64,000 nt of DNA from Candidatus Poribacteria bacterium (GTDB lineage Bacteria > Poribacteria > WGA-4E > WGA-3G), in contig VXPE01000050.1 in the NCBI GenBank assembly GCA_009839745.1, positions 1 to 64,000 on the forward strand, written 5' to 3'. Of this stretch, positions 1 through 64,000 are shown one piece after another; positions within the stretch are counted from its first letter, which is position 1; every line of letters begins with the position of its first letter. The notes below the pieces were generated by a model. It did not search any database and was not told the DNA's origin. It worked only from the letters and a program-made list of their open reading frames with translations. The position numbers and the translations under genes were made by a program.

Positions 1-145
1 AGAAGGTAGCAGACATCTCAGAATATGTCAACTTATTTTTGGGCTTCACTATAATGTTTATCGAATCAAACATCGTAGGGATGCCTATGATCGATAGAAA
101 GATTATGTACTAATCAAGAAATCCAGAAACCTAAAAAACATAAAA

Positions 146-586
146 ATGGAACATACCACCCGAATTGAACTCGAAAATCTAAAAGACCTATATGCCGTAG
201 AATTAGGTGCTATCAACTCCGAAGATGTACGCAGAATTACCATAGAAAACGCCCTCGTCGATACCGGCGCAACAGGACTCTGTTTACCTACATCACTGAT
301 TCACCAACTCGGGCTTACGCCGCTCCGAAACATCCGGGCACAGACTGCAAACGGCACCATAGATCGGACTGTTTATTCACAGGTCAAATATACGATGTTG
401 GAACGAAGCGACTTCATCACAGTAACAGACCTTCCTGAAGACGCACCCGTTCTCGTCGGGCACATGGTCTTAGAAATGCTTGACCTCTGCGTTGACATAC
501 AAAACGGATTGATTTACAATCCCGCACATGACGGCGAATGGATGATAAAAATCCTCTTGAATATCCCGATCTCAATGGAGAAATAA
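146..586 (+). CDS. Retropepsin-like (clan AA) aspartic protease
   Basis: This 146-residue protein has the single-domain aspartic protease signature VDTGATGLCLP (catalytic Asp at about residue 39), followed by a hydrophobic VLVG segment near residue 103 that matches the family's hydrophobic-hydrophobic-Gly motif. The length fits one retropepsin-like subunit that would have to dimerise. No signal peptide is seen, so it is probably cytoplasmic. The natural substrate cannot be inferred. The stop codon lies 1 nt before the TTG start of selA, and the selA Shine-Dalgarno site (TGGAG) lies inside its last codons, so the two are probably co-transcribed. Whether the protease is linked to selenium metabolism is unknown. 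Confidence 0.75.
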   Translation: MEHTTRIELENLKDLYAVELGAINSEDVRRITIENALVDTGATGLCLPTSLIHQLGLTPLRNIRAQTANGTIDRTVYSQVKYTMLERSDFITVTDLPEDAPVLVGHMVLEMLDLCVDIQNGLIYNPAHDGEWMIKILLNIPISMEK

Positions 587-587
587 G

Positions 588-2000
588 TTGACTCCGAACA
601 TGCCCAAAAACCTCCTACGGCATCTGCCTGCCATCGAAAAACTCCTGAACACACAGGAAATGCTTGACTTGCAAGCCATCTACACGCGTTCGCTTGTGAC
701 GGAGGCACTGCGCGCCGTCGTCGCCGACATCCGAAACGACATCCTGAGCGGAAATCATACGCAACTCCCAGAACACGCGGAATACGCCAAGCGGACACAT
801 CAGAAAATCCTGGAAAAGATAGGCGAGCGTATGCGTCCCGTCGTCAACGCAACAGGCACGGTCACACACACCAACTTAGGCAGATCGCTGCTAAGCACGG
901 CTACCTGTGAAGCTATCCAGCAAGCCGCACAGAATTACGTCAACCTCGAATACGACATCGCAACGGGAAGACGCGGGCATCGAGATAGGATCACCGAACC
1001 CCTTTTACAACAATTGACCGGCTGTGAAGCTTCTACAATCGTCAACAATAACGCCGCGGCGGTTCTACTCGCACTTCAGACGATGGCACGCGGTAAAGAG
1101 GTCATCGTCTCACGCGGAGAACTCATCGAAATCGGTGGCGCATTTCGAGTTCCTGACGTGATGGCGGCAAGCGGTGCGATCCTCCGAGAAGTCGGCACTA
1201 CCAATCGAACCCATCTCCGCGATTACGCCGAGGCTATCAATGAAAATACAGGCCTCTTACTCAAGGTGCATCCGAGCAACTACAAAATTCTCGGTTTCAC
1301 TTCAACGCCTTCAATGGAAGAACTGACGGAACTCGGTGCGCAGCACGGCATCCCAACGATGGAAGACCTTGGGAGCGGTGCACTCATTGATATGACGACT
1401 TATGGACTCCCGCATGAACCGCTCGTCGGAGAACGCATCGCCAGTGGTGTCGACGTTGTCACCTTTAGCGGGGATAAACTCCTCGGTGGACCCCAAGCCG
1501 GAATTATCGTTGGTAAAACGGAATGGATCGAGAAGATGCGTAAAAATCCGATGATGCGGGCACTCCGCGTCGATAAACTCATCATTGCCGGTTTGTCAGC
1601 GACGTTGCAACTCTATCTCACAGCGGACGACGCCCTAACGGAACGGTTTCCGATGCTCAACCGCTATACCCGACCCATGGAGACACTCCACACCCTTGCG
1701 ACCGAGCTCAAAGCGCAGTTAGAATCCCTCTTCGGAGAAAAAGTGGATATTCAGGTCTCAGACACCTATGGACAGATCGGGAGTGGGGCACTTCCTGTCG
1801 AGACATTACCGAGTATCGCCCTTGTCCTTGAACCCGCGGAAGTTTCCGCTGAAATGCTCGCTGCGCAGTTCCGAAACGCTACAATTCCCGTCATCGGTAG
1901 AATCAAGGAGGGTCTCTTCTGGTTGGATCTGCGGACAGTTTATGAAAGAGAACAGACGTGGATCGTCGAAACTGCTACACAGGTTGCAAAGGCGTTATGA
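588..2000 (+). CDS. selA: L-seryl-tRNA(Sec) selenium transferase
   Basis: SelA is a PLP enzyme that converts seryl-tRNA(Sec) to selenocysteinyl-tRNA(Sec) using selenophosphate. The 470 residues match the usual length of about 460. The N-terminal domain (LLRHLPAIEKLL) and the PLP-lysine motif SGDKLLGGPQ (Lys about 297) are clear, as is the VVNATGTVTHTNLGRS segment near residue 87. I chose TTG at 588 because TGGAG at 576-580 is 7 nt upstream; an in-frame ATG at 600 would be 19 nt away from it. No selB, selD or tRNA-Sec is visible in the window. The 3' end overlaps the next gene by ATGA. Confidence 0.93.
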   Translation: MTPNMPKNLLRHLPAIEKLLNTQEMLDLQAIYTRSLVTEALRAVVADIRNDILSGNHTQLPEHAEYAKRTHQKILEKIGERMRPVVNATGTVTHTNLGRSLLSTATCEAIQQAAQNYVNLEYDIATGRRGHRDRITEPLLQQLTGCEASTIVNNNAAAVLLALQTMARGKEVIVSRGELIEIGGAFRVPDVMAASGAILREVGTTNRTHLRDYAEAINENTGLLLKVHPSNYKILGFTSTPSMEELTELGAQHGIPTMEDLGSGALIDMTTYGLPHEPLVGERIASGVDVVTFSGDKLLGGPQAGIIVGKTEWIEKMRKNPMMRALRVDKLIIAGLSATLQLYLTADDALTERFPMLNRYTRPMETLHTLATELKAQLESLFGEKVDIQVSDTYGQIGSGALPVETLPSIALVLEPAEVSAEMLAAQFRNATIPVIGRIKEGLFWLDLRTVYEREQTWIVETATQVAKAL

Positions 2001-2803
2001 GAGCCGTGGGGATCTTTCTCATTGGTATCATCAGCGTTGGCATGTCCGCCTGTGGGCAAAGCGAAGACGGTTCCTCCACGACTAAAAACGCAGCAGAAAT
2101 CGTTTCTGGAGTCGATGGTGCAACAATGGTGCTGATTCCGGCAGGCACGTTTCAGATGGGTTCTACCATCGGGGATAGCGATGAACACCCCGTGCATACC
2201 GTCACCCTCGACGCATTTTACATGGACATCCACGAAGTAACGAATGCCCGTTATCAGAAGTTCGTCCAAAGCACAGGCTACCCTCAGCCACCGCTGTCGC
2301 ATAACCCAAGATTCAATGCCCCCGATGCGCCTGTTGTTCGGGTGAATTGGCGCGATGCGGCTGCATACGCAGCGTGGGCAAATAAACGGCTACCTACCGA
2401 AGCAGAGTGGGAATACGCCGCACGCGGAGGTCTGACTGGTAAACGATACCCGAATGGTGATATAATAACCTATGCAGATGCCAACTTTGGCAATGTAGGC
2501 GGCGCGGATAGATGGAAATGGACAGCACCGGTTGGGAGTTTCCCACCCAACGGCTATAACCTCTACGATATGGCAGGCAATGCATGGGAGTGGTGCTTCG
2601 ATGAATACAACAGCGAATTCTATAGCATCAGTCCAGAAAACAACCCTCGCTTCGGCAGAGAAATTGCGCCAGATACCGAAAATTTTCGTATCCTACGCGG
2701 CGGCGGTTGGGGTGGAAGTCCGGAAGACCTCCGTGTCGCAGACCGATGGTATCACCTTTCGTCTGGAAGCACTATTGGATTTCGATGCGTGAAAGATTTT
2801 TAA
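1997..2803 (+). CDS. SUMF1/FGE-fold lipoprotein without the FGE cysteines
   Basis: This 268-residue protein starts at the ATG overlapping the selA stop (ATGA), which places a lipoprotein signal (lipobox VGMSAC, Cys about 19) at the N-terminus. The rest is a SUMF1/formylglycine-generating-enzyme fold: IPAGTFQMGS, EHPVHTVTLDAFYMD, VNWRDAAAYAAWANKRLPTE, YDMAGNAWEWC and a final GGGWG...IGFRC. Copper-dependent FGEs carry two catalytic cysteines shortly before the final GFRC. Here that segment reads RVADRWYHLS without cysteine, so sulfatase-activating activity is unlikely. Many such proteins are surface binding or structural modules. It sits in the selA transcription unit, but a functional tie is not evident. 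Confidence 0.8.
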   Translation: MRAVGIFLIGIISVGMSACGQSEDGSSTTKNAAEIVSGVDGATMVLIPAGTFQMGSTIGDSDEHPVHTVTLDAFYMDIHEVTNARYQKFVQSTGYPQPPLSHNPRFNAPDAPVVRVNWRDAAAYAAWANKRLPTEAEWEYAARGGLTGKRYPNGDIITYADANFGNVGGADRWKWTAPVGSFPPNGYNLYDMAGNAWEWCFDEYNSEFYSISPENNPRFGREIAPDTENFRILRGGGWGGSPEDLRVADRWYHLSSGSTIGFRCVKDF

Positions 2804-2962
2804 TTTATGGGATTCTGGACTGCGCTCCGCTACGCTTACGCGCAGGTTTTCGCGTAGAACACAACCACAAGCCTGCAACAATACGCAAAAACACGCAGGG
2901 TTTTTGATAGGGTGTTTCTTCAACTCGAACACGAAAATCGTTAAAGCCTCAGACCCCGTTAT

Positions 2963-2986
2963 TTATCCGCAAGGAAAATTAAAAGA
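2963..2986 (+). promoter_or_regulatory. Type-A leader cassette / RBS
   Basis: CCGCAAGGAAAATTAAAA lies immediately before ATG 2987. AAGGA is the Shine-Dalgarno core. About 90 nt upstream is a related CCTGC...GCAGG segment (2870-2898). The same leader is found before many unrelated genes in the window. Confidence 0.7.
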
Positions 2987-4072
2987 ATGGCAGTTGCAGT
3001 TCAATTAACCCATGTTACGAAGGCATTCGACACGACGATTGCGGTCAACGACGTGAGCTTGGAGATTGAGAAGGGGGAATTCTTTTTCCTTCTCGGTCCC
3101 TCCGGATGCGGCAAATCCACCTTCCTCCGAATCGTCGCCGGATTCTATAAACCCGACACCGGTGAACTCCGATTCGACGATACCGTCATGAACGACGTGC
3201 CACCACACCAACGCAATACAGGCATGGTATTCCAGAACTATGCCTTGTGGCCCCACATGTCGGTCGCCGAAAACATCGAATACGGGCTAACGCTTCGGAA
3301 ACTCGAAAAAGCGGAACGCACCGAAAAAATCACGCGCGCACTGGAAATGGTCCAGATGGAAGATTTTCGGGACCGTGCTGTCAACACCCTCTCTGGTGGA
3401 CAACAGCAGCGCATTGCCCTCGCCCGTGCCCTTGTGATTGAACCGAGTGTTCTCCTCCTCGACGAACCGATTAGTAACCTCGATGCCGCACTCCGACAGC
3501 AAATGCGCGACGAAATAAAGCAGATCCACGACCGCACCAATATTACAATGTTCTACGTCACACACGATCAGGTGGATGCCCTCTCTATGGCAGATCGAAT
3601 GGCAATTATGCAGGACGGTGTTGTCATCCAAGTCGGCACGCCGCGCGAAGTATACCAGTTTCCAAAGAATGCTTTTGTTGCAAGCTTCGTTGGGGAAACC
3701 AATTTTATTTCAGGCAAGATCGAACAGGCATCAAATGGGAGTGCAACTATAGAAACATCCGCCGGCACCCTCCACTCTACGACGATTTATCACGAACTCA
3801 CACAAGGGACACCCGTGCAGTGCTCCATTCGACCAGAGGCACTTGTGATTGACAACGGTCAGAATGGCGGAAACCCCATCGAAAACAGGATAACCGCGAA
3901 AGTGACTGCGGTCAACTATTTAGGCAGGGTAGAGGAATATCAACTGATGGTCTCCGAAGACCTTCCCCTTAAAGCCGTCCACCACAATCCCGGCACAGAA
4001 ACAAAAAAGCCGGGAGACACCGTGCAACTGTCAATATCAGCAGACGCAGTTATCCCACTGCCCGATTTTTAA
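2987..4072 (+). CDS. ABC transporter ATP-binding protein (MalK/UgpC/PotA type)
   Basis: The 361-residue protein is a complete importer-type ATPase. It has Walker A GPSGCGKST (about 37-45), a Q-loop in MVFQNYALWPHMSV, ABC signature LSGGQQQR (about 135), Walker B LLLDEP (about 156-161) and an H-loop in YVTHDQ. A C-terminal TOBE/OB region of about 120 residues is typical of sugar, glycerol-phosphate, iron or polyamine importers. No permease or binding-protein gene is adjacent, so the ATPase either serves permeases encoded elsewhere or is shared among systems. The ATG at 2987 directly follows a type-A leader cassette, and an orphan copy of the cassette on the other strand overlaps the stop codon. 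Confidence 0.92.
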   Translation: MAVAVQLTHVTKAFDTTIAVNDVSLEIEKGEFFFLLGPSGCGKSTFLRIVAGFYKPDTGELRFDDTVMNDVPPHQRNTGMVFQNYALWPHMSVAENIEYGLTLRKLEKAERTEKITRALEMVQMEDFRDRAVNTLSGGQQQRIALARALVIEPSVLLLDEPISNLDAALRQQMRDEIKQIHDRTNITMFYVTHDQVDALSMADRMAIMQDGVVIQVGTPREVYQFPKNAFVASFVGETNFISGKIEQASNGSATIETSAGTLHSTTIYHELTQGTPVQCSIRPEALVIDNGQNGGNPIENRITAKVTAVNYLGRVEEYQLMVSEDLPLKAVHHNPGTETKKPGDTVQLSISADAVIPLPDF

Positions 4073-4090
4073 TTATACCTTGCGGTTCGA
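4065..4090 (-). repeat. Orphan type-A cassette (reverse orientation)
   Basis: Read on the minus strand this is the type-A leader (CGAACCGCAAGGTATAATTAAAAATC). The expected ATG position reads ATC, and no minus-strand gene follows; the cassette instead runs into the 3' end of the ABC ATPase, whose stop codon it contains. It appears to be an unused or decayed copy. Confidence 0.5.
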
Positions 4091-4260
4091 TAAGGAAGGT
4101 TGAAGAATCAACGATCCTTGACGTATATCCGCCTGCGTGTTTTTGCTTGGGGTTTTTGATAGGGGTCTTTGCTTGGGCATTTCTGCGTATTTCTGCGTAT
4201 TTCTGCGTATTGTTGCAGGCTTGGCTCTTGACGCTATACTGTACATATCCTGATTTCAAT
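4091..4260. repeat. Composite intergenic repeat with three 10-nt tandem copies
   Basis: On the minus strand this holds CCTGCAACAATACGC near the left end and CACGCAGGCGG near the right. Between them are tandem copies of the decamer TTTCTGCGTA (plus strand, about 4178-4210). The same CCTGC...GCAGGCGG framework recurs at 2870, 24536, 36113, 44395 and 46915. Confidence 0.5.
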
Positions 4261-4278
4261 CACGAATGCACCAGAAAC

Positions 4279-4326
4279 CCGCTCGTAATGAAATGGAGAG
4301 CGGCCCAGAGGACCATAAATTAAAAT
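4279..4326 (+). promoter_or_regulatory. Type-B hairpin leader / RBS
   Basis: The perfect stem CCGCTC/GAGCGG (4279-4284 and 4298-4303) encloses the loop GTAATGAAATGGA. It is followed by CCCAGAGGACCATAA and an A/T-rich tail ending at ATG 4327. Three other genes carry the same layout with different stem sequences. Confidence 0.7.
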
Positions 4327-7300
4327 ATGCGACTAACATCCAGCCAACAAGATGCCCTTAATATAGAAAAACACATCTGCGTAACCGCTGGTGCCGGGTC
4401 TGGAAAAACCACGGTATTGGTCGAACGTTATCTCAAAATTTTGCGTGAAGGTAACGCCGACCCGCAAGAGATTGTCGCCATCACTTTCACTGACAAAGCC
4501 GCCGCCGAGATGAAGGAGCGAATTATTGAGGAACTCTCACTTCATGAAGAACGTGAACGTTCAGAACGGGACAATCCGCTACAAGGTCTCCGTGAAAAAA
4601 TGAGCACGGCACACATCTCAACAATCCATGCGTTCTGCTCACGCATCCTACGAGAATTCCCTTTCCAAGCGGAGGTCCCAGCCAACTTCAGCATCCTACA
4701 AGGCATCGATCAGAAACTCTTACTACAGGAAACCGTGAAGCAAACCCTCAGAGACATTGCTACAGACGAGGAAGATAAACATCGGGACGCGTTTACCCGT
4801 TTGCTACAACGCTACGGAGGGCAGCAGAAACTGGTCGATCTCCTCTCCACTATGATAAATCAACGTGATGTCCTCGAACACCTCATGCAGGAAATCTATA
4901 GGCATCCAAACGATACAGAGATACGTGGAGCCTTACAAAAACGGGTTCGTGAAAGACAACAGGAGATTCAGGAAAGACTCATGTCAACAATTGACATCCC
5001 TGAATTCATCCGATGCTTAAATACCGTTTTGCAGATTGCAAGCGGCAAAAATGCAGCGGCAGTCAAAGACTTGACGCAACACTTAGAAACACTACATGGG
5101 CAAAACTTAGACCCATCTGACGCGTTGAACCTACTTACAGATACTGCATATCTCATTACAACGGCTCGCAATGACATTGCGAAAAGAGACTTTCTGGGGA
5201 GCCGCGTTACAACAACAGGTATTGAGGCTGAAATCAATTTTCTCGTATCGACTGCGAAAAAGATTAAAGCTGCACCGCCTATCAAAGACAACAAAAATAC
5301 AGCAGATGAAGTTGAAACCGATGATGATTTTCTGCTTAGCACTATCCACGACCTACTCAAACTATACACCCGAATCTCAAAGGCATACAGAACCGCCAAA
5401 CTCTCTCAAGGTAAACTCGATTTTACGGATCTGCAGCTGAAAACCCGCGATCTCGTTCGCGACAACGCAGAAATCCGACAGAAACTGGTGTCCCGGCACA
5501 AGTACTACATGGTAGATGAATACCAGGATACAAACGAACTACAGTACGAATTGGTGATGCTGCTCACGAACGAGCTCACAGCAGCGAATCTTTTTATCGT
5601 CGGTGATCCAAAACAGAGCATTTACGCATTCCGTGGCGCAGATGTCCGTGTATTTACAAAGACGAAGGAAAAAATCGTCGATAATGGAGGAGATGATATC
5701 CGTCTCACAGAGAATTTCCGATCCTTACGGGATACTGTCGGGTTCGTCAATTACTTTTTCAATCACTTGATGGGGGATGGAAAAGAGACCGAATTTGAAG
5801 TGGAATATGAAGCCCTTACCCAAGCTCGACCCGTCAACACAAACGGCAGCGTTGAAATTCTGCTCGGAAAACAGGATGAGGGTTTAGCAGATGAATACTC
5901 ACTGATCGCACACCACATCAAAAGCATGAAAGCAAACGCAGAAACCATCTATAAGCGAGGCGCCAGTGAAGAGGGCAGGGGACAGGAAGCGGAACATCCG
6001 ATTGAATATGGTGACATTGCCATCCTCATCCGCAGTAGAAGACATCTTCCGGATATTGAAAACGCCCTGCTTGAAGCCGACATCCCGTATCTCACCACTG
6101 GGGGTGTTGGTTTCTATCAACGACAAGAAATCTACGACATCTGGAACTATCTCAACTTCCTTAACGATCCAAAAGAAAACGAAACATCTCTTGCTGCTGT
6201 CCTTCGCGGTCCCGCTTTCGGTATCTCCGACACCGAACTCTACGAAATTTCACTCCAAAAAGGAGAAAATTTTTGGGAGCAAGCGCAGAACTATCAAGAT
6301 CGGTCCCATAACCTCCGCACGGCGATAGCCACTTTAAAAAAGCATAAGCAATTCGCGCACCGAATGCCTGTAAACCAACTCATCGTAACCATCGTTAATG
6401 AAACAGGAATGATTGGGACACTGAAAACCGGAAAGCAGGGACAACAACGCTGGGTAAACTATCAAAAACTTTTAGAACACGCCAGAAACTTTGATGGCGA
6501 TGAAACCAAGCAGATTCTTCCAGACTTTATCGAATTTCTGGATATTCTGATTGAGGAAGAGCGACGGGAGGGACAGGCACCCGTTGAGGCAAGCAGCGGC
6601 GCAGTAGAAATTATGACCATTCATGCCTCCAAAGGGAAACAGTTTCCAGTCGTCATCCTCCCAAGGCTTGATCGGCAAGGGCAAACAGACAGAGAGCCTT
6701 TCATTGATGAGGCATTCGGTATCGGTTTCAGTCCCCTTAATCCCGATAAAGACTACAACAAAACTGAGCCAGACATTGTTACACACATGAAAAACCGGAC
6801 AAACGAGAAAGAAATAGCGGAAAAGAAACGCCTATTTTATGTCGGCACAACACGGGCTTGCGATCGGCTCATCTTATCAGGCACCCTTTCAGACAGCGGA
6901 AAACCACAGCAAATCCTTGAATGGCTCTACAAATATCTCGATATTGATGAAGAGGATCGTTTACTGGAACTGCCCGTCTCATTGGAAGTATTCACAGCAA
7001 ACAGCAAAAACACTGAATCCTTCCAACTCCAAATCCCGATCCATCAGGGGGTTACAGAGACTGAATCCATAGATGAAATCTCCGATGAAACAACACCCGT
7101 TGATTTCCCTGAGCTGCCACGAAAACCGGAACTGACTGGGACTTCCGCAGCTTTCTCTGTCTCTGAACTCGCGAACTATGCCCGGTGTCCGCTACGCTAT
7201 CAGTTACAAAACGTCCTACAAATTCCAACGAACGGGCAAGAAACACCGGATGTGGACGAAGACGAGATCAATGCCGCGCTCCGTTCCACACTGGCACGAA

Positions 7301-7872
7301 TCAGGCAACAGTCAGATATAGAAGAACTTGACACTACGATTGACAAAGTTCTTGAGAATTATCCTGAAGTAACGACTGAATCGAAAATCGGGAATCAGAG
7401 TTCTCTCCTACAGCACGTTAACAATTTCATCAACTCGGAACTCGGTGAAACGGCATTCTCTGCATCCACGGTTCAGGTTAACCAGCACATTCACGCAGAC
7501 ATTAACGGGCATATCGTTGATGGCACGTTCGACAGACTCTTTAAAGACGAAACAGGAAACTATCAGATAATCAATTTTAAAACCGACGCGGCTCAAAATT
7601 TAGATACACCCGATCCAGAAATGGAACTTTACAGTCTACTCCTGCATCGGTGTTATCCAAATCAATCGACTGTGACAATTAATATCTTTTTTACCGAACA
7701 GGGTCAGTCGGAACAGAGGCACTTCAGTCCAGCACAATTGCAGGAACTCCAGGAACAGTGGGAGAAAAGAATCTTAGCACTGCAGGGCGGGGTTTATGAA
7801 AAGAATCTCGAACACTGTTGCTTTTGCCCCTATGCAGCTTCAGATGGACAGTGCATAATCACGGAGGCTTAA
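4327..7872 (+). CDS. UvrD/AddA-like helicase with Fe-S PD-(D/E)XK nuclease domain
   Basis: This 1181-residue protein resembles the helicase-nuclease subunits of AddAB/RecBCD recombination complexes. Superfamily 1 motifs are in order: Walker A AGAGSGKTT (about 20-28), FTDKAAAEMKERI (motif Ia), VDEYQDTNELQ (motif II), GDPKQSIYAFRGAD (motif III), MTIHASKGKQFPVV and YVGTTRACDRL (motifs V-VI). The C-terminus is a RecB-type nuclease fold with VDGTFDRL (about 1063) and IINFKT (about 1082). Cysteines at RCPLRYQL (about 951) and in CCFCPYAASDGQC (about 1161-1173) form the spacing of a 4Fe-4S staple, as in AddB or Cas4. The usual acidic residue of the D-x-K motif is Asn here, so nuclease activity is doubtful. 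A partner AddB/RecC gene is not in the window. Confidence 0.88.
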   Translation: MRLTSSQQDALNIEKHICVTAGAGSGKTTVLVERYLKILREGNADPQEIVAITFTDKAAAEMKERIIEELSLHEERERSERDNPLQGLREKMSTAHISTIHAFCSRILREFPFQAEVPANFSILQGIDQKLLLQETVKQTLRDIATDEEDKHRDAFTRLLQRYGGQQKLVDLLSTMINQRDVLEHLMQEIYRHPNDTEIRGALQKRVRERQQEIQERLMSTIDIPEFIRCLNTVLQIASGKNAAAVKDLTQHLETLHGQNLDPSDALNLLTDTAYLITTARNDIAKRDFLGSRVTTTGIEAEINFLVSTAKKIKAAPPIKDNKNTADEVETDDDFLLSTIHDLLKLYTRISKAYRTAKLSQGKLDFTDLQLKTRDLVRDNAEIRQKLVSRHKYYMVDEYQDTNELQYELVMLLTNELTAANLFIVGDPKQSIYAFRGADVRVFTKTKEKIVDNGGDDIRLTENFRSLRDTVGFVNYFFNHLMGDGKETEFEVEYEALTQARPVNTNGSVEILLGKQDEGLADEYSLIAHHIKSMKANAETIYKRGASEEGRGQEAEHPIEYGDIAILIRSRRHLPDIENALLEADIPYLTTGGVGFYQRQEIYDIWNYLNFLNDPKENETSLAAVLRGPAFGISDTELYEISLQKGENFWEQAQNYQDRSHNLRTAIATLKKHKQFAHRMPVNQLIVTIVNETGMIGTLKTGKQGQQRWVNYQKLLEHARNFDGDETKQILPDFIEFLDILIEEERREGQAPVEASSGAVEIMTIHASKGKQFPVVILPRLDRQGQTDREPFIDEAFGIGFSPLNPDKDYNKTEPDIVTHMKNRTNEKEIAEKKRLFYVGTTRACDRLILSGTLSDSGKPQQILEWLYKYLDIDEEDRLLELPVSLEVFTANSKNTESFQLQIPIHQGVTETESIDEISDETTPVDFPELPRKPELTGTSAAFSVSELANYARCPLRYQLQNVLQIPTNGQETPDVDEDEINAALRSTLARIRQQSDIEELDTTIDKVLENYPEVTTESKIGNQSSLLQHVNNFINSELGETAFSASTVQVNQHIHADINGHIVDGTFDRLFKDETGNYQIINFKTDAAQNLDTPDPEMELYSLLLHRCYPNQSTVTINIFFTEQGQSEQRHFSPAQLQELQEQWEKRILALQGGVYEKNLEHCCFCPYAASDGQCIITEA

Positions 7873-7873
7873 A

Positions 7874-8587
7874 ATGAGAAAATTAACACCCATACTCGCG
7901 ATCACTACAATCATCTGCCTTTCAGTCCAAGCATGGCACCCTGTCTTTGCGGGGACGTGGCGAGACGATTTTGAAGACAAAGACACCCGTGAATGGAAAA
8001 TTTTTAATATCGACCGACAGGTTGAAAAATGGTGGGTTAGCAACGGCGAAGCAGTCGGAGAAATATTTTTGCCCGGTTTCATGAGCCTCTGGATTACCGG
8101 TGAACTCACGTGGAAAAACTATTCGTTCTCCTGCCGTGCAAAGTTAGTGGAAGACAAAAACGAACCTCCAAGTATCGGATTGACACTTCACGACAGAGGT
8201 GAGGAAGATACCCGTTACCTCTTTTTTATCGACTACGTTTTCGGCAACGCCAGAATCGTCAAAGCACTCCCAGACGACTGGTCCAGCGTCATCTTTGCTT
8301 TTGATGCCCAAATCGATACGTGGTATGAACTCACTGCCGCCGTCCACGAAGACGGCACACTTGAATTTAAAGTGAACGACGAAGTATTCAGTATCATTGA
8401 CGACGATCCCTTGAAAGGTGGACAAGCCGGACTCGTCATCGCAGACGGGCAAGCCCACTTTGACGATGTCGAAATCACAGGTCCGAATATCAAGAATGGG
8501 GGCCCCGGAAGGGCACGTCCTGTCAACCCAAAAACCAAACTCGCAACCACATGGGGACAACTCAAGACAGGGAATCCAATCAGATAG
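7874..8587 (+). CDS. Secreted LamG/DUF1080-like beta-sandwich protein with WG C-terminal motif
   Basis: The 237-residue product begins with a Sec signal peptide (MRKLTPILAITTIICL...VFAG). A concanavalin-like sandwich follows: DDFEDKDTREWKIFN, WYELTAAVHEDGTLEFKVNDE and AHFDDVEITG are typical of LamG or 3-keto-disaccharide-hydrolase (DUF1080) folds, which bind or process glycans. It ends in KTKLATTWGQLKTGNPIR, the C-terminal signature shared with three other secreted proteins in this window. GGAGG at 7863-7867 precedes ATG 7874, and the gene follows the helicase stop by 1 nt. The exact ligand is unknown. Confidence 0.75.
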   Translation: MRKLTPILAITTIICLSVQAWHPVFAGTWRDDFEDKDTREWKIFNIDRQVEKWWVSNGEAVGEIFLPGFMSLWITGELTWKNYSFSCRAKLVEDKNEPPSIGLTLHDRGEEDTRYLFFIDYVFGNARIVKALPDDWSSVIFAFDAQIDTWYELTAAVHEDGTLEFKVNDEVFSIIDDDPLKGGQAGLVIADGQAHFDDVEITGPNIKNGGPGRARPVNPKTKLATTWGQLKTGNPIR

Positions 8588-8684
8588 TAGCATAGGCTGT
8601 TAGCCTGTGCAATGAGAAGGGTCCCGTTTTTTTATAGGGATCCGCCTAACAGAGCGTCATATCGCCAAAATTGCGCAAGACCTG
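8587..8684. repeat. Partial MITE-like repeat
   Basis: It contains GTAGCATAGGCTGTTAGCC and, on the minus strand, TTGCGCAATTTTGGCGATAT. Both halves recur in a longer element at 58764-58880. A short copy of the first half is at 16043-16066. Confidence 0.5.
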
Positions 8685-8690
8685 TATAAT
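8685..8690 (+). promoter_or_regulatory. TATAAT box 6 nt before ATG (leaderless start)
   Basis: TATAAT is separated from ATG 8697 by exactly 6 nt (TAAAAA), which would put the transcription start on the start codon. No Shine-Dalgarno site is present in between. Confidence 0.5.
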
Positions 8691-8696
8691 TAAAAA

Positions 8697-9857
8697 ATGG
8701 AAAAGAACACAATAGGCATTGGCATTATCGGCATGGGATGGATGGGCATGACACACGCCCGGGCATATCATCAGATCACGGATCGGTTCCACGACAGTCC
8801 GCTCCATCCGAGACTTGTCACCTGTGCCGATGATGTCGTCGAACGCACAACCGAGGCGAAAACACGTTTCGGGTTTGAACGCACAACCACCGATTTTCGA
8901 CACATCATAGATGACGCAGATGTAGAGATCATCAATATCGCCGCGCCGAACAGCATGCACCTTGAGATCGTCGAGGCAGCGACAGCCGCAGGAAAACACG
9001 TCTTCTGTGAGAAACCCGTCGGACGGAACCCAGCAGAAACGAAAGCAATCTACGCAGCGGCACAGCGGGCAGGTGTAATCACCTGTGTCGGCTATAACTA
9101 CAGATGGGCACCCGTCGTTCAATACGCACATCAATTGATTTCAGAGGGAAAACTCGGTACTTTAACCCACTATCGCGGTAGATTTTTCGCGGGTTACGCA
9201 AGTCACCCACGCGCGGTCCTTTCATGGCGTTTCCAGAAGGAAATCGCTGGATTAGGAACGTTGGGTGATCTACTTTCTCACGTCATTGACATGGCACACT
9301 TCATCGTGGGTCGTATTGACAGCGTTGTCTCACAACACGAGACCTTTATCCCGGAACGTCCTGTAGCAACAGCAGGCACCGGCACACACTTCACCCTCGG
9401 AACAGACGGCGAAACCGCTGCCGTCACGAACGAAGATTATGTCGGGGCATTGGTCAGGTTTGAGAACGGGGTCAGCGGCTCACTGGAGGCGTGTCGGATT
9501 ATCACCGGTCCAAAATGCGAAATGGCGTTTGAGGTGCACGGGACAGCGGGTGCCTTGCGCTGGAACTTCGAGCAGATGAACGAACTTGAGGTGTACCTAC
9601 CCGCCGAGGAGGGTTACCCAGACGGATACATCCGCGTATTAAGCGGTCCGAGCCACCCGTTTCACAGCTATTTTAATCCCGGTCCCGCCGTTGGATTAGG
9701 TTATGATGACCTGAAGACAATCGAAGCTTACCAGTTTTTGCAAGCCATCCACACAGGAAAACAGGGCAACCCCAGTTTCCGAGAAGCCGCCGCAGTCGCT
9801 GACGTGCAAACTGCCATCCAAACCTCATGGAAGGAGGGTCGATGGATTCTCATCTAA
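8697..9857 (+). CDS. Gfo/Idh/MocA-family oxidoreductase
   Basis: The 386-residue NAD(P)-dependent sugar or inositol dehydrogenase-like protein has an N-terminal Rossmann fold ([11 protein letters not shown]), the family motif CEKPVG (about 103-108) and the C-terminal alpha/beta domain ([17 protein letters not shown]). It is a cytoplasmic enzyme that probably oxidises or epimerises a sugar-derived polyol; the substrate cannot be read from sequence. The 3' end overlaps the start of the FG-GAP protein gene, and its last codons contain that gene's Shine-Dalgarno site. Confidence 0.9.
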
Positions 9858-11575
9858 TGGTAAAACAGGAACTATACTACGCCAAAAAGTTTGCAGGTGT
9901 ACTAAAATCCGTAAAGTTAGAAAGTTGGTTTAATGCTGTAGCACTTTTAGCACACTTGATAACTTTCCTGATTTTTTTTTCTTTCAACGCCCTTGCACAA
10001 TCCCTGCCGCAATTCACCGACATCACACACGAAGCAGGCATCGACTTCGTCCATAACACGGGTGCCTTCGGCAAGAAATACCTCCCCGAAACCATGGGAT
10101 CCGGATGCGCCTTCATCGACTATAACACCGACGGTTGGCAGGACATCCTGCTCGTCAATGGAAAGGATTGGGAAGGCAAGGCAACCCAGAAGCGGCAAAC
10201 CATGGCACTCTACCGCAACGACCAAGACGGCACCTTCACGGATGTCACCGAATCCGCGGGGCTCGCGACACCGCTTTACGGGATGGGGGTTGCCGTCGCG
10301 GATTACGATAACGATGGCGATCCAGATATCTATATTAGCACCCTTGAAACCGATCGGCTCTTCCAAAACAGGGGTGACGGCACCTTTGTCGACGTTACGG
10401 AAGCCGCTGGTATTGATAACCCCGGTTTCGGCACAAGCTGCGCGTGGTTCGATTACAACAAGGATGGACACCTGGATGTCTACGTCGCCAACTATGTCGA
10501 ATGGAGCATCGAAAACGATCTGTTCTGTACCCTCGACGGCATCAATAAATCCTACTGCACCCCCGAATCCTACACAGGTCAATCCAGCAAACTCTTCAGA
10601 AATCGGGGCGACGGCACCTTCGCGGATGTCTCCCGTATCGCACGGATTGAGGACAATACGAGCAAATCCCTCGGTGTTTGCATCTTCGACTACAATGCCG
10701 ATGGCTTACCGGACATCTTCGAGGCGAACGACACACAACCCAATAAACTCTATCAAAACAACGGCGACGGCACCTTCATCGAAAGCGGAATGCTTGCGGG
10801 AATCGCTTATAACGAAAGCGGGGTCGCAACCGGCGCAATGGGTATCGACGCCGCAGATTATGATCGCACCGGCAGAGAGAGCCTCGTTATTGGCAACTTT
10901 TCCAATGAGATGCTCAACCTCTATCACAACGAAGGCGACTTTTTCATCGATGATGCCCCTGCCGCGCATATCGGAAATGTCACCTTATTGACGCTCACCT
11001 TCGCATGTTTCTTCTTCGACTTCGACCTCGATGGCAACCTCGACATCTTCACCGCCAACGGACACGTCGAAACCGACATCAACGCCATCCAGACGCAAGT
11101 TACCTACGCCCAACCCCCGCATCTATTTCATAACGACTCCCAGGGCAAATTCACTGATGTGCTTCATCAAGTCGGCACGGATTTGGCAAAGCCAATGGTT
11201 GGCAGAGGGGGCACCTACGGCGATATCGACAACGACGGCGATTGGGATCTGCTCGTTACGACCTCTAACGGACCCGCACACCTCTTCCGAAACGAGGGTG
11301 GCAACCGCAAGGCATGGATTAAGATTCAACTCGTCGGACAAACGAGCAACCGCGACGGCATCGGCGCGCAGATCCGCATAACCTCTGCGCTCGGAACACA
11401 GACCCACACCGTCAAAAGCGGATCCAGTTACTGCTCACAGAGCGAACTCACTGCCATCTTCGGTATAAACGACGATACCATCATTGAAACAATTGAGGTA
11501 ACGTGGCCCAGCGGTGCTGTCAGCACACGCACAAATATCAAACCCAACCAACAGATTCGCATTGAGGAATTTTAA
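9842..11575 (+). CDS. Secreted FG-GAP/VCBS and ASPIC/UnbV repeat protein (CRTAC1-like)
   Basis: The protein has an N-terminal hydrophobic export segment ([20 protein letters not shown]) followed by a beta-propeller of FG-GAP/VCBS repeats. The calcium-binding loops [50 protein letters not shown] and [13 protein letters not shown] are visible. A C-terminal ASPIC/UnbV domain starts at [11 protein letters not shown]. Such proteins are extracellular or surface calcium-binding propellers of uncertain role, very common in Planctomycetes and Poribacteria. ATG 9842 is preferred because AAGGAGGG at 9831-9838 lies just upstream. ATG 9857 is also possible, and the upstream ATG 9827 has no good ribosome site. 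Confidence 0.85.
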
Positions 11576-11601
11576 TTTTACCTTATTGTCAAAACCATCC
11601 T

Positions 11602-11630
11602 TTGACAATTCAGGTTTTTTGTGGTATACT
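11602..11630 (+). promoter_or_regulatory. Consensus sigma-70-type promoter
   Basis: TTGACA (11602-11607), a 17-nt spacer and TATACT (11625-11630) form a near-perfect promoter. It fires into the 5'-truncated ImmA/IrrE gene and the DUF4411 gene. Confidence 0.7.
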
Positions 11631-11661
11631 TTAAGTCCTTTTTTTGAGTAGGATACGTTAA

Positions 11662-12183
11662 GCATATTTCGCCACTATTACCCTTATTCACGAATTGGTG
11701 CATATTGCACTCGGTGAAAGTGTTATCCAGAATACAGGTTTTGAAGCAACTCTCCCCTCCAATTTGGATCCAATTGAGGTTTTCTGCAATCAGGTAGCTG
11801 CCGAGGTTTTAGTTCCTGAAAATGAATTGTTAGAGATAGTAAATTTGGAGATGTTTAAAGAGGAACTACCCAGAATCACTAAGTTCTTTCATGTAAGCCC
11901 TGAAGTTATCATGCGTAGATTGTTGACACTTGGAAAAATTACACGACATGACTATCGAACGTACAGAAACCGCCAATTGGCAAAGTACAAGGACACCCCA
12001 GCGCGAACAGGTGGAGCCGTCCCTTATCATAATCGGCTTCTCAATACCTCCGGTGAGTACTTCGCACGAACTGCTTTTACAGCTTATTATGAGCAGAAAA
12101 TCACACGTGCCGAGTTAGCTTCCGTTCTTTCCAATTGTGACACAAAACACCTTGCTAAAATTGAGGGTACTATCTTCGCATGA
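11662..12183 (+). pseudogene. 5'-truncated ImmA/IrrE-family metalloprotease (antitoxin-type)
   Basis: The frame is open from 11662 and encodes the zinc motif HELVH in TLIHELVHIALGES. The ImmA/IrrE helices follow (DPIEVFCNQVAAEVLVPENEL, ITKFFHVSPEVIMRRLLTLGKI), then a C-terminal helical region to FARTAFTAYYEQKITRAELASVLS. Complete relatives have an N-terminal helix-turn-helix and about 60-150 further residues before HExxH. Here only 85 nt separate the motif from the previous gene, and no ATG or GTG with a ribosome site precedes HExxH. TTG 11695 or GTG 11698 would begin inside the motif. I therefore call a decapitated gene that may still be transcribed. Its stop overlaps the DUF4411 start (ATGA). 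A+T content is higher than in neighbours, suggesting transfer. Confidence 0.7.
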
Positions 12184-12854
12184 ATTCATTTCTTAATCGT
12201 GATCAGATAATTTACAGTCTTGACACGAGCGCGTTAATTGCTGCCTTTCATGAACGATACCCAATCGAAAACTTCCCATCTTTGTGGCGTAAGATTGAGG
12301 AATTGATAAAAAACGATCGACTGAAAATGTCACAAATTGTTTTTGATGAAGCAATGAGAGATACGGATATAAAACAATGGTGCGACGAGTATCAATTAAA
12401 GCCATACTTTCAAGTACCAATCGATGAATTCGTGCAGGAGCAAGTCAGCAAAGTGTTATCGGAATTTCCAAGGTTGGTGGACAACCGAACTGGAAGATCA
12501 GGGGCTGACCCGTGGGTTATTGCTTTGGCGATGATTACTCAAAACTGTATCGTTGTGACAGAGGAAAATCCCACGAATAGCGAAAATAGACCAAAAATTC
12601 CCGATGCCTGTGCCCATTTTAACCTTCAATGCATCAAGGTAGTCGATCTAATAAAAGAGAAAACTGGATCTTTGAATAGACAAGGAGCAATCCCGCGCTT
12701 GACCGAAAACCGAAAACCTGCTATACTGCTGAAAAATTACGGAGACGGAGTTTCAAATACGTGGATTCGCCTAAACGTCCAAACCAAGACGCACTCTATC
12801 AAGCACTCAACATCTACCGCGATGCCATGCGCCCTTTTATTCTCAGAAACCTGA
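12180..12854 (+). CDS. DUF4411-family PIN-like protein (putative toxin), stop codon lost
   Basis: The N-terminal 160 residues match the DUF4411 PIN-like fold: YSLDTSALIAAF (first acidic residue), FDEAMRD and GADPWVIALA (late acidic residue), the layout of PIN RNases. Genes of this family usually sit behind an HTH-ImmA/IrrE partner as a toxin-antitoxin-like pair; the ATGA overlap with the ImmA remnant fits. The normal end would be near DLIKEKTG (about 12663), but the frame continues for another 60 low-complexity residues into the next gene, overlapping it by 94 nt. The tail also contains a strong promoter for the DUF499 gene, so it is probably a read-through after loss of the stop. Whether the toxin is active is unknown. 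Confidence 0.65.
   Translation: MNSFLNRDQIIYSLDTSALIAAFHERYPIENFPSLWRKIEELIKNDRLKMSQIVFDEAMRDTDIKQWCDEYQLKPYFQVPIDEFVQEQVSKVLSEFPRLVDNRTGRSGADPWVIALAMITQNCIVVTEENPTNSENRPKIPDACAHFNLQCIKVVDLIKEKTGSLNRQGAIPRLTENRKPAILLKNYGDGVSNTWIRLNVQTKTHSIKHSTSTAMPCALLFSET
12699..12727 (+). promoter_or_regulatory. Sigma-70-type promoter for the DUF499 gene
   Basis: TTGACC (12699-12704), a 17-nt spacer and TATACT (12722-12727) lie 33 nt before GTG 12761, inside the abnormal tail of the DUF4411 frame. Confidence 0.65.
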
Positions 12855-15800
12855 AAACAGTGCAAGGTTTATCCCCAGAAGATCGCTTCCAAAACGAAGC
12901 AGCTATAGATATTGGCGATTTCCCACACCTCTTCAGAAGATATTGGCACAATGCCTTTGAACAACGTTTCGATCCAGATCGCGATATTCGGAGTGCCGTC
13001 GGTATTGTAACGGAAGCACGAAATCAGGTTTCGCACCCTGGAACGGAAGACATCGATCTCAGCTACGCCCTTTCACGACTCCACGACATTGCAGATGTAC
13101 TTGGGCAAATCAACGCCCCCGACCAGAAGCGAGAAGTTGAAGCCATTCGCGACACATTACTCACCCGCGCGGCATCAACTGTAGACCCGAAACCGAAACT
13201 ACCGCGTAGAAAGACATCCGACCTCAAATCATGGCGTGATGTCATACGTCCCAATACGGATGTCATCGAAGGCACCTTCCGAAAATCGGAATTCGCCGCC
13301 GACCTTCAAGAGGTTTTTGAAGGAAACGCGAAAACGCCAGAATACGGTGAAACCGAAATATTCTTCAATCAGACATACATCACCCCCGGACTCCGAGAAT
13401 TGTTAGTCAATACCTTAAAACGCCTGGGTGGCAAAGGCGGTAATCCGGTTATCCAACTCAAAACCGGTTTCGGGGGTGGCAAGACGCATAGTCTTATCGC
13501 CCTCTATCACCTTGTTACTGGGATTAACATCCTGAGAGAACTTCCAGCAGATGGCGATTATGCAAGACTGCGGAAAGAAATAGAGGACATTCTGGAAGAG
13601 GCAGAATGGGAACACAACGCGCCGCTTAATGCGAATGTCTCTGTCCTCGTCGGCACTTATCTCTCGACCACAGATGCAGATGAAACCCAACAGGGAGACC
13701 CGCTCAACACCCTTTGGGGCATGATGGCGGATCAACTCGGTGGGCAAGATGGGTATAATATCGTAAGAAAAGCCGCACGCGAAGGCACCGCCCCCGGCGG
13801 AAATCAATTGGACGCGCTCTTTGAACACGTTGGACCCTCTGTGATTTTGATAGATGAACTTGTCGCTTATGTGAGCAACGTCCAAGGTGTCACACGAGAA
13901 AGTATCTACACCTTCTTTCAAGCGGTTACGGAGTCCGTCAAGAGATCTGAAAACGTTACGCTCATCGCTACCTTACCAGAAGGGCAGACGCACGCAGGCG
14001 GAGAAGGCGGGTTAAGTGTCCTTGAAGCACTCGAATCTATCCTTGAAAGAGTTGACGCTGTCTCAATACCTTTAGAAATGGACAACGCTTATGAGGTTGT
14101 GCGGAGGAGATTGTTCGGGAGTGTAATTGATGAGACAGAGCGAGACCTAACTTGTGAAGCGTTTAGAAGGATGTACCAGAACTCGCGCAACGAATACCCC
14201 GAAGGGGTCAATGATCAACGCTACTTACAGCGTATGAAAGACTGCTACCCGATACACCCAGAGGTATTTGACCGGCTTTCCCAAGACTGGGCAGTAATTC
14301 CTGGATTTCAACGCACCCGCGGCGTGCTGCGGATGATGGCAACCTGTATCTCCCGGCTCTACCAAGAACAGGATCCTTCTCTGCTGATAATGCCCGCGAA
14401 CCTCACACTTGACGATCCGGCACTCGCCGATGAATTCACGAGACTGCTTGCAAGATCCGGTGGACATTGGGATCCCATTGTCCAAGAGATAGACAGCCAC
14501 GGTTCCCGCACTGAACAGATCGATAGGAGCTCTCAAAGTTTCATTGAGATAGGCAATGCAGCACGCCGAACCGCACGCACCATCTTCCTTGGAAGTGCCA
14601 CAGGGGGCGCGGTCAAAGGCATCACGAATCGTCAAATTCACCTCGGGGTTGTTGAACCCGGACAAGGGGTCGCCGTTTACAATGATGCCCTCAGCAGAAT
14701 GAGTGGCAACCTCTACTTCCTCTATAATCTTGACGATAGATATTACTTCCACACCCAGGAGAACCTCAACAAGGTCGCTATAGATCGCGCTGCGGAATAT
14801 ACCGACACAGATATCTATGCTGAGATCGTTTCACGGTTGGAAAGAGCCATCGGACGCGATCCGAGTGTGAACGTCTGCCCAACGTCTCCAAGTTCCGTCA
14901 AGGACTCCGAAACGATTCAATACGTTATCCTTCACCCACAGGCATCCCTACCAAGCCGCGAAAAGGAGACGGATATAGCCAGTGATACAGCACGCCACAT
15001 CCTTACATACAGCGCGGAGGATGATCGACAGCGCACCTTCAGGAACACACTGCTCTTCATTGCCCCACGGCGAGACGCTATCCGAGACCTCATAAATCTT
15101 GTTAAAAAGTACCTCGCGTGGAACTCTATCATGAACGGGGATGTTCTAAACAGTGCTCTCACCACGCTTGAAGGAGCAAGGTTAGACCAAACCACGGAAA
15201 ACCTCGAATCCGCTGAGGATGCGGTAACAACGGCGATCTTCAAGGCATACCGATGGACACTCGCTCCCACGCAAGCAGACCCGCAGAAGAACATCTACGG
15301 CTTCTCTATCGCTGATGCAAAAATTGATGATCGTAGAATCATCAGTCGGCTCCGTGACAAATTTGTTGAAGACGACGCAATCATCACAAAAATAGCGCCT
15401 GAAATCTTCTCGACACAATTGCAGCAATACATCTGGAGCAGCGATACCTATCAAGAGCACATCAGCATAGATACACTCTGGGAACTCATGGCACAAAACG
15501 TCTACATGCCACGGATGAGGGACCGAAGTGTTTTAGCAACGTGCATTAGAGAGGGAATTGCAGCAGGTGTATTCGGATATGCAAGTGCTTATGAGGGGAA
15601 CGACTATCGCAACTTCCGTTTTGAAGAACAGATTGGTGGGCTCCGAGTGGCTGAAGGTAGCACAGCCGTCCTCATAAACCCTGAGATGGCAAAACTGATT
15701 AAAGAGGAACAACCCGACCCCGTCAAGCCACCGTCCCCGAAACCGGGTCCAGATCCAGAACCTATAGACTCACCTCCCGATATTGAGGAAACACCCCAAG

Positions 15801-16027
15801 GCCCCACGCACGTGGTTGTTACCAAAGCCTTGCAGTTAGAATTACCCTTCATGGACGAAATAGAAACCTTACAGGACGAAATCGCTCGCACCCTCCAAGC
15901 CGATGGCGGAAACGTGAAAATCGAAATCACCGTTACTGCCAATAAATCGGACGGCTTTTCCGAAAACACCACCCGCGCCGTAAAGCAAAACAGCGAACAC
16001 CTCAAAGCCGAATTCGAGAGCAACTAA
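12761..16027 (+). CDS. HEPN (Swt1-type)-DUF499 AAA-like ATPase, predicted defence protein
   Basis: The 1088-residue protein starts at GTG 12761 with GGAG 10 nt upstream. Residues about 10-125 resemble the Swt1-type HEPN domain and contain the RNase motif R-x4-H in EARNQVSHP (R87, H92). The remainder is a DUF499 (COG1483) ATPase with Walker A GFGGGKTHS (about 235-243), Walker B VILIDELVAYVS (about 363) and the YPIHPEVFDRLSQDW and GFQRTRGVLRMMA segments. DUF499 ATPases are typically encoded beside DUF1156 adenine methylases in defence islands, exactly as here (16892-19678). The ATPase is therefore likely the sensing or translocating part of a restriction-like system, with HEPN as a possible RNA-cutting effector. 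The dedicated helicase/PLD nuclease found in some relatives is not seen. Confidence 0.85.
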   Translation: MDSPKRPNQDALYQALNIYRDAMRPFILRNLKTVQGLSPEDRFQNEAAIDIGDFPHLFRRYWHNAFEQRFDPDRDIRSAVGIVTEARNQVSHPGTEDIDLSYALSRLHDIADVLGQINAPDQKREVEAIRDTLLTRAASTVDPKPKLPRRKTSDLKSWRDVIRPNTDVIEGTFRKSEFAADLQEVFEGNAKTPEYGETEIFFNQTYITPGLRELLVNTLKRLGGKGGNPVIQLKTGFGGGKTHSLIALYHLVTGINILRELPADGDYARLRKEIEDILEEAEWEHNAPLNANVSVLVGTYLSTTDADETQQGDPLNTLWGMMADQLGGQDGYNIVRKAAREGTAPGGNQLDALFEHVGPSVILIDELVAYVSNVQGVTRESIYTFFQAVTESVKRSENVTLIATLPEGQTHAGGEGGLSVLEALESILERVDAVSIPLEMDNAYEVVRRRLFGSVIDETERDLTCEAFRRMYQNSRNEYPEGVNDQRYLQRMKDCYPIHPEVFDRLSQDWAVIPGFQRTRGVLRMMATCISRLYQEQDPSLLIMPANLTLDDPALADEFTRLLARSGGHWDPIVQEIDSHGSRTEQIDRSSQSFIEIGNAARRTARTIFLGSATGGAVKGITNRQIHLGVVEPGQGVAVYNDALSRMSGNLYFLYNLDDRYYFHTQENLNKVAIDRAAEYTDTDIYAEIVSRLERAIGRDPSVNVCPTSPSSVKDSETIQYVILHPQASLPSREKETDIASDTARHILTYSAEDDRQRTFRNTLLFIAPRRDAIRDLINLVKKYLAWNSIMNGDVLNSALTTLEGARLDQTTENLESAEDAVTTAIFKAYRWTLAPTQADPQKNIYGFSIADAKIDDRRIISRLRDKFVEDDAIITKIAPEIFSTQLQQYIWSSDTYQEHISIDTLWELMAQNVYMPRMRDRSVLATCIREGIAAGVFGYASAYEGNDYRNFRFEEQIGGLRVAEGSTAVLINPEMAKLIKEEQPDPVKPPSPKPGPDPEPIDSPPDIEETPQGPTHVVVTKALQLELPFMDEIETLQDEIARTLQADGGNVKIEITVTANKSDGFSENTTRAVKQNSEHLKAEFESN

Positions 16028-16042
16028 AAGTCTGTAGTTTTT

Positions 16043-16066
16043 GTAGCATAGGCTGTTAGCCTGTGC
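16043..16066. repeat. Short copy of the GTAGCATAGGCTGTTAGCC repeat
   Basis: The same segment is at 8587 and, in divergent reverse form, at about 58845-58860. Confidence 0.45.
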
Positions 16067-16088
16067 CATTTCACCATCTCAAATTCGC

Positions 16089-16118
16089 TTGACATTTTCC
16101 ACCGCTTTACGGTATAAT
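16089..16118 (+). promoter_or_regulatory. Consensus promoter giving a leaderless transcript
   Basis: TTGACA (16089-16094), an 18-nt spacer and TATAAT (16113-16118) are followed 6 nt later by ATG 16125. Transcription would begin at the start codon. It would drive the small genes and the DUF1156 methylase. Confidence 0.65.
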
Positions 16119-16124
16119 ACAAGC

Positions 16125-16382
16125 ATGGCACAAGACTACGACAATCTGGGAAAAAGTTTATGGACAGATCACGCCCTCGACCTTTCGAGATTTGTTCTTG
16201 GCGAGGAAGATGTTGAAGTCCTTGAGGACCTTGACACCGAGCAACAGACAGTTATTTCTCGACAGACCTATATCGTAAAACGCGTCCGCGTCAACAATCA
16301 ACAGGCAATCCTACACGTCGAATTGCAACTCCGCGACAGCACTCGCAAACCGAATCTCTGTCTTTGGTGGGATCGTCTATAA
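16125..16382 (+). pseudogene. N-terminal remnant of an Rpn-type PD-(D/E)XK nuclease
   Basis: The 85-residue frame begins MAQDYDNLGKSLWTDHALDL and runs through HVELQLRDS, the E-x-Q strand of Rpn-like recombination-promoting nucleases, before ending in an unrelated LCLWWDRL tail. Family members are roughly 300 residues, so most of the protein is missing. The +1 frame downstream reads ISVFGGIVYNAELLDRLIPEE and joins the C-terminal Rpn-like region at 16420, so the locus looks like an internally deleted, frameshifted gene. ATG 16125 is chosen over TTG 16089 because the latter lies inside the -35 box. Confidence 0.65.
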
Positions 16383-16419
16383 CGCTGAATTGTTAGACCG
16401 ACTCATACCGGAGGAACTT

Positions 16420-16644
16420 ATGCAAGAATCTAAAACCTACCAACGCCAAATGGAAAGAGCTGCCAGACAAACTACCATCGAAAATACTCTGGCTTTGCTT
16501 AAAAAGCGGTTCCATACAGAGGAGGTGAGTGCCTTAACACCTGCACTCCAGAATATTAATGATTTGGAACGCCTCAAACAATTGTTAGTCGCAGTACCCG
16601 ATATGCAAAGCCTTGAAGCCTTTGCACAGATGTTACACGAATAG
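16420..16644 (+). CDS. 74-aa Rpn C-terminal-like protein, copy 1
   Basis: This 74-residue, largely helical protein (MQESKTYQRQMERAARQT, then LTPALQNINDLERLKQLL) matches the C-terminal helical tail that normally follows the nuclease domain of Rpn-like proteins. It has its own Shine-Dalgarno site (GGAGG 16410-16414, 5 nt from ATG). A near-identical second gene follows at 16664. It is in the same transcription unit as the DUF1156 methylase. It may be a decay product of the nuclease gene, or an independent small protein kept because it gained its own ribosome site; the sequence alone does not decide. Confidence 0.55.
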   Translation: MQESKTYQRQMERAARQTTIENTLALLKKRFHTEEVSALTPALQNINDLERLKQLLVAVPDMQSLEAFAQMLHE

Positions 16645-16663
16645 AAGCATGCAATAGGAACTT

Positions 16664-16888
16664 ATGCAAGAATCTAAAACGTACCAACGCCAAATGGAAC
16701 GAGCTGCCAGACAAACTACCATCGAAAATACTCTGGCTCTGCTTGAACTGCAATTTCACACAGAAGCGGTGCGTGCCTTAACACCTATGCTCCAAAACAT
16801 TGATGATTTGGAACGGCTTAAGGAACTCCATCTCGCAGCACCTCGGGTGCCGAACATCGAAACTTTCGCGCAAAAACTGATTGACTGA
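16664..16888 (+). CDS. 74-aa Rpn C-terminal-like protein, copy 2
   Basis: It is exactly the same length as the gene at 16420 and starts with the same MQESKTYQRQMERAARQT sequence. The first 90 nt are almost identical, while the rest has diverged at many sites without a frameshift (LELQFHTEAVRALTPML versus LKKRFHTEEVSALTPAL). That pattern suggests a tandem duplication in which both copies stayed open. The start is preceded by TAGGAACTT, as in copy 1. It ends 3 nt before the DUF1156 gene, implying translational coupling. Confidence 0.55.
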   Translation: MQESKTYQRQMERAARQTTIENTLALLELQFHTEAVRALTPMLQNIDDLERLKELHLAAPRVPNIETFAQKLID

Positions 16889-16891
16889 CGT

Positions 16892-19678
16892 ATGCCCAAT
16901 TACCGAAAAAAACTCATCGAGGTTAACATCCCTCTCCAAGCCATCAACGTAGAGTCCGCAAAAGACGCTTCCCTCACACATGGTCACCCATCCACACTCC
17001 ACCGCTATTGGGCACGCCGTCCTCTCGCTGCATGCCGTGCTGTGATTTTCGCCAGCATGGTGGATGACCCTTCCGAATGCAAAGACGAATTCCCAACCGA
17101 ACCCGAACAGAACGCCGAACGCACCCGACTCCACAACCTCATGAAGCGACTCGTGGTCTGGCAAAATAGCAAAGACGAAAACCTATTGGCAGAGGCACGC
17201 TATGAAATCGCATATTCTGTCGCCCGCAACAACGGAGAAAATCTAACGCTTTTTCGTAAAAAATTTAAAAACGACCCAGATGCAGTCCTAAAATACCTCC
17301 GCGACCATTGCCCTCCTGTCTACGATCCATTTTGTGGCGGCGGCTCCATTCCGCTTGAGGCACAACGTTTGGGATTACGCGCCCGCGCCTCCGACCTAAA
17401 CCCGCTCCCCGTCTTGCTTAACAAAGCAATGATTGAACTGCCCCCAAAGTTCCACAACCAGAAACCTGTCAACCCTGATGCTGATCCCATGGGAATGTTC
17501 ACCGGCACAGGTAGCAGGAGAACGCGCGTCCCGTGGAAAGGCACTGCTGGTTTAGCAGATGACATCCGCTACTATGGCAAGTGGATGCGTGAGAAAGCGT
17601 ATGAACGCATCGGGCACCTCTATCCAAAAGCACAATTACCAGATGGCACCTCTGCCACAGTGGTGGCGTGGTTGTGGGCACGCACGGTGCCGTGTGCCAA
17701 TCCTGCTTGCGGTCTCCAGATGCCCCTGATGAAAACGTTTCAACTATCCAAAAAGAAAGGCAACGAGCATTGGGTTAAACCCGTTGTTGATAGAGAATCA
17801 AACACAATTTCATGGGTTGTGCAAACCAATGATGAAGGAGTCCCGAAGGCCGGTATAGTAAACAAAAATGGTACTTCCTGCATCGCTTGTGGCAGTGCAG
17901 TCAAATTGCCTTATGTACGTGAACAAGCAAAAGCAGGCAAAATGAAAACAATAATGACAACAGTGGTCGCTGAGGGTAATCGCAGAAAACTGTTCTTGCC
18001 ACCCACGGATGAGAATATTCAAGTAACACAGTCTGCCGAATCCTCTTGGCGACCGAAGGGTAAACTGCCAAATCAAGCTTTGGGATTCAGGGTCCAGGGG
18101 TATGGAATCACACAATGGCATCAACTTTTTAGCGAACGTCAGTTAACTGCCCTGAAGCTCTTTGGCGATGCTCTAGGTGAAACTCATAATCAAATGATGC
18201 GGGATGGTGCTTCTTCTGACTATGCCTCTGCAATTTGTATCTACCTGTCTCTTGCTATTGGAAGGTTGGCTGAGAGCGGATGTTCCTTTGCTTGGTGGCA
18301 AGATACAGATGAGGTAGTTAGGACCATTTTCACGCGTCAAGTAATTAACATGAGTTGGAGTTTTGCCGAAACAAATCCATTCTCTAAGACAACACAGAAT
18401 TGGATGGCACAAGTGGAATGGATTGCAAAGGTGATTGAAAACTTGACTACTTCCGCAAACGTGGGAGAGGTGTATCAGGCAGATGCTGCCACATTGCAGG
18501 CTACCCATAGACCCGTTATCGTTACGGATCCGCCCTACTACGACAACATTGGCTACGCTGATTTGTCCGATTTCTTCTATGTTTGGCTAAGGCCTGTGCT
18601 TCGCGATATATATCCACATTTGTTTGCTGGCATGATGACCCCAAAGGAGGAAGAAATAGTTGCCGCGCCGCGGTTTGAAGATGCCAAGCGACACTTTGAA
18701 GAATTGCTGAACAAGACACTACTGCGACTGCGCTCATACTGCTCCAACGAGTTTCCTACTTCCATCTTTTATGCCTATAGACAACAAGAAGAAGATCAGG
18801 ATGGAAAAACCTCCACTAGATGGGAAACAATGCTCACAGCAATTGTCAATGCAGGTTTTCAAATCGTTGGCACTTGGCCGATGCGCACAGAACAACCCAA
18901 AGCACTTAAGACAAATAAAAACGCACTCGCGTCTTCTATTGTTCTCGTCTGCCAACCGCGGTCTGAAAATGCCCCTGCTATAACCCGTAACGAATTCCTA
19001 CAAGAACTGAAAAAGGAGATGCCACCGGCACTTGATAGCCTCACACGCATTGCCAATATCAGACCTGTTGATCTCACACAAGCCGCCATTGGTCCAGGCA
19101 TGGAGATCTACTCCCGCTATAGTAAGGTAACACGAATCAATGGTGAAATTGTCCCAATACGTGAGGTGCTTATGCACATCAACACCGAAATCTCGGCATA
19201 CCATGAAAAGGAGACGGGTGACCTGGATCCCGAGAGTCAGTTCTGTTTGACGTGGTTGAAGCAACACGGCTACACAGAAGGCAATTTCGGAGACGCACAA
19301 GTATTAGCAACAGCAAAGGGTGTGGACATCAACACCATGCACAATAAAGTATTGCTCAGAGGCCGTGGTAAGGTTCGGCTCCTGAAACCGGAAGAATACG
19401 CAGAGCGTGAAAACAGCGAAGAGATGACAGCATGGGAGGGGTGCCTGCGGATGATGTGGCATCTCTCAGGTGGAGAAAACAGCGGCGGCATCTCGGGATG
19501 CACCACCGTTGCCCGTTCCATGAACGACTACGAATCCGCAAAACGTCTGGCACGTCTCCTATACGCCTACTATGAATCCCGCGGCGATGCCGAAAGCGCA
19601 GCACACTATAACAACCTCGTAACCCAGTGGCAATACATTTCGCAATCCATGGGATCACCGGAGCAATTAATGTTGTAG
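16892..19678 (+). CDS. DUF1156 adenine-specific DNA methylase with Zn-ribbon (COG1743)
   Basis: The 928-residue protein opens with the classic DUF1156 segment (LIEVNIPLQAINVESAKDAS, then GHPSTLHRYWARRPL). Methyltransferase motif I is DPFCGGGSIPLEA (about 145) and the catalytic motif IV is TDPPYYDNIGYADLSDF (about 545), consistent with N6-adenine methylation using AdoMet. A zinc ribbon is inserted between them (CANPAC about 267, CIAC about 330). With the HEPN-DUF499 ATPase it forms the core of a predicted defence or restriction-like module, in which methylation would mark self DNA. No separate restriction endonuclease is obvious. Confidence 0.88.
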   Translation: MPNYRKKLIEVNIPLQAINVESAKDASLTHGHPSTLHRYWARRPLAACRAVIFASMVDDPSECKDEFPTEPEQNAERTRLHNLMKRLVVWQNSKDENLLAEARYEIAYSVARNNGENLTLFRKKFKNDPDAVLKYLRDHCPPVYDPFCGGGSIPLEAQRLGLRARASDLNPLPVLLNKAMIELPPKFHNQKPVNPDADPMGMFTGTGSRRTRVPWKGTAGLADDIRYYGKWMREKAYERIGHLYPKAQLPDGTSATVVAWLWARTVPCANPACGLQMPLMKTFQLSKKKGNEHWVKPVVDRESNTISWVVQTNDEGVPKAGIVNKNGTSCIACGSAVKLPYVREQAKAGKMKTIMTTVVAEGNRRKLFLPPTDENIQVTQSAESSWRPKGKLPNQALGFRVQGYGITQWHQLFSERQLTALKLFGDALGETHNQMMRDGASSDYASAICIYLSLAIGRLAESGCSFAWWQDTDEVVRTIFTRQVINMSWSFAETNPFSKTTQNWMAQVEWIAKVIENLTTSANVGEVYQADAATLQATHRPVIVTDPPYYDNIGYADLSDFFYVWLRPVLRDIYPHLFAGMMTPKEEEIVAAPRFEDAKRHFEELLNKTLLRLRSYCSNEFPTSIFYAYRQQEEDQDGKTSTRWETMLTAIVNAGFQIVGTWPMRTEQPKALKTNKNALASSIVLVCQPRSENAPAITRNEFLQELKKEMPPALDSLTRIANIRPVDLTQAAIGPGMEIYSRYSKVTRINGEIVPIREVLMHINTEISAYHEKETGDLDPESQFCLTWLKQHGYTEGNFGDAQVLATAKGVDINTMHNKVLLRGRGKVRLLKPEEYAERENSEEMTAWEGCLRMMWHLSGGENSGGISGCTTVARSMNDYESAKRLARLLYAYYESRGDAESAAHYNNLVTQWQYISQSMGSPEQLML

Positions 19679-19698
19679 CATAATCTGTGAGAATGTAG

Positions 19699-19704
19699 TA
19701 TAAT
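19699..19704 (+). promoter_or_regulatory. TATAAT 6 nt before a short ATG frame
   Basis: It has the same spacing as the leaderless starts at 8685, 16113 and 28912. The frame it precedes (ATG 19711) stops after 20 codons, so a truncated gene start is likely. Confidence 0.35.
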
Positions 19705-19814
19705 TGAATTATGGCAAAATCTGAAAATACAAGGACAGTCTTCAGGAAGGAAAATCTGATCTCCCGTTGGTGAGGTTTCTAACCTCGCCTCTCTGCAATC
19801 TACAGGTAATTCCG

Positions 19815-20243
19815 ATGAAAACCATGCTTGCCCTCTCAATACTCTTCTGCACAATCGCGTCCCCCTTACGCGCCGAAACCGCTACGAGCACTCTTGAAAC
19901 CGATATTGCCGTGATGAAAACGGATATCCGGAATCTAAACGAAAAAATTGACACCTTCGAAAAAAACGTTAACGCACGCTTCGAGAGCCTCGAAAAAAAC
20001 TTTGACAAACGTTTTGAGAGTCTCGACAGACGCTTCGAAGGTCTCGAAAAAAACTTTGACAGACTCAACAACATCATCATTGCCTGCATCGGTATTCCGT
20101 TGGCGATTCTGGCGATAGGCGCGACCGTGTGGGGCATCTTAGCACACAAGCGAAGCAGAAAAGAGGACACTCTCGAAAAACAGATTGAAACGCTCACACA
20201 GGAAATCGAAACACTCAAGCAACGGCAGATTGTCAGTCCCTAA
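19815..20243 (+). CDS. Membrane-anchored coiled-coil protein
   Basis: Starting at ATG 19815, the 142-residue product has a signal peptide (MKTMLALSILFCTIASPLRA). A coiled coil follows, built of 11-residue steps (FESLEKNFDKR, FESLDRRFEGL, EKNFDRL), then one transmembrane helix (IIIACIGIPLAILAIGATVW) and a charged coiled tail. This layout occurs in many small bacterial proteins of unknown role located near mobile or toxin loci. ATG 19767 is in frame, but its extra residues come from the REP-like palindrome at 19771-19797 and would mask the signal peptide. Confidence 0.6.
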   Translation: MKTMLALSILFCTIASPLRAETATSTLETDIAVMKTDIRNLNEKIDTFEKNVNARFESLEKNFDKRFESLDRRFEGLEKNFDRLNNIIIACIGIPLAILAIGATVWGILAHKRSRKEDTLEKQIETLTQEIETLKQRQIVSP

Positions 20244-20288
20244 CGCTGCTCCTTTTGCCCACCCAAGCAAGGGAATAGAGAGACTTCG

Positions 20289-20311
20289 TAGGGGCGAGGT
20301 CTCCTCGCCCG
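20289..20311. repeat. REP-like palindrome
   Basis: GGGCGAGG (20292-20299) and CCTCGCCC (20303-20310) form a perfect 8-bp stem. Relatives are at 19771, 29664, 34816 and 63457. Confidence 0.55.
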
Positions 20312-20357
20312 TCTTTCTTGGATTACTTCATCCCATTCAGACAATGGAAAACATCCT

Positions 20358-20735
20358 ATGTCCGACCCTGTTACCCTCTACGTCCTCCAATATCAACTCA
20401 AGCGCAACCTCCGTCCCTTCACGCGCGAAGAGATCCAGCAATTACCGACCGGACGCAGCGGGGTATACGTGTTATGGCGGAAAACCGGCACCGAGGGACG
20501 AAACGAATGCCTCTACGTCGGAGAATCCACAACCTGCGTGCGGAGGCGGTTGTTGCAGCACCATTCAAACGCACAGAATGACGGACTCCATTCACAACTT
20601 CGGATGTTTGGGCGGATTATCCAATTTTCGGTAGAATTCACAGAGGACGCACAAGAAACAGTGGCACTGGAAACTGAACTCATCCGCGAGTGGAAACCGA
20701 AAACCAATCTGAAAATGAATCCCGACAAATCCTAA
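20358..20735 (+). CDS. GIY-YIG domain protein
   Basis: The 125-residue protein has a GIY-YIG nuclease core: GVYVLW (35-40) replaces GIY, LYVGES (52-57) carries the YIG position, and VRRRLLQHH supplies the catalytic Arg region. ETELIREWKPKTNLKMN supplies the Glu and the final Asn typical of this fold. Single-domain GIY-YIG proteins include DNA-repair and mobile-element nucleases; no linker or DNA-binding domain is present. It follows the defence-like island but has no overlapping partner, and the start ATG 20358 has no strong ribosome site. Confidence 0.75.
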   Translation: MSDPVTLYVLQYQLKRNLRPFTREEIQQLPTGRSGVYVLWRKTGTEGRNECLYVGESTTCVRRRLLQHHSNAQNDGLHSQLRMFGRIIQFSVEFTEDAQETVALETELIREWKPKTNLKMNPDKS

Positions 20736-21093
20736 CAGGAAGGGTGTGTAAAATAAAATGTTACACTTTCCCACTAAATTATTTTTTTTACATCCGAAAA
20801 TCAGAAAAAGAAAACCTCTGAACCCTTACAGTTACTGGGTTCTCTACCGATCCCTTCGTCCACCAAATGTTACACCAAGTGTAACATTTTTAAAGGGTTG
20901 ACCGCTCCTTCAGACAGAAAACATCACACATTCTGTTATACATATTTCAACATATTGATATTTTCACAGTAAACCCCAAATGCCCGCACGCCACCGATAC
21001 CCGATAAATCCACACTGGGACTGAGTTTCTAAAGGTTAATTCAAATGTCACAATCCTAAATATTATCACGGAAAGTAACATAGGAGGATTTCA
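20736..21093. other. 358-nt intergenic region with operator-like palindrome
   Basis: No gene is seen. It contains the half-site AATGTTACAC at 20757-20766 and a perfect palindrome of the same sequence at 20866-20888. The 3' end carries AGGAGG (21082-21087) for the next gene. Confidence 0.5.
20866..20888. promoter_or_regulatory. Palindromic operator candidate
   Basis: AATGTTACAC and GTGTAACATT are perfect inverted arms with a CAA spacer. A further half-site sits at 20757-20766, about 100 nt upstream. It could bind a dimeric repressor controlling the solute-binding protein gene at 21094. It lacks a T-run, so a terminator is less likely. Confidence 0.45.
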
Positions 21094-22143
21094 ATGCGTT
21101 TCCGACTTTTTATCTTACTCATATTCATAACAGCGATGCTTTCAGGGTGCGAGCAGGCGCGACACATCGCTACACCCCAACAGGGAACAGCCACAGGCAC
21201 GTGTACGGACGGAACCCGCGTGTTGAAGGTCGGCTTTTATGCCCATTTCGCACCTGTTAGTTACAGTGCCGAAGAAGACCCTACTTCGCCTGCGTTCAAT
21301 ACACATCTCGGTTATGAAGCCGACCTGTTGACTGCACTTGAAGCGATGGAAGGGGCGGGTTTGATGTTCTCTCGAACGGCTATCACCGAATGGGACGGCA
21401 TCTGGCTGAAGTCCGCTGAACCCACGTATGATATTATCGGAGGCGGCATTACCATTCTGGAAGCTCGGAGGCAAGATGCCACAGGTATGCCTGTCGTCAC
21501 CTTTACATCCGGACATATCAAGTTTCGACAAACGCTTTTGGTTCGTGCTGAAGACGCGGAACGTCTCTCCACGCATGTTGCCCTTAACAGTGAAGTTCGC
21601 GTTGGGACACTTCCTGGGACAACGGGCGAGGCGCGTTTACTTCAACTTACTGGGTTCGTTGATGCTGACGGTGTCCTTTTATCGGGCACCCGGGTTGAGA
21701 CTCGTGATAGGACTGTCGTTGCCGATGGCACAGCGGCTTACACGATTACGGCTGCCGGTGCCTCTCCGAACCTGACGGGTAGGCAACATCTCTATCCACC
21801 TACGGAAACTCTACCGCAGGTCATCTATCTCGGTGATGTCTTGGGAGAGTCAGAGCTGCTTGAGGCACTCATTACGGGCCGTATTGATGCGATCGCGCGG
21901 GGTGAGGTTGGTAGTCAGGAAGCCGCGCACGCCTCACAGGGCGAACTTGTCGTCACCGCCTTTGATGAGCAGATAGAGTATGGCGGATTTACGCTCGCTC
22001 TCGAAGATGTCGATCTCGCCGCCTGCATTGATGAAAAACTTGACTATCTGACAGATAACAAAAACATCGGTTATGGAGAATGGTTGCAGGATCCGTCGGT
22101 ATTCATGAAACGTGCCGAGCAGTGGAATGCCACAGTAGAATAA
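21094..22143 (+). CDS. Solute-binding lipoprotein, amino-acid ABC transporter type (SBP family 3)
   Basis: The 349-residue protein carries a lipoprotein signal (LLIFITAMLSGC). A periplasmic binding fold follows, with VLKVGFYAHFAPVSY, LGYEADLLTALEAM, WDGIWLKSAEPTYDIIGGGIT and VRVGTLPGTTGEARL. The region resembles polar amino-acid binding proteins and the related cyclohexadienyl dehydratase (PheC) group. AGGAGG 6 nt before ATG makes the start secure. No permease or ATPase gene is adjacent, so it may be an orphan receptor or an enzyme of the PheC type. Confidence 0.82.
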   Translation: MRFRLFILLIFITAMLSGCEQARHIATPQQGTATGTCTDGTRVLKVGFYAHFAPVSYSAEEDPTSPAFNTHLGYEADLLTALEAMEGAGLMFSRTAITEWDGIWLKSAEPTYDIIGGGITILEARRQDATGMPVVTFTSGHIKFRQTLLVRAEDAERLSTHVALNSEVRVGTLPGTTGEARLLQLTGFVDADGVLLSGTRVETRDRTVVADGTAAYTITAAGASPNLTGRQHLYPPTETLPQVIYLGDVLGESELLEALITGRIDAIARGEVGSQEAAHASQGELVVTAFDEQIEYGGFTLALEDVDLAACIDEKLDYLTDNKNIGYGEWLQDPSVFMKRAEQWNATVE

Positions 22144-22169
22144 ACGATTTTAGGTCTCGTATAAAAAAC

Positions 22170-22198
22170 TTGACAGCAGACGCAAAATAGATTAATAT
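22170..22198 (+). promoter_or_regulatory. Sigma-70-type promoter
   Basis: TTGACA (22170-22175), a 17-nt spacer and TAATAT (22193-22198) lie upstream of the type-B leader and the oxidoreductase at 22331. Confidence 0.6.
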
Positions 22199-22282
22199 TA
22201 TCAAATCACTGTCAGAACCAGTACGAGACTTCAAGTACAGAAACGTACAAATTCGCAGAAGCGTCACGAATTAATCAAAAAC

Positions 22283-22330
22283 CTGCGCGTAATGAAATGG
22301 AGCGCAGTCCAGGAGCACATAGTTAGAAAA
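22283..22330 (+). promoter_or_regulatory. Type-B hairpin leader / RBS
   Basis: The stem CTGCGC/GCGCAG (22283-22288 and 22302-22307) encloses the same GTAATGAAATGGA loop as at 4279, but every changed stem base is compensated. It is followed by TCCAGGAGCACATAGTTAG and ATG 22331. Confidence 0.7.
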
Positions 22331-23488
22331 ATGAAAACGTATCGCGTTGCCATATTGGGGTGTCGGAGTCGCGGCACCTCGGCAGCAAAAGCATATCACG
22401 CACACCCACGCACCGAAATCGTGGCACTCTGCGACCTCGTCCAAGAACGGTTAGATGCCCTCGGCGACATCGTGAACGTCTCCGCACATTTCACCGATTT
22501 AAACGAGATGATCCAGCAGACAGCCCCCGATATTGTCGCAATCCCTACAGCAACAGAGGCACACTATCCGCTCTGTATGCGTGTCCTTGAACACGGCGTG
22601 AACATTGAAGTAGAGAAACCGCTCTGCATTGATCTGGTTCAAGCGGATGAAGTATTGGCGAAGGCGAAAGAGAAAAACGCTCGCGTCGCTGTGCATCATC
22701 AACGCCGCACGAGTCCCTCAATGCAGGCAGTCGCCAAAGTCTTAGACGCAGGCAAAATCGGCGATCTCCGCTACATCTACGCCTCTGGAAAAGGCTACTA
22801 CGCCGGTTACGGACTCATGAACATCGGAACACATGTCGTCAACAACATGATGCGCTTCGGTGGGCGTTGCAGAAGCGTTGTGGCACAGGCAACGACAGGC
22901 GGACGCGCCATCACACACGACGATGTTCTCCCCTCACCCGCTGGCATGGGAACAGTCGCAGGCGAATACGCCACAGCGACACTCCAATTTGACGGAAACG
23001 TCACCGGTACCCTTCTTCAGCACCGATTTCCGAAGGTAGACACCGATGCCTACGTCATGGAACTCTACGGCACTGAAGGCAGACTCTTCTGGTCGGAACT
23101 CAAAGGTTCGTGGTGGCTCCCTACACCGCATTTCGTCCCTGACGGCACGCACGACCAATGGGAGGCACTCGCCTCTATCTATCCAGACCATTTTGACCCC
23201 GACAAGGGCGCAAATGCTGACGATTACTGTTTCGTTGACGAATATGTGAAGGCATTGGACGAAAACCGAGAACACGAATCCAACGGCGAAGAGGGTCGCC
23301 ATGTCATCGAGATTCTCATGGCAATCTTTGAGTCGGCTATCTACGGCACACGTGTGGAGTTGCCCCAGAAAAACCGAGAGCACCCCTTACTAAAATGGCG
23401 TGCTGAAGCCGGTCTGGGTGAAATACGGGATATGCCTCGTGATTACGGCACCTGGTTATCATTAGAAGACGAACGCCTCTACAAATGA
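22331..23488 (+). CDS. Gfo/Idh/MocA-family oxidoreductase
   Basis: The 385-residue protein has a Rossmann N-terminus (YRVAILGCRSRG) and the EKP motif in NIEVEKPLCI (about 97), followed by a C-terminal domain ending in PRDYGTWLSLEDERLYK. The frame is open upstream to 22292, but those codons lie in the type-B hairpin, so ATG 22331 is chosen. Like the other family members here it is probably an NAD-dependent sugar-derivative dehydrogenase. It lies upstream of PhyH and enolase-superfamily genes in the same direction, suggesting a catabolic cluster. Confidence 0.88.
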   Translation: MKTYRVAILGCRSRGTSAAKAYHAHPRTEIVALCDLVQERLDALGDIVNVSAHFTDLNEMIQQTAPDIVAIPTATEAHYPLCMRVLEHGVNIEVEKPLCIDLVQADEVLAKAKEKNARVAVHHQRRTSPSMQAVAKVLDAGKIGDLRYIYASGKGYYAGYGLMNIGTHVVNNMMRFGGRCRSVVAQATTGGRAITHDDVLPSPAGMGTVAGEYATATLQFDGNVTGTLLQHRFPKVDTDAYVMELYGTEGRLFWSELKGSWWLPTPHFVPDGTHDQWEALASIYPDHFDPDKGANADDYCFVDEYVKALDENREHESNGEEGRHVIEILMAIFESAIYGTRVELPQKNREHPLLKWRAEAGLGEIRDMPRDYGTWLSLEDERLYK

Positions 23489-23587
23489 ATTCAACACTTT
23501 ACCGAAGACGTTGGATACACGGAACCCCAAAATCCGCGAAATCTGATAAATCCGCGATAATCCGCGATTCAGACGATGAGGAAAATT

Positions 23588-24397
23588 ATGCCGAATCCTA
23601 CGACGAATGCTGATAATCTACCACCGATCCCACTCACGGAAGAACAACGTTTCCTCTTTGATACCCGTGGATGGCTCCTATTCCCAGGTGTACTCAGCGA
23701 AAATGAGATTAAAGAGATGCGTGAGTTCTGTTATCAACTCAAACAGGAACCCGAATCAATCATTCCTGAACACCATCGCTCTCCCATCGGGGGTCCCCTT
23801 GAATCGCTAACCGATCACCCAGTCGTGCACGGGTTTATGAACGAATTCCTCACGTCGGCTTATGCGAACGAGAACTGTTACGGATTCAGATTAGAGGGCA
23901 CGTTCCTAACGATTCGTCCGAACGGACATGACAACTTCAGTCCACACGGCGGGCGTGGGATGCTCAACTTTCCCGGCAACTCACACACCTATCATCTACA
24001 CCATGACAGTGCACACAGCGGACTGACGCGTGTCGTCTGGGAGCTCAATCCCGTCGAGGAAGGCGGTGGTGGAACGATGTTCCTCACGGGGAGCCATAAA
24101 GGGGCATTCCCCGCACCGAAATCAACAGAAGATCGCAATTCACCGCTGTGGGAAGACTATACCTGTCCGGCTGGCTCCGTGCTTATCTTCACAGAGGCAA
24201 TCACACATACCGGTGCAAGATGGACCGATGAATCCGTTGATCGGGTCGCGCTGTTCCACTGCTACAACACAGTTGGAAACAAATGGCACAAGTGGGAACC
24301 ACATCCGAAGCACGTCGAAGAGATGCCGTTCAAACGCCAGACGCTCTTCCGTCCGGTCCACTGTCAGGACAACACGCCAACATTGGCTGCTGTGTAG
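23588..24397 (+). CDS. Phytanoyl-CoA dioxygenase (PhyH)-family protein
   Basis: This roughly 269-residue Fe(II)/2-oxoglutarate-dependent dioxygenase-like protein has the metal-binding HxD in YHLHHDSAHSG, the distal His in FTEAITHTGARW, and the GGGGTMFLTGSHKGAFP loop. FDTRGWLLFPGVLSENEI is the usual N-terminal segment. ATG 23588 is preferred over 23576 because GAGGAA lies 4-5 nt upstream of it. The substrate is unknown; members act on lipids, osmolytes or secondary metabolites. The leader (CCGCGATAATCCGCGATTC) resembles the other repeat leaders but has a different sequence. Confidence 0.85.
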   Translation: MPNPTTNADNLPPIPLTEEQRFLFDTRGWLLFPGVLSENEIKEMREFCYQLKQEPESIIPEHHRSPIGGPLESLTDHPVVHGFMNEFLTSAYANENCYGFRLEGTFLTIRPNGHDNFSPHGGRGMLNFPGNSHTYHLHHDSAHSGLTRVVWELNPVEEGGGGTMFLTGSHKGAFPAPKSTEDRNSPLWEDYTCPAGSVLIFTEAITHTGARWTDESVDRVALFHCYNTVGNKWHKWEPHPKHVEEMPFKRQTLFRPVHCQDNTPTLAAV

Positions 24398-24535
24398 TCA
24401 GTCAGCTGGGGTGAGCAGAGTGAATCTATGGATCTCAATTTAGGCAAGGTAAAGTGGGATTACAAACCTCGCCAACAACAAATGGGTTTTCGGTATAGGT
24501 GCAAGTTTTATTTTTGCTTTTTAATCAAAAACGCA

Positions 24536-24621
24536 GCCTGCAACAACGGCGCAGGCGGACCCACGGGGAGGCACGTCAACATCCAAACCCTCCTCACCGA
24601 ACCGCAAGGAACAATTAAAAT
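24536..24621 (+). promoter_or_regulatory. Hairpin plus type-A cassette / RBS
   Basis: The hairpin GCCTGC-AACAACGGC-GCAGGC (24536-24556) is followed 40 nt later by CCGAACCGCAAGGAACAATT ending at ATG 24622. The same hairpin is at 46915 and, with a slightly altered loop, at 36113. Confidence 0.7.
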
Positions 24622-25758
24622 ATGAAGATTACTAAAGTTAAATCGTTCGTTTCAGCAGATGGACACTTCTTCGTGAAAGTCGAAACCGATGCGGGTATCT
24701 ATGGTGTCGGCGAGGGTGGACTCCGCCGTCGCTCGCTCGCCTTAGCCGAAATCATTCGCTCGTTTGAACCCTTTCTCATCGGTGCAGACCCGTTCCGAAT
24801 CGAACACCTATGGCAAGTGATGTTCCGCGGCGGCTTTTTCCCCGGGGGTGTCGTCCAATCCTCCGCAGTCAGTGCCGTAGACATCGCACTCTGGGACATC
24901 AAAGGAAAAGCCTTGAACGTTCCGGTCTATGAACTTTTGGGCGGACGCACGAGAGACAAAGTCGTCTGCTACCCGCATAACGGTGGCGGCTCAATTGATG
25001 CAATCATCGAGAGCTGCAGGCACACCTACGAAGCCGGTTGGAAGTTCGTCCGCTGGAGTGTGGTTGACCACTCTGACAGTGGCGGGACGTTTGAACCCAG
25101 ACGCGCCATCCGAAACACCGTTAAGCAGGTGGAAACCGTGCGTCGGGAATTCGGCGATGATCTCGAAATACTGATCGATGTGCATACCCGTCTCGATCCA
25201 GCAGACAGCCTCGATTTCTGTAACAAGGTTGCACAATACAATCCGTTCTTCATTGAGGATCCACTTCGAGCCGAGAACCCCGCGAGTCTGAAACGGCTCC
25301 GGCAGCAGACTTCGGTGCCACTTGCCATTGGTGAGCAATTCGACAGCAAATGGACATTCCGAGAAGTCATTGAAGAAGACCTCATGGACTACTGCCGTGT
25401 CGATCTCTGCATCGCCGGTGGGTTAACAGAGGCGCGTAAAATCGCGGGATGGTGCGAAACGCACTACATCTATATAGCACCCCACAACCCGTTGGGACCC
25501 GTATCCGCTGCAGCAGGTCTGCATCTCTGTTTGTCTTCGTCACTCGTCGGTGTGCAGGAACTCCCACGTGCCCCGATGTCCTCGCTAACCGACGTATTCC
25601 CGGTGCAAGTGCCGTGGGAATCAGGGTATCTCCTACCGCCTGAACGTCCGGGACTCGGTATCGAATTCAACGAAGACGCACTTACCAACGTCTCAACACA
25701 AGAGTATGGACCGCCTCACGGCTACCAACGCGATGACGGTGCCTACACGAATTGGTAA
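24622..25758 (+). CDS. Mandelate racemase/muconate lactonizing (enolase superfamily) enzyme
   Basis: The 378-residue protein has the enolase capping domain and barrel: DIALWDIKGKALNVPVYELL, metal ligands in LIDVHTRLDP (Asp), FIEDPLRAEN (Glu) and AIGEQFDSKW (Glu), and a general-base His in IAPHNPLGP. This set resembles D-galactonate or related sugar-acid dehydratases, which remove water from an aldonic acid in the cytoplasm. The specific acid is not predictable. It is followed at 64 nt by an aminotransferase gene after a REP-like palindrome. Confidence 0.87.
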   Translation: MKITKVKSFVSADGHFFVKVETDAGIYGVGEGGLRRRSLALAEIIRSFEPFLIGADPFRIEHLWQVMFRGGFFPGGVVQSSAVSAVDIALWDIKGKALNVPVYELLGGRTRDKVVCYPHNGGGSIDAIIESCRHTYEAGWKFVRWSVVDHSDSGGTFEPRRAIRNTVKQVETVRREFGDDLEILIDVHTRLDPADSLDFCNKVAQYNPFFIEDPLRAENPASLKRLRQQTSVPLAIGEQFDSKWTFREVIEEDLMDYCRVDLCIAGGLTEARKIAGWCETHYIYIAPHNPLGPVSAAAGLHLCLSSSLVGVQELPRAPMSSLTDVFPVQVPWESGYLLPPERPGLGIEFNEDALTNVSTQEYGPPHGYQRDDGAYTNW

Positions 25759-25767
25759 TATCAACTC

Positions 25768-25795
25768 TGGTAGGTGCGGTTTCCAACCGCACCAC
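25768..25795. repeat. REP-like palindrome
   Basis: GTGCGGTT and AACCGCAC are perfect arms separated by TCC. It lies between the dehydratase and the aminotransferase. A relative is at 50588-50628. Confidence 0.5.
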
Positions 25796-25821
25796 ACCCC
25801 ACATCGAAGGAGAAACATTGA

Positions 25822-27012
25822 ATGACAACCGCTGAAATTAAAGAGATGGCGACGGAATATATCATCAATACCTACGGTGACAGAAGCCTTGCATTCGTCA
25901 AAGGCGAGGGTCCCTACCTCTGGGATGCCGATGGCAAAAAATACCTCGACTTCCTCGGCGGACTCGCCGTCAACGGGTTAGGACACTGCCACCCGAAGGT
26001 CGTTGCCGCCATTCGTGAACAGGCAGGCAACCTGCTGCACACATCCAATCTCTACTATATTCAACCGCAGGCAGAACTCGCGAAACTACTGATCGATAAC
26101 TCCGACATGGACCAGTGCTTCTTCTGCAACAGCGGTGCCGAAGCGAACGAAGCGGCAATTAAATTGGCGCGGAAATACGCCAAAGACAGCGGTAGAACAG
26201 ATGCCTACGAAATCATCACAATGGAGAATTCGTTCCACGGACGGACGATGGCGACGATTACCGCTACGGCACAAACGAAATATCACGTCGGATTTGAGCC
26301 GATGCTGGAAGGCTTCAAATACGTCCCTTTCGATGACCTTGAAGCCACCGAAGCCGCCATCAGTGAGAAGACATGCGCCATTTTAGTCGAACCGATCCAG
26401 TCGGAAGGTGGCGTAAACATCCCCAGTGATGGGTATCTCCACGGGTTACGAGAACTCTGTGATAAACATAACCTGCTACTCATGTTCGACGAAGTTCAGA
26501 CAGCGATGGGGAGATTAGGCACCTTTTTCGGATACCAAAGCTACGGCGTTGTGCCAGATGTAATTACGATGGCAAAGGCGCTCGGTAGCGGTGTCCCGAT
26601 CGGTGCGATGTTGGCGAAACGACACATAGCAGAGAGTTTCGTCCCCGGCACCCACGCCGCGACATTCGGCGGAAATCCGTTAGTCACGGCGGCAGCAGCC
26701 ACAACCGTCAGAACCATTCTGGAAGAGAACCTCGCCGTAAACGCCGTTAAAATGGGGAATTACCTTGCCGGTGGACTGATGGAACTAAAGGATCAGTACC
26801 CGATCAAAGAAGTCCGCGGGAAAGGCTTGCTCCGCGGCTTAGTGATGGACGTCGATGCGACACCGATCGCTGCACAGTGTATTGAAAACGGACTGGTCAC
26901 CATCTGCACCAACGATTATGTCCTTCGGTTCTTACCACCGCTCAATGTCAATGCCGGTCACGTTGAGGAAGCCGTCAACATCGTCGAAAAATCGATGTCT
27001 GAAGTTCTCTAA
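25822..27012 (+). CDS. argD: Acetylornithine/class-III aminotransferase
   Basis: The 396-residue PLP enzyme matches ArgD in length and motifs: LDFLGGLAVNGLGHCHPKV, the GAEANEAAIKLAR phosphate-binding helix, FDEVQTAMGRLG, and the PLP-lysine in TMAKALGSGVPIGA (Lys about 252). AAGGAG upstream of ATG is a good ribosome site. It would convert N-acetylglutamate semialdehyde to N-acetylornithine in arginine synthesis. No other arg genes are nearby, so a related omega-aminotransferase role (for example on ornithine or 4-aminobutyrate) remains possible. The next gene starts 1 nt after its stop. Confidence 0.82.
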   Translation: MTTAEIKEMATEYIINTYGDRSLAFVKGEGPYLWDADGKKYLDFLGGLAVNGLGHCHPKVVAAIREQAGNLLHTSNLYYIQPQAELAKLLIDNSDMDQCFFCNSGAEANEAAIKLARKYAKDSGRTDAYEIITMENSFHGRTMATITATAQTKYHVGFEPMLEGFKYVPFDDLEATEAAISEKTCAILVEPIQSEGGVNIPSDGYLHGLRELCDKHNLLLMFDEVQTAMGRLGTFFGYQSYGVVPDVITMAKALGSGVPIGAMLAKRHIAESFVPGTHAATFGGNPLVTAAAATTVRTILEENLAVNAVKMGNYLAGGLMELKDQYPIKEVRGKGLLRGLVMDVDATPIAAQCIENGLVTICTNDYVLRFLPPLNVNAGHVEEAVNIVEKSMSEVL

Positions 27013-27013
27013 G

Positions 27014-27877
27014 ATGTTACACATCGCAAAGCGCAACACCGCTGCATGGACAAAAATCTATGTGTTCTGTCTTCTCCTTGCTGTCGTAGGATGCACAGGG
27101 AGCACGCCCACAATTGAATTGTCACCTGCGACCCGCACGGAATTGGACGCTATTCTCAACACACTGCAAGCGAGATACGATCTGACCGGTTCTTTAAAGA
27201 TCACCCGAATGATGGTGAGGATCAAGGAAGGCGAACGGAGTGAAGAGCTCCGAGAATTGTTGTGGTATAAAAAATCGGAGAACGGCGGAGAATTGCTCCA
27301 GATTCAAGCCTTGGGACCCTACAATGAGCCACGCGGCATCGCAATTGCCAATCAAGACAAGAATGAGTTTCTACTTGCCCTACTGAACGAACAGAAAGCA
27401 TACGTCGGACCGTTATCCGATGGGGTTTTGCGAGAAATTTTCGGCGTGGATTTACGTGTGTCAGATGTGTTAAGTGCCATCTTCGCCAATCCGTTTCTTG
27501 ACGGACGCATCACTAATTTCATATCCGTTGAAAGCTCAGGGGCAAAATTCATCATTAAGCGTCCGAGTCTTCAAACTGGATACGTGGAGACTATCACGCT
27601 CTTTATTCGTGAGGGTGAACCCCGAGTTACAGAATGGCATATCCACGATGAAAATGGCACGCTTGAACAACGTGCCACTTTCGCTGACTACCGTGAGGTG
27701 AGCGGTATCCTCCGACCCCACAAGGTGGAAATCGAACGTCCACTCGAGCAAACACGGGTCGCCGTGACAATCGCCAAAGTTGAACTGAATGTCGAGATTA
27801 AAGACAGCAAGTTTGACTCCGAACCCTTCTTGGGCGAGGACATCGAAATTATCCCGCTGTCAGAATTACGGGAGTAG
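27014..27877 (+). CDS. LolB/DUF4292-like outer-membrane lipoprotein
   Basis: The 287-residue protein starts at ATG 27014, 1 nt after the argD stop, and has a lipoprotein signal (IYVFCLLLAVVGC). The body is rich in beta strands with alternating hydrophobic residues (LLQIQALGPYNEPRGIAIAN, FIIKRPSLQTGYVETITLFI, RPHKVEIERPLEQTRVAVTI). This is the half-barrel pattern of LolA/LolB and DUF4292 lipid carriers. It lies 12 nt before ispE. Its role could be lipoprotein or lipid transfer to the outer membrane, but the family call is by fold pattern only. Confidence 0.6.
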   Translation: MLHIAKRNTAAWTKIYVFCLLLAVVGCTGSTPTIELSPATRTELDAILNTLQARYDLTGSLKITRMMVRIKEGERSEELRELLWYKKSENGGELLQIQALGPYNEPRGIAIANQDKNEFLLALLNEQKAYVGPLSDGVLREIFGVDLRVSDVLSAIFANPFLDGRITNFISVESSGAKFIIKRPSLQTGYVETITLFIREGEPRVTEWHIHDENGTLEQRATFADYREVSGILRPHKVEIERPLEQTRVAVTIAKVELNVEIKDSKFDSEPFLGEDIEIIPLSELRE

Positions 27878-27889
27878 TGGGCAAAAATC

Positions 27890-28771
27890 GTGCAAGAGAT
27901 AAGGGTCGGCGCGCATGCGAAAATTAACCTCTATCTGGATGTCGTAGGCAAACGCGAAGATGGGTATCATAACCTCGAAACGATCTTCCATTCAATCGAG
28001 TTGCACGATGACGTTATCCTCCGCAAACAGAGGGCAAAAGGCATAACAGTTTACTGTGAACACCCAGGGGTCCCGCGTGATTCACGTAATTTGGCATATC
28101 GTGCCGCGAATCTCCTCAGTGATTCGGTAGGCGGTGTTGACGGGATTGGGATTGAGATCCATAAGCGGATTCCGGTTGCGGCTGGACTCGCAGGCGGAAG
28201 TGCAAACGCCGCTGCTGTCCTCCACGGTGTAAACGAACTCTTTGCACTCGGTCTTACACAGGAAAACCTCATGCAGTTGGGGGCACAGTTGGGGGCAGAT
28301 GTCCCGTTCTGCCTGCATGGCGGTGCCGCGTTGGGACTCGGCATTGGCGATCAGTTAACACGCCTTCCCGCGCTCTCGGATGTCCCGCTCCTCCTTCTAA
28401 ATCCCGGCATCGAAATTTCGACAGCGACTGTATTTAAGAAATTGAACTTTTCCTTGACAACACGAGAAAAAAGAGGTATAATTATAAAGGCTTGTTTGGA
28501 GAAGGGCGACCTCGCCGGTATCGGGCGTAACCTATACAACCTACTTGAGGTTCCGGTTTTTTCCGAGTATCCCGAAATCGCCGTGCTAAAAACTGAGTTA
28601 TCTACGCAGACTGAGGTTTGTGGCGCGCTGATGTCGGGGAGCGGTGCTACGGTATTTGCGGTGATGCAAAACGGTGGCGCAGCGCGTCGGTGTGCGTCAT
28701 ACTTCAAAGACAAGGTAAGTTTTTGTACAACCACGGTAACCAGTCCCGTCGGTGTATCTGTATATGAATGA
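27890..28771 (+). CDS. ispE: 4-diphosphocytidyl-2-C-methyl-D-erythritol kinase
   Basis: IspE phosphorylates CDP-methylerythritol in the non-mevalonate isoprenoid pathway. The 293 residues show AHAKINLYLDVVGKREDGYHN at the N-terminus, the GHMP ATP loop PVAAGLAGGSANAAA (about 93-107), GADVPFCLHGG, and the C-terminal GALMSGSGATVFAV. Translation starts at GTG 27890. A tRNA-Gln gene begins 4 nt after the stop. The order ispE, tRNA-Gln, rplY, pth is conserved in many bacteria, although prs is missing here. Confidence 0.95.
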   Translation: MQEIRVGAHAKINLYLDVVGKREDGYHNLETIFHSIELHDDVILRKQRAKGITVYCEHPGVPRDSRNLAYRAANLLSDSVGGVDGIGIEIHKRIPVAAGLAGGSANAAAVLHGVNELFALGLTQENLMQLGAQLGADVPFCLHGGAALGLGIGDQLTRLPALSDVPLLLLNPGIEISTATVFKKLNFSLTTREKRGIIIKACLEKGDLAGIGRNLYNLLEVPVFSEYPEIAVLKTELSTQTEVCGALMSGSGATVFAVMQNGGAARRCASYFKDKVSFCTTTVTSPVGVSVYE

Positions 28772-28775
28772 TTAA

Positions 28776-28847
28776 AGGGCGGTGGCCAAGCGGTAAGGCA
28801 CAGGTCTTTGGAACCTGCATGCGTAGGTTCGAATCCTACCCGCCCTG
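28776..28847 (+). tRNA. tRNA-Gln (anticodon TTG)
   Basis: The 72-nt gene folds into a standard cloverleaf. The acceptor AGGGCGG pairs with CCGCCCT, the anticodon stem CAGGT/ACCTG holds loop CTTTGGA with anticodon TTG (28808-28810), and the T arm GTAGG-TTCGAAT-CCTAC is perfect. The discriminator is G and CCA is not encoded. Confidence 0.95.
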
Positions 28848-28911
28848 TCTCTTTTCTGACACGGTTACTGAATCTATGAAGGCAAAAGTTTTTTTAATGA
28901 TTAGGTTAAGG

Positions 28912-28917
28912 TATAAT
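28912..28917 (+). promoter_or_regulatory. TATAAT box giving a leaderless rplY transcript
   Basis: GGTATAAT is followed by 6 nt and ATG 28924, with no Shine-Dalgarno between. A T-rich tract stands at the -35 position. Internal starts in the coding region are excluded by the conserved L25 N-terminus. Confidence 0.5.
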
Positions 28918-28923
28918 TAAAAA

Positions 28924-29598
28924 ATGCAACAAGCGAAATTAGAAGCACAACAACGCAACACCTTTGGAAAACAGAGTGCCCGGGACCTTCGGAAAGAGGG
29001 TGGGGTCCCTGCTGTGCTATACGGTCGCGCACAGGACACGTTGGCGATCCAAGTCAACGCGCGAACTTTCAAACAATTCCTACGAACCTACGGTGAAAAC
29101 GTCATCATCAATATGGAAATTGGTGCAGGCGCCCCTGAAACGGTCATTATCAAAGAAATTCAGCGTCATCCGGTAGATAAACAGACCTTACTCCATGCGG
29201 ATTTCATCAGGATCTCTCTGGATGAACCCGTGACATCAGCCGTCCCAGTGATTCTCGTAGGCAACCCACCCGGTGTTCAACAGGGTGGCGTCCTTGAATC
29301 CCCGCTCCGCGAAGTGAGCCTTCATTGCCTACCGATGCAAATACCGAACGAGATTACGATTGATGTCGGTCATTTGGAAATCGGGGACTCCGTCCATGTG
29401 AGTGATTTAACCTTGGACGAGGAAATTGACATCTTAGATGAACCTGAACGGATTCTTGCAATGGTGAGCCAACCGCGCATCCACCTTGAGGATGAATTAG
29501 CAGAGGATGAAGAGGGCGAAGGAGCAGAGGAAGACGCCGCTGAAGAACCTACGGAACCAGAAGTTATTTCCCGTAGGCGCGATGATGACGATGAATAA
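28924..29598 (+). CDS. rplY: 50S ribosomal protein L25 / Ctc
   Basis: L25 binds 5S rRNA in the large subunit. The 224-residue protein is the long Ctc (TL5) form. It has the N-terminal L25 domain (LEAQQRNTFGKQSARDLRKE, GGVPAVLYGR), the C-terminal beta domain (VPVILVGNPPGVQQGGVLE) and an acidic tail (EDELAEDEEGEGAEEDAAEE). It keeps its usual place near pth but is separated from it by an amidase and a GerMN gene. Confidence 0.94.
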   Translation: MQQAKLEAQQRNTFGKQSARDLRKEGGVPAVLYGRAQDTLAIQVNARTFKQFLRTYGENVIINMEIGAGAPETVIIKEIQRHPVDKQTLLHADFIRISLDEPVTSAVPVILVGNPPGVQQGGVLESPLREVSLHCLPMQIPNEITIDVGHLEIGDSVHVSDLTLDEEIDILDEPERILAMVSQPRIHLEDELAEDEEGEGAEEDAAEEPTEPEVISRRRDDDDE

Positions 29599-29663
29599 CG
29601 TTGTCTACACGCAAAAACCACACCACCCAATGAAATCCAAAGCGCGCAGCTTGGAACGCGCAG

Positions 29664-29682
29664 GGGCGAGGTTACCTCGCCC
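29664..29682. repeat. REP-like palindrome in amidase leader
   Basis: GGGCGAGG-TTA-CCTCGCCC. It is followed by CAGAAAGCGGATATACGGAA and a type-A cassette, the same composite order as upstream of the sulfatase-like gene (63389-63480, minus strand). Confidence 0.55.
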
Positions 29683-29711
29683 GCACAGAAAGCGGATATA
29701 CGGAAAGGAAC

Positions 29712-30899
29712 GTGAAACCTCTAAGTTTACCTAACCGAACCGCAAGGAACATTAGAAAAACGGTTTGCGCGCTTTTTTTCAGTGTCCTCGCGTGGATTAT
29801 CGCACTCAACTGTATTGCCCAAGAACCTTCCGTTCGCTTCATTGATGTTAATGGAGCAACCATCGCCGAGGTGACTGCCCAACTCCAAGCAGAGCAGATT
29901 TACCTCCCCGTTGATGCCGTCAGACAGGTTTTCGATCCCGATATGGCGGATCAATACAATCATCCGCGAAAACGACTTACCCTGAAAATCCAAGACAAGC
30001 AAATTCGTTTACAAATCGGGAACCCTATCGTCGGTATCGATCCCGGCGGGATGACCCGCAACCTTCCAACGCCACCGATAATCATCGCGCAACAGCCGAT
30101 GTTGCCCATCGCCTTTTTTACGCAACTCTTACCAGATTTCTATAATCTCGAAGCCCTCTATAACCCCAACTTGAAAAGGGTCCAGCTGAGACCCAAGGGA
30201 ACATGGACACCAACACGAACAGATAATTCCGTGAACTGGACAATTATCATCGACCCAGGACACGGCGGTGCAGATGACCGCGGATGCGAAAGTAGCACAG
30301 GACTCCTTGAGAAAGATATCGTCCTTGCACTCGCAAAACAACTCTCCTCAATCAGCAAAGCGCAAGGCATACAGGTCTATCTCACACGCCAAACAGATAC
30401 GAAAAAGACGCACTTTGAACGCATTCAGGTGGCAAAACGGAACCAAGGACAACTTTTTCTCAGTCTACACTGTAATGCCTCTTTTTCACCACATGAAAAA
30501 GGAATTAAGATTTACCTCAACAATCTCAAAGGGTATTTTCGATTTCCAAGCAGTAGAGGCGGGGTTGCCCCGCCCTTACAAACAGGACAACGGTTAAAAA
30601 TCCTGGCGCAAGCCGATTTTCTAAAGCAGAGCCAAGACTTCGCACACGCGTTGCAAACGGAATTGAATTTTCTAACGGAAACGCCCGTGGAAATTATCGA
30701 ACTCCCACTGGTAGCGTTATCCGAAACCTATATGCCAGCGGTTCTTTTGGAACTCGGCTATCTCTCCAACGTGGAAGATTTAGAGAAACTCTCTAATGTT
30801 GAATATATCACAGGCGTTGCCGAAGCAATTGTCCGCGCTTTCCAACGATACATTTCTTCTATCAGTCCGTCTCCAACAGCATTAGAACAAGCACAGTAA
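29712..30899 (+). CDS. N-acetylmuramoyl-L-alanine amidase (Amidase_3)
   Basis: This zinc amidase cleaves the lactyl-amide bond between muramic acid and the stem peptide in the periplasm. After a signal peptide (CALFFSVLAWIIALNCIAQ) comes a copper-amine-oxidase-like/AMIN-type N-domain. The catalytic domain follows with DPGHGG (about 180), the Glu in GLLEKDI, SLHCNAS (about 253) and LLELGYLSN (about 345). GTG 29712 is the only plausible standard start, but the type-A cassette lies downstream of it, and exactly where other cassettes have ATG this gene has in-frame ACG (29760). A REP-like palindrome is also inserted in frame at 30553-30579. It pairs with the GerMN gene as a cell-wall module. Confidence 0.85.
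   Translation: MKPLSLPNRTARNIRKTVCALFFSVLAWIIALNCIAQEPSVRFIDVNGATIAEVTAQLQAEQIYLPVDAVRQVFDPDMADQYNHPRKRLTLKIQDKQIRLQIGNPIVGIDPGGMTRNLPTPPIIIAQQPMLPIAFFTQLLPDFYNLEALYNPNLKRVQLRPKGTWTPTRTDNSVNWTIIIDPGHGGADDRGCESSTGLLEKDIVLALAKQLSSISKAQGIQVYLTRQTDTKKTHFERIQVAKRNQGQLFLSLHCNASFSPHEKGIKIYLNNLKGYFRFPSSRGGVAPPLQTGQRLKILAQADFLKQSQDFAHALQTELNFLTETPVEIIELPLVALSETYMPAVLLELGYLSNVEDLEKLSNVEYITGVAEAIVRAFQRYISSISPSPTALEQAQ
29733..29759 (+). promoter_or_regulatory. Type-A cassette with ACG at the start position
   Basis: CCGAACCGCAAGGAACATT lies inside the amidase frame. The 11-nt distance from AAGGA to the start equals that of the copy before 24622, but the triplet there is ACG rather than ATG. Confidence 0.55.
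30553..30579. repeat. REP-like palindrome inside the amidase gene
   Basis: GGCGGGG-TTG-CCCCGCC encodes part of SSRGGVAPPLQTGQR in the amidase without breaking the frame. Flanks GTA and TAC match the intergenic family. Confidence 0.6.
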
Positions 30900-31049
30900 C
30901 ACATCAATCGGTTCAGGACTGACCTGGACTCGCAGCTGACAGCCGATAACTATTAGAACAAAAAACGCAGCCCGTAACGAAGTGGAGGGGTTTTTGCTTG
31001 GGTGTTTCTTCAACTCGAACACAAAACGCTTATAGTCTCAAACACCGAA

Positions 31050-31075
31050 ACTTATCCGCAAGGAAAATTAAAAAA
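31050..31075 (+). promoter_or_regulatory. Type-A cassette / RBS before a GTG start
   Basis: CCGCAAGGAAAATTAAAA precedes GTG 31076. A type-B-like hairpin remnant (CCC-GTAACGAAGTGGA-GGG, 30971-30989) lies about 60 nt upstream. Confidence 0.65.
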
Positions 31076-31666
31076 GTGAAACATAACAGGAGTGCAGGGT
31101 TTTCAAGACTTTTAGTGATATGGGGCATAACCTTGGTCCTTATCGCAGTGGGTCTCGGTATGACGCTATTTCTAATTGAACGCTCAAAGCAATCGGCGAT
31201 TCCGATAGCCCCACCCCCATTGCCTATCGCTGCGAATCCGTCAGACATACCCCCACCGCCACAAGAGGTCAACCTATTTCTCCTTGATCCCACTGCCCTG
31301 ACGCTTGTCCCAGTTAAAATCGAACGCAGGCTCCATGCCGAACTCACCAAACGCCTAAGCCAGATAGTTGTAGCCCTCATTCAGGAAACACCTCCTAACT
31401 TTAGGAACACGATCCCGCGCGGAACCCTCCTGAACGAAACTTACATCGATAGCCAACAAACCGCATACTTGGATTTTTCAAACCATCTTACCGATGGGCA
31501 TATCGGTGGGACAACAGCCGAACTTTTGACCGTCACAGCAATTCTTAAAACTGTTTTCGACGCATTTCCTGAAGAAATTAAACAGGTGCAGATTTTAATT
31601 GATGGCGAGGAAGTGAAAACCCTCGCGGGACACCTCAACCTTTCACAACCTTTACATCTGTTTTAA
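31076..31666 (+). CDS. GerMN-domain membrane-anchored protein
   Basis: The 196-residue product begins with a short basic segment and one transmembrane helix (VIWGITLVLIAVGLGMTLFL). A proline-rich linker (APPPLPIAANPSDIPPPPQ) leads to a GerMN domain: VNLFLLDPTALTLVPVKIER, then GTLLNETYIDSQQTAYLDFS, TAELLTVTAILKTVFDAFPE and QVQILIDGEEVKTLAGHL. In non-sporulating bacteria GerMN proteins are often paired with cell-wall amidases, as here. The start is GTG 31076 because it lies directly after the type-A cassette; an upstream in-frame start at 30998 would read the leader repeats. Confidence 0.8.
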   Translation: MKHNRSAGFSRLLVIWGITLVLIAVGLGMTLFLIERSKQSAIPIAPPPLPIAANPSDIPPPPQEVNLFLLDPTALTLVPVKIERRLHAELTKRLSQIVVALIQETPPNFRNTIPRGTLLNETYIDSQQTAYLDFSNHLTDGHIGGTTAELLTVTAILKTVFDAFPEEIKQVQILIDGEEVKTLAGHLNLSQPLHLF

Positions 31667-31679
31667 TAGTTATCAGTGC

Positions 31680-31705
31680 GAAACTCTGTTCCACAGAGTT
31701 TCTTT
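31680..31705 (+). terminator. Hairpin after the GerMN gene
   Basis: GAAACTCTGT and ACAGAGTTTC form a perfect 10-bp stem with a 3-nt loop, followed by TTTC. It probably terminates the amidase-GerMN transcript. Confidence 0.5.
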
Positions 31706-31810
31706 CAGTCGTCGGTCATCAGTTAAAGAGGGTTTCGTTTAACAAAGGTTTCCTCTTGTAACTGATAACTGATAACTACTTCCTCTGACGACTGAAAATT
31801 ATTAAAAAAT

Positions 31811-32392
31811 ATGGACACGAAAGTAAAACTTATTGTTGGACTCGGCAATCCGGGGAGACGCTACGAGCAGACCAAACATAACGTCGGTTTTCGCGTGATG
31901 GACACCCTACAGACACGGCTCTCCGCTGGAAAGCTGCCACGGAATTTAATTTGCAAATCACTCGTTATGCAGGCGACATGGCACGATCTCCCTATTATCC
32001 TTGCCAAACCGATGACATATATGAACAACAGTGGCATCGCTGTCGCGGCACTCATCAGACAGTTCGAGATTCCTCTCTCGGAATTGTGCATCATCTATGA
32101 TGATATTCACTTAGACCTCGGTGTGCTTCGGATGCGGCAGAAAGGGAGTGATGGCGGACAAAAGGGAATGAAGTCTATTATTCAGCATTTGGGCACTACC
32201 GCATTTCCGCGTTTACGCATTGGCATCGGCGAACCCATCGGTAACTTAACCGATTATGTCCTTACAGATTTTACAGAAGACGAAGAGATTGAAATAGCGC
32301 ATACCATCGACCGCGCCGTTGGTGCTCTTGAAACCTTCGTCAAAGATGATATTCTTACAGCAATGAACCAATTCAACGCTTCTAATTATTGA
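31811..32392 (+). CDS. pth: Peptidyl-tRNA hydrolase
   Basis: Pth releases peptides from prematurely dropped peptidyl-tRNA. The 193-residue protein has VGLGNPGRRYEQTKHNVGF with the catalytic His near residue 22, KPMTYMNNSG, IYDDIHLDLG with the conserved Asp, and GGQKGMKSIIQHLGT. The length is standard. It starts at ATG 31811 after an A-rich stretch; the ribosome site is weak. Confidence 0.95.
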   Translation: MDTKVKLIVGLGNPGRRYEQTKHNVGFRVMDTLQTRLSAGKLPRNLICKSLVMQATWHDLPIILAKPMTYMNNSGIAVAALIRQFEIPLSELCIIYDDIHLDLGVLRMRQKGSDGGQKGMKSIIQHLGTTAFPRLRIGIGEPIGNLTDYVLTDFTEDEEIEIAHTIDRAVGALETFVKDDILTAMNQFNASNY

Positions 32393-32538
32393 ATCTGGGC
32401 ATCGTTCCACTTCGTTTCACGATGGTTTTCAGTTCATTTCAACCGGAATAGGGATATGAACGATTTTAGGGGTGTAGAGCAAGCCACCCTGACACCTGAT
32501 ACCTCTTCTCTGGAACTTTCAAACCAAACAGGACACTG

Positions 32539-33612
32539 ATGACAAACCAAAAATCTTCTTTGCTGACGGACACTGAAAGTCCGAAAACCAAAGTACAAAT
32601 TGCCATTGACGCTGTCATAAAAGCCATGCAACTCTGTGAGCAGGTGCAAGCTGAGATGGTATCAACAGATGCAATCCAAAAGACAGACCGAAGTCCCGTA
32701 ACCGTCGCCGACTTCGGATCACAGGCACTGATATGTAAGGCAATCGGCGACGCTTTTCCCAAAGACGTTATCGTCGCTGAGGAAAGCGCGCAGGCACTGA
32801 AAGAGAACGCTCCACTTTTAGAACGTGTCACAGCTTACGTGAACGGATTTTACAAAGATGCCCCGCCCTCGGCAGAGACCGTCTGTGAATGGATTGATCG
32901 AGGAAGTGGTGAAGTAGGACCGAACTTCTGGACACTTGACCCAATTGACGGCACGAAGGGCTTTCTGCGCCGGGATCAATACGCGATCGCCTTGGCTTAT
33001 ATCGTCGATGGCACAGTTCAACTCGGGGTTTTAGGCTGCCCAAACCTGCCATACCGGTTGGCAGAGACACACCCTCACGATGATCGGGATCGTGTGCCCT
33101 CCGAGAACGATGGAGACGCGGAACCGGGCGGTCTCTTTGTCGCCATCCGCGGTGAAGGCACGCGTCTCTACACGAAAGCGGGGGACTTCATAGAGCACGT
33201 ACACGTATCGGGAACGACTCAGCGCTTTGCAGAGAGCGTCGAGTCCACGCACGGGGACAGTGATGCGCACAGTCGCATTGCGAATGCCCTCGGGATTACA
33301 GAATCGCCTGTCCGCATGGACAGCCAAGCGAAGTACGGGATCGTTTCCCGTGGTGAAGCGTCGCTCTATATCCGTCTTCCGAACCCGGCTTATCCGGATT
33401 ACCGTGAATGCATCTGGGACCACGCTGCCGGACTGATCGTCGTCGAAGAAGCAGGAGGGACGGTAACAGACGCGAACGGGAGTCCCCTCAACTTTTTGAC
33501 AGGAAAACGGATGCATGAGAATCGAGGTATCATCGCAACCAACGGAAAACTCCATCAACACGTTTTAAAGGCGTTAACACGGAAAGACACGTCAAACTCG
33601 AAACCGACTTGA
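32539..33612 (+). CDS. 3'(2'),5'-bisphosphate nucleotidase / inositol monophosphatase family
   Basis: The 357-residue protein has the metal-dependent phosphatase motifs SPVTVADFGSQALI, VAEES, LDPIDGTKGFLRRDQYAIAL and WDHAAGLIVVEEAGGTVTD. KGFLRRDQYA is characteristic of the Hal2/CysQ branch, which dephosphorylates 3'-phosphoadenosine 5'-phosphate from sulfate assimilation or sulfotransferase reactions. Its stop codon overlaps the start of a tandem pair of type-A cassettes. Confidence 0.87.
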   Translation: MTNQKSSLLTDTESPKTKVQIAIDAVIKAMQLCEQVQAEMVSTDAIQKTDRSPVTVADFGSQALICKAIGDAFPKDVIVAEESAQALKENAPLLERVTAYVNGFYKDAPPSAETVCEWIDRGSGEVGPNFWTLDPIDGTKGFLRRDQYAIALAYIVDGTVQLGVLGCPNLPYRLAETHPHDDRDRVPSENDGDAEPGGLFVAIRGEGTRLYTKAGDFIEHVHVSGTTQRFAESVESTHGDSDAHSRIANALGITESPVRMDSQAKYGIVSRGEASLYIRLPNPAYPDYRECIWDHAAGLIVVEEAGGTVTDANGSPLNFLTGKRMHENRGIIATNGKLHQHVLKALTRKDTSNSKPT

Positions 33613-33662
33613 CCGAACCGCAAGGAAGAATTAAAAGCCGAACCGCAAGGAAAATTAAAAAT
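33610..33662 (+). promoter_or_regulatory. Tandem pair of type-A cassettes
   Basis: Two copies lie end to end. CCGAACCGCAAGGAAGAATT (33613-33632) is followed by CCGAACCGCAAGGAAAATT (33638-33656), then ATG 33663. A second tandem pair is at 42363-42417. Confidence 0.7.
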
Positions 33663-34628
33663 ATGAAAGCTGGGCAAATCGTTGCACCACGTCAGATCGA
33701 AATTGTTGACATAGAACAACCGAACCTCGCCGATTACCCCGATGGCACAGTGATGATAAAAACTGTCCATAGTGCCATTTGTGGGACTGACATGCCGTCG
33801 TTCGTCCTCGAACATCCAGCGGACAGTTATCCACTTGGACCGGGACTGTCAATTCACGAGGCAATCGGCATTGTTACAGAAAGCACATCCGATAAATTCA
33901 AGGCAGGAGACGAGGTCCTCGCGCTGCCACGCTACATCGGTGGACTTTCAGAGTATTTCCTATCGGATGAAAGTGTTACGTTGCCGTTGACGGATTTCCC
34001 GCGAAAGGACTGCATCCTCATGTCCCAACCGCTCGGCACAGTTGTTTGGGCATGTCGAAAACTGCCGAACCTACTGAATCTCGACACCGTCGTTATCGGA
34101 CAGGGACCGATGGGGCTCCTCTTTACACATATATTGAGCAATCTTGGCGCGAAGACAGTGATTACGACAGATCTGGTCGATTTTCGACTCTCGGTTTCCA
34201 AGAAGATGCACGCCACACACACGATTAACGCTGCTGAGGAGGATCCGGTCGCTGTCGTTGAGGAAATCACGGAAGGCAGGATGGCGGATCTGGTCATTGA
34301 GGTTGTTGGACACCAAACGGAAACCATTAACGAGTGTCTTTCACTTCTGAAGCGCGACGGGACACTTCTCGCCTTCGGGGTCCCGGACGACCAAATTTAC
34401 GATTTCCATTTCGCAGATTTCTTCCGGAAAAATATTAGATTCATCGGTTCCGTCGGACCGGATGCACCGAACGACTTTCCACTGGCGATGGACATGATTG
34501 CCCAAGGACGTTTAGATGTGTCCCCAATTATTACGCATCATCTGCCCTTTACGGAAGCACAACTCGGATTTGAGATGGCACTGAATAGGAAGCATGAGGC
34601 AATTAAGATAGTTTTTGACTATGAATAG
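33663..34628 (+). CDS. Zinc-type alcohol/sugar dehydrogenase (MDR family)
   Basis: The 321-residue medium-chain dehydrogenase has catalytic zinc ligands in SAICGTDMPS (Cys) and LSIHEAIGIV (His-Glu). The NAD-binding Rossmann segment is VVIGQGPMGLLFTHILSNLG. The four-cysteine structural zinc lobe is absent, as in several sugar or threonine dehydrogenase relatives. The start is ATG 33663 directly behind the tandem cassette; upstream in-frame codons translate the cassette itself. The substrate is unknown. Confidence 0.87.
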   Translation: MKAGQIVAPRQIEIVDIEQPNLADYPDGTVMIKTVHSAICGTDMPSFVLEHPADSYPLGPGLSIHEAIGIVTESTSDKFKAGDEVLALPRYIGGLSEYFLSDESVTLPLTDFPRKDCILMSQPLGTVVWACRKLPNLLNLDTVVIGQGPMGLLFTHILSNLGAKTVITTDLVDFRLSVSKKMHATHTINAAEEDPVAVVEEITEGRMADLVIEVVGHQTETINECLSLLKRDGTLLAFGVPDDQIYDFHFADFFRKNIRFIGSVGPDAPNDFPLAMDMIAQGRLDVSPIITHHLPFTEAQLGFEMALNRKHEAIKIVFDYE

Positions 34629-34932
34629 GGGTCAGTCAGTTCCGTAGGTTGGGTAGAGCGATAAAGCCCAAGATCTGTGGACTTATACCCAAAGGTGTTA
34701 TATCAGGGATTTAACCCCTTGTTCCCCCTTATCAAGGGGACTTTAAGAGGAAATGTGTAAGTCCTAAACTTATAACTACATGAGTTTGAAAAAAGAGACT
34801 TTGTGCTTCTCGTAGGGGCGAGGTGACCTCGCCCGTAGGGTTAGGAGACCTAACCCCTACGAAAATCTTGATATATGCTTAGAATTTGCTATATATCAAA
34901 CTCACATTATAACTTATAACTCATAACCTTTA
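34629..34932. other. 304-nt intergenic region between convergent genes, REP-rich
   Basis: No gene is seen. It holds two abutting palindromes at 34811-34861: GGGCGAGG-TGA-CCTCGCCC followed by GTAGGGGTTAGG-type arms (GGGTTAGG-AGA-CCTAACCC). Both stems can form at the same time. There is no clear T-run. Confidence 0.55.
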
Positions 34933-35982
34933 TCACAACGGCAATTCAACGGGACATCCTTCACGGCTGGACTGATAGATAGCGAGGATAATCTCAACGG
35001 CTTTGCGTCCCTCGCGTCCATCAACGAGATGCGAGGCATCGTGTTCAAGACCATTAATGAGGTTTTCCATCTGTCGTCTATGATTGGCATGGTTAATGGC
35101 TCTGGGGTCGGATGCTCCACCGCCGGTGTCTGTCCTTTGGGCGAATTTCTCTCGGATCTCCGCATCTTCCGGGAGTTCCGGGTCGAATTCCCACGTCACA
35201 ATGTCCTCTTCCGCTAAGACGATAGTCCCCTTCGTGCCGGAGATTTCAGTTTTCTTGAGCATGCCGGGGAAAGCGGCGGTTGTGCCTTCAATGACACCGA
35301 GTGCCCCGTTTTCAAATTGGAGTGCGGCGACAGCGGCATCTTCGACCTCTATCCGCTCGTGTGCCAAGGTATCGGTAAACGCTTGCACAGATTTAACGGG
35401 TCCCATAAAATACTGGAGGAGGTCAATGGCGTGGATGGACTGGTTCATGAGCGCGCCGCCGCCATCAAGATCCCACGTGCCTCGCCAACCCCCACTGTCG
35501 TAGTACTCTTGGGAACGGTACCACTTGATGTAGGCATCGCCTAAGGTTAACCTACCGAACCGTCCGCTCTCAATTGTGGATTTAACGAGTTGCGTACTTT
35601 CGGTGAAGCGGGAATTGAAGATGGCACAGAGCCGGACACCCGATGCGTCACACGCTTCAATAATCTGATCGCACCGTGGGAGCGTGATTTCCAACGGTTT
35701 TTCAACGATGACGTGTTTACCGGCTTCTGCAGCGGCGACAGCGGGTTCCAAATGCGCACCGCTCGGCGTGCAGACGCAAACAATATCTAAGTCGTCCCGT
35801 TTGAGCATCTCCGCATAATCGACGTAACTGTCAACGTTGTAACGATCGGTGAGCCGTTTGGCGTTCTCAGCATTCCGTGAACTGACTGCGACGAGTCGAC
35901 CGTGTTCTAATTCAGAAATTGCGGCGGAATGAAAATCGGAAATCATTCCGCATCCAATAATACCAAATCCGTAAGTCTTCAT
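34933..35982 (-). CDS. Gfo/Idh/MocA-family oxidoreductase
   Basis: The 349-residue protein shows the Rossmann start FGIIGCGMISDFHSAAI, EKP in HVIVEKPLEI (about 95) and the family C-terminal domain with WRGTWDLDGGGALMNQSIHAIDLL. Its sheet ends with EIILAIYQSSREGCPVELPL, typical of bacterial sugar dehydrogenases. It is transcribed divergently from the TPR gene at 36200. ATG 35982 is preceded by a type-A cassette. Confidence 0.9.
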   Translation of the reverse strand: MKTYGFGIIGCGMISDFHSAAISELEHGRLVAVSSRNAENAKRLTDRYNVDSYVDYAEMLKRDDLDIVCVCTPSGAHLEPAVAAAEAGKHVIVEKPLEITLPRCDQIIEACDASGVRLCAIFNSRFTESTQLVKSTIESGRFGRLTLGDAYIKWYRSQEYYDSGGWRGTWDLDGGGALMNQSIHAIDLLQYFMGPVKSVQAFTDTLAHERIEVEDAAVAALQFENGALGVIEGTTAAFPGMLKKTEISGTKGTIVLAEEDIVTWEFDPELPEDAEIREKFAQRTDTGGGASDPRAINHANHRRQMENLINGLEHDASHLVDGREGRKAVEIILAIYQSSREGCPVELPL

Positions 35983-36003
35983 ATTTTTAATTTTTCCTTG
36001 CGG
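35983..36003 (-). promoter_or_regulatory. Type-A cassette / RBS
   Basis: On the minus strand CCGCAAGGAAAAATTAAAA runs into ATG 35982. A type-B-like hairpin (GCTC/GAGC around the GTAATGAAATGGA loop, 36048-36068) lies upstream, so both repeat types occur in one leader. Confidence 0.65.
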
Positions 36004-36112
36004 AGTAATGACGTACGTTAGATCTATGACGCGCGTTCCATTTATCCGCTCTCCATTTCATTACGAGCTACGGTTTTTAATTCCATCTTTAACGCTGTAA
36101 CTAAAGACAGCA

Positions 36113-36133
36113 GCCTGCAACAAAGGCGCAGGC
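36113..36133. repeat. GCCTGC/GCAGGC hairpin
   Basis: A perfect 6-bp stem around loop AACAAAGGC. It is the same element as at 24536 and 46915 (loop AACAACGGC), here on the plus strand before the TPR gene. Confidence 0.5.
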
Positions 36134-36199
36134 GGATATAAGAAAAGCGTTTATTAAACCAATCGCTTGATTTAACGCCTTGCGAATAATTTAAAAATT

Positions 36200-36838
36200 A
36201 TGACATCCAACGAAAACCAAGTTTCAGAGCACGCCTCTACAGAGGAACAAGACGCTGAGCAGACACCGACGAATAAAGTTTTCAGAATCGTCTGCATGAC
36301 GTTTTGCCTTGCAGTAACGGTGTTGTTCCTGTGGGTCTGGCATCACCAAACCCAGTTCAACGATCATTACCGGAAGGCAACTTTCCTGATGCGCAACGGC
36401 GATGCCAAAGCAGCAATCGGAACGTATCAGAAGGCAATCAAAAACAAAACGCGCACCCTCTTTTTCACCGAAGAACCCTCGGTTTACAATAACCTTGGGC
36501 AAGCCTATCTATACGATGCACAATATGCGCCCGCTGTCGAGAATTTTAAGAAAGTGATTGCGATGGCACCGGACATCGCGGAAGGCTACGTTAACCTGAC
36601 AACCGCCTATCTCCGGCAGAATTTACCAACCAACGCGCGTGAGATATGCTTACACGCCCTCCAAACTTTCCCGAAGACTGCCCTACTTCATTACAATCTT
36701 GCGTGCGCTCACGCGTTAGAGGGTGCCTCACAAAAATCGGTAGACTCGCTTACGCAAGCCGTAACACTCAACCCGGACCTCAAAGCACTCGCCCAGCAAG
36801 AGGGTGCGCTTAAGGAGATCGTGTCTAAACTTCCTTGA
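36200..36838 (+). CDS. Membrane-anchored TPR protein
   Basis: The 212-residue protein has a charged cytoplasmic N-terminus, one transmembrane helix (VCMTFCLAVTVLFLWVW) and about three tetratricopeptide repeats (FLMRNGDAKAAIGTYQKAI, then YNNLGQAYLYDAQYAPAVENF and GYVNLTTAYLRQNLPTNAREI). TPRs mediate protein contacts; no catalytic residues are seen. A partner cannot be named. It is the first gene of a plus-strand unit that ends before the convergent ATPase-nuclease pair. Confidence 0.75.
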   Translation: MTSNENQVSEHASTEEQDAEQTPTNKVFRIVCMTFCLAVTVLFLWVWHHQTQFNDHYRKATFLMRNGDAKAAIGTYQKAIKNKTRTLFFTEEPSVYNNLGQAYLYDAQYAPAVENFKKVIAMAPDIAEGYVNLTTAYLRQNLPTNAREICLHALQTFPKTALLHYNLACAHALEGASQKSVDSLTQAVTLNPDLKALAQQEGALKEIVSKLP

Positions 36839-36868
36839 ATTCCATGTGCTTTCATACAAACCAACAGA

Positions 36869-37357
36869 TCAAGGCAGAACATCTACTAACTTGTCACCAC
36901 AGCGCGCAGTCTTAATCTCAAACGACTTGCCCCGGAAACGGACTCTTGATTGACTCTTGTTGAGTTGTCTGACCTCCGCCCTACTAATCCCATTATGAAA
37001 TAAAACGGGATGGCAGACGCTCTTAACACTCCGGGGTGTGTAATCAATAGCAAAAGCAGCTCCGGTCTTTAACTGTTTCACTGCTTCTGATGCGCCAACA
37101 TTACCGCCCCCCTTGAGTTCTATTGGAACTACAATAAAGTTTTCTGCATCATCAAAGTAGAAGAGAACACACTCACACTGATTTTCCCCTTCTTGCCCAC
37201 TCGGAAATACTTTGTCTAAATCCACAACAACTCGATCCCTTTCTGAGACACCAGTTAGGTCCGTGCTACATCGACCGCGCCTAAATGAATTTCCACCAAA
37301 AAGATTCTCTTTACCTATCCGATCTCGGATATCTTCAAGAATTTCACTCCTGTTCAA
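36869..37357 (-). CDS. Putative PD-(D/E)XK-like partner of the adjacent ATPase
   Basis: I do not recognise this 162-residue family by name. It has an acidic strand-turn-strand CVLFYFDDAENFIVVPIELK ending in ELKGGG. This resembles the E-x-K strand of PD-(D/E)XK nucleases, with upstream acidic residues (VVVDLDKVFPSG) as candidates for the other metal ligands. EAVKQLKTGAAFAIDY would be the following helix. The gene overlaps the 3' end of the ATPase gene by 14 nt, so the two are translationally coupled. ATPase plus small nuclease pairs are a recurrent design of anti-phage systems, which is the basis for the functional guess. Confidence 0.45.
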   Translation of the reverse strand: MNRSEILEDIRDRIGKENLFGGNSFRRGRCSTDLTGVSERDRVVVDLDKVFPSGQEGENQCECVLFYFDDAENFIVVPIELKGGGNVGASEAVKQLKTGAAFAIDYTPRSVKSVCHPVLFHNGISRAEVRQLNKSQSRVRFRGKSFEIKTARCGDKLVDVLP

Positions 37358-38810
37358 CCTCGGTGCCTCCTCCTACCTCCTCAAGTTGAGTTCGGAGGTC
37401 CACCGAACGATTGTAGAGTTCCTCAGCTACCTCTCCATACTCCTCTGGTTCTATACCAGCGATGTGTTTAAATGGAATTTTCTGCACGGGTTTGTCCGCG
37501 CGGAACCACCAAGCCCCAACCTCCTCTTTGGTCAACCAAGTCGCCGGTTCCGTTTTATTTTTTCCCAGTTTCATCACTTCACCCTCGCGAACCAAATTGC
37601 CAATTTGCTCAAGGAACCAGTCGCTATGCGTCGTGATAATCACACGGACACCGGTTCGAACCAAACGAGCAAGTGTAAGAGCCATCATAGTCTGCGCTCT
37701 TGGATGCAAATGGGCTTCAGGCTCTTCAATGATGAACGTATCACCTGGTTGAACAACACCACGCAGGAACAACACGAGCGGCGCGAGTTCTGATACCATC
37801 GACGAAGATCGGCTCATACGTAGAGCCTGTTCCGCTTTCCGGGGTCGATAGCGAAATTCCGGATATTCTGTTGCAGATCGTCTAACTTCTATCTCTCCAC
37901 GTAGTACCTCGTCCTCCAGAACTTTGACAATTCCACTCATTTCATCTGAAAACCAGCGACTTTCATCGTAATTAATGATTTGCTTCAGAAAATCCGCTAT
38001 CATCCCGGAAAATACGGGAATTTCAGAGAATTGTTCCAACCCAACACGGGTCGCGCGATCTACAAGCGAACTGGCAATCATACCGTGGCTTTGCATGATA
38101 CCACTTCGGGCAGCAGGCAAGTAATAAGATTTTGCAGGTGCCATCCAATTAAAACCGCGCACCGGTTCTTGCCTCCAATCTCTGGTGTCAAGTGTCTCTC
38201 TTAACGCCACTCTATCGTCGTGCTGCAGGACTGTATCTTCACTTACAGATCCATCCGTAGTAACTTCGGAGCCAGAGTTATAGATGCCAAATGACCAGAG
38301 GATCTGGTTTTCCTCGCTCACTTCCAATAAGACCCTCATTGCATCATGCCGACTTTCCGTGAATCTTATGAGTTCTAAAGCGGACTCAAGATCGAAACAT
38401 CGTCTGAGTTCATCTCTAAACCTTTCAGAATTCACCAAATCCAACTGCAACCGGTCCCGTAACCACTGCGGTGAATCAGAAAATTTGAATGGCTGTCCAG
38501 TCATATTTAATTTTTCAAGCACCTCTCGCGTTTCCTCTGATAATGCTTGAGTCGAGACGATAGGATGTCGCGAATAGTGAACACCGGCTAATTGAAAAAT
38601 ACGATGAGGCAACCAAGGAACTCGTGAGATTCCATAAAAAGCACGCTGCAATGCATAAATGAGCGCGGCGAGATACGTCTTACCGGTGTTGCTTTCACCC
38701 ACAAACACAGTCAGCGGACGCAGATCTATCTCTGCCTTCTCTATCGGTCCGAAATTCTCCACTGCTATTTGGATGTCTGGGTGCTTTAGTACCCTTTTGG
38801 TTTCGTGCAT
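37344..38810 (-). CDS. AAA-family (OLD/RecF-like) ATPase, putative defence protein
   Basis: The 488-residue protein is an ABC-type AAA ATPase as in OLD, RecF and AAA_15/AAA_21 families. It has Walker A GESNTGKT (38-45), the long helical insert typical of these proteins, SELAPLVLFLRGVVQPGDTF, Walker B FIIEEPEAHLHP (about 360) and a switch/H-loop VIITTHSDWFLEQI (about 390). No Toprim nuclease domain follows, unlike OLD, and the partner gene overlapping its end may provide the effector. A promoter is visible upstream. The function is inferred from architecture only. Confidence 0.8.
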   Translation of the reverse strand: MHETKRVLKHPDIQIAVENFGPIEKAEIDLRPLTVFVGESNTGKTYLAALIYALQRAFYGISRVPWLPHRIFQLAGVHYSRHPIVSTQALSEETREVLEKLNMTGQPFKFSDSPQWLRDRLQLDLVNSERFRDELRRCFDLESALELIRFTESRHDAMRVLLEVSEENQILWSFGIYNSGSEVTTDGSVSEDTVLQHDDRVALRETLDTRDWRQEPVRGFNWMAPAKSYYLPAARSGIMQSHGMIASSLVDRATRVGLEQFSEIPVFSGMIADFLKQIINYDESRWFSDEMSGIVKVLEDEVLRGEIEVRRSATEYPEFRYRPRKAEQALRMSRSSSMVSELAPLVLFLRGVVQPGDTFIIEEPEAHLHPRAQTMMALTLARLVRTGVRVIITTHSDWFLEQIGNLVREGEVMKLGKNKTEPATWLTKEEVGAWWFRADKPVQKIPFKHIAGIEPEEYGEVAEELYNRSVDLRTQLEEVGGGTEVEQE

Positions 38811-38843
38811 TGTCTCTTCCCCACCAGTGATGATTTTAAACCA

Positions 38844-38872
38844 ATTATACGCCTATTCCTATCCATTTGCAA
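38844..38872 (-). promoter_or_regulatory. Sigma-70-type promoter for the ATPase-nuclease pair
   Basis: On the minus strand TTGCAA (38872-38867), a 17-nt spacer and TATAAT (38849-38844) lie 34 nt before ATG 38810. Confidence 0.5.
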
Positions 38873-38940
38873 TGAAAAATGGACGAGAATGATCCCGTCC
38901 ATCTTAGTCAAAACAGGCAGTGAATAAACACATACCACCT

Positions 38941-39729
38941 CTATCTTTTTAAATTACCCCATACCGTTGCCAATTTGCCGGGGGCAGAAACGTCAAGCGT
39001 ATCCTTGACGATTTTCTGGAGATCGGCTTCGGAAAGGGCATAATTGGCTAACATCAACTCATCAATACGTCCCTGAAAGAAACGGGGACAGCATCCGTTA
39101 TTCTCGCCGCCGAACCGTAAGGGTTTATCCGCCCTACTCAGACCCGGTCCCTTCTGTGCGATAGCAGTTCCATCAGATTCCCCATTGATATAGAAACGGG
39201 CTTCCTTCCCATCCCAGACAATGGCAATATGGCTCCACTCTTCCGCCTTCACCTTGCCATCAGAAATATGGTAACCGGGACTACTGGTCTCATAGAAATA
39301 GTAAGCGAGCTTCCCCTCTCCAGGTTCAATTTGCAAATAATAGGTGTTCTTGTAGAAGATGGTAAATTTGTTCGCCTGATCACCCGCTGGGAGTTCATCA
39401 GGATAAACCCATGCCATCATCGTGATTGCTTCGTCTATATCAATCTCATCGGAATGTGCGACCTCTATGAAATCGGCTTTACCGACCTTGCCCGCCATTT
39501 GCACAGCGTCTCCCGAAATGCCTTCAGCCCATTTTATATTGCCGGTGAATTCACCGACCAAGCCGGCAGTTTCATCCTTCGCCTGTTTTCCTGTGCCTTC
39601 GTCGAAATGCCAGACATATAACGTCTCGCCGAGTTGCTTCACGTTACCTTTTCCACCTGCAGCATAACCCGCAAAGCAGAGAGATAGACTTAGAAAAACG
39701 CATAGCATCATCAGAATCTGGATTCTCAT
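38941..39729 (-). CDS. Secreted LamG-domain protein with WG C-terminal motif
   Basis: The 262-residue protein has a signal peptide (MRIQILMMLCVFLSLSLCFA) and a LamG/concanavalin fold: LYVWHFDEGTGKQAKDETAG, AITMMAWVYPDELP, WSHIAIVWDGKEARFYING and RIDELMLANYALSEADLQKI. LamG domains bind carbohydrates or proteins at the surface. It ends GKLATVWGNLKR, the shared C-terminal signature. A paralogue follows at 39847-40617; the two are separated by a hairpin. The ligand is unknown. Confidence 0.82.
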   Translation of the reverse strand: MRIQILMMLCVFLSLSLCFAGYAAGGKGNVKQLGETLYVWHFDEGTGKQAKDETAGLVGEFTGNIKWAEGISGDAVQMAGKVGKADFIEVAHSDEIDIDEAITMMAWVYPDELPAGDQANKFTIFYKNTYYLQIEPGEGKLAYYFYETSSPGYHISDGKVKAEEWSHIAIVWDGKEARFYINGESDGTAIAQKGPGLSRADKPLRFGGENNGCCPRFFQGRIDELMLANYALSEADLQKIVKDTLDVSAPGKLATVWGNLKR

Positions 39730-39756
39730 CAGTGGTCCCTCCTTTTAGAATGAACA

Positions 39757-39783
39757 AAAGGGCGGGTCAAAACCCGCCCCTTT
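39757..39783 (-). terminator. Hairpin between the two LamG genes
   Basis: GGGCGGGT (39760-39767) and ACCCGCCC (39772-39779) form a strong stem, followed on the minus strand by TTTTG. It should terminate transcription from the 40617 gene. It could also be a REP-like element. Confidence 0.5.
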
Positions 39784-39846
39784 CGTAAAACTTGGCAACA
39801 GGCAGACATTGTGGCACTGCCGCTATGACAGAAAATATTGATTCAG

Positions 39847-40617
39847 TTACATTTTCAGCTTGCCCCATGTTGTGGCAAGTTTATCTTTGGGAGACACAGC
39901 AAAGTAAACCCCGTTTTCCATATCCTGATTAATCTCGTCAACGGTAAGGGCGCGGTTATAGATGGCAACCTCATCGACCCTGCCAACCATACCGGGTAAC
40001 CCCGTTTGTGCCTTACCGATACGGAAGACGACTTCAATGCTGTTAATTTTACCCTTCGGTGGCGCGAATTCGACATCCAACTTTCCATCAATGTATTGAC
40101 GGATCATATCGCCATCGAAGGTAGAAGATACGTGGTGCCACTCCTCCAAGTCAGGCTTAATGGTCTGTTTATTCCGAGAACCTTGCCACCCGCCGATGTT
40201 AATCCAGGTCTCAATTTGCGGGGACCCCGTAAATTGCGCGCTCCACTGGAGACAATAGCCCCCGACGTTTGCGCTACTTCTACGCCCCATCAGGTTCGAG
40301 TCGCCCTGGGATTCCTCTGGGAAAAACCACGCCTGAATCGTGAGCCCATCGGTAATGTCGAGTTCAGGAACTGCGTCAACCTCTACAAACTGCTCAGAAT
40401 CTTCAAGGTGGACAGCACCACCAATCTTACCGTCTTTCGACCAGACCGAGCCTTCAAGAGTGCCTTCGATGTTATTGCCACTTACATCCGTCACTTTGCC
40501 ACCCTCGTCTTCATCGAAAGTGAAATACAACATGAGCGCCTTGTCATCGTTTAACGCCCACGCATTGACACTCAGCGTGAGTGCAATGAGGCAAAAAACT
40601 GTGATAATCGATTTCAT
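39847..40617 (-). CDS. Secreted LamG-domain protein with WG C-terminal motif
   Basis: The 256-residue protein has a signal peptide (SIITVFCLIALTLSVNAWA) and a LamG fold: LMLYFTFDEDEGGKVTDVSG, LTIQAWFFPEE, WHHVSSTFDGDMIRQYIDGK and GRVDEVAIYNRALTVDEIN. The final SPKDKLATTWGKLKM is the same signature as in its neighbour. The pair are paralogues with about the same length. It is likely a surface carbohydrate-binding protein. It lies downstream of the TPP enzyme gene on the same strand. Confidence 0.82.
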   Translation of the reverse strand: MKSIITVFCLIALTLSVNAWALNDDKALMLYFTFDEDEGGKVTDVSGNNIEGTLEGSVWSKDGKIGGAVHLEDSEQFVEVDAVPELDITDGLTIQAWFFPEESQGDSNLMGRRSSANVGGYCLQWSAQFTGSPQIETWINIGGWQGSRNKQTIKPDLEEWHHVSSTFDGDMIRQYIDGKLDVEFAPPKGKINSIEVVFRIGKAQTGLPGMVGRVDEVAIYNRALTVDEINQDMENGVYFAVSPKDKLATTWGKLKM

Positions 40618-40727
40618 GATAGGAACTACTCCTTTTTTTATGGCTGTCAGTCGTCAGCAGTTGGCACGCAGCCACTGATATGCCCGCCGATAACCGACAG
40701 CCGATTGCTATTCCCATCGATTGCCAT

Positions 40728-42362
40728 TTAGAAAGAAGAAATCTGAATTTCTTTCGCTGTAATAAACTCAAGCAGGGCAGGAACGCCTTCTTGCGTTTTT
40801 TGGATGCCACGCTGAATAGCCGGAATAATCTGGTCAGGCGTTTCCACACGCTCACCGTAGCCACCGAACGCCTTCGCCATGTCTGCGTAGTGGCCAGAGA
40901 TGTCCGTGCTACGGAATTTTTCGGTAGACACAGGCATAATCGGGATCTCAATCGCCATAGAGAAATTGTTGAAAAGCACGGAGAGAATCGGGATTCTTTC
41001 CCGCACAGCCGTCTCGAAATCCATACCAGTGAATCCAATAGCGGCATCACCCCAAACGTTAACACAGAGTGCCTCCGGTCTGGCGAGTTTCGCCCCCATG
41101 GCGAGTCCGAGACCGTACCCCAGCTGCGTCGTTTTGCCCCAACCGATATAAGTAAGCGGTGCGACAGACTGCCAGAACGGGGACATCTGGTCCCGCGGAC
41201 TTCCCGCATCGTGCGTAATAATCGTGTTTTCGACATCGACAGTGTGCAGTAAATCCGAGATGACGCGATACGGGGTCATCGGCACCTCATCCGAGGTGAG
41301 TTTCGCCTTCCACTGGTCAAGCCATTCCGCTTTAACCGCACTAATTTCTCCAGTGACGGCAGCCGTTTGCTCTTCGGATGCCCCGTTAGAACGATCTCGG
41401 ACGGCTGCTACCAAACCCTCTAAAATCAAACCCGCATCGCCGACAAGTGCCGTTTCAACGGGCACATCTTTGTTGATATCCGCTGGATCCAATGTCGCGT
41501 GAATCACCCGTTTTCCTTCAGGAATCCTGACTCCGAAGCCGGTCCGCGTGAAACTGCACCCGATCCCCAAAATCAGATCCGTTTTTTGGAGGAAGTGATG
41601 CACGGGTTTCGGAATCGCTCGTCCGCCGGACCCCAATGCTAATGGGTGGTCTTCAGGAAACGCGCTTTTGCCTCCTAAACTCGTCGTTACGGGTGATCCG
41701 AGGAGCTCCGCCAATTCTTTCAAAGAATCCCACGCTTGGGCGTAATGTACCCCTTGTCCTGCGTAGATAACAGGACACTCGGCATCCAGCAGTGCCGCTG
41801 CAGCGGCTTCAATCGCCGCGCTGTCAGGACCGTAGCGCACGGTAGGCACGGGTGTCGGATCAAAGGAATCGGAAATCTCTTCACCAAAGATATCCGAAGG
41901 GAATTCCACAAGTGCGGGACGCGGTCTGCCGTTTCGGACTTGTGTAAAAGCACGCCGCATCGCTTCTGGAACGGCTTCAGGCATCGTGACCTGCTCACAC
42001 GACTTCGTTACATGCCGATAGTTCAGGGCAGAATTGAAATTCGGTTGGATCTGGGTTACGCCTCGAGAATAACCACCCGGCAGAACGACAATCGGTGCGG
42101 AATCGCCATAGGCTTGGGCGACACCCCCGAAGGCGTTTTCGGAACCGGGACCGCTCTGCATACAGAACACGCCAATCTTCTCGCCGGAGGTTATACGGCT
42201 CATCGCGTCTGCCATGTGCAGTCCAATACGTTCCTGTCTCACAATAATCGGACGGATGTCCAATTTCGCCGCCGCCTCGATGATCGGGTTAACAGGATAG
42301 GCGAAGAGGTACTCTACGCCTTCTGCTTTAAGGACTTTTGCAACTGCATCAACAACTTTCAT
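40728..42362 (-). CDS. Thiamine-pyrophosphate enzyme (acetolactate synthase-like)
   Basis: The 544-residue protein has the three-domain layout of acetolactate synthase, benzoylformate decarboxylase and related enzymes. The catalytic Glu sits in VRQERIGLHMADAMSRI (E44). The central domain has VIYAGQGVHYAQAWDSLKEL, and the TPP/Mg motif is GDAAIGF with LFNN about 28 residues later (about 434-465). Such enzymes ligate or decarboxylate 2-keto acids. No regulatory small subunit is nearby, so true acetolactate synthase activity is uncertain. Translation starts at ATG 42362 directly after a tandem type-A cassette. Confidence 0.85.
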   Translation of the reverse strand: MKVVDAVAKVLKAEGVEYLFAYPVNPIIEAAAKLDIRPIIVRQERIGLHMADAMSRITSGEKIGVFCMQSGPGSENAFGGVAQAYGDSAPIVVLPGGYSRGVTQIQPNFNSALNYRHVTKSCEQVTMPEAVPEAMRRAFTQVRNGRPRPALVEFPSDIFGEEISDSFDPTPVPTVRYGPDSAAIEAAAAALLDAECPVIYAGQGVHYAQAWDSLKELAELLGSPVTTSLGGKSAFPEDHPLALGSGGRAIPKPVHHFLQKTDLILGIGCSFTRTGFGVRIPEGKRVIHATLDPADINKDVPVETALVGDAGLILEGLVAAVRDRSNGASEEQTAAVTGEISAVKAEWLDQWKAKLTSDEVPMTPYRVISDLLHTVDVENTIITHDAGSPRDQMSPFWQSVAPLTYIGWGKTTQLGYGLGLAMGAKLARPEALCVNVWGDAAIGFTGMDFETAVRERIPILSVLFNNFSMAIEIPIMPVSTEKFRSTDISGHYADMAKAFGGYGERVETPDQIIPAIQRGIQKTQEGVPALLEFITAKEIQISSF

Positions 42363-42417
42363 ATTTTTAACTTTCCTTGCGGTTCGGTTTTTTATATTTC
42401 CTTGCGGTTCGGTCAGT
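42363..42417 (-). promoter_or_regulatory. Tandem pair of type-A cassettes
   Basis: Two copies of CCGAACCGCAAGGAAAnTT lie in tandem upstream of ATG 42362. They are preceded by a decayed type-B-like hairpin (TCC-GTAATGTAATGGA-GGG on the minus strand, about 42487-42510). Confidence 0.65.
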
Positions 42418-42671
42418 CGAGTTTGGATTTGAAGGTGCTACCCCGTAGATATAGGGGAAATCCGCAGAAATACCCAAGCAAAAACACCCCTCCATTACAT
42501 TACGGACTACGGTTGTTGAAGAACACAAACGCAGCTTGTAAGGAAATGGAAAGCAGATCTATGGCGCAACGTTTTCAATCATCAACATCACCTTATCAAA
42601 CTGCAAAGTAATATAAAATGCCATTACATTATGGACTCTGTTTTTGGTTTTTTTCATGTAATAAAAAAGAC
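42418..42671. other. Intergenic repeat field between the TPP enzyme and PhyH genes
   Basis: With 42363-42417 this makes a 309-nt gap without a gene. On the plus strand it holds a hairpin GCTT-(GTAAGGAAATGGA)-AAGC at 42534-42554, followed by AGATCT and an ATG with only 16 codons. A further loop sequence (CCATTACATTATGGA) is near 42620. Confidence 0.45.
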
Positions 42672-43484
42672 TTATACACTGGGACTCGTTGGTTTCCCAG
42701 CATCCATCACGAGTGGAAAATGGTCGCCTGCTAATTTATCGCCATCATTGACGGTGACAAAAGGTTTCATAACATGGGTTCCGCTGGCATCATATAGTGT
42801 TTCGCCTGTCATATAATGCACGGCAATCGCACGTCGAGGACTATCGCTGGCGTTGTCGTGCGATCCGTGCCACGTCAAGGAATGATGGTAATGGACATGA
42901 CCCCTTGGTACAGGACAAAGCTCCACCTTCAATCCATTCTCTTCAAATTGATCCGGCATCGAATCAATGTCTTTGACGGAATGGAGGAACGGAATCTGAT
43001 TGCCCCAATGATGAGAACCGCGGACCATCCGCATACACCCATTACTTTCATCGACATCATCCAACGCAACCCAAGCCGATACCTGACTCGTTTTTGGGGT
43101 AAGAATGGGCCAATACGGTGAATCCTGATGCCACATGTTGACACCCCCGACTTGCGGCGGTTTATATTGGATCTGGTCGTGCCAGACGCGCAACTCTGTT
43201 GCCGCCATCAATTGACCAATTTCCTCAACGATAATCGGGTTATAAATGAGTCGGTGGTAGGCCGGACTTGCTTCCCAAATATTAACGACTTGCCAGACCG
43301 GACTCTCCTCTCTGCGACCGAGATTGGCGATGTGTACCGGCTGCGGAACATCGGCTTTCTCGTAATCATCAATAACGCGTGCCAACTCCTCACGCAACTC
43401 CTCAACCTGTTCATCACTTAAAACACGGTTCCCGAGGAGAAAACCCTTCTCACGAAATGTGTCAACCTGGGTTGGGTTGAGCAT
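42672..43484 (-). CDS. Phytanoyl-CoA dioxygenase-family protein (tandem copy 2)
   Basis: The 270-residue dioxygenase has QVDTFREKGFLLGNRVLSDE at the N-terminus, the iron-binding HxD in MWHQDSPYW, the loop ESNGCMRMVRGSHHWG and the distal His in LTWHGSHDN. It is the same length as the gene at 43511 and nearly collinear with it. The reaction should need Fe(II) and 2-oxoglutarate; the substrate is unknown. The leader lacks a type-A cassette, unlike its paralogue, and has instead an ordinary AGGAG upstream of ATG 43484. Confidence 0.88.
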   Translation of the reverse strand: MLNPTQVDTFREKGFLLGNRVLSDEQVEELREELARVIDDYEKADVPQPVHIANLGRREESPVWQVVNIWEASPAYHRLIYNPIIVEEIGQLMAATELRVWHDQIQYKPPQVGGVNMWHQDSPYWPILTPKTSQVSAWVALDDVDESNGCMRMVRGSHHWGNQIPFLHSVKDIDSMPDQFEENGLKVELCPVPRGHVHYHHSLTWHGSHDNASDSPRRAIAVHYMTGETLYDASGTHVMKPFVTVNDGDKLAGDHFPLVMDAGKPTSPSV

Positions 43485-43510
43485 ATCTGTCTCCTATAGA
43501 TAGCAAAGAT

Positions 43511-44323
43511 TTATATATTGGCTTTTGTCGGCTTCCCATCATCCATTACCAGCGGAAAATGGTGACCTGCCAATTTATCACCACCATTAACGGTAACAAA
43601 ACGTTTCATGATGTGAGTGCCATCTTCATCGTAGAGCGTTTCACTCGTCATATAATGCACCGCAATCGCACGCCGAGGTCCCTCACTGGTATTGTCATGC
43701 GACCCGTGCCACGTTAAGGCGTGATGATAATGGACATGCCCTTTCGGCACCGGGCAGAATTCTACCTCCAATCCGTTACCTTCAAATTGATCCGGCATCG
43801 TATCGATGTCTGGGACCTCACGCAAGAACGGCATCTGACTGCCCCAGTGATAGGAGCCACGGACCATCCGCATACATCCGTTGCTTTCATCGACATCGTC
43901 CAACGCAACCCAAGCCGATACCTGACTCGTTTTCGGGGTGAGAATACCCCACAACGGCGAATCCTGATGCCAACGATTCACACCCCCGACTTTCGGCGGT
44001 TTGTATTGGATCTGGTCGTGCCAGACGCGCAACTCTGTCGCCGACATGAGCTGCCCAATCTCTTCTACGATGATCGGATTGTGAACGAGTCGGTGATAGG
44101 CAGAACTCGCTTCCCAAATATTGACGATCTGCCAGACGGGACTCTCTTCCTTGCCACCGAGATTGGCGATGCGCACGGGTTGTGCGACATCGTCCCTTTC
44201 ATAATCATCAATAACACGCGCCAATTCTTCACGCAATTCGTCAACCTGTTCATCACTTAAAACTCGGTTTCCGAGGAGAAAGCCTTTTTCACGAAATGTG
44301 TCAACCTGAGTTTGCTCAAGCAT
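43511..44323 (-). CDS. Phytanoyl-CoA dioxygenase-family protein (tandem copy 1)
   Basis: Starting at ATG 44323 the product is 270 residues and aligns end to end with the neighbour at 42672: QVDTFREKGFLLGNRVLSDE, RWHQDSPLWG, ESNGCMRMVRGSYHWG, LTWHGSHDN. The in-frame upstream ATG 44488 would translate the leader repeats, so it is rejected. A type-A cassette directly precedes ATG 44323. The two copies differ mainly in surface residues, which fits a duplication followed by slow divergence. No substrate is predicted. Confidence 0.88.
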   Translation of the reverse strand: MLEQTQVDTFREKGFLLGNRVLSDEQVDELREELARVIDDYERDDVAQPVRIANLGGKEESPVWQIVNIWEASSAYHRLVHNPIIVEEIGQLMSATELRVWHDQIQYKPPKVGGVNRWHQDSPLWGILTPKTSQVSAWVALDDVDESNGCMRMVRGSYHWGSQMPFLREVPDIDTMPDQFEGNGLEVEFCPVPKGHVHYHHALTWHGSHDNTSEGPRRAIAVHYMTSETLYDEDGTHIMKRFVTVNGGDKLAGHHFPLVMDDGKPTKANI

Positions 44324-44352
44324 ATCTTTTAAATTTTCCTTGCGGTTCGGTG
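44324..44352 (-). promoter_or_regulatory. Type-A cassette / RBS
   Basis: On the minus strand CCGAACCGCAAGGAAAATTT precedes ATG 44323. Further upstream (44390-44470) is the CCTGCAACAATACGC...CACGCAGGCGG framework, with an internal palindrome GAATGCC...GGCATTC. Confidence 0.65.
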
Positions 44353-44480
44353 AGGTGAATTGATAGTTTGACGTTCTTCTCCGTAGAACCGCCTGCGTGT
44401 TTTTGCGAATCAACGGTATGAATGCCGTGTGGCATTCCCCGGGGTATTTTTGCGTATTGTTGCAGGCTGCGGACCCAATT

Positions 44481-45515
44481 TTACGCACCAGTCACCCTAT
44501 TTTTCAGTTCTACCCACTCTTCATCGGAGAGTTTCGGGGGCCATGCAATCCGCTCGCCGATGAGTGCGGAGCGATACGCCGCCATAATCAAATCAAAACC
44601 GAGCAGGGCATATTCCAATCTGTTCCGATGCGGTTGATTTTCGTCATCCAACCATGTAGCAACCGCTTGGGTAAAGTCGCGTTGCCCGAATTTGTCATCT
44701 TCGCCGAAGTGGGTTTTCTCGACAAAGTGCTCCGTCATACCGTCAAACTGATAGCCCCATGAACCGTTTTCTCGCCACCACATTCTGCCTTTCGTCCCCC
44801 AAAAATCGAGGTTGCACCGCGGATTACTGTCGGGGAAATCAATGGTTCCAAAGGCTGTCCGTGCGGACTCAAAAAAGACGCGGGCCCCGTTCTCGAACGT
44901 ATAAATCGCCATCAAATCTTCGGGGCATTGCCGATGCGGAATGTGATAGGTTTCTGCGCCTTGAACGGCACCCCACACATGCGTAATCGGGATGTCTTTT
45001 AGTGCGAAAAGCACGACATCCATCAAGTGTGTATCCATATCGGTAATGTCGCCCTCGGTGCAGGCGCGGATGAAATGTATGTCGCCGAGACTATCGTCAG
45101 CAAAAAACTCCAGCAGTTTTTCAGCGAAAGGTAGATACCGCCGTTGATGATTGACGATAATTTTCAAACCTGTCTTCTCATACGCGGCAGCGAGTGCCTC
45201 TGCTTCGCTGGGTCTCAGCGCGAGCGGTTTTTCTATCACCAACGCCTTAACGCCTGCTTCGGCGGCAGGTTCTACCCAGATATGCCGTGGCACCGTCGGC
45301 TCTGTGACGGCATGGACAATATCAGGTTTCTCCTTTTCCAACATCTCGACGTAGTCTGTGTAACCCGGGACGTTCAGTTCTTCCGCCGCTATTTTTAACC
45401 GTTCCTCGTCGATTTCGCAGATGGCAATTACCTTCATATTTTCGATGCCTTCATAACGTCGGGCATGGTGTACACCCCGCCTCCCACCAACGATCCCAGT
45501 TCGATACATCGTCAT
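44481..45515 (-). CDS. Gfo/Idh/MocA-family oxidoreductase
   Basis: The 344-residue protein has the Rossmann start YRTGIVGGRRGVHHARRYEG, EKP in LVIEKPLAL (about 97) and the C-terminal domain with THVWGAVQGAETYHIPHRQ. GAGGAGG lies 6-7 nt before ATG 45515, a conventional ribosome site unlike most neighbours. It is probably a sugar or inositol dehydrogenase co-transcribed with the PhyH genes, and it is divergent from the enolase-superfamily gene at 45712. Confidence 0.88.
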   Translation of the reverse strand: MTMYRTGIVGGRRGVHHARRYEGIENMKVIAICEIDEERLKIAAEELNVPGYTDYVEMLEKEKPDIVHAVTEPTVPRHIWVEPAAEAGVKALVIEKPLALRPSEAEALAAAYEKTGLKIIVNHQRRYLPFAEKLLEFFADDSLGDIHFIRACTEGDITDMDTHLMDVVLFALKDIPITHVWGAVQGAETYHIPHRQCPEDLMAIYTFENGARVFFESARTAFGTIDFPDSNPRCNLDFWGTKGRMWWRENGSWGYQFDGMTEHFVEKTHFGEDDKFGQRDFTQAVATWLDDENQPHRNRLEYALLGFDLIMAAYRSALIGERIAWPPKLSDEEWVELKNRVTGA

Positions 45516-45644
45516 AACGTGCCTCCTCGTTGAAGCGTGCAGTTTGTCGGTTTCCGAAATTTGCTATTATATTAGCACGCGCACAAATTTGTGTCAACCG
45601 TTTGATTTGGAAGTCAGAGATATTCGACTGTCATGTTTTCTCTA

Positions 45645-45673
45645 TTGTCAAATTCGTGTGCTCGTGATACAAT
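45645..45673 (+). promoter_or_regulatory. Sigma-70-type promoter
   Basis: TTGTCA (45645-45650), a 17-nt spacer and TACAAT (45668-45673) lie 38 nt before ATG 45712, which has AGGAGG nearby. Confidence 0.6.
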
Positions 45674-45711
45674 GCAACACAGTAACATAAAAGCCAATTC
45701 AGGAGGGCTAC

Positions 45712-46839
45712 ATGAAGATTGATAAGGTTGAGTCGTTTTTTATCAGGAACGGCTATGTGATCCGGATCCATACAGATACGGGCCTCAGCGGTGTGGGACA
45801 GACAGCGTGTTGGGGGTATCCAGAAGCCGTTGATAGCATTATCAATACGTTTAAGAAACACCTCATCGGACAGAACCCGCTGCGGATTGAACATCACTGG
45901 CAATACCTCTATCGCATGGGACCGTTTCGTGGAACCGCGTTGAGCGGTGCTATTAGTGCGGTGGACATCGCCTTGTGGGACATCAAGGGCAAACATTTCG
46001 GTGTCCCGATCTGGGAACTGTTAGGTGGCAACTGCCGTGATAAGATTCGATTGCATCTTCTCGGTGGCGGCAGCACACCCGAAACGATGTATGACGCAGC
46101 GAAAGCGGCTGTTGAAGAAGGTTTCACGGCACTCAAATTTGACCCAGTGGTCGGTGGTTTCCAAGATATGACCGTCGATCGACTCGTCAAGACTGCCCGT
46201 GACATTGTCGCTGCTGCACGTGAAGGCGGTGGACCGGATCTCGATCTGATTGTTGAAGTGCATCGGAAACTGACACCGATGAACAGCATCGTCTTAGAAT
46301 CCGCACTGGCACCCTTCAATCTCTATTTCATCGAAGACCCGATCCAGATAGATACGATTACAACGCAAGCGGAATTAGCGAAACGGATGACAACGCCACT
46401 CGCTATCGGCGAACGCAATGTCAGTATCTGGGAATTTCGTGAACTCTTGGAGGCAGGCGGACCGCAATACGTCCGTCCGGATCTCGGTTTGGCAGGCGGT
46501 ATAACACATTGCAAGAAAATCGCGGCACTCGCGGAAGCGTATCATAGTGCGGTTGTCACGCACAACTTCCTCGGACCGCTTATTACTGCTGCATCACTTC
46601 ACTTAGACACGAGCATCCCGAACTTCATCACACAGGAGTATACGAAAGGTGATGAATCCGAAGACTTCGCCGTTTACAAAGTGGCGTATCAGCGGGAAGG
46701 CGGTTACATTCCCATCCCTGAAGCTCCGGGTTTGGGTATTGAACTTGACGACAGTTTAATCGAGGAGAACCCTTATCAACCGATGAATACCGGCACGACA
46801 CCTTTGCGTGAGGACGGTTCTGTTGCCTACGCGGTATAA
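45712..46839 (+). CDS. Mandelate racemase/muconate lactonizing (enolase superfamily) enzyme
   Basis: The 375-residue protein shares DIALWDIKGKHFGVPIWELL with the enzyme at 24622. Metal ligands appear in LIVEVHRKLTP (Glu where the other has Asp), FIEDPIQID and AIGERNVSIW, and the base His is in VVTHNFLGP. It is therefore a sugar-acid dehydratase-like enzyme of a different specificity. CAGGAGGG upstream of ATG is a strong ribosome site. The next gene, a PhyH protein, follows after 160 nt containing a repeat leader. Confidence 0.87.
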   Translation: MKIDKVESFFIRNGYVIRIHTDTGLSGVGQTACWGYPEAVDSIINTFKKHLIGQNPLRIEHHWQYLYRMGPFRGTALSGAISAVDIALWDIKGKHFGVPIWELLGGNCRDKIRLHLLGGGSTPETMYDAAKAAVEEGFTALKFDPVVGGFQDMTVDRLVKTARDIVAAAREGGGPDLDLIVEVHRKLTPMNSIVLESALAPFNLYFIEDPIQIDTITTQAELAKRMTTPLAIGERNVSIWEFRELLEAGGPQYVRPDLGLAGGITHCKKIAALAEAYHSAVVTHNFLGPLITAASLHLDTSIPNFITQEYTKGDESEDFAVYKVAYQREGGYIPIPEAPGLGIELDDSLIEENPYQPMNTGTTPLREDGSVAYAV

Positions 46840-46914
46840 GCCTATAGTTGTCAGTTTTCAGTTAAGAGGTTTTCGTCTAACACCGTTCCTTCTTAGGATA
46901 GCACCAAATCCGAA

Positions 46915-46999
46915 GCCTGCAACAACGGCGCAGGCGACTCGAACACGAAAACCTTCAAAGCACGAACACCGTTACTTATCCGCAAGGAAAAATTAAAAC
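46915..46999 (+). promoter_or_regulatory. Hairpin plus type-A cassette / RBS
   Basis: GCCTGC-AACAACGGC-GCAGGC (46915-46935) is followed by CGAACACGAAAACC and then CCGCAAGGAAAAATTAAAA, ending at ATG 47000. The middle part (ACTCGAACACGAAAA) also occurs before 2987 and 31076. Confidence 0.7.
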
Positions 47000-47800
47000 A
47001 TGAATGCTGATGAAAAATATCTATTCGATCTGAACGGCTACCTTGTTATCAAGAACGTGCTAACACCTGAAGAGGTAGCCCTCGCCAACGAAGCAATCGA
47101 TAGACATAGCGACCAAGCGCGTATCCGTCCACGTGACCAGACGCTCGATGGCGGCTCCCCAGAACTGAAAGGTGAACAAGGCAGAGGCGAACTCGGTGGC
47201 ATGCTCGGCTGGGAAGAGCCGTGGTGCAATCCGTTCCGACACATGCTCGCACATCCGACCCTCGTTCCTTATCTCAATGAGATATTGGGAAAGGGATTCC
47301 GTATGGATCATCAGATGTTCCTGCTCTCAATGGACAAAGGGGCAGAAGGCTTCATTTTTCATGGATCTTCGGGGCCCGGTTTTGATCCGAACCAGTACTA
47401 CATCTTCCGTGATGGACGCATGCACAACGGCTTGACTGTCGTCACATTCCAATTGACGGACGTGCCACCCGGAGCGGGTGGATTAATCGTTATACCCGGA
47501 AGCCATAAGAGCAACTACCCGTGTCCGAAAAATATGCGGCTCTACCAAGAACACCAAGAGCACATACGACAGCTCGTCTGCAACGCTGGGGATGTGTTAA
47601 TCTTCACGGAGGCGGTGACACACGGAACGCTCCCGTGGACTGCTGAACATCCGCGCCGCTCCATTCTAACCCGGTATACCGCAGGTAACATGGCGTATGT
47701 GCCCGCCTATGAAATACCGGAATGGGCGACTGAACGCCAGCGCGCTGTCATGGAACCCCCCTATCATTCGCGATTAAACCGTCCGACCTTGGAAGTGTAG
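47000..47800 (+). CDS. Phytanoyl-CoA dioxygenase-family protein, atypical iron site
   Basis: The 266-residue protein has the PhyH framework: YLFDLNGYLVIKNVLTPEEV, LTVVTFQLTDVPPGAGGLIV, PGSHKSNYPCP and the distal His in FTEAVTHGTLPW. At the place of the HxD motif it reads FHGSSGPGFDPNQYY, so the canonical Asp two residues after His is missing. A later Asp could substitute, or the protein may be non-catalytic. It belongs to a different subgroup from the 42672/43511 pair and is closer to the 23588 protein in the C-terminal half. Confidence 0.83.
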   Translation: MNADEKYLFDLNGYLVIKNVLTPEEVALANEAIDRHSDQARIRPRDQTLDGGSPELKGEQGRGELGGMLGWEEPWCNPFRHMLAHPTLVPYLNEILGKGFRMDHQMFLLSMDKGAEGFIFHGSSGPGFDPNQYYIFRDGRMHNGLTVVTFQLTDVPPGAGGLIVIPGSHKSNYPCPKNMRLYQEHQEHIRQLVCNAGDVLIFTEAVTHGTLPWTAEHPRRSILTRYTAGNMAYVPAYEIPEWATERQRAVMEPPYHSRLNRPTLEV

Positions 47801-47830
47801 GACGAAAACTATCAAGAAACAAACCGTTTC

Positions 47831-47854
47831 ATTTACATGCAAGGAAAGTTTAAA
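47831..47854 (+). promoter_or_regulatory. Variant type-A cassette / RBS
   Basis: TGCAAGGAAAGTTTAAA precedes ATG 47855, the same spacing with two substitutions relative to the consensus. Confidence 0.55.
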
Positions 47855-48925
47855 ATGTCTACTTCAACGAGTGCAATCTTGGGTCTCATTTTTCTTGGAC
47901 TCGCGAACGCCTCTGTCTTTTTAATGTTTAAGTTATGGGGTTACCCATTCGACAAAGAGACACGGACGAGTGCCGCGCCCCCTTTCTTGATGCTGCTTCA
48001 CCGGCTCATCGGCTATGCGTATGCGATCCTCTACGTCTTTATGATGTGGCACATGGTGCCACGCTTGTGGAATTACCAAGTCGAACTACCGTCACGAACC
48101 GTCGCCCACCTGATGCTCGGTATCACTATTGGCGTGTTAATCCTCGTCAAGATCGCCATTCTTCGATTTTTCCGCCACTTTGAGGAATCGATGCCGTATA
48201 TCGGTACGACCCTGCTGATTTGCACTTATCTATTGATTGGATTGTCGGTTCCTTTCACATTCCGAGAAGCAGCATTGCGAACACAAACAATGGCATTTAG
48301 CGATGAGGGGATCGCGCGAACCCGTAAGCTGCTTGAAACCGCTGGATTGCCAACAGCAGCACCGATCGACCAACTCGCATCAAAACGAAAATTGCGGGAG
48401 GGGCAGCATGTGTTACAGCGCAAATGCGTTGTCTGCCACGACCTACGCACCATTCTCGCGAAACCACGCACCCCCACAGATTGGGTCCGTCTCGTCAACC
48501 GCATGGCGATAAAGCCAATGATCGGTGAACCCATTTACACAGAAGAGGAATGGACGGTCTCGGCGTATCTCATCGCGATTACACCTGATATTCAAACTTC
48601 GGCTCGGCAACAACGGCAAGAACAGATGCGTGCGGACGAAGCGAAAGCAGCTGCCCAAATTGCAACTTTCACTATGGAAATGGATGTAGAAGTTGAAACG
48701 GATACCGCGGAAACCGATACCTATGACGCAGTAGAAGCGCAAGCACTCTTCGAGGACAGATGCTCTCAATGTCATCCGATTACCGATGTTGAAGACTATC
48801 CGCCTCGCTCTGAAGAGGAGACAATCGAACTCATAGCACGGATGGTAGAAATTGGGCTTTACCTTGAAGAAGAAGAGATCGAGTTGATTACGCGCTATAT
48901 CAACGAAAACTATCTGGAACCATAA
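47855..48925 (+). CDS. Membrane-bound dihaem c-type cytochrome
   Basis: From ATG 47855 the product has 356 residues. Four transmembrane helices lie in the first 140 residues (AILGLIFLGLANASVFLMF, LIGYAYAILYVFMMWHMV, LMLGITIGVLILVKIAIL, IGTTLLICTYLLIGLSV). A soluble part with two haem-c sites follows, CVVCH (about 191) and CSQCH (about 303), separated by an acidic, Ala/Glu-rich linker. Histidines in the helices could also bind b-type haem. It ends 2 nt before the Rieske-glutamate-synthase gene, so the two probably form one electron-transfer unit. The in-frame ATG 47837 lies inside the cassette and is not used. Confidence 0.82.
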   Translation: MSTSTSAILGLIFLGLANASVFLMFKLWGYPFDKETRTSAAPPFLMLLHRLIGYAYAILYVFMMWHMVPRLWNYQVELPSRTVAHLMLGITIGVLILVKIAILRFFRHFEESMPYIGTTLLICTYLLIGLSVPFTFREAALRTQTMAFSDEGIARTRKLLETAGLPTAAPIDQLASKRKLREGQHVLQRKCVVCHDLRTILAKPRTPTDWVRLVNRMAIKPMIGEPIYTEEEWTVSAYLIAITPDIQTSARQQRQEQMRADEAKAAAQIATFTMEMDVEVETDTAETDTYDAVEAQALFEDRCSQCHPITDVEDYPPRSEEETIELIARMVEIGLYLEEEEIELITRYINENYLEP

Positions 48926-48927
48926 AA

Positions 48928-50541
48928 ATGACGAAAACAAAAATCGCTGATCTCAGCGAACTCAACGACCGCGAGCCGGCTTATGCTCTTGTTGCCAATG
49001 TCGATCTCGTGGTCATCCGGTATGACAACGAAGTTTCTGTGCTTTACGGGAGATGCCATCACCGAGGGGCTTTGCTCGCAGACGGGTATATTGATGGCGA
49101 AAACCTAATATGCGGTGTTCACCACTGGGATTACCGTTACGATACCGGTATCAGCGAATATCAGAACACCGAACGTCTCGCCAAGTTTAATGCATGGATA
49201 GAAGACGATACTGTCTATGTTGACGGGGATGAAATCCGAGCGTGGGAAGGTCAGAACCCACAACCTTATCATCGAGATGAGTATCAGGGAACGTATCAAG
49301 ACACCCACGGCACCTCAGAAGAACCCTACGTCGCCCAAATTCAGGAATTGGCACGCCACGGACTGCGTAAAGTCGGGCACCACGGTCAAACCGAGGCGAT
49401 GGGAGTGCTTCGGGAGAATTTACCGAATTGGGACGCACTGCAGTTCGTTGTTGCGCAACTCCACAAAACACCACATCTTGATGACCAACCGGTCGGGACA
49501 GAGATGGTGATCGGCCCGAGAGCGAAGAAACCGCTAAAACTTGATATACCGATCTTTGTCTCCGATATGAGTTTTGGCGCGCTGTCGGCTGAAGCGAAAA
49601 CCGCATTAGCGAAGGGCGCAGAGATGGCGGGCACAGGCATCTGCTCCGGTGAAGGCGGTATGCTATTGGCAGAGGCGCAATCAAACAGTCGCTATTTTTA
49701 CGAACTCGCTTCCGCACGGTTCGGATTCTCTTACGATAAACTGGAACACGCACAGGCATTCCACTTCAAGGGTGGACAAGGAGCAAAGACGGGAACAGGC
49801 GGCCATCTTCCAGGCGACAAGGTAACAGCGGAGATCGCAGCCGTCCGTGGGTTGCGTCCAGGGGAACCCGCAATTTCACCCGCTCGGTTTCCCGATTGGG
49901 AAACATTAGACGACTTTGCAAAGTTTGCTGAATTGGTGCGAAAGGAGACTGGGGGCATCCCGATCGGGTTTAAGCTCTCCGCACAACATATCGAGAAGGA
50001 CATTGAAGCCGCTCTTCACGTCGGTGTGGACTATATTATTTTGGACGGTCGTGGCGGTGGCACTGGTGCCGCACCACTTCTATTCCGAGATAACATCTCA
50101 GTCCCAACGATGCCAGCCTTAGCGCGGGCACGAAAATACCTCGACGACACTGGCAACAGCGATGTCACGCTTATTATTACCGGCGGTTTGCGAACACCAG
50201 CTGATTTCGCCAAAGCGTTGGCACTCGGCGCAGATGGGGTCGCGATTGCGAATTCAGCGATGCAGGCGATCGGTTGTATCGGGATGCGCGCCTGCCATAC
50301 CAATAACTGCCCTGTCGGTATCGCAACACAGAAGGCGCATCTGCGTTCTCGACTCAAGGTGGAAGTCGCAGCAGAACAGCTAAATCGGTTTCTCGGTGCC
50401 TCTGCGTCCCTCATGCAGGTGTTAGCACGTGCCTGTGGACACACGCATTTAAATCAGTTCAACGCTGACGATTTGACAACATCGGAACGCGATATCGCCT
50501 ATTTGACAGGTGTTAAATACGCCGGCGTTGTGCCGTTGTAA
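48928..50541 (+). CDS. Rieske [2Fe-2S] domain fused to a glutamate-synthase-type FMN domain
   Basis: The 537-residue protein joins an N-terminal Rieske domain (C43-x-H45 in RCHHRG, C62-x2-H65 in CGVHHW) to a glutamate synthase central/FMN barrel. The barrel shows IFVSDMSFGALS, GTGICSGEGGM, KGGQGAKTGTGGHLPGDKV, LDGRGGGTGAAP, and the 3Fe-4S cysteines in CIGMRACHTNNC (about 450-461). Canonical GltB also has a glutamine amidotransferase and a beta-helix domain, both absent. The protein is thus a ferredoxin-type FMN oxidoreductase with its own Rieske electron carrier, likely fed by the adjoining cytochrome. The oxidised or reduced substrate is unknown. Confidence 0.85.
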   Translation: MTKTKIADLSELNDREPAYALVANVDLVVIRYDNEVSVLYGRCHHRGALLADGYIDGENLICGVHHWDYRYDTGISEYQNTERLAKFNAWIEDDTVYVDGDEIRAWEGQNPQPYHRDEYQGTYQDTHGTSEEPYVAQIQELARHGLRKVGHHGQTEAMGVLRENLPNWDALQFVVAQLHKTPHLDDQPVGTEMVIGPRAKKPLKLDIPIFVSDMSFGALSAEAKTALAKGAEMAGTGICSGEGGMLLAEAQSNSRYFYELASARFGFSYDKLEHAQAFHFKGGQGAKTGTGGHLPGDKVTAEIAAVRGLRPGEPAISPARFPDWETLDDFAKFAELVRKETGGIPIGFKLSAQHIEKDIEAALHVGVDYIILDGRGGGTGAAPLLFRDNISVPTMPALARARKYLDDTGNSDVTLIITGGLRTPADFAKALALGADGVAIANSAMQAIGCIGMRACHTNNCPVGIATQKAHLRSRLKVEVAAEQLNRFLGASASLMQVLARACGHTHLNQFNADDLTTSERDIAYLTGVKYAGVVPL

Positions 50542-50587
50542 GCATTTGTTGGCAATGTGGAAACACATCTATCGGATAGAAAGAAAC

Positions 50588-50628
50588 CGCCGATAGACCG
50601 GCGCGGTTGGAAACCGCGCCTACCGGAT
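50588..50628. repeat. REP-like palindrome pair
   Basis: CGCCG...CGGCG is followed by GCGCGGTT-GGA-AACCGCGC. It sits between convergent genes at 50541 and 50643 and may also help termination. Confidence 0.5.
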
Positions 50629-50642
50629 GAATGGACGCGGAA

Positions 50643-51470
50643 CTATAACCGAATTTTCTTGAATTCTTCAATTTGCGCCGTAATCGCGCGTTCCGTCGGG
50701 AGACGCTCGGCACTTGACGCGCCGTAGAACCCTACGACCCCTTCGGTGTTCTCCAGAACGTCCGTTGCGTCCTCTGGCTCAGCGATCGGACCCCCGTGAC
50801 AGATAACGAGAATCTCCGAGTTAACCCCTTTTGCGGCATCGTGGATGGCTTGCACCCGTTTGGCGGCATCCGCAAGCGTGAGAGCGGTTTGCGCACCGAT
50901 AGACCCCTTTGTTGTCAATCCCATGTGTGCGACGAGGATATCCGCACCCGCATCCGCCATCTGCTCTGCCTCGGTTTCATTGAAGGCATACGGCGTGGTG
51001 AGCATTCCCATCTGATGCGCCGTTCGGATCATCTCCACTTCGGGTCCGTATCCCATATCGGTCTCCTCAAGCAGTTGACGAAATGTGCCGTCAATCAGCC
51101 CTACCGTCGGGAAGTTTTGTACCCCGGAAAATCCGATCGCATCTATCTGACTCAGAAAGACATCCATCAAGCGAAATGGATCCGTCCCACAGACCCCCGC
51201 GAGGACGGGTGTGTCTGGAACGACGGGTAGCACTTCGCTCGCCATCTCAACGACAATCTGGTTCGCGTCGCCATAAGGCATCATACCGGCGAGGGAACCT
51301 CTACCCGCCATTCTGAATCTGCCGGAGTTATAAATAATAATCAGGTCAATGCCACCCGCGGCTTCGCACTTTGCGGAGATACCTGTGCCAGCCCCTGCGC
51401 CGATGATGGGCTTGCCTGCGTCAATGTTGTTGCGTAATTGCGCTAAAATTTCTTCGCGTTTGAATTTCAT
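50643..51470 (-). CDS. Phosphoenolpyruvate hydrolase-family TIM-barrel protein
   Basis: The 275-residue protein matches the COG5564 TIM-barrel family. Features are [64 protein letters not shown] (two adjoining segments), [15 protein letters not shown] and VICHGGPI. Annotated members are called phosphoenolpyruvate hydrolase-like and resemble PEP mutase/isocitrate lyase barrels, but a biochemical role is poorly established. A minus-strand promoter (TAGACA, 16 nt, TATAAT at 51518-51523) and AAGGA upstream of ATG 51470 are visible. Confidence 0.83.
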
Positions 51471-51517
51471 GCGTGGTTATCCTTGCGTATGATAATTGGG
51501 TGTAGTATACTATACCC

Positions 51518-51545
51518 ATTATAGCAAAGTATTAGATTTTGTCTA
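51518..51545 (-). promoter_or_regulatory. Sigma-70-type promoter
   Basis: On the minus strand TAGACA (51545-51540), a 16-nt spacer and TATAAT (51523-51518) precede the gene starting at 51470. Confidence 0.5.
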
Positions 51546-51604
51546 ACACTTTTAACCGGCTTCATTCCACTGTTTTTTTACAAGGAAACCCCTTTGACAG
51601 AGCA

Positions 51605-52786
51605 ATGTTCATGAATCTGTATAACAAACCCACAAGCTGCGTTCTGATAAGTCTTTTCGCTTTATTTATAGGTGTTCTTTGCCATCCTGTGGAGGCTTAT
51701 ATAGAGGGCCCCTGGCTGTGGATGCTTACGAAAGGCGCGAATATCCATAGCGACTATCTCGCGGTAACCAGCCAAGGGGCTCTGACCGAGCAGTCCATCA
51801 CTGAATACGGCATAAACGAACATACACCCGTGGGACAATTGCGATGGACACGTGGGCACATCCGCCCGACTGTGGACTGCCTGTTCTGGATTCTCGGATG
51901 TTATTCTAACAATGTCAACGAAGTCGTCAATAGGATAGGACTCAGTCGCAATCCGAATCTGGATTACCATACGGTGTATGCCTTGATTAACGTTGTCTCA
52001 CGCCGCACCCAGAGAAATGTTCAGATGGGTGTCGGCAGTGATGATGCCGTCAAAGTCTGGCTGAACGGCAAAGTCGTCCACATCAACAATGTCGACAGAG
52101 GCACAACAGGTATTCAAGACACGTTTCGTGTAGATTTAAATGCTGGGAATAATCTCCTCTTGGTCAAGGTGAGTGATAATCAGGAGAATTGGGGCATGTT
52201 CTTTGAAATTTATCTGGATACCGCGAACTTCACGACCACGCTTCCGACACGCAGTAGACTCCTGCCGACCGTCTATCCACGGGTGAGCCTCGCCACACAG
52301 ATGTTTGATAGATACGGGAAGACCTTTCAACAACCGAGAATTCAGACAGCAGTGCCGAAGATTTTAGAATGGCTGGAGGTGCCTGAAAATCGGAACCACT
52401 TGACACCAGAGTTGGTCGAAACCGTGGTGGCTCACCCTGAACTCCTCAGAACGTTTGGAATGGATAGGGAGTCTGTGGATTATATTAAAGAGACACCGGA
52501 GATCGGATATTTCTTCAAAGACCCAGACTTCCAAACTTTGATCCACGATAAATCGGCACTCACGGAATTCACAACACTCGTTCAAGGCGAGGGAACATGG
52601 AATGTCCAGCGCCCAGAAGATGTTAACAGAGACGGCACTGTCAATATCCAAGACCTCACGTTCATCTCAACACATTTCGGGAAAACCGGACAGCACCGCG
52701 CGGATGTTAACAGGGATGGCGTGGTTGACATCCGAGACCTCGTGCAGGTTGCCTCTGCCCTCACAGCCGAGACATCAGGGACCTAA
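51605..52786 (+). CDS. Secreted dockerin-type protein
   Basis: The protein has a signal segment (SCVLISLFALFIGVLCHPVE) and a beta-sandwich region with NVQMGVGSDDAVKVWLNGK and LNAGNNLLLVKVSDNQENWG, which resembles PA14 or sialate-esterase-associated carbohydrate-binding folds. It ends with two calcium-loop repeats, VNRDGTVNIQDLTFIS and VNRDGVVDIRDLVQVA, a type-I dockerin. Dockerins bind cohesin modules or, in this phylum, serve as terminal modules of secreted proteins. ATG 51605 is chosen; ATG 51611 is equally possible and the ribosome site is poor for both. Confidence 0.75.
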   Translation: MFMNLYNKPTSCVLISLFALFIGVLCHPVEAYIEGPWLWMLTKGANIHSDYLAVTSQGALTEQSITEYGINEHTPVGQLRWTRGHIRPTVDCLFWILGCYSNNVNEVVNRIGLSRNPNLDYHTVYALINVVSRRTQRNVQMGVGSDDAVKVWLNGKVVHINNVDRGTTGIQDTFRVDLNAGNNLLLVKVSDNQENWGMFFEIYLDTANFTTTLPTRSRLLPTVYPRVSLATQMFDRYGKTFQQPRIQTAVPKILEWLEVPENRNHLTPELVETVVAHPELLRTFGMDRESVDYIKETPEIGYFFKDPDFQTLIHDKSALTEFTTLVQGEGTWNVQRPEDVNRDGTVNIQDLTFISTHFGKTGQHRADVNRDGVVDIRDLVQVASALTAETSGT

Positions 52787-52803
52787 CAGTTGAGGAGCCG
52801 AAA

Positions 52804-53184
52804 ATGAAAAGCTTTAGCACTTATGGGTGTGTTCGTCCCGAGCAGCACTATATTGTTTCACGCACTGAAGAGGTCGCCGATTTCATCAGTCGCATCAAAG
52901 CGGGCAGATATGTCGTGCTCTTTGCACCTCGTCAAACCGGCAAGACCGCCTTTTTTCGATTAGCACTTGACGCCCTCGCAACCCAAGACTCACCCTATTT
53001 CCCGATCCAGTTGGATTTCCAAATCATGCGCGATGCCGCGCCTCCCGTTTTTTATGAGCAACTCTACACGCACAATCAGCGGAAATATATCGTCGAAACG
53101 AAAATTGGGAGAGGCAACCACGGCTATCAGACAGGCAAAAGGCAACTCGCCGCCTATCTCAAATTAGAAGGCATGGAATTTTAG
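52804..53184 (+). pseudogene. Internally deleted AAA-ATPase/PD-(D/E)XK (DUF1703-type) gene
   Basis: The first 85 residues are the N-terminus of an AAA-like ATPase with Walker A FAPRQTGKTAFF. At about LYTHNQRKYIVETKIGRGN the frame jumps to the C-terminal PD-(D/E)XK domain (ETK motif, TGKRQLAAYLKLEG) and then stops early. Intact relatives are about 500-600 residues, so most of the ATPase, the linker and the C-terminus are gone. A decayed second copy of the TATCAG-AGGCAAAAG-AACTCGCC stretch follows at 53248-53277, indicating local duplication. Probably non-functional. Confidence 0.7.
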
Positions 53185-53357
53185 TGGGAGGCAAGCACAG
53201 AACCTTGTGACTCCACTGTAACTGCTCGCCAACTTGATACGTTAACGACTATCAGGTAGGCAAAAGGGAACTCGCCCTGAACCGGCTCAATAAATCAAAT
53301 CAACGATCCGGATGCTATAGAGCACTCGCAAACAGAAAAAATTAAGAAAGGAAATAA

Positions 53358-54989
53358 ATGTTTCAGAACCTTAGATATCAGATGTCTATACATAAAGTAT
53401 TTGTGTCCGTCACACTCATTATCGCTCTGATTACGCTGACACCCGCTGCAGAAGCACACAAAGACGACAGAGCACATACTCAGGATGTTAAACACAGCTG
53501 TTTAAACACATCCGATGGTACGTCTCACTATCATGATGAAAATGGCAACATGATAGACTGTACGCCTGCCACTGATGATGCCGAAAAGATCAAGGCACAT
53601 GAGCAGGAGATGCCTGAACATGAGCATGGCGGCGTGATAGATGGTGAGCGTGAAAATCCTGGCACCCATACACATGGAGGGAGTTCGATACAGCACAGCC
53701 ATGTAATTTCAGGTCTTGAACACCTCGGTGAAAGGACACATTTTCATCAGGACAGTGTGCATACACACGGCAGAGCTGTTGATGCTGGAATACCGAATCA
53801 TGAGACGAGCATTGTACGAGAAGATCATGAGCATAGCGATGCTGACGGCGGCACGCATACGCACGGTATACAGCATACACACACTGTCAATAGTATCAAC
53901 AATGTAGAGCATACCCACGCTGCTTACACACATACACATTCTGCTGCAGAGGCGCAGCAGCGTCAAGCCGAAACGGAAACGCCAACGGCATCCTTTTCTG
54001 CACACGTACGCACGCCGTTCCCTCATTCAGCCCACGAGGCTGATGGATACCATGTTCACGAGGGAGAAAAACATTCACACCTCCCGTTTGGTGTTCATGT
54101 CCACGCGGTGTACGGTCATGTACATTTTGATAGCCAGAATAGCCAAGATAACCAAGATAGTCAAGATAACCAAGATAGTCAAGATAATCAAGATAGTCAA
54201 GATAATCAAGATAGTCAGACGAACACGCCACCTACAACGCCGTTGGGTTTATCAGACCCGATAACATCGAAAACCCTCACAATCACGTTAGTCGGTGAAC
54301 GAATAGGGAACCAGCAATTCATTCGGATATTTGCCGAGGAAAATGGCAATCCCCCAAAAGGTGGGCTGACGGTGAAACTCTCCGGCGTTACGGCCCCGGC
54401 AAGAGTCCATATCCGTGCTGGCATCGGGTCGTCTCTTGTTGTAACCGCTACATTACCCACCGCGTCAGACGCCCACACTATCTCAGCGAGCATCAGTGGA
54501 TATACTTCAGCTTCAATAACAATACCTGCCAGTGGCACTGCGGAGGCACCGACAAACGTTGGGATAGAGCCGAGTGCCGCACAGATAGAAGGTATCCAAG
54601 AACAGATCGATCTATTGATTGGGACAGGTGATCATTCATCTGATGCGATGCGGACGTTACACTATCTACAGCAGCTCCTTGCGACACTGCGTCCGGATCA
54701 GACGCGGTTGCTCGCGAACTATCCAAACCCGTTTAACCCAGAAACATGGATCCCGTATCAATTGGGGGCGGATACAGATGTGCGTATCACGATTTACAAT
54801 GCACAAGGCGTTGTGATCCGGACGTTGGCACTTGGACAGCAGGCGGCTGGCTATTACACCGATCGCGAGCGGGCGGCGTATTGGGATGGACGCAATGGCC
54901 TTGGTGAACACGTCGCAAGTGGAATTTATTTCTACCAGTTGGAGACCGACGACATATCCACACTCCGCAAAATGGTAATATTGAAATAG
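53358..54989 (+). CDS. Secreted histidine-rich protein with T9SS/FlgD-like C-terminus
   Basis: The 543-residue protein has a signal peptide (VFVSVTLIIALITLTPAAEA) and about 40 histidines in the first 265 residues, mostly as H-x-H pairs (THTHG, QHSH, HVHAVYGHVHF). Next comes a perfect-to-near-perfect D-S-Q-D-N-Q hexapeptide tract encoded by 18-nt DNA repeats (54130-54215). An Ig-like middle part (LTVKLSGVTAPARVHIRAG) and a C-terminal NYPNPFNPETWIPY...SGIYFYQLETDD...KMVILK module follow, of the T9SS type-A or FlgD-like kind. It should be exported and could bind zinc, nickel, copper or cobalt. A GAAAGGAAATAA leader precedes ATG. Confidence 0.8.
   Translation: MFQNLRYQMSIHKVFVSVTLIIALITLTPAAEAHKDDRAHTQDVKHSCLNTSDGTSHYHDENGNMIDCTPATDDAEKIKAHEQEMPEHEHGGVIDGERENPGTHTHGGSSIQHSHVISGLEHLGERTHFHQDSVHTHGRAVDAGIPNHETSIVREDHEHSDADGGTHTHGIQHTHTVNSINNVEHTHAAYTHTHSAAEAQQRQAETETPTASFSAHVRTPFPHSAHEADGYHVHEGEKHSHLPFGVHVHAVYGHVHFDSQNSQDNQDSQDNQDSQDNQDSQDNQDSQTNTPPTTPLGLSDPITSKTLTITLVGERIGNQQFIRIFAEENGNPPKGGLTVKLSGVTAPARVHIRAGIGSSLVVTATLPTASDAHTISASISGYTSASITIPASGTAEAPTNVGIEPSAAQIEGIQEQIDLLIGTGDHSSDAMRTLHYLQQLLATLRPDQTRLLANYPNPFNPETWIPYQLGADTDVRITIYNAQGVVIRTLALGQQAAGYYTDRERAAYWDGRNGLGEHVASGIYFYQLETDDISTLRKMVILK
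54130..54215 (+). repeat. 18-nt tandem repeat tract in coding sequence
   Basis: Units of GATAGTCAAGATAACCAA (with A/C variation) encode DSQDNQ about four to five times. Unit length is a multiple of three, so copy-number change would lengthen or shorten the linker without frameshift. Confidence 0.75.
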
Positions 54990-55028
54990 ATCTCTGAACG
55001 GCTCCACAAGATTGTTCAAAGCGGATTT

Positions 55029-55060
55029 ATGCGGTGGGCTTCCTGTCTGCCGCATTTTCT
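55029..55060 (+). terminator. Rho-independent terminator
   Basis: ATGCGGTGGGC and TGTCTGCCGCAT pair (with some G-T) in an 11-bp stem, followed by TTTTCTT. It ends the His-rich gene transcript. Confidence 0.6.
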
Positions 55061-55173
55061 TACGGAATTAGTCGTTTTGGACTTTGAAGTTTTCATTTTT
55101 CAGATTTCTCTGCTCATACACAGTGTTGCGTAAAAACTGAGACAGAAAATCCGAGGCATATTGAAGGATCGGA

Positions 55174-56355
55174 TTAAAGGCGCGCATGCTGTGATTCCGC
55201 AGGGGCACGGTATTCGACATTAAGATGCGGTGTTTCCAATCTGACATGCCCTTGGATACGCGAGGTTAGACAACTCTCCAATGTACCACTTACTAATAAG
55301 GTCCGCTCCGCCGGGTATGGTGCAACACCTGTTTCAAAAAGTTCCTCAATCTTGGCGATAAGACATGCAGAATAGGTGACGTTCGGGGTTGGCGTTAAGA
55401 AAAACTGCGTTGACACCGGCACGGGTGCGTCCTTTAGTTTCGCAGCGAAACAGTAATCCCGCACCGCACCATTGAGCATCAGCAACGTTGCCCTCAACCC
55501 ATCGTTATATTCAATGAAATAGGCAGCGGGGTTTTCGACAAGCCGGTAGATTTCACCATTACTGATCATATCTTGTGTTCTACCGTCTTCATCCGTTAAA
55601 CCGCACGGCGTATCACTTCTCGAAAGTGCCGCTTCCAACAATTTCATAGACCAGCGTCCGTCCTTGCCTGCCTTCCAGACCTCCTCACCCTCTATTAATT
55701 GGACAGCAGCGACCCCTGTCTCGCCTCCTTTTCGGCGTTCTATCATACATTGCATCGCCTCCAAGGCGTGGTAGTCCATCGGATCCGAGCCTCCAACACC
55801 TACCATGAGTGCCTCCCCTATCTCACATTCCAACGGCAATTCCACATCCGGTAACCGCCACGTGACGGGTAAAGACGAACCCGAGAGCACCCCAAAACCG
55901 AGACGATGCCCATCGTCCACCATCTCTTTTGCTTTTTCAAAACTGTAGGAGAGATGCTTGTCGTTGAAGATAGGCACGGCACGTCCATCTTCCTCAAAGA
56001 CTTTGACACACGCTTTGAAAAATTCATAACGTGGATACAGCACCTGGTTTTTCTCATTGTTCGGATAATCGCCGTGTTCACCAATCGAAAGAACCGCATC
56101 CACAGCGAGTTTATCGCCACCGCACCTCAGTGCTTCGGCAATCGTAGGGTACACAGAGAAACCGAACTCTCTGGCACGGTCAAGGCTTTGGTCACCTTCT
56201 GGTTTCTGATCGACAAACAGGGAAACGACTTTCATATTGGGACGATGCCATCTGCCCTGTCTCGGATAACCAACAAGAAACCGATCTGCAAAATGCTGCG
56301 CATGCGATAGGTAACGGTAGATAGTCGTGATAACGGCAATCCTTTTTGTTTCCAT
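55174..56355 (-). CDS. Protein of unknown function, twin of the gene at 56360
   Basis: I recognise the family only as one common in Planctomycetes, Acidobacteria and Poribacteria genomes; no reaction is established to my knowledge. From ATG 56355 (chosen because METKRIAVITTIYRYLSHAQ aligns with the twin's start) the product has 393 residues. Features are RIAVITTIYRYLSHAQHFAD, VDAVLSIGEHGDYPNNEKNQ, LYPRYEFFKACVKVFEEDGR, FNDKHLSYSF, LSGSSLPVTWRLP and MDYHALEAMQCMIERRKGG. The N-terminus resembles a Rossmann or periplasmic-binding-type alpha/beta fold. It is 4 nt downstream of the twin. Confidence 0.7.
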   Translation of the reverse strand: METKRIAVITTIYRYLSHAQHFADRFLVGYPRQGRWHRPNMKVVSLFVDQKPEGDQSLDRAREFGFSVYPTIAEALRCGGDKLAVDAVLSIGEHGDYPNNEKNQVLYPRYEFFKACVKVFEEDGRAVPIFNDKHLSYSFEKAKEMVDDGHRLGFGVLSGSSLPVTWRLPDVELPLECEIGEALMVGVGGSDPMDYHALEAMQCMIERRKGGETGVAAVQLIEGEEVWKAGKDGRWSMKLLEAALSRSDTPCGLTDEDGRTQDMISNGEIYRLVENPAAYFIEYNDGLRATLLMLNGAVRDYCFAAKLKDAPVPVSTQFFLTPTPNVTYSACLIAKIEELFETGVAPYPAERTLLVSGTLESCLTSRIQGHVRLETPHLNVEYRAPAESQHARL

Positions 56356-56359
56356 AACC

Positions 56360-57553
56360 TCAGGTCCTCCAGAAAGTTGATTCTTTAGTGGGTTGATACG
56401 CAATGTCTAAATGCGGTGTCTCCTGCGGCGTGCCCTCCGTAAAGAGACTGTCAACACCTGCCGCAACAAGCCCCGTTGTCAAGAGTGTGCGTTCAACGGG
56501 ATAGGTTGCCTCACCTGTCAGGAACATTTTCTCTATATTGTTAACCAGCGGCGAGAAGAAGTTCGCCAAGGTCGTCCGTGCGGGTGGCATCGGGAGATAC
56601 ATCTGTGTCGAAAGAATCTCGTTGTCCGTCCCGATATAAGCGGCAAAGTTGAAATCTTGGACCAACCCGTTCATCAGAATCATGGTAGACGTGAGTCCGT
56701 CTTCGTGTTCGTACTGATACGCTATCGGGTCTTTCACGATCTCCTTCAACTCATCAAGATTTGGAAACGGGTTGTTAAACCCCTGACGTGAGGGTGTGAG
56801 GGTATGACTCCGACAGAGCGCCGTTTCAAAAAGTTCCCGCGACCAGCATTCGGTGTGATGTGCCTCCCAGAACGCATCACCGCGATACGCTTGTAGCCAT
56901 TTGACCCCACCTTCACCACCTTCGCGCCGCTCTACCATACACTGTAACGTCTCTAAAGCGTGGAAGTCGTAACTGTCCACACCCCCGTATCCGACACATA
57001 CCGCCTCGGAGACAGGGACACCGAGCGGCATGTCAATAGAAGGTGTGCGCCACGTAACCGGCAAGGATGAGCCTGCCATAAACGCGAAGCCCATAGATTG
57101 AGAGATGTCGTACATTTCGCGCGCCCACTCCCAGTTCCATGAGAGATGTTTGTCGTTAAAAGTTGGCACGCCGCGACCACTTTTTTCATAGACCTCAGCG
57201 ATTTGCATGAAGTGTTCATAGCGTGGATAGAGACGTTGTCCCTTTTCGTTGGTGGGATATTCGCCATGCTCACCGATAATTAGGACACCGTCGACTGCGA
57301 GTTCCTCACCGCCGAGGGTGAGTGCCTCCGCAATGGTGGGATACCCCTTCATTGACGGGAAACGTTCCAGTCGTTCGCGACTGAGGTCGTTGTCCTTAAC
57401 CTGTTCAACGAAAAGAGAGACGAGATCCATCGGTGGGTGATGATGTCGGCTGTTCCAGCCGTAGCCTTCCAAGAACCGATCGACGATGTGCTGCGTGTGC
57501 GAGTACTTATGATAAATCGTCGCAATCGCAGCGATTTTAGGTCGTTTTTCCAT
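56360..57553 (-). CDS. Protein of unknown function, twin of the gene at 55174
   Basis: The 397-residue protein shares with its neighbour the segments IAAIATIYHKYSHTQHIVDR, IIGEHGEYPTNEKGQRLYPR, VPTFNDKHLSWNWEWAREMY, MAGSSLPVTWRTPSID and YDFHALETLQCMVERREGG. The divergence is high enough that both genes are probably maintained by selection. No signal peptide is seen. ATG 57553 follows a type-A cassette that is shared with the 3' end of the Kelch gene. Genes upstream and downstream give no clear pathway. Confidence 0.7.
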   Translation of the reverse strand: MEKRPKIAAIATIYHKYSHTQHIVDRFLEGYGWNSRHHHPPMDLVSLFVEQVKDNDLSRERLERFPSMKGYPTIAEALTLGGEELAVDGVLIIGEHGEYPTNEKGQRLYPRYEHFMQIAEVYEKSGRGVPTFNDKHLSWNWEWAREMYDISQSMGFAFMAGSSLPVTWRTPSIDMPLGVPVSEAVCVGYGGVDSYDFHALETLQCMVERREGGEGGVKWLQAYRGDAFWEAHHTECWSRELFETALCRSHTLTPSRQGFNNPFPNLDELKEIVKDPIAYQYEHEDGLTSTMILMNGLVQDFNFAAYIGTDNEILSTQMYLPMPPARTTLANFFSPLVNNIEKMFLTGEATYPVERTLLTTGLVAAGVDSLFTEGTPQETPHLDIAYQPTKESTFWRT

Positions 57554-57575
57554 CTTTTAATTATTCCTTGCGGTC
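57554..57575 (-). promoter_or_regulatory. Type-A cassette overlapping the Kelch stop codon
   Basis: On the minus strand ACCGCAAGGAATAATTAAAAG ends at ATG 57553. Its AATTAA contains the stop codon of the Kelch gene, and the cassette encodes that protein's last residues (TARNN). Confidence 0.65.
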
Positions 57576-58627
57576 TGTTTCTTGAGTTCCCCCCAGCGTC
57601 CCGGAAGTTTGCCTTTTGGGTTCACCGCCAGAAAGCCGGTGTCATATGCCTCAACGATTGGCGAAAATATACTGTTTCTGCTGTCTAACCAACCTCCCAA
57701 GAGATAGATGGTACCATTCACAACAGCCGCCGTTGTTGATTTTGGGATCGTTAGAGGTTGTCCTTTGCGCCACTTGTTGACTGTTGGATTATAAATATCT
57801 ACAGCATCAATATGTCTAAACCCATTGTTCGGATCGTAGCCGCCTATTGTCCAAATCTCATTATCGACGACAGCGGTTTCAAACCAACATTTCGGCATCG
57901 GTATATCAGGGCGTTTACGCCACGTGTTGGTTTTCGGATTATATGCCTCAATAGCATTAACAAGACGATCACCAAGGGGTCCCGCGAACGAAAGTTCACC
58001 GCCGAGCACATAAACTTTACCGTCTACAGCTGCAGCCTTCGCCCATTCTCGTTCTGTCGGCATACTCGTCCGTTTCTCCCATTTATTGATCAAAGGATCG
58101 TAAACCTCAACAAGACCTGTAGCTTCCCGTTTGCCGAGTTTTTTGTTCTGGATGCTCCCGCCAATGATATATATCTTCCCGTCAACGACAGCGGTGACGA
58201 ACCCTTTACGGCGCGTTGGCATATCCCGTTTCCTGACCCATGTATCGGTGCGTGTGTCATACATCTCAACGATTTTTGTGTATTCCCCACGCATCTCCTC
58301 TCTGCCGCCAAATACATAGATGTCGGTGGAAAAAACGGCAGCTCTGGCAGAAATCCGCGCTGTCGGCATACTTGCAGCTTTCCGCCATGTGTTCGTCCGT
58401 GTGTCATAGACATCTACCGTTGAAAGTGCAGGGGCACCACCCCCTAAATTTTTATGGTGATCGAAACCGCCGGTCAGATAAATTTTACCATTCACAGCAG
58501 CGGCTGCCATGCCTCTTCTCCATGTTGGCAGTTCGGATACCTGTTCCCAATTTCCAGCAAAACTGTTAGCGGCACCAACGAGGAAAAGGATAAGAGCCCA
58601 TTGCAAATACCTGCATTTTGCGAACAT
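57557..58627 (-). CDS. Secreted Kelch-repeat beta-propeller with WG motif
   Basis: The 356-residue protein has a signal peptide (LQWALILFLVGAANSFAG) and six Kelch blades: KIYLTGGFDHH, DIYVFGGREEM, KIYIIGGSIQN, KVYVLGGELSF, EIWTIGGYDPN and TIYLLGGWLDS. It is a secreted or periplasmic interaction protein or sugar-acid mutarotase-like propeller. It ends NPKGKLPGRWGELKK followed by QTARNN. The last residues come from the type-A cassette of the next gene, so the ancestral end was probably at the WGELKK signature. Confidence 0.85.
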   Translation of the reverse strand: MFAKCRYLQWALILFLVGAANSFAGNWEQVSELPTWRRGMAAAAVNGKIYLTGGFDHHKNLGGGAPALSTVDVYDTRTNTWRKAASMPTARISARAAVFSTDIYVFGGREEMRGEYTKIVEMYDTRTDTWVRKRDMPTRRKGFVTAVVDGKIYIIGGSIQNKKLGKREATGLVEVYDPLINKWEKRTSMPTEREWAKAAAVDGKVYVLGGELSFAGPLGDRLVNAIEAYNPKTNTWRKRPDIPMPKCWFETAVVDNEIWTIGGYDPNNGFRHIDAVDIYNPTVNKWRKGQPLTIPKSTTAAVVNGTIYLLGGWLDSRNSIFSPIVEAYDTGFLAVNPKGKLPGRWGELKKQTARNN

Positions 58628-58935
58628 AGTTTTCTCCTTATACGGTTAGAACGTGCGTTCGAGATCAGACATTCGGAAAGAGAAGCTTTTTTCCCGTTAA
58701 AGACACAATTTTAGAGTAGCAAAGGTGCATAAAATTGGCACGTTAGCTGTGTATAAAGAACAAGACTTACGCAATTTTGACGATATGACGTTCCATTAGA
58801 GGAGAAACGCTCAAGAATCACAAGTGTTTTCAGGGCACAACCTAACAGGTTATGCTACAAAAGAGCGACCTGCGTAAGTCGTAAAGAAATTATTCCTGAA
58901 AATCGATTCGATTTGATGAGACACAAAAAATCTGT
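58628..58935. other. 308-nt intergenic region with a MITE-like element
   Basis: No gene is seen. The region holds the element at 58764-58880; the rest shows nothing recognisable. Confidence 0.6.
58764..58880. repeat. MITE-like element with 10-bp terminal inverted repeats
   Basis: GACTTACGCA (58764-58773) and TGCGTAAGTC (58871-58880) are perfect inverted ends of a 117-bp segment. It contains TTTTGACGATATGACGTTCC and CACAACCTAACAGGTTATGC. Both inner parts recur at 8587-8684 in the opposite orientation. Confidence 0.6.
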
Positions 58936-59463
58936 CTACGGCGAGGGTATCGTAGAATCGACATTTAGCGGTTTCTCAATAAGCACAACCGGTGCCTGAC
59001 AGCAATCGCAATTCCCGGGGGCAACCGCTCGGATGTAACATATATCGCAGTAGTAATAGAGTTCATGTATCACACCATCTTTGACAGAATAAAACCGGAT
59101 GACTTCCAATAGTTGCGTGTTGGGAAAGACGCGACCCTTGAGAATCAGATCTTTCTCATGGAGCTGCTCATCCACAAAGAGCGCCTCCGCCAGCGATGTC
59201 GGTAAAAGCGTATAGTATCGTCCATCCTCGGTCTTGACACCGTATAGAGGATCGCGGGTTTTCAAGAGTTCTACGGCATAGTGCGTGTGCATCTCCTCCG
59301 CCAAGCAGACGATTTTGCCTCGGAGTTCGACTTCTTGCGGTTTCTCTTTTGGCGTAGCTTGCAAGCCAAAACTTGCTGTTTGAGGATCGGTTGTAGGTGT
59401 GGCTCCGCTTATCAGAAAGATCAGAATAACAAAAAATGGGGATAATCGTTTGAAATTACGCAT
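58936..59463 (-). CDS. Secreted protein with a CDxC...CDCC cysteine cluster
   Basis: The 175-residue protein has a signal peptide (FFVILIFLISGATPT). A small beta-rich domain (VELRGKIVCLAEEMHTHYAV, YYTLLPTSLAEALFVDEQL, LILKGRVFPNTQLLEVIRFY) precedes a C-terminal cluster YYCDICYIRAVAPGNCDCCQ. The cysteines could bind zinc or a redox cofactor in the periplasm. I know this cluster only from uncharacterised Planctomycete/Verrucomicrobia-type proteins. The start ATG 59463 follows a type-B leader. Confidence 0.65.
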   Translation of the reverse strand: MRNFKRLSPFFVILIFLISGATPTTDPQTASFGLQATPKEKPQEVELRGKIVCLAEEMHTHYAVELLKTRDPLYGVKTEDGRYYTLLPTSLAEALFVDEQLHEKDLILKGRVFPNTQLLEVIRFYSVKDGVIHELYYYCDICYIRAVAPGNCDCCQAPVVLIEKPLNVDSTIPSP

Positions 59464-59509
59464 TTTTAATTTTTTGCTCCTGGACCGCTCTCCATTCCAT
59501 TACGAGCGG
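59464..59509 (-). promoter_or_regulatory. Type-B hairpin leader / RBS
   Basis: On the minus strand CCGCTC-GTAATGGAATGGA-GAGCGG (59509-59485) is followed by TCCAGGAGCAAAAAATTAAA and ATG 59463. The stem matches the one at 4279 and the loop differs by one base. Confidence 0.7.
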
Positions 59510-59680
59510 GTTTCTGGTTCGCCGCGTCCTGATAGCGGGAATCAACACTCCATCGGACCTGATAACTGACATTCGGAATGGAGCGGTGTGGAGTGAGATT
59601 GGTGAGTAGAAGTACGCTGCCAAACTTAACAGGGACCACTACCAGATCAACTTCAGGCAATTCATCCGTTAGAAATAGTC

Positions 59681-60127
59681 TTATATTTGGACCAATTCAA
59701 CCAGAATGCCGTCCGGGTCCTTCGCACACGCAACACCGACTGCGTCCGGCGCGCCTATCGGTTCAGATAGAAATTCAACACCCTTCTGCTTTAAGGCATC
59801 AACGGTTTCCTGAATATCCTCTACAAAAAAGGTAAGCCAGCGGACACCCGCTGAGAATCCATCTGCTGGTGTCGGCGGTGGTGATTCAATATCCATCAGC
59901 TTCAGAACGGATGCGCGTGTGGCATCCGAGGACAATGTGTTACCGGCTTTAAGCCGGACCTGGCGAAAGCCTGTTGGCGCAAGTCCGACACCGCGTGCGA
60001 GGTCATCTGGAATTTCCAACTCCAGCACGATCTCAAGTCCCAACTTGTTGTGATAAAAGTCGAGTGACGCTTCAAAGTCGCTACAGGTAATAGCGATGTC
60101 GATGGTTGAATGCGATAAGTTTAGCAT
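59681..60127 (-). CDS. VOC-family (glyoxalase/dioxygenase fold) protein
   Basis: The 148-residue protein has two beta-alpha-beta-beta-beta units: STIDIAITCSDFEASLDFYH at the start and RWLTFFVEDIQETVDALKQK in the second half. It ends with CAKDPDGILVELVQI, supplying the usual metal-binding Glu. An N-terminal His (LSHSTIDI) and the second-half residues could complete a metal site. Function could be lactoylglutathione lyase-like or an extradiol enzyme, but nothing identifies a substrate. It lies 6 nt from the metallo-beta-lactamase gene on the same strand, suggesting a shared pathway. Confidence 0.82.
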   Translation of the reverse strand: MLNLSHSTIDIAITCSDFEASLDFYHNKLGLEIVLELEIPDDLARGVGLAPTGFRQVRLKAGNTLSSDATRASVLKLMDIESPPPTPADGFSAGVRWLTFFVEDIQETVDALKQKGVEFLSEPIGAPDAVGVACAKDPDGILVELVQI

Positions 60128-60133
60128 GGATTT

Positions 60134-61978
60134 CTAATCTCCTGTCAGAACGAAGATTGCCTCTCGAAATTGACCGAGTGGACGCTCGCCATAGGTAATG
60201 TCCACAGGTATGACAATTCTGCTTGTCTGGGTTACAAACCCCTCCCACTCACTGGGTGGAATTGGAACGGAAAAATCGATGTGTCCGTCTGATCTCGCTG
60301 GAATTGTTGTTTCTGCGGGAGAAAGTTCCGTATTCCATGCACTCGGCAGGATCGGCTGGGCAATTGCTGTGCGTGGTTCATAAGAATGGTTCGTTATCTC
60401 CACGCGGAGCTGTGCCGTTTCTCCAAGCACAATCTCCTGTTCATAAGGATAACACCGGACCCAATGTTCGTCCATGCCGTAGTTGGCGTGGTCCCAAGGA
60501 AAAAGTTCAGTATAGCATTTTTCACGTTCGGCGAGTGTGTCCAGCATACACTGAATCTCAGCATCCGTAAAATCAAAGGCTGGATCGACATGGCAGTTAA
60601 AAATATGCGTCGGTTTGAGCTGCTGAATACGCCGCAGACATTTTTCGTAACCGGCATCTTTGCCGAGCAAATTCCGATTGCCTGAACAATAGTCATCAAT
60701 TCCCGCCATCGTGAAGGAATCCCCTGCAAAAAACATCCGAACCCCGCGTCCCTCAACGAGCAATCCACCGTGATAATAGGTCTGTCCTGGAAAATGGTAT
60801 GCCGTCATTGTGAACTCATTCCACTGCCAAGAATCTCCATCACAGGTAATGCGATCGACCCGGGTAACCGAAGGCGAAATACATGGAAGTCGGAAACCGC
60901 TCGGATTTGTGATCACTCGCGCGACAACCGAATCCGTTATCGTTTCGCAACGGAAGGTCGCTTGAAACTCAGGGATAGCGTCAACATGGTCATCGTGGTA
61001 GTGTGTTATCCAAAATTGGGTAACCTCCGACATTTCACCGTCTGCTTGTAATTGTTGGATCTGTTTGATAACATTCGGTGAGCCGCAATCCATCACGAAC
61101 GCCTCACTGTTTTCGGAGATAATCAGCCAGGTTGTGCCGAAATGGCGGAGGAATTCGGGGGGTAGCTTTCCCTCTCGAATAGGCATGTGTCCCGCGCGTC
61201 CCTCAAATTCAGCAAAGAGTTTTGGAAAGTAGTGTCGGAGGGCGGAGATTGCGACGTATCTATCGTAACAGTGTGCCACCCGCTGTAGGAGTTCATCGAT
61301 TGCCCTGTCTGGACTGTCCATAACAACCCCATGCGTGGGAACAAGTGTCGTTGGTGATGCCCCTCGGATTTTCTCAAGACTCTCCGTTAACGCGTCGCGG
61401 GCACCGAGAAAACCGTGATAGTCGCTCGTCTGCTGTCCCTTTTGCAAACTGTAAAGCTCCCACAATTGCCCCTCGTCATAAATGAGATCACCCGAAAAGG
61501 CGAATCGCTCTCCATCAACATCAATGAGATAGGTGACACTTCCATCGGTATGTCCCGGTGTTTCAAGAACTGTCAGGGATGCCGGTCCCCATTCAAACTG
61601 CGCACCCTCAGCATACGTATCCGTCACAGGGATAGGGTTGGCGAGCATGAGATTGTGCGGACGGTAATTGTAGAGATGCCATCGATATTGCGGATCGTTC
61701 CAAAAGGTTTCGACCCCGCTAAACCACGCCGCCTCTTTCGCTGGAATTCCGACGCGAACATTATCAGACATCGGGAAGCCTGCTGTGCTATCGCGATGGT
61801 GATGCGTAAACAGAATCTGTTCAACGTCGGTGATTCCGAGATCCGAGAGTGTAGTGCGGAGCGTAGTGCCACTCGGATCAATGAGGAGCGCGCGGGCACC
61901 ATCTCGGAGAATACCCATGTTAATATGCCCATGATAAACGTATAGGTGATGGCTGAGTCGGGAGAAACGGGTCTGCAT
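60134..61978 (-). CDS. Tandem double metallo-beta-lactamase-fold hydrolase
   Basis: The 614-residue protein carries two MBL-type modules. The first has THHHRDSTAG (59-63), where the final His of HxHxDH is replaced by Ser, plus VLETPGHTDGS and FAFSGDLI. The second has the canonical THYHDDHVDA (about 326-331), AYHFPGQTYYHGG, MFFAGDSF and a final NCHVDP. A beta-rich tail (QLRVEITNHSYEPRTAIAQP) resembles an Ig-like domain. Two zinc sites of unequal quality suggest one catalytic and one possibly structural half. The substrate is unknown. ATG 61978 is 22 nt downstream of the sulfatase-like gene. Confidence 0.82.
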   Translation of the reverse strand: MQTRFSRLSHHLYVYHGHINMGILRDGARALLIDPSGTTLRTTLSDLGITDVEQILFTHHHRDSTAGFPMSDNVRVGIPAKEAAWFSGVETFWNDPQYRWHLYNYRPHNLMLANPIPVTDTYAEGAQFEWGPASLTVLETPGHTDGSVTYLIDVDGERFAFSGDLIYDEGQLWELYSLQKGQQTSDYHGFLGARDALTESLEKIRGASPTTLVPTHGVVMDSPDRAIDELLQRVAHCYDRYVAISALRHYFPKLFAEFEGRAGHMPIREGKLPPEFLRHFGTTWLIISENSEAFVMDCGSPNVIKQIQQLQADGEMSEVTQFWITHYHDDHVDAIPEFQATFRCETITDSVVARVITNPSGFRLPCISPSVTRVDRITCDGDSWQWNEFTMTAYHFPGQTYYHGGLLVEGRGVRMFFAGDSFTMAGIDDYCSGNRNLLGKDAGYEKCLRRIQQLKPTHIFNCHVDPAFDFTDAEIQCMLDTLAEREKCYTELFPWDHANYGMDEHWVRCYPYEQEIVLGETAQLRVEITNHSYEPRTAIAQPILPSAWNTELSPAETTIPARSDGHIDFSVPIPPSEWEGFVTQTSRIVIPVDITYGERPLGQFREAIFVLTGD

Positions 61979-61999
61979 TGGTCATCCTTTTCCCAAAAA

Positions 62000-63388
62000 C
62001 TATGCTTCTGCGAATTGTGGTCTGCCGAGGGCATCCGTTCTGCCTTGGCGTTTATAGTGAGGCAAGTGGCCACCTGCATCCGCCAAGATCCGCTCTTTTG
62101 CAAGGGCGATCCGATCGGCACCTTGGTCAGCGATGTTATGCTGACAGGCGACATCTGCTTCAAGGTCGAATAGCCGGACATCCTGATCGAAGTCGACGCT
62201 GGAGAAATACCAACTCCTCGCATCCTTATACCAAACGGAGTTGACATAGCGACAGGTCAGATATTCACGCGATGTCCAACCGCTTTTCCCCTCAACGAGT
62301 GGAAGCAAATTCTGTCCTTGAATCTCGCCAGCGGGTTCGACTTGACTAGCTGCCATAACGGTAGCAGGCACATCAAGCGTATAGACGAATTCATCACACG
62401 TCGTGCCAGCATTTACACCAGACGGGTGGCTCACCATCATAGGAATGTCCATCGTGCCCGGATACATAAAGTTCGCCGGTTTTCCGGTGGCTTTGTCTGG
62501 ATTCTCTGCGAAGTTCGTCCCGTGGTCCGCGAGGAAAACGATGAGTGTGTTCTCACGGAGTCCGAGCCGATCAATGGTATCTACTAACCTTCCGAACCAA
62601 GTATCTACGAGCGTCACCAAGCCGGCGTAGTTGGCTTTAACACTCGGCAACCGTTCCTCAAGTTCAGCGTCGTTGAGCGAACCGTAGGGTAGATTGAGAC
62701 AGATCGGTTCACGATCTTCGCGCTTACCGTAGAGGTCGTAGTAGTGGATGGGTGCTTCCCATGTTTCGTGCGGTGTGAAACTATCTACATAGAGATAAAA
62801 CGGCGTATTCTGATGATTGTGTTCAACGAATTCAATTGCGGAGCGGAACAACCTCGCGGCGTGCCACGTCTCCTCTGGACGTTCAGGTTGGACGTTCACG
62901 ATATGGGCACGGATACGTTCTGGATTGCCGCGATAGCGGGAGACCAGTGCAGGATCGGCGTGGGCAGCCCCCCGGTACCTGTCTTCGGCTTGACCGCGGA
63001 CGAATTCCCATTGTTGGAACCCGCGCGTGAAATTCATGCCCGGCACGAAATAATGCGGCACATCGGCGAAGAAACCGGTATGATACCCGTTCCGGACAAG
63101 CGATTCAGCAATCGCGGGTTCATCGGAAGACATAGGTTGCCAACCCGGCGTATAAACGTTGTCCCACGGCACGGGGGTATAAGTGCTGAATGGATACGCA
63201 CGTCTACCGGTGTGTAAGGTGCGGCGCGTCGGGATTGTCGGTAAGCATTCCGGGTGGGCGTTCGTAAATCTGACGCTCTGTTCAGCAAATCTCGCTAAAT
63301 TTGGCGTATGAATCCAATCGTTGCCATAAGGACTGAGATATGCGGTTCGCAGTGTATCTGAAACAACGACGACTATGTTCAAACTCAT
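62000..63388 (-). CDS. Sulfatase-like alkaline-phosphatase-superfamily hydrolase with Thr nucleophile position
   Basis: The 462-residue protein has the sulfatase fold: VVVVSDTLRTAYLSPYGND (metal Asp), the nucleophile loop ECLPTIPTRRTLHTGRRAYP, FLADHGTNF and YLTCRYVNSVW near the end. In formylglycine sulfatases the loop is C/S-x-P-x-R; here the residue at that position is Thr (T51-I-P-T-R). The protein therefore cannot be matured by FGE at that site and may use Thr directly, as phosphodiesterase relatives do. No signal peptide is present. The gene begins at ATG 63388, directly after a type-A cassette. Confidence 0.82.
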   Translation of the reverse strand: MSLNIVVVVSDTLRTAYLSPYGNDWIHTPNLARFAEQSVRFTNAHPECLPTIPTRRTLHTGRRAYPFSTYTPVPWDNVYTPGWQPMSSDEPAIAESLVRNGYHTGFFADVPHYFVPGMNFTRGFQQWEFVRGQAEDRYRGAAHADPALVSRYRGNPERIRAHIVNVQPERPEETWHAARLFRSAIEFVEHNHQNTPFYLYVDSFTPHETWEAPIHYYDLYGKREDREPICLNLPYGSLNDAELEERLPSVKANYAGLVTLVDTWFGRLVDTIDRLGLRENTLIVFLADHGTNFAENPDKATGKPANFMYPGTMDIPMMVSHPSGVNAGTTCDEFVYTLDVPATVMAASQVEPAGEIQGQNLLPLVEGKSGWTSREYLTCRYVNSVWYKDARSWYFSSVDFDQDVRLFDLEADVACQHNIADQGADRIALAKERILADAGGHLPHYKRQGRTDALGRPQFAEA

Positions 63389-63486
63389 TTTTAAATTTTC
63401 CTTGCGGTTCGGTTAGGTGAGTTCCGGTTAATTAGTTCTTTTCCGTATATCCGCTTTCTGGACGGGCGAGGCGACCTCGCCCCTAC
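63389..63486 (-). promoter_or_regulatory. Composite leader: REP palindrome plus type-A cassette
   Basis: On the minus strand it reads GGGCGAGG-TCG-CCTCGCCC, then CAGAAAGCGGATATACGGAA, then CCGAACCGCAAGGAAAATTT and ATG 63388. The amidase leader at 29664-29759 has the same three parts in the same order. Confidence 0.65.
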
Positions 63487-63495
63487 ACACTTTGG

Positions 63496-63801
63496 TTATT
63501 GGGGTGCGGTATAATCGAAAACGAGGACATCCTCAACAAGTGGACGGATGTGTTCGCTCGCGACTTGGCGGTGAAACGGGTGTGGCAGATATGCGTCGCG
63601 TGCCGCTTCGTCTGTAAAACGCACGATAAAACCGTATGCATACCCCTGACTCTTACCTTCAGGACTGTTGTTCGTGCCAGCAGTTATGGATTCAATGCCG
63701 GGAATTTCACCAGCCATTCCCAATAGCGTATCGGACAAAGTTTCCAATTGTGCTTCGGTAATCCCTGATTTTAACTTCAATAGAACGATGTGTTCAACCA
63801 T
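63496..63801 (-). CDS. Dabb (stress-responsive alpha/beta barrel) protein
   Basis: From ATG 63801 the product has 101 residues. It shows the dimeric alpha/beta barrel pattern: MVEHIVLLKLKSGITEAQLE, the loop GIESITAGTNNSPEGKSQGY and YGFIVRFTDEAARDAYLPHP with the family HPFHR. Members include small hydrolases, decarboxylases and stress proteins with no common reaction. The longer frame from 63984 would translate the type-B hairpin and is rejected. Confidence 0.85.
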   Translation of the reverse strand: MVEHIVLLKLKSGITEAQLETLSDTLLGMAGEIPGIESITAGTNNSPEGKSQGYAYGFIVRFTDEAARDAYLPHPFHRQVASEHIRPLVEDVLVFDYTAPQ

Positions 63802-63849
63802 TTTTTTAGTTATGGCCTCCTGGGCTGCCCGCCACTCTGTTCCGGGCAG
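63802..63849 (-). promoter_or_regulatory. Type-B hairpin leader / RBS (divergent loop)
   Basis: On the minus strand CTGCCCG (63849-63843), an 11-nt loop, and CGGGCAG (63831-63825) are followed by CCCAGGAGGCCATAACTAAA and ATG 63801. The stem differs from the other three copies but is fully paired. Confidence 0.65.
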
Positions 63850-63975
63850 GTTTTCAGTTAATTCGCGCCTGGGTCGGGACCTTTTAAGTCTAAAGAGAAG
63901 GACTTTCAAAGCGGGACGATTCCCTGCTGGCTCCGCGCAAATTCGTTTTGTTTGGTAAATTGAGAAAAATTGTTG

Positions 63976-63981
63976 TATAAT
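63976..63981 (+). promoter_or_regulatory. TATAAT box before a gene running off the window
   Basis: TATAAT is followed 7 nt later by ATG 63989 (Met-Thr-Gln-Met to the window edge). The spacing matches the leaderless starts. The gene itself cannot be identified. Confidence 0.35.
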
Positions 63982-64000
63982 CATAAGTATGACACAAATG

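Follow-up and report, generated by a model that had tools for sequence, protein, structure and literature searches.

Two tandem RpnS-type small genes, probable orphan antitoxins, in an Hma-type locus of Candidatus Poribacteria

Between the remnant of an Rpn-like nuclease gene and the gene of a DUF1156 DNA methylase, the stretch of Candidatus Poribacteria DNA analysed here (64,000 nt, hereafter the window) carries two consecutive reading frames of 74 codons. Are they leftovers of a decaying gene, regulators of their neighbours, or small genes with a history of their own, and how did two of them come to stand side by side?

The two reading frames and their parent gene

A sequence-only reading of the window had described the pair as identical in length, nearly identical at the start and diverged in the second half, and had placed it between an Rpn remnant and the methylase. 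All of this holds (Table 1). The two copies differ at 53 of 222 positions, with 3 differences within the first 81 nt (positions 18, 37 and 76, all silent) and 50 within the other 141. The hypergeometric probability of as few as 3 differences in the first 81 nt is 7e-9, and chance similarity of the two frames was rejected on how the differences are distributed. A 19-nt spacer lies between the copies in the window and likewise in G026, the genome of a second species, in which copy 1 and the deletion junction discussed below recur nucleotide for nucleotide; an artefact of one assembly was rejected for both on the strength of this identity. The stop of copy 2 is followed after 3 nt by the ATG of hmaB. 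Ribosome sites had been claimed for both copies, and both have one, although the AGGA of copy 2 is weak beside the strong GGAGG of copy 1.

Table 1. Features of the Hma-type region, in coordinates of the window.
Feature	Position	Strand	Basis
HmaC-type DUF499 ATPase	12761..16027	+	PADLOC HmaC, E 1e-221
Sigma70-type promoter of the Rpn-like gene (TTGACA-18-TATAAT), with 6 nt between -10 box and ATG	16089..16118	+	12/12 consensus match
Rpn-like PD-(D/E)XK-type nuclease, N-terminal remnant of 85 aa (~RpnL residues 1-76 plus 9 out-of-frame residues)	16125..16382	+	RpnL N-domain profile, 143 bits; 86% identity to the RpnL of L139 over 76 aa
Junction of a net 344-nt frame-shifting deletion, ~RpnL codons 77-190 gone	16342..16349	+	Alignment with the unbroken L039 gene; same junction in G026
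RpnL codons left over (ISVFGGIVYNAELLDRLIPEEL), in frame with copy 1 and carrying its Shine-Dalgarno	16354..16419	+	Alignment with the unbroken L039 gene
Shine-Dalgarno GGAGG of copy 1, predicted internal translation start of the ancestral gene	16410..16414	+	Shine-Dalgarno counts in near-full-length RpnL genes
Copy 1, RpnS-type small protein, 74 aa (ATG to TAG; frame open from 16279)	16420..16644	+	Tail profile, 124 bits (profile built from this set's tails); AF2 mean pLDDT 92, helix 2-30
Weak Shine-Dalgarno AGGA of copy 2	16656..16659	+	Sequence
Copy 2, RpnS-type small protein, 74 aa (ATG to TGA)	16664..16888	+	Tail profile, 124 bits; C-half 93% identical to copy 2 of G026
Helix-1 segment of copy 2, apparently replaced by copy-1-type sequence; the replaced tract probably ends (3') before 16739	16664..16744	+	Nucleotide identities to copy 1 and to copy 2 of G026
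HmaB-type DUF1156 DNA methylase	16892..19678	+	PADLOC HmaB, E 2e-278

With the copy-1 protein as query, tails of this kind were recovered in 43 of 60 genomes, the window's own included, and in unbroken relatives the tail forms the C-terminus of a protein of ~280-298 aa (RpnL), of which the window retains only ~residues 1-76 and those from ~191 on. Tails and remnant gave sub-threshold matches only when compared with Pfam and NCBIfam, and the tail profile found nothing relevant among PDB sequences. A profile of 28 full-length relatives matched five cyanobacterial proteins, four annotated as Rpn family and one as DUF4351 (three of the five are more than 90% identical), with an hhalign probability of 99.3% and an E of 2e-20 over columns 4-287. 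On this comparison, the parent gene is homologous to Rpn-family proteins along almost its whole length. The link to annotated Rpn proteins runs via a paralogue in the same genome (L005) together with the profile comparison; tblastn of an hma-type RpnL directly against plasmids found nothing. The hma-type proteins scanned matched neither the curated TIGR01784 nor any Pfam Rpn model, and every one of the four TIGR01784 matches in the window's genome falls below the cut-off. Because two of the four annotated cyanobacterial relatives are themselves without a Pfam match (the other two match DUF4351 only), these missing matches are partly a limit of the models; with the hma-type proteins out of reach of the curated ones, we keep to the cautious name "Rpn-like". 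The AF2 model of the N-domain is of low confidence (mean pLDDT 68.7), and its best fold matches are PD-(D/E)XK nucleases that stay below the Z 8 guide, such as McrC (Z 7.2, rmsd 3.4, 112 aligned) and EndoMS (Z 6.3, rmsd 3.7, 105 aligned). The other five tail matches in the window's genome (5.04 Mb, 96% complete) are only 29-36% identical, and no other close copy was found in it.

The flanking HmaC-type ATPase and HmaB-type methylase liken the locus to the Hma and DUF499-centred BREX-related systems (PADLOC models; PMC12839542, as far as its available text describes them). Unlike those systems, an Rpn-like nuclease gene stands here between hmaC and hmaB, and the contig shows no SNF2 helicase (HmaA): eight SNF2-domain matches occur in the genome and none on this contig, for which reason we call the locus Hma-type only. 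PD-(D/E)XK nucleases are named as auxiliary effectors in the available part of PMC12839542, from whose main text the word "Rpn" is absent. In this genus the Rpn-like gene lies upstream of hmaB, and directly after hmaC in most loci. The 18 hma loci referred to below were chosen by HmaB identity alone, being those of 27 HmaB places with at least 73% identity; among the other nine, four showed no Rpn, the upstream side being cut by a contig end in two.

Internal start, promoter and deletion

That the tail of an Rpn protein was freed as a stand-alone gene had been suggested from the sequence. Both copies are indeed free-standing Rpn C-terminal tails, but the small cistron was not first created by decay, as relatives already have it inside the nuclease gene, led by a Shine-Dalgarno. 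Of 39 near-full-length RpnL genes, 37 have the five-base core of this signal in front of the tail ATG, whereas it precedes none of the 297 other ATGs in frame within these genes. All 38 sequences with Glu at codon -3 write it as GAG, while GAG accounts for 38% of the Glu codons in the genes as a whole, and codon -4 ends in G in 39 of 39 despite changes between Pro, Gln and Ser (CCG 29, CAG 7, TCG 3). Near-full-length here means at least 195 of 237 profile positions, so that some of the 39, for example L048 and L052, lose their 5' end to a contig end or an upstream break; L070, a full-length gene without the tail ATG, is not among them. Together, the core, the GAG and the final G form the pattern expected from selection for an internal start, tempered by the fact that silent sites are invariant in 9 of 132 conserved RpnL columns, five of which are far from that start. 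Judged by its internal-start signal only, copy 1 was already a cistron within the nuclease gene before the deletion. The same design is described for RpnS of E. coli and C. difficile in the available text of PMC10327210.

The promoter of the parent gene is equally regular. Of 48 distinct starts of Rpn-like genes, the window's included, 42 have exactly 6 nt between the end of the -10 box and the ATG, and 44 reach a promoter score of at least 10 of 12, compared with 2.3% of shuffled upstream sequences; the 48 are related sequences, broken genes among them. A Shine-Dalgarno-like four-mer occurs at only 6 of these toxin starts. Since a -10 box so placed puts the start of transcription at or next to the ATG, the sequence predicts a leaderless toxin mRNA and an antitoxin led by a Shine-Dalgarno on one transcript, an arrangement that would keep the antitoxin in excess. 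One transcript could in this way yield different levels of RpnL and RpnS; the reasons for their differing levels are given as not known in the discovery paper (PMC10327210), in whose available text the term "leaderless" is absent. Among the open-access PMC papers listed by a search on leaderless mRNA or internal initiation in the context of toxin-antitoxin systems, this paper was the only one on Rpn toxins by title and abstract.

Aligned with the unbroken gene of L039, the deletion in the window spares the tail together with its Shine-Dalgarno and the final RpnL codons. Positions 16305-16662 (358 nt) show zero differences between the window and G026, single 100-nt stretches without a difference occurring also at 15600 and 16900, whereas HmaC, HmaB and the remnant differ by 7-10%. 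An identical block amid genes that differ this much probably reflects a recent exchange between the two lineages. The nuclease remnant itself still shows constraint between the two genomes (17 synonymous and 10 nonsynonymous differences, w 0.13), so that the deletion is probably recent, in which case open tail reading frames say little on function after loss of the toxin.

The composition of copy 2

The freed tail had been supposed to have then duplicated, and here the comparison with G026 leads elsewhere. The C-half of copy 2 belongs to another tail type: it is 93% identical to that of copy 2 of G026, in the same place, versus 65% to copy 1, and simple tandem duplication of copy 1 was rejected on these figures. 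Only the helix-1 segment matches copy 1, at 96% nucleotide identity (78 of 81 nt), versus 59% to copy 2 of G026 with a 12-nt gap counted, the G026 segment being 12 nt (4 codons) shorter at the orthologous place. This composition points to gene conversion of the recognition helix in copy 2, which would have turned a 23-residue helix into one of 27, equal to that of copy 1. The mosaic form was found in the window's genome only. The helix and C-half combination of G026 recurs in nine tails, four of them in near-full-length genes, and is for this reason likely the older form. Two of the three silent differences of copy 2 from copy 1 are private, being present in neither copy 1 nor copy 2 of G026, which argues against a simple assembly chimera.

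The overwritten segment corresponds to a predicted long first helix (residues 2-30, pLDDT 92), followed in the AF2 model of the tail by four shorter helices. Foldseek with this model gave no E below 0.001, and 7TH0, the structure of E. coli RpnAS, was not among the matches listed; structural re-alignment of 116 Foldseek chains to the model returned generic helical bundles, with a designed protein as the best (Z 9.3). According to the available text of PMC10327210, the long first helix of E. coli RpnAS is the dimer interface (7TH0), the first helix of RpnS proteins varies in length by four-residue steps, and one added four-residue repeat stopped RpnCS counteracting RpnC. The tails studied here are alike in this respect, with helix-1 segments of 23, 27 or 31 aa in 81 of 81, steps of exactly four.

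How unusual is a shared first helix? Tails numbered 137, or 98 distinct after removal of duplicates, and the helix, dN/dS and pair counts exclude 17 with a non-ATG aligned start. Among 3240 pairs of tails, helix 1 is at least 93% identical with a C-half at or below 75% in five, the reverse is the case in four, and both parts reach at least 93% in 13. Within 16 tandem pairs, helix 1 is identical in three, 96% identical in one, 67-81% in three and below 60% in nine, and is thus well matched within the locus in only four. The pair of G026, left out of the 16 since its copy 1 duplicates that of the window, is a further mismatch. Of the four well-matched pairs only the window's adjoins hma genes, the other three (L115, L124, L131) lying in stretches without them. 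When labels were permuted among the tandem pairs, helix 1 reached p 0.0002, the C-half 0.055 and equal length 0.009, values owed mainly to these same four pairs.

Constraint, possible function and rival explanations

The sequence-only reading had proposed a search for free-standing homologues and a comparison of substitutions, taking the absence of such homologues together with neutral change between the copies as a sign of decay. Free-standing homologues exist: eight of the 18 hma loci hold nine extra tails between them, all nine open, and L109, an hma locus not among the 18, combines two free tails with a full-length gene. Of the 18, 12 retain an unbroken nuclease frame and 16 an unbroken tail of that gene, frames rather than active-site residues being judged; breakage in 6 and 2 of the 18, respectively, shows no clear difference per codon. 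One C-half type, present in 6 of 60 genomes, was found free-standing only, each time in an ORF of 68-94 aa. Nor do the substitutions look neutral. Nearest-neighbour pN/pS of the C-half is 0.18 for 39 tails in near-full-length genes, 0.24 for 15 behind partial genes and 0.23 for 27 classed as free, the last value being computed on all 27 although five (L039, L068, L069, L126, L089) are attached to or behind a broken nuclease ORF or of another type, which leaves 22. Between the window and G026, the C-half of copy 2 has 7 synonymous and 3 nonsynonymous differences (P 0.003-0.011 versus neutrality). Judged by these comparisons, free-standing tails are a recurring gene type under constraint.

Open frames of 242-259 aa with two degenerate tail domains each were also observed downstream of an Rpn-like gene or its remnant (L039:8888-9664, L042:8466-9236, L092:3623-4384, L093:2574-3299). 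The two that were scanned, from L039 and L093, gave no NCBIfam match and no Pfam match above the cut-off; these frames are possibly fused double antitoxins.

We consider it probable that the two genes of the window are RpnS-type antitoxin cassettes, one released by the deletion and the other with its helix replaced, and that they are now orphan antitoxins. The sequence evidence suggests, as a beginning, an Rpn-like nuclease gene upstream of hmaB whose last ~74 codons formed an internal cistron with its own Shine-Dalgarno; the 344-nt deletion then shifted the frame and took the nuclease core, sparing this tail as copy 1. Comparison with relatives suggests that copy 2 was an older free-standing cassette of the other tail type before its helix 1 was overwritten. 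Antitoxin activity is what we infer from E. coli Rpn, where precedent for it is published (PMC10327210, available text), and an antitoxin is our best guess for the inhibitor that had been suggested from the sequence. By this analogy, RpnS proteins would dimerise via helix 1 and would bind the matching RpnL and silence it; with helix 1 replaced in copy 2, both small proteins would have it in common and should pair mutually and with the same RpnL class. They would be orphans because no other close tail was found in their genome (96% complete), a state that may be passing because the deletion looks recent. The likeliest residual benefit would be the silencing of related Rpn toxins arriving by gene transfer.

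Plain decay, by which the tails would be non-functional leftovers of the core deletion in which mutations have not yet accumulated, seems to us rather unlikely. It agrees with the recent look of the deletion, with the imprint of constraint that the N-terminal part of the remnant keeps and with a stretch, 16305-16662, that is the same in two species whose flanking genes are 89-93% identical, as it does with hma loci whose own tail is broken by a stop at codon 7 (G001) or missing (G035). It accounts poorly for copy 2, which was apparently free-standing in the same place, behind the same spacer, before the split from G026, and whose C-half is constrained; for the tail type known only from short ORFs; and for the promoter and the Shine-Dalgarno of copy 1, both of which are intact in the window. 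The tails might also have been taken over by the Hma-type system as subunits or regulators, for example through translational coupling to hmaB or binding of HmaC, their function no longer having to do with an Rpn toxin. Rpn material upstream of hmaB in 18 of 18 hma loci would fit such a role, as would the 3-4 nt between the stop of the last free tail and the hmaB ATG in five of them (G000, G026, G060, G024, G006). However, 10 of the 18 have no extra free tail, 13 of the 27 tails classed as free lie in stretches (5.5-12 kb) without a match to hmaC, hmaB or GIY-YIG, and E. coli too has free-standing copies behind Rpn genes, so that recruitment appears quite improbable.

The origin of the shared first half admits a rival of its own, namely selection at the protein level for the same helix, or convergence, in place of gene conversion. 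In RpnS, dimerisation and specificity depend on helix 1, so matching could be favoured there, and the PHI recombination test over all 81 tails is not significant (p 0.07). Even so, we would give convergence very little credence: the identity is one of nucleotides, silent sites included, the nearest helix 1 among the 80 other distinct tails is that of the neighbouring copy in both directions, and the helix of copy 2 in G026 is shorter at the orthologous place.

Cassettes released by deletion or altered by helix replacement would be of a known kind, for which the free-standing rpnES (ypaA) of E. coli is the precedent. As far as the available text of Zhong et al. 2023 (PMC10327210) goes, the E. 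coli RpnS small proteins include free-standing rpnES (ypaA) and rpnCS, and share with the genes described here a C-terminal domain of the Rpn nuclease with an internal start led by a Shine-Dalgarno, as well as a free-standing copy directly downstream. Unlike in E. coli, the nuclease of the window is broken, two putative cassettes remain within an Hma-type operon, helix 1 alone has apparently been replaced, and the downstream copy is of another tail type than the upstream one, whereas that of E. coli clusters with its upstream partner (PMC10327210, same text). What is new is the orphan tandem of RpnS genes in an Hma-type locus, the replacement of helix 1, and the conserved promoter with the leaderless toxin mRNA and Shine-Dalgarno-led antitoxin that it predicts. 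Orphan or anti-addiction antitoxins are antitoxin genes kept without a cognate toxin. The window's putative antitoxin genes resemble them in being so kept, but differ in that the antitoxin arose as a gene inside the toxin gene and was released by internal deletion. No mention of Rpn was found in the open-access PMC papers listed by a search on defence in Poribacteria and sponge symbionts.

The pair adds an uncultured phylum to the comparative evidence for a toxin-antitoxin type described recently, whose antitoxin gene is nested in that of the toxin, and catches the moment when an internal deletion makes the nested antitoxin an ordinary gene. It also suggests that the recognition helix is replaceable as a unit, and the natural variants of 23, 27 or 31 residues are usable for specificity tests. 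A wider reading, which we regard as doubtful and put forward tentatively, is that these sponge symbionts keep a small store of antitoxin cassettes in their Hma-type loci, equipped with a dosage switch (a leaderless toxin and Shine-Dalgarno-led antitoxins on the same transcript), that specificity would be changed by swapping the recognition helix only, and that copies without a toxin would persist as immunity against incoming Rpn toxins.

Some neighbouring genes deserve a remark. At 11662-12183 of the window, a gene of the M78/IrrE-like kind lies beside a DUF4411 PIN gene; its open frame has 173 aa, against 278 aa in G026 and 404-415 aa in L050, L057, L058 and L082, and the gene thus looks truncated. 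Downstream of hmaB, 16 of the 18 hma loci have a GIY-YIG nuclease gene (20358-20735 in the window; split in G035), and the contigs of G011 and G013 end before any such gene could show; this gene may be a further part of the hma locus. In L054 (1945-3019), a second Rpn-like gene lies downstream of GIY-YIG and is followed by a short hmaB fragment, as if the Rpn cassette had been copied along with the start of its neighbour.
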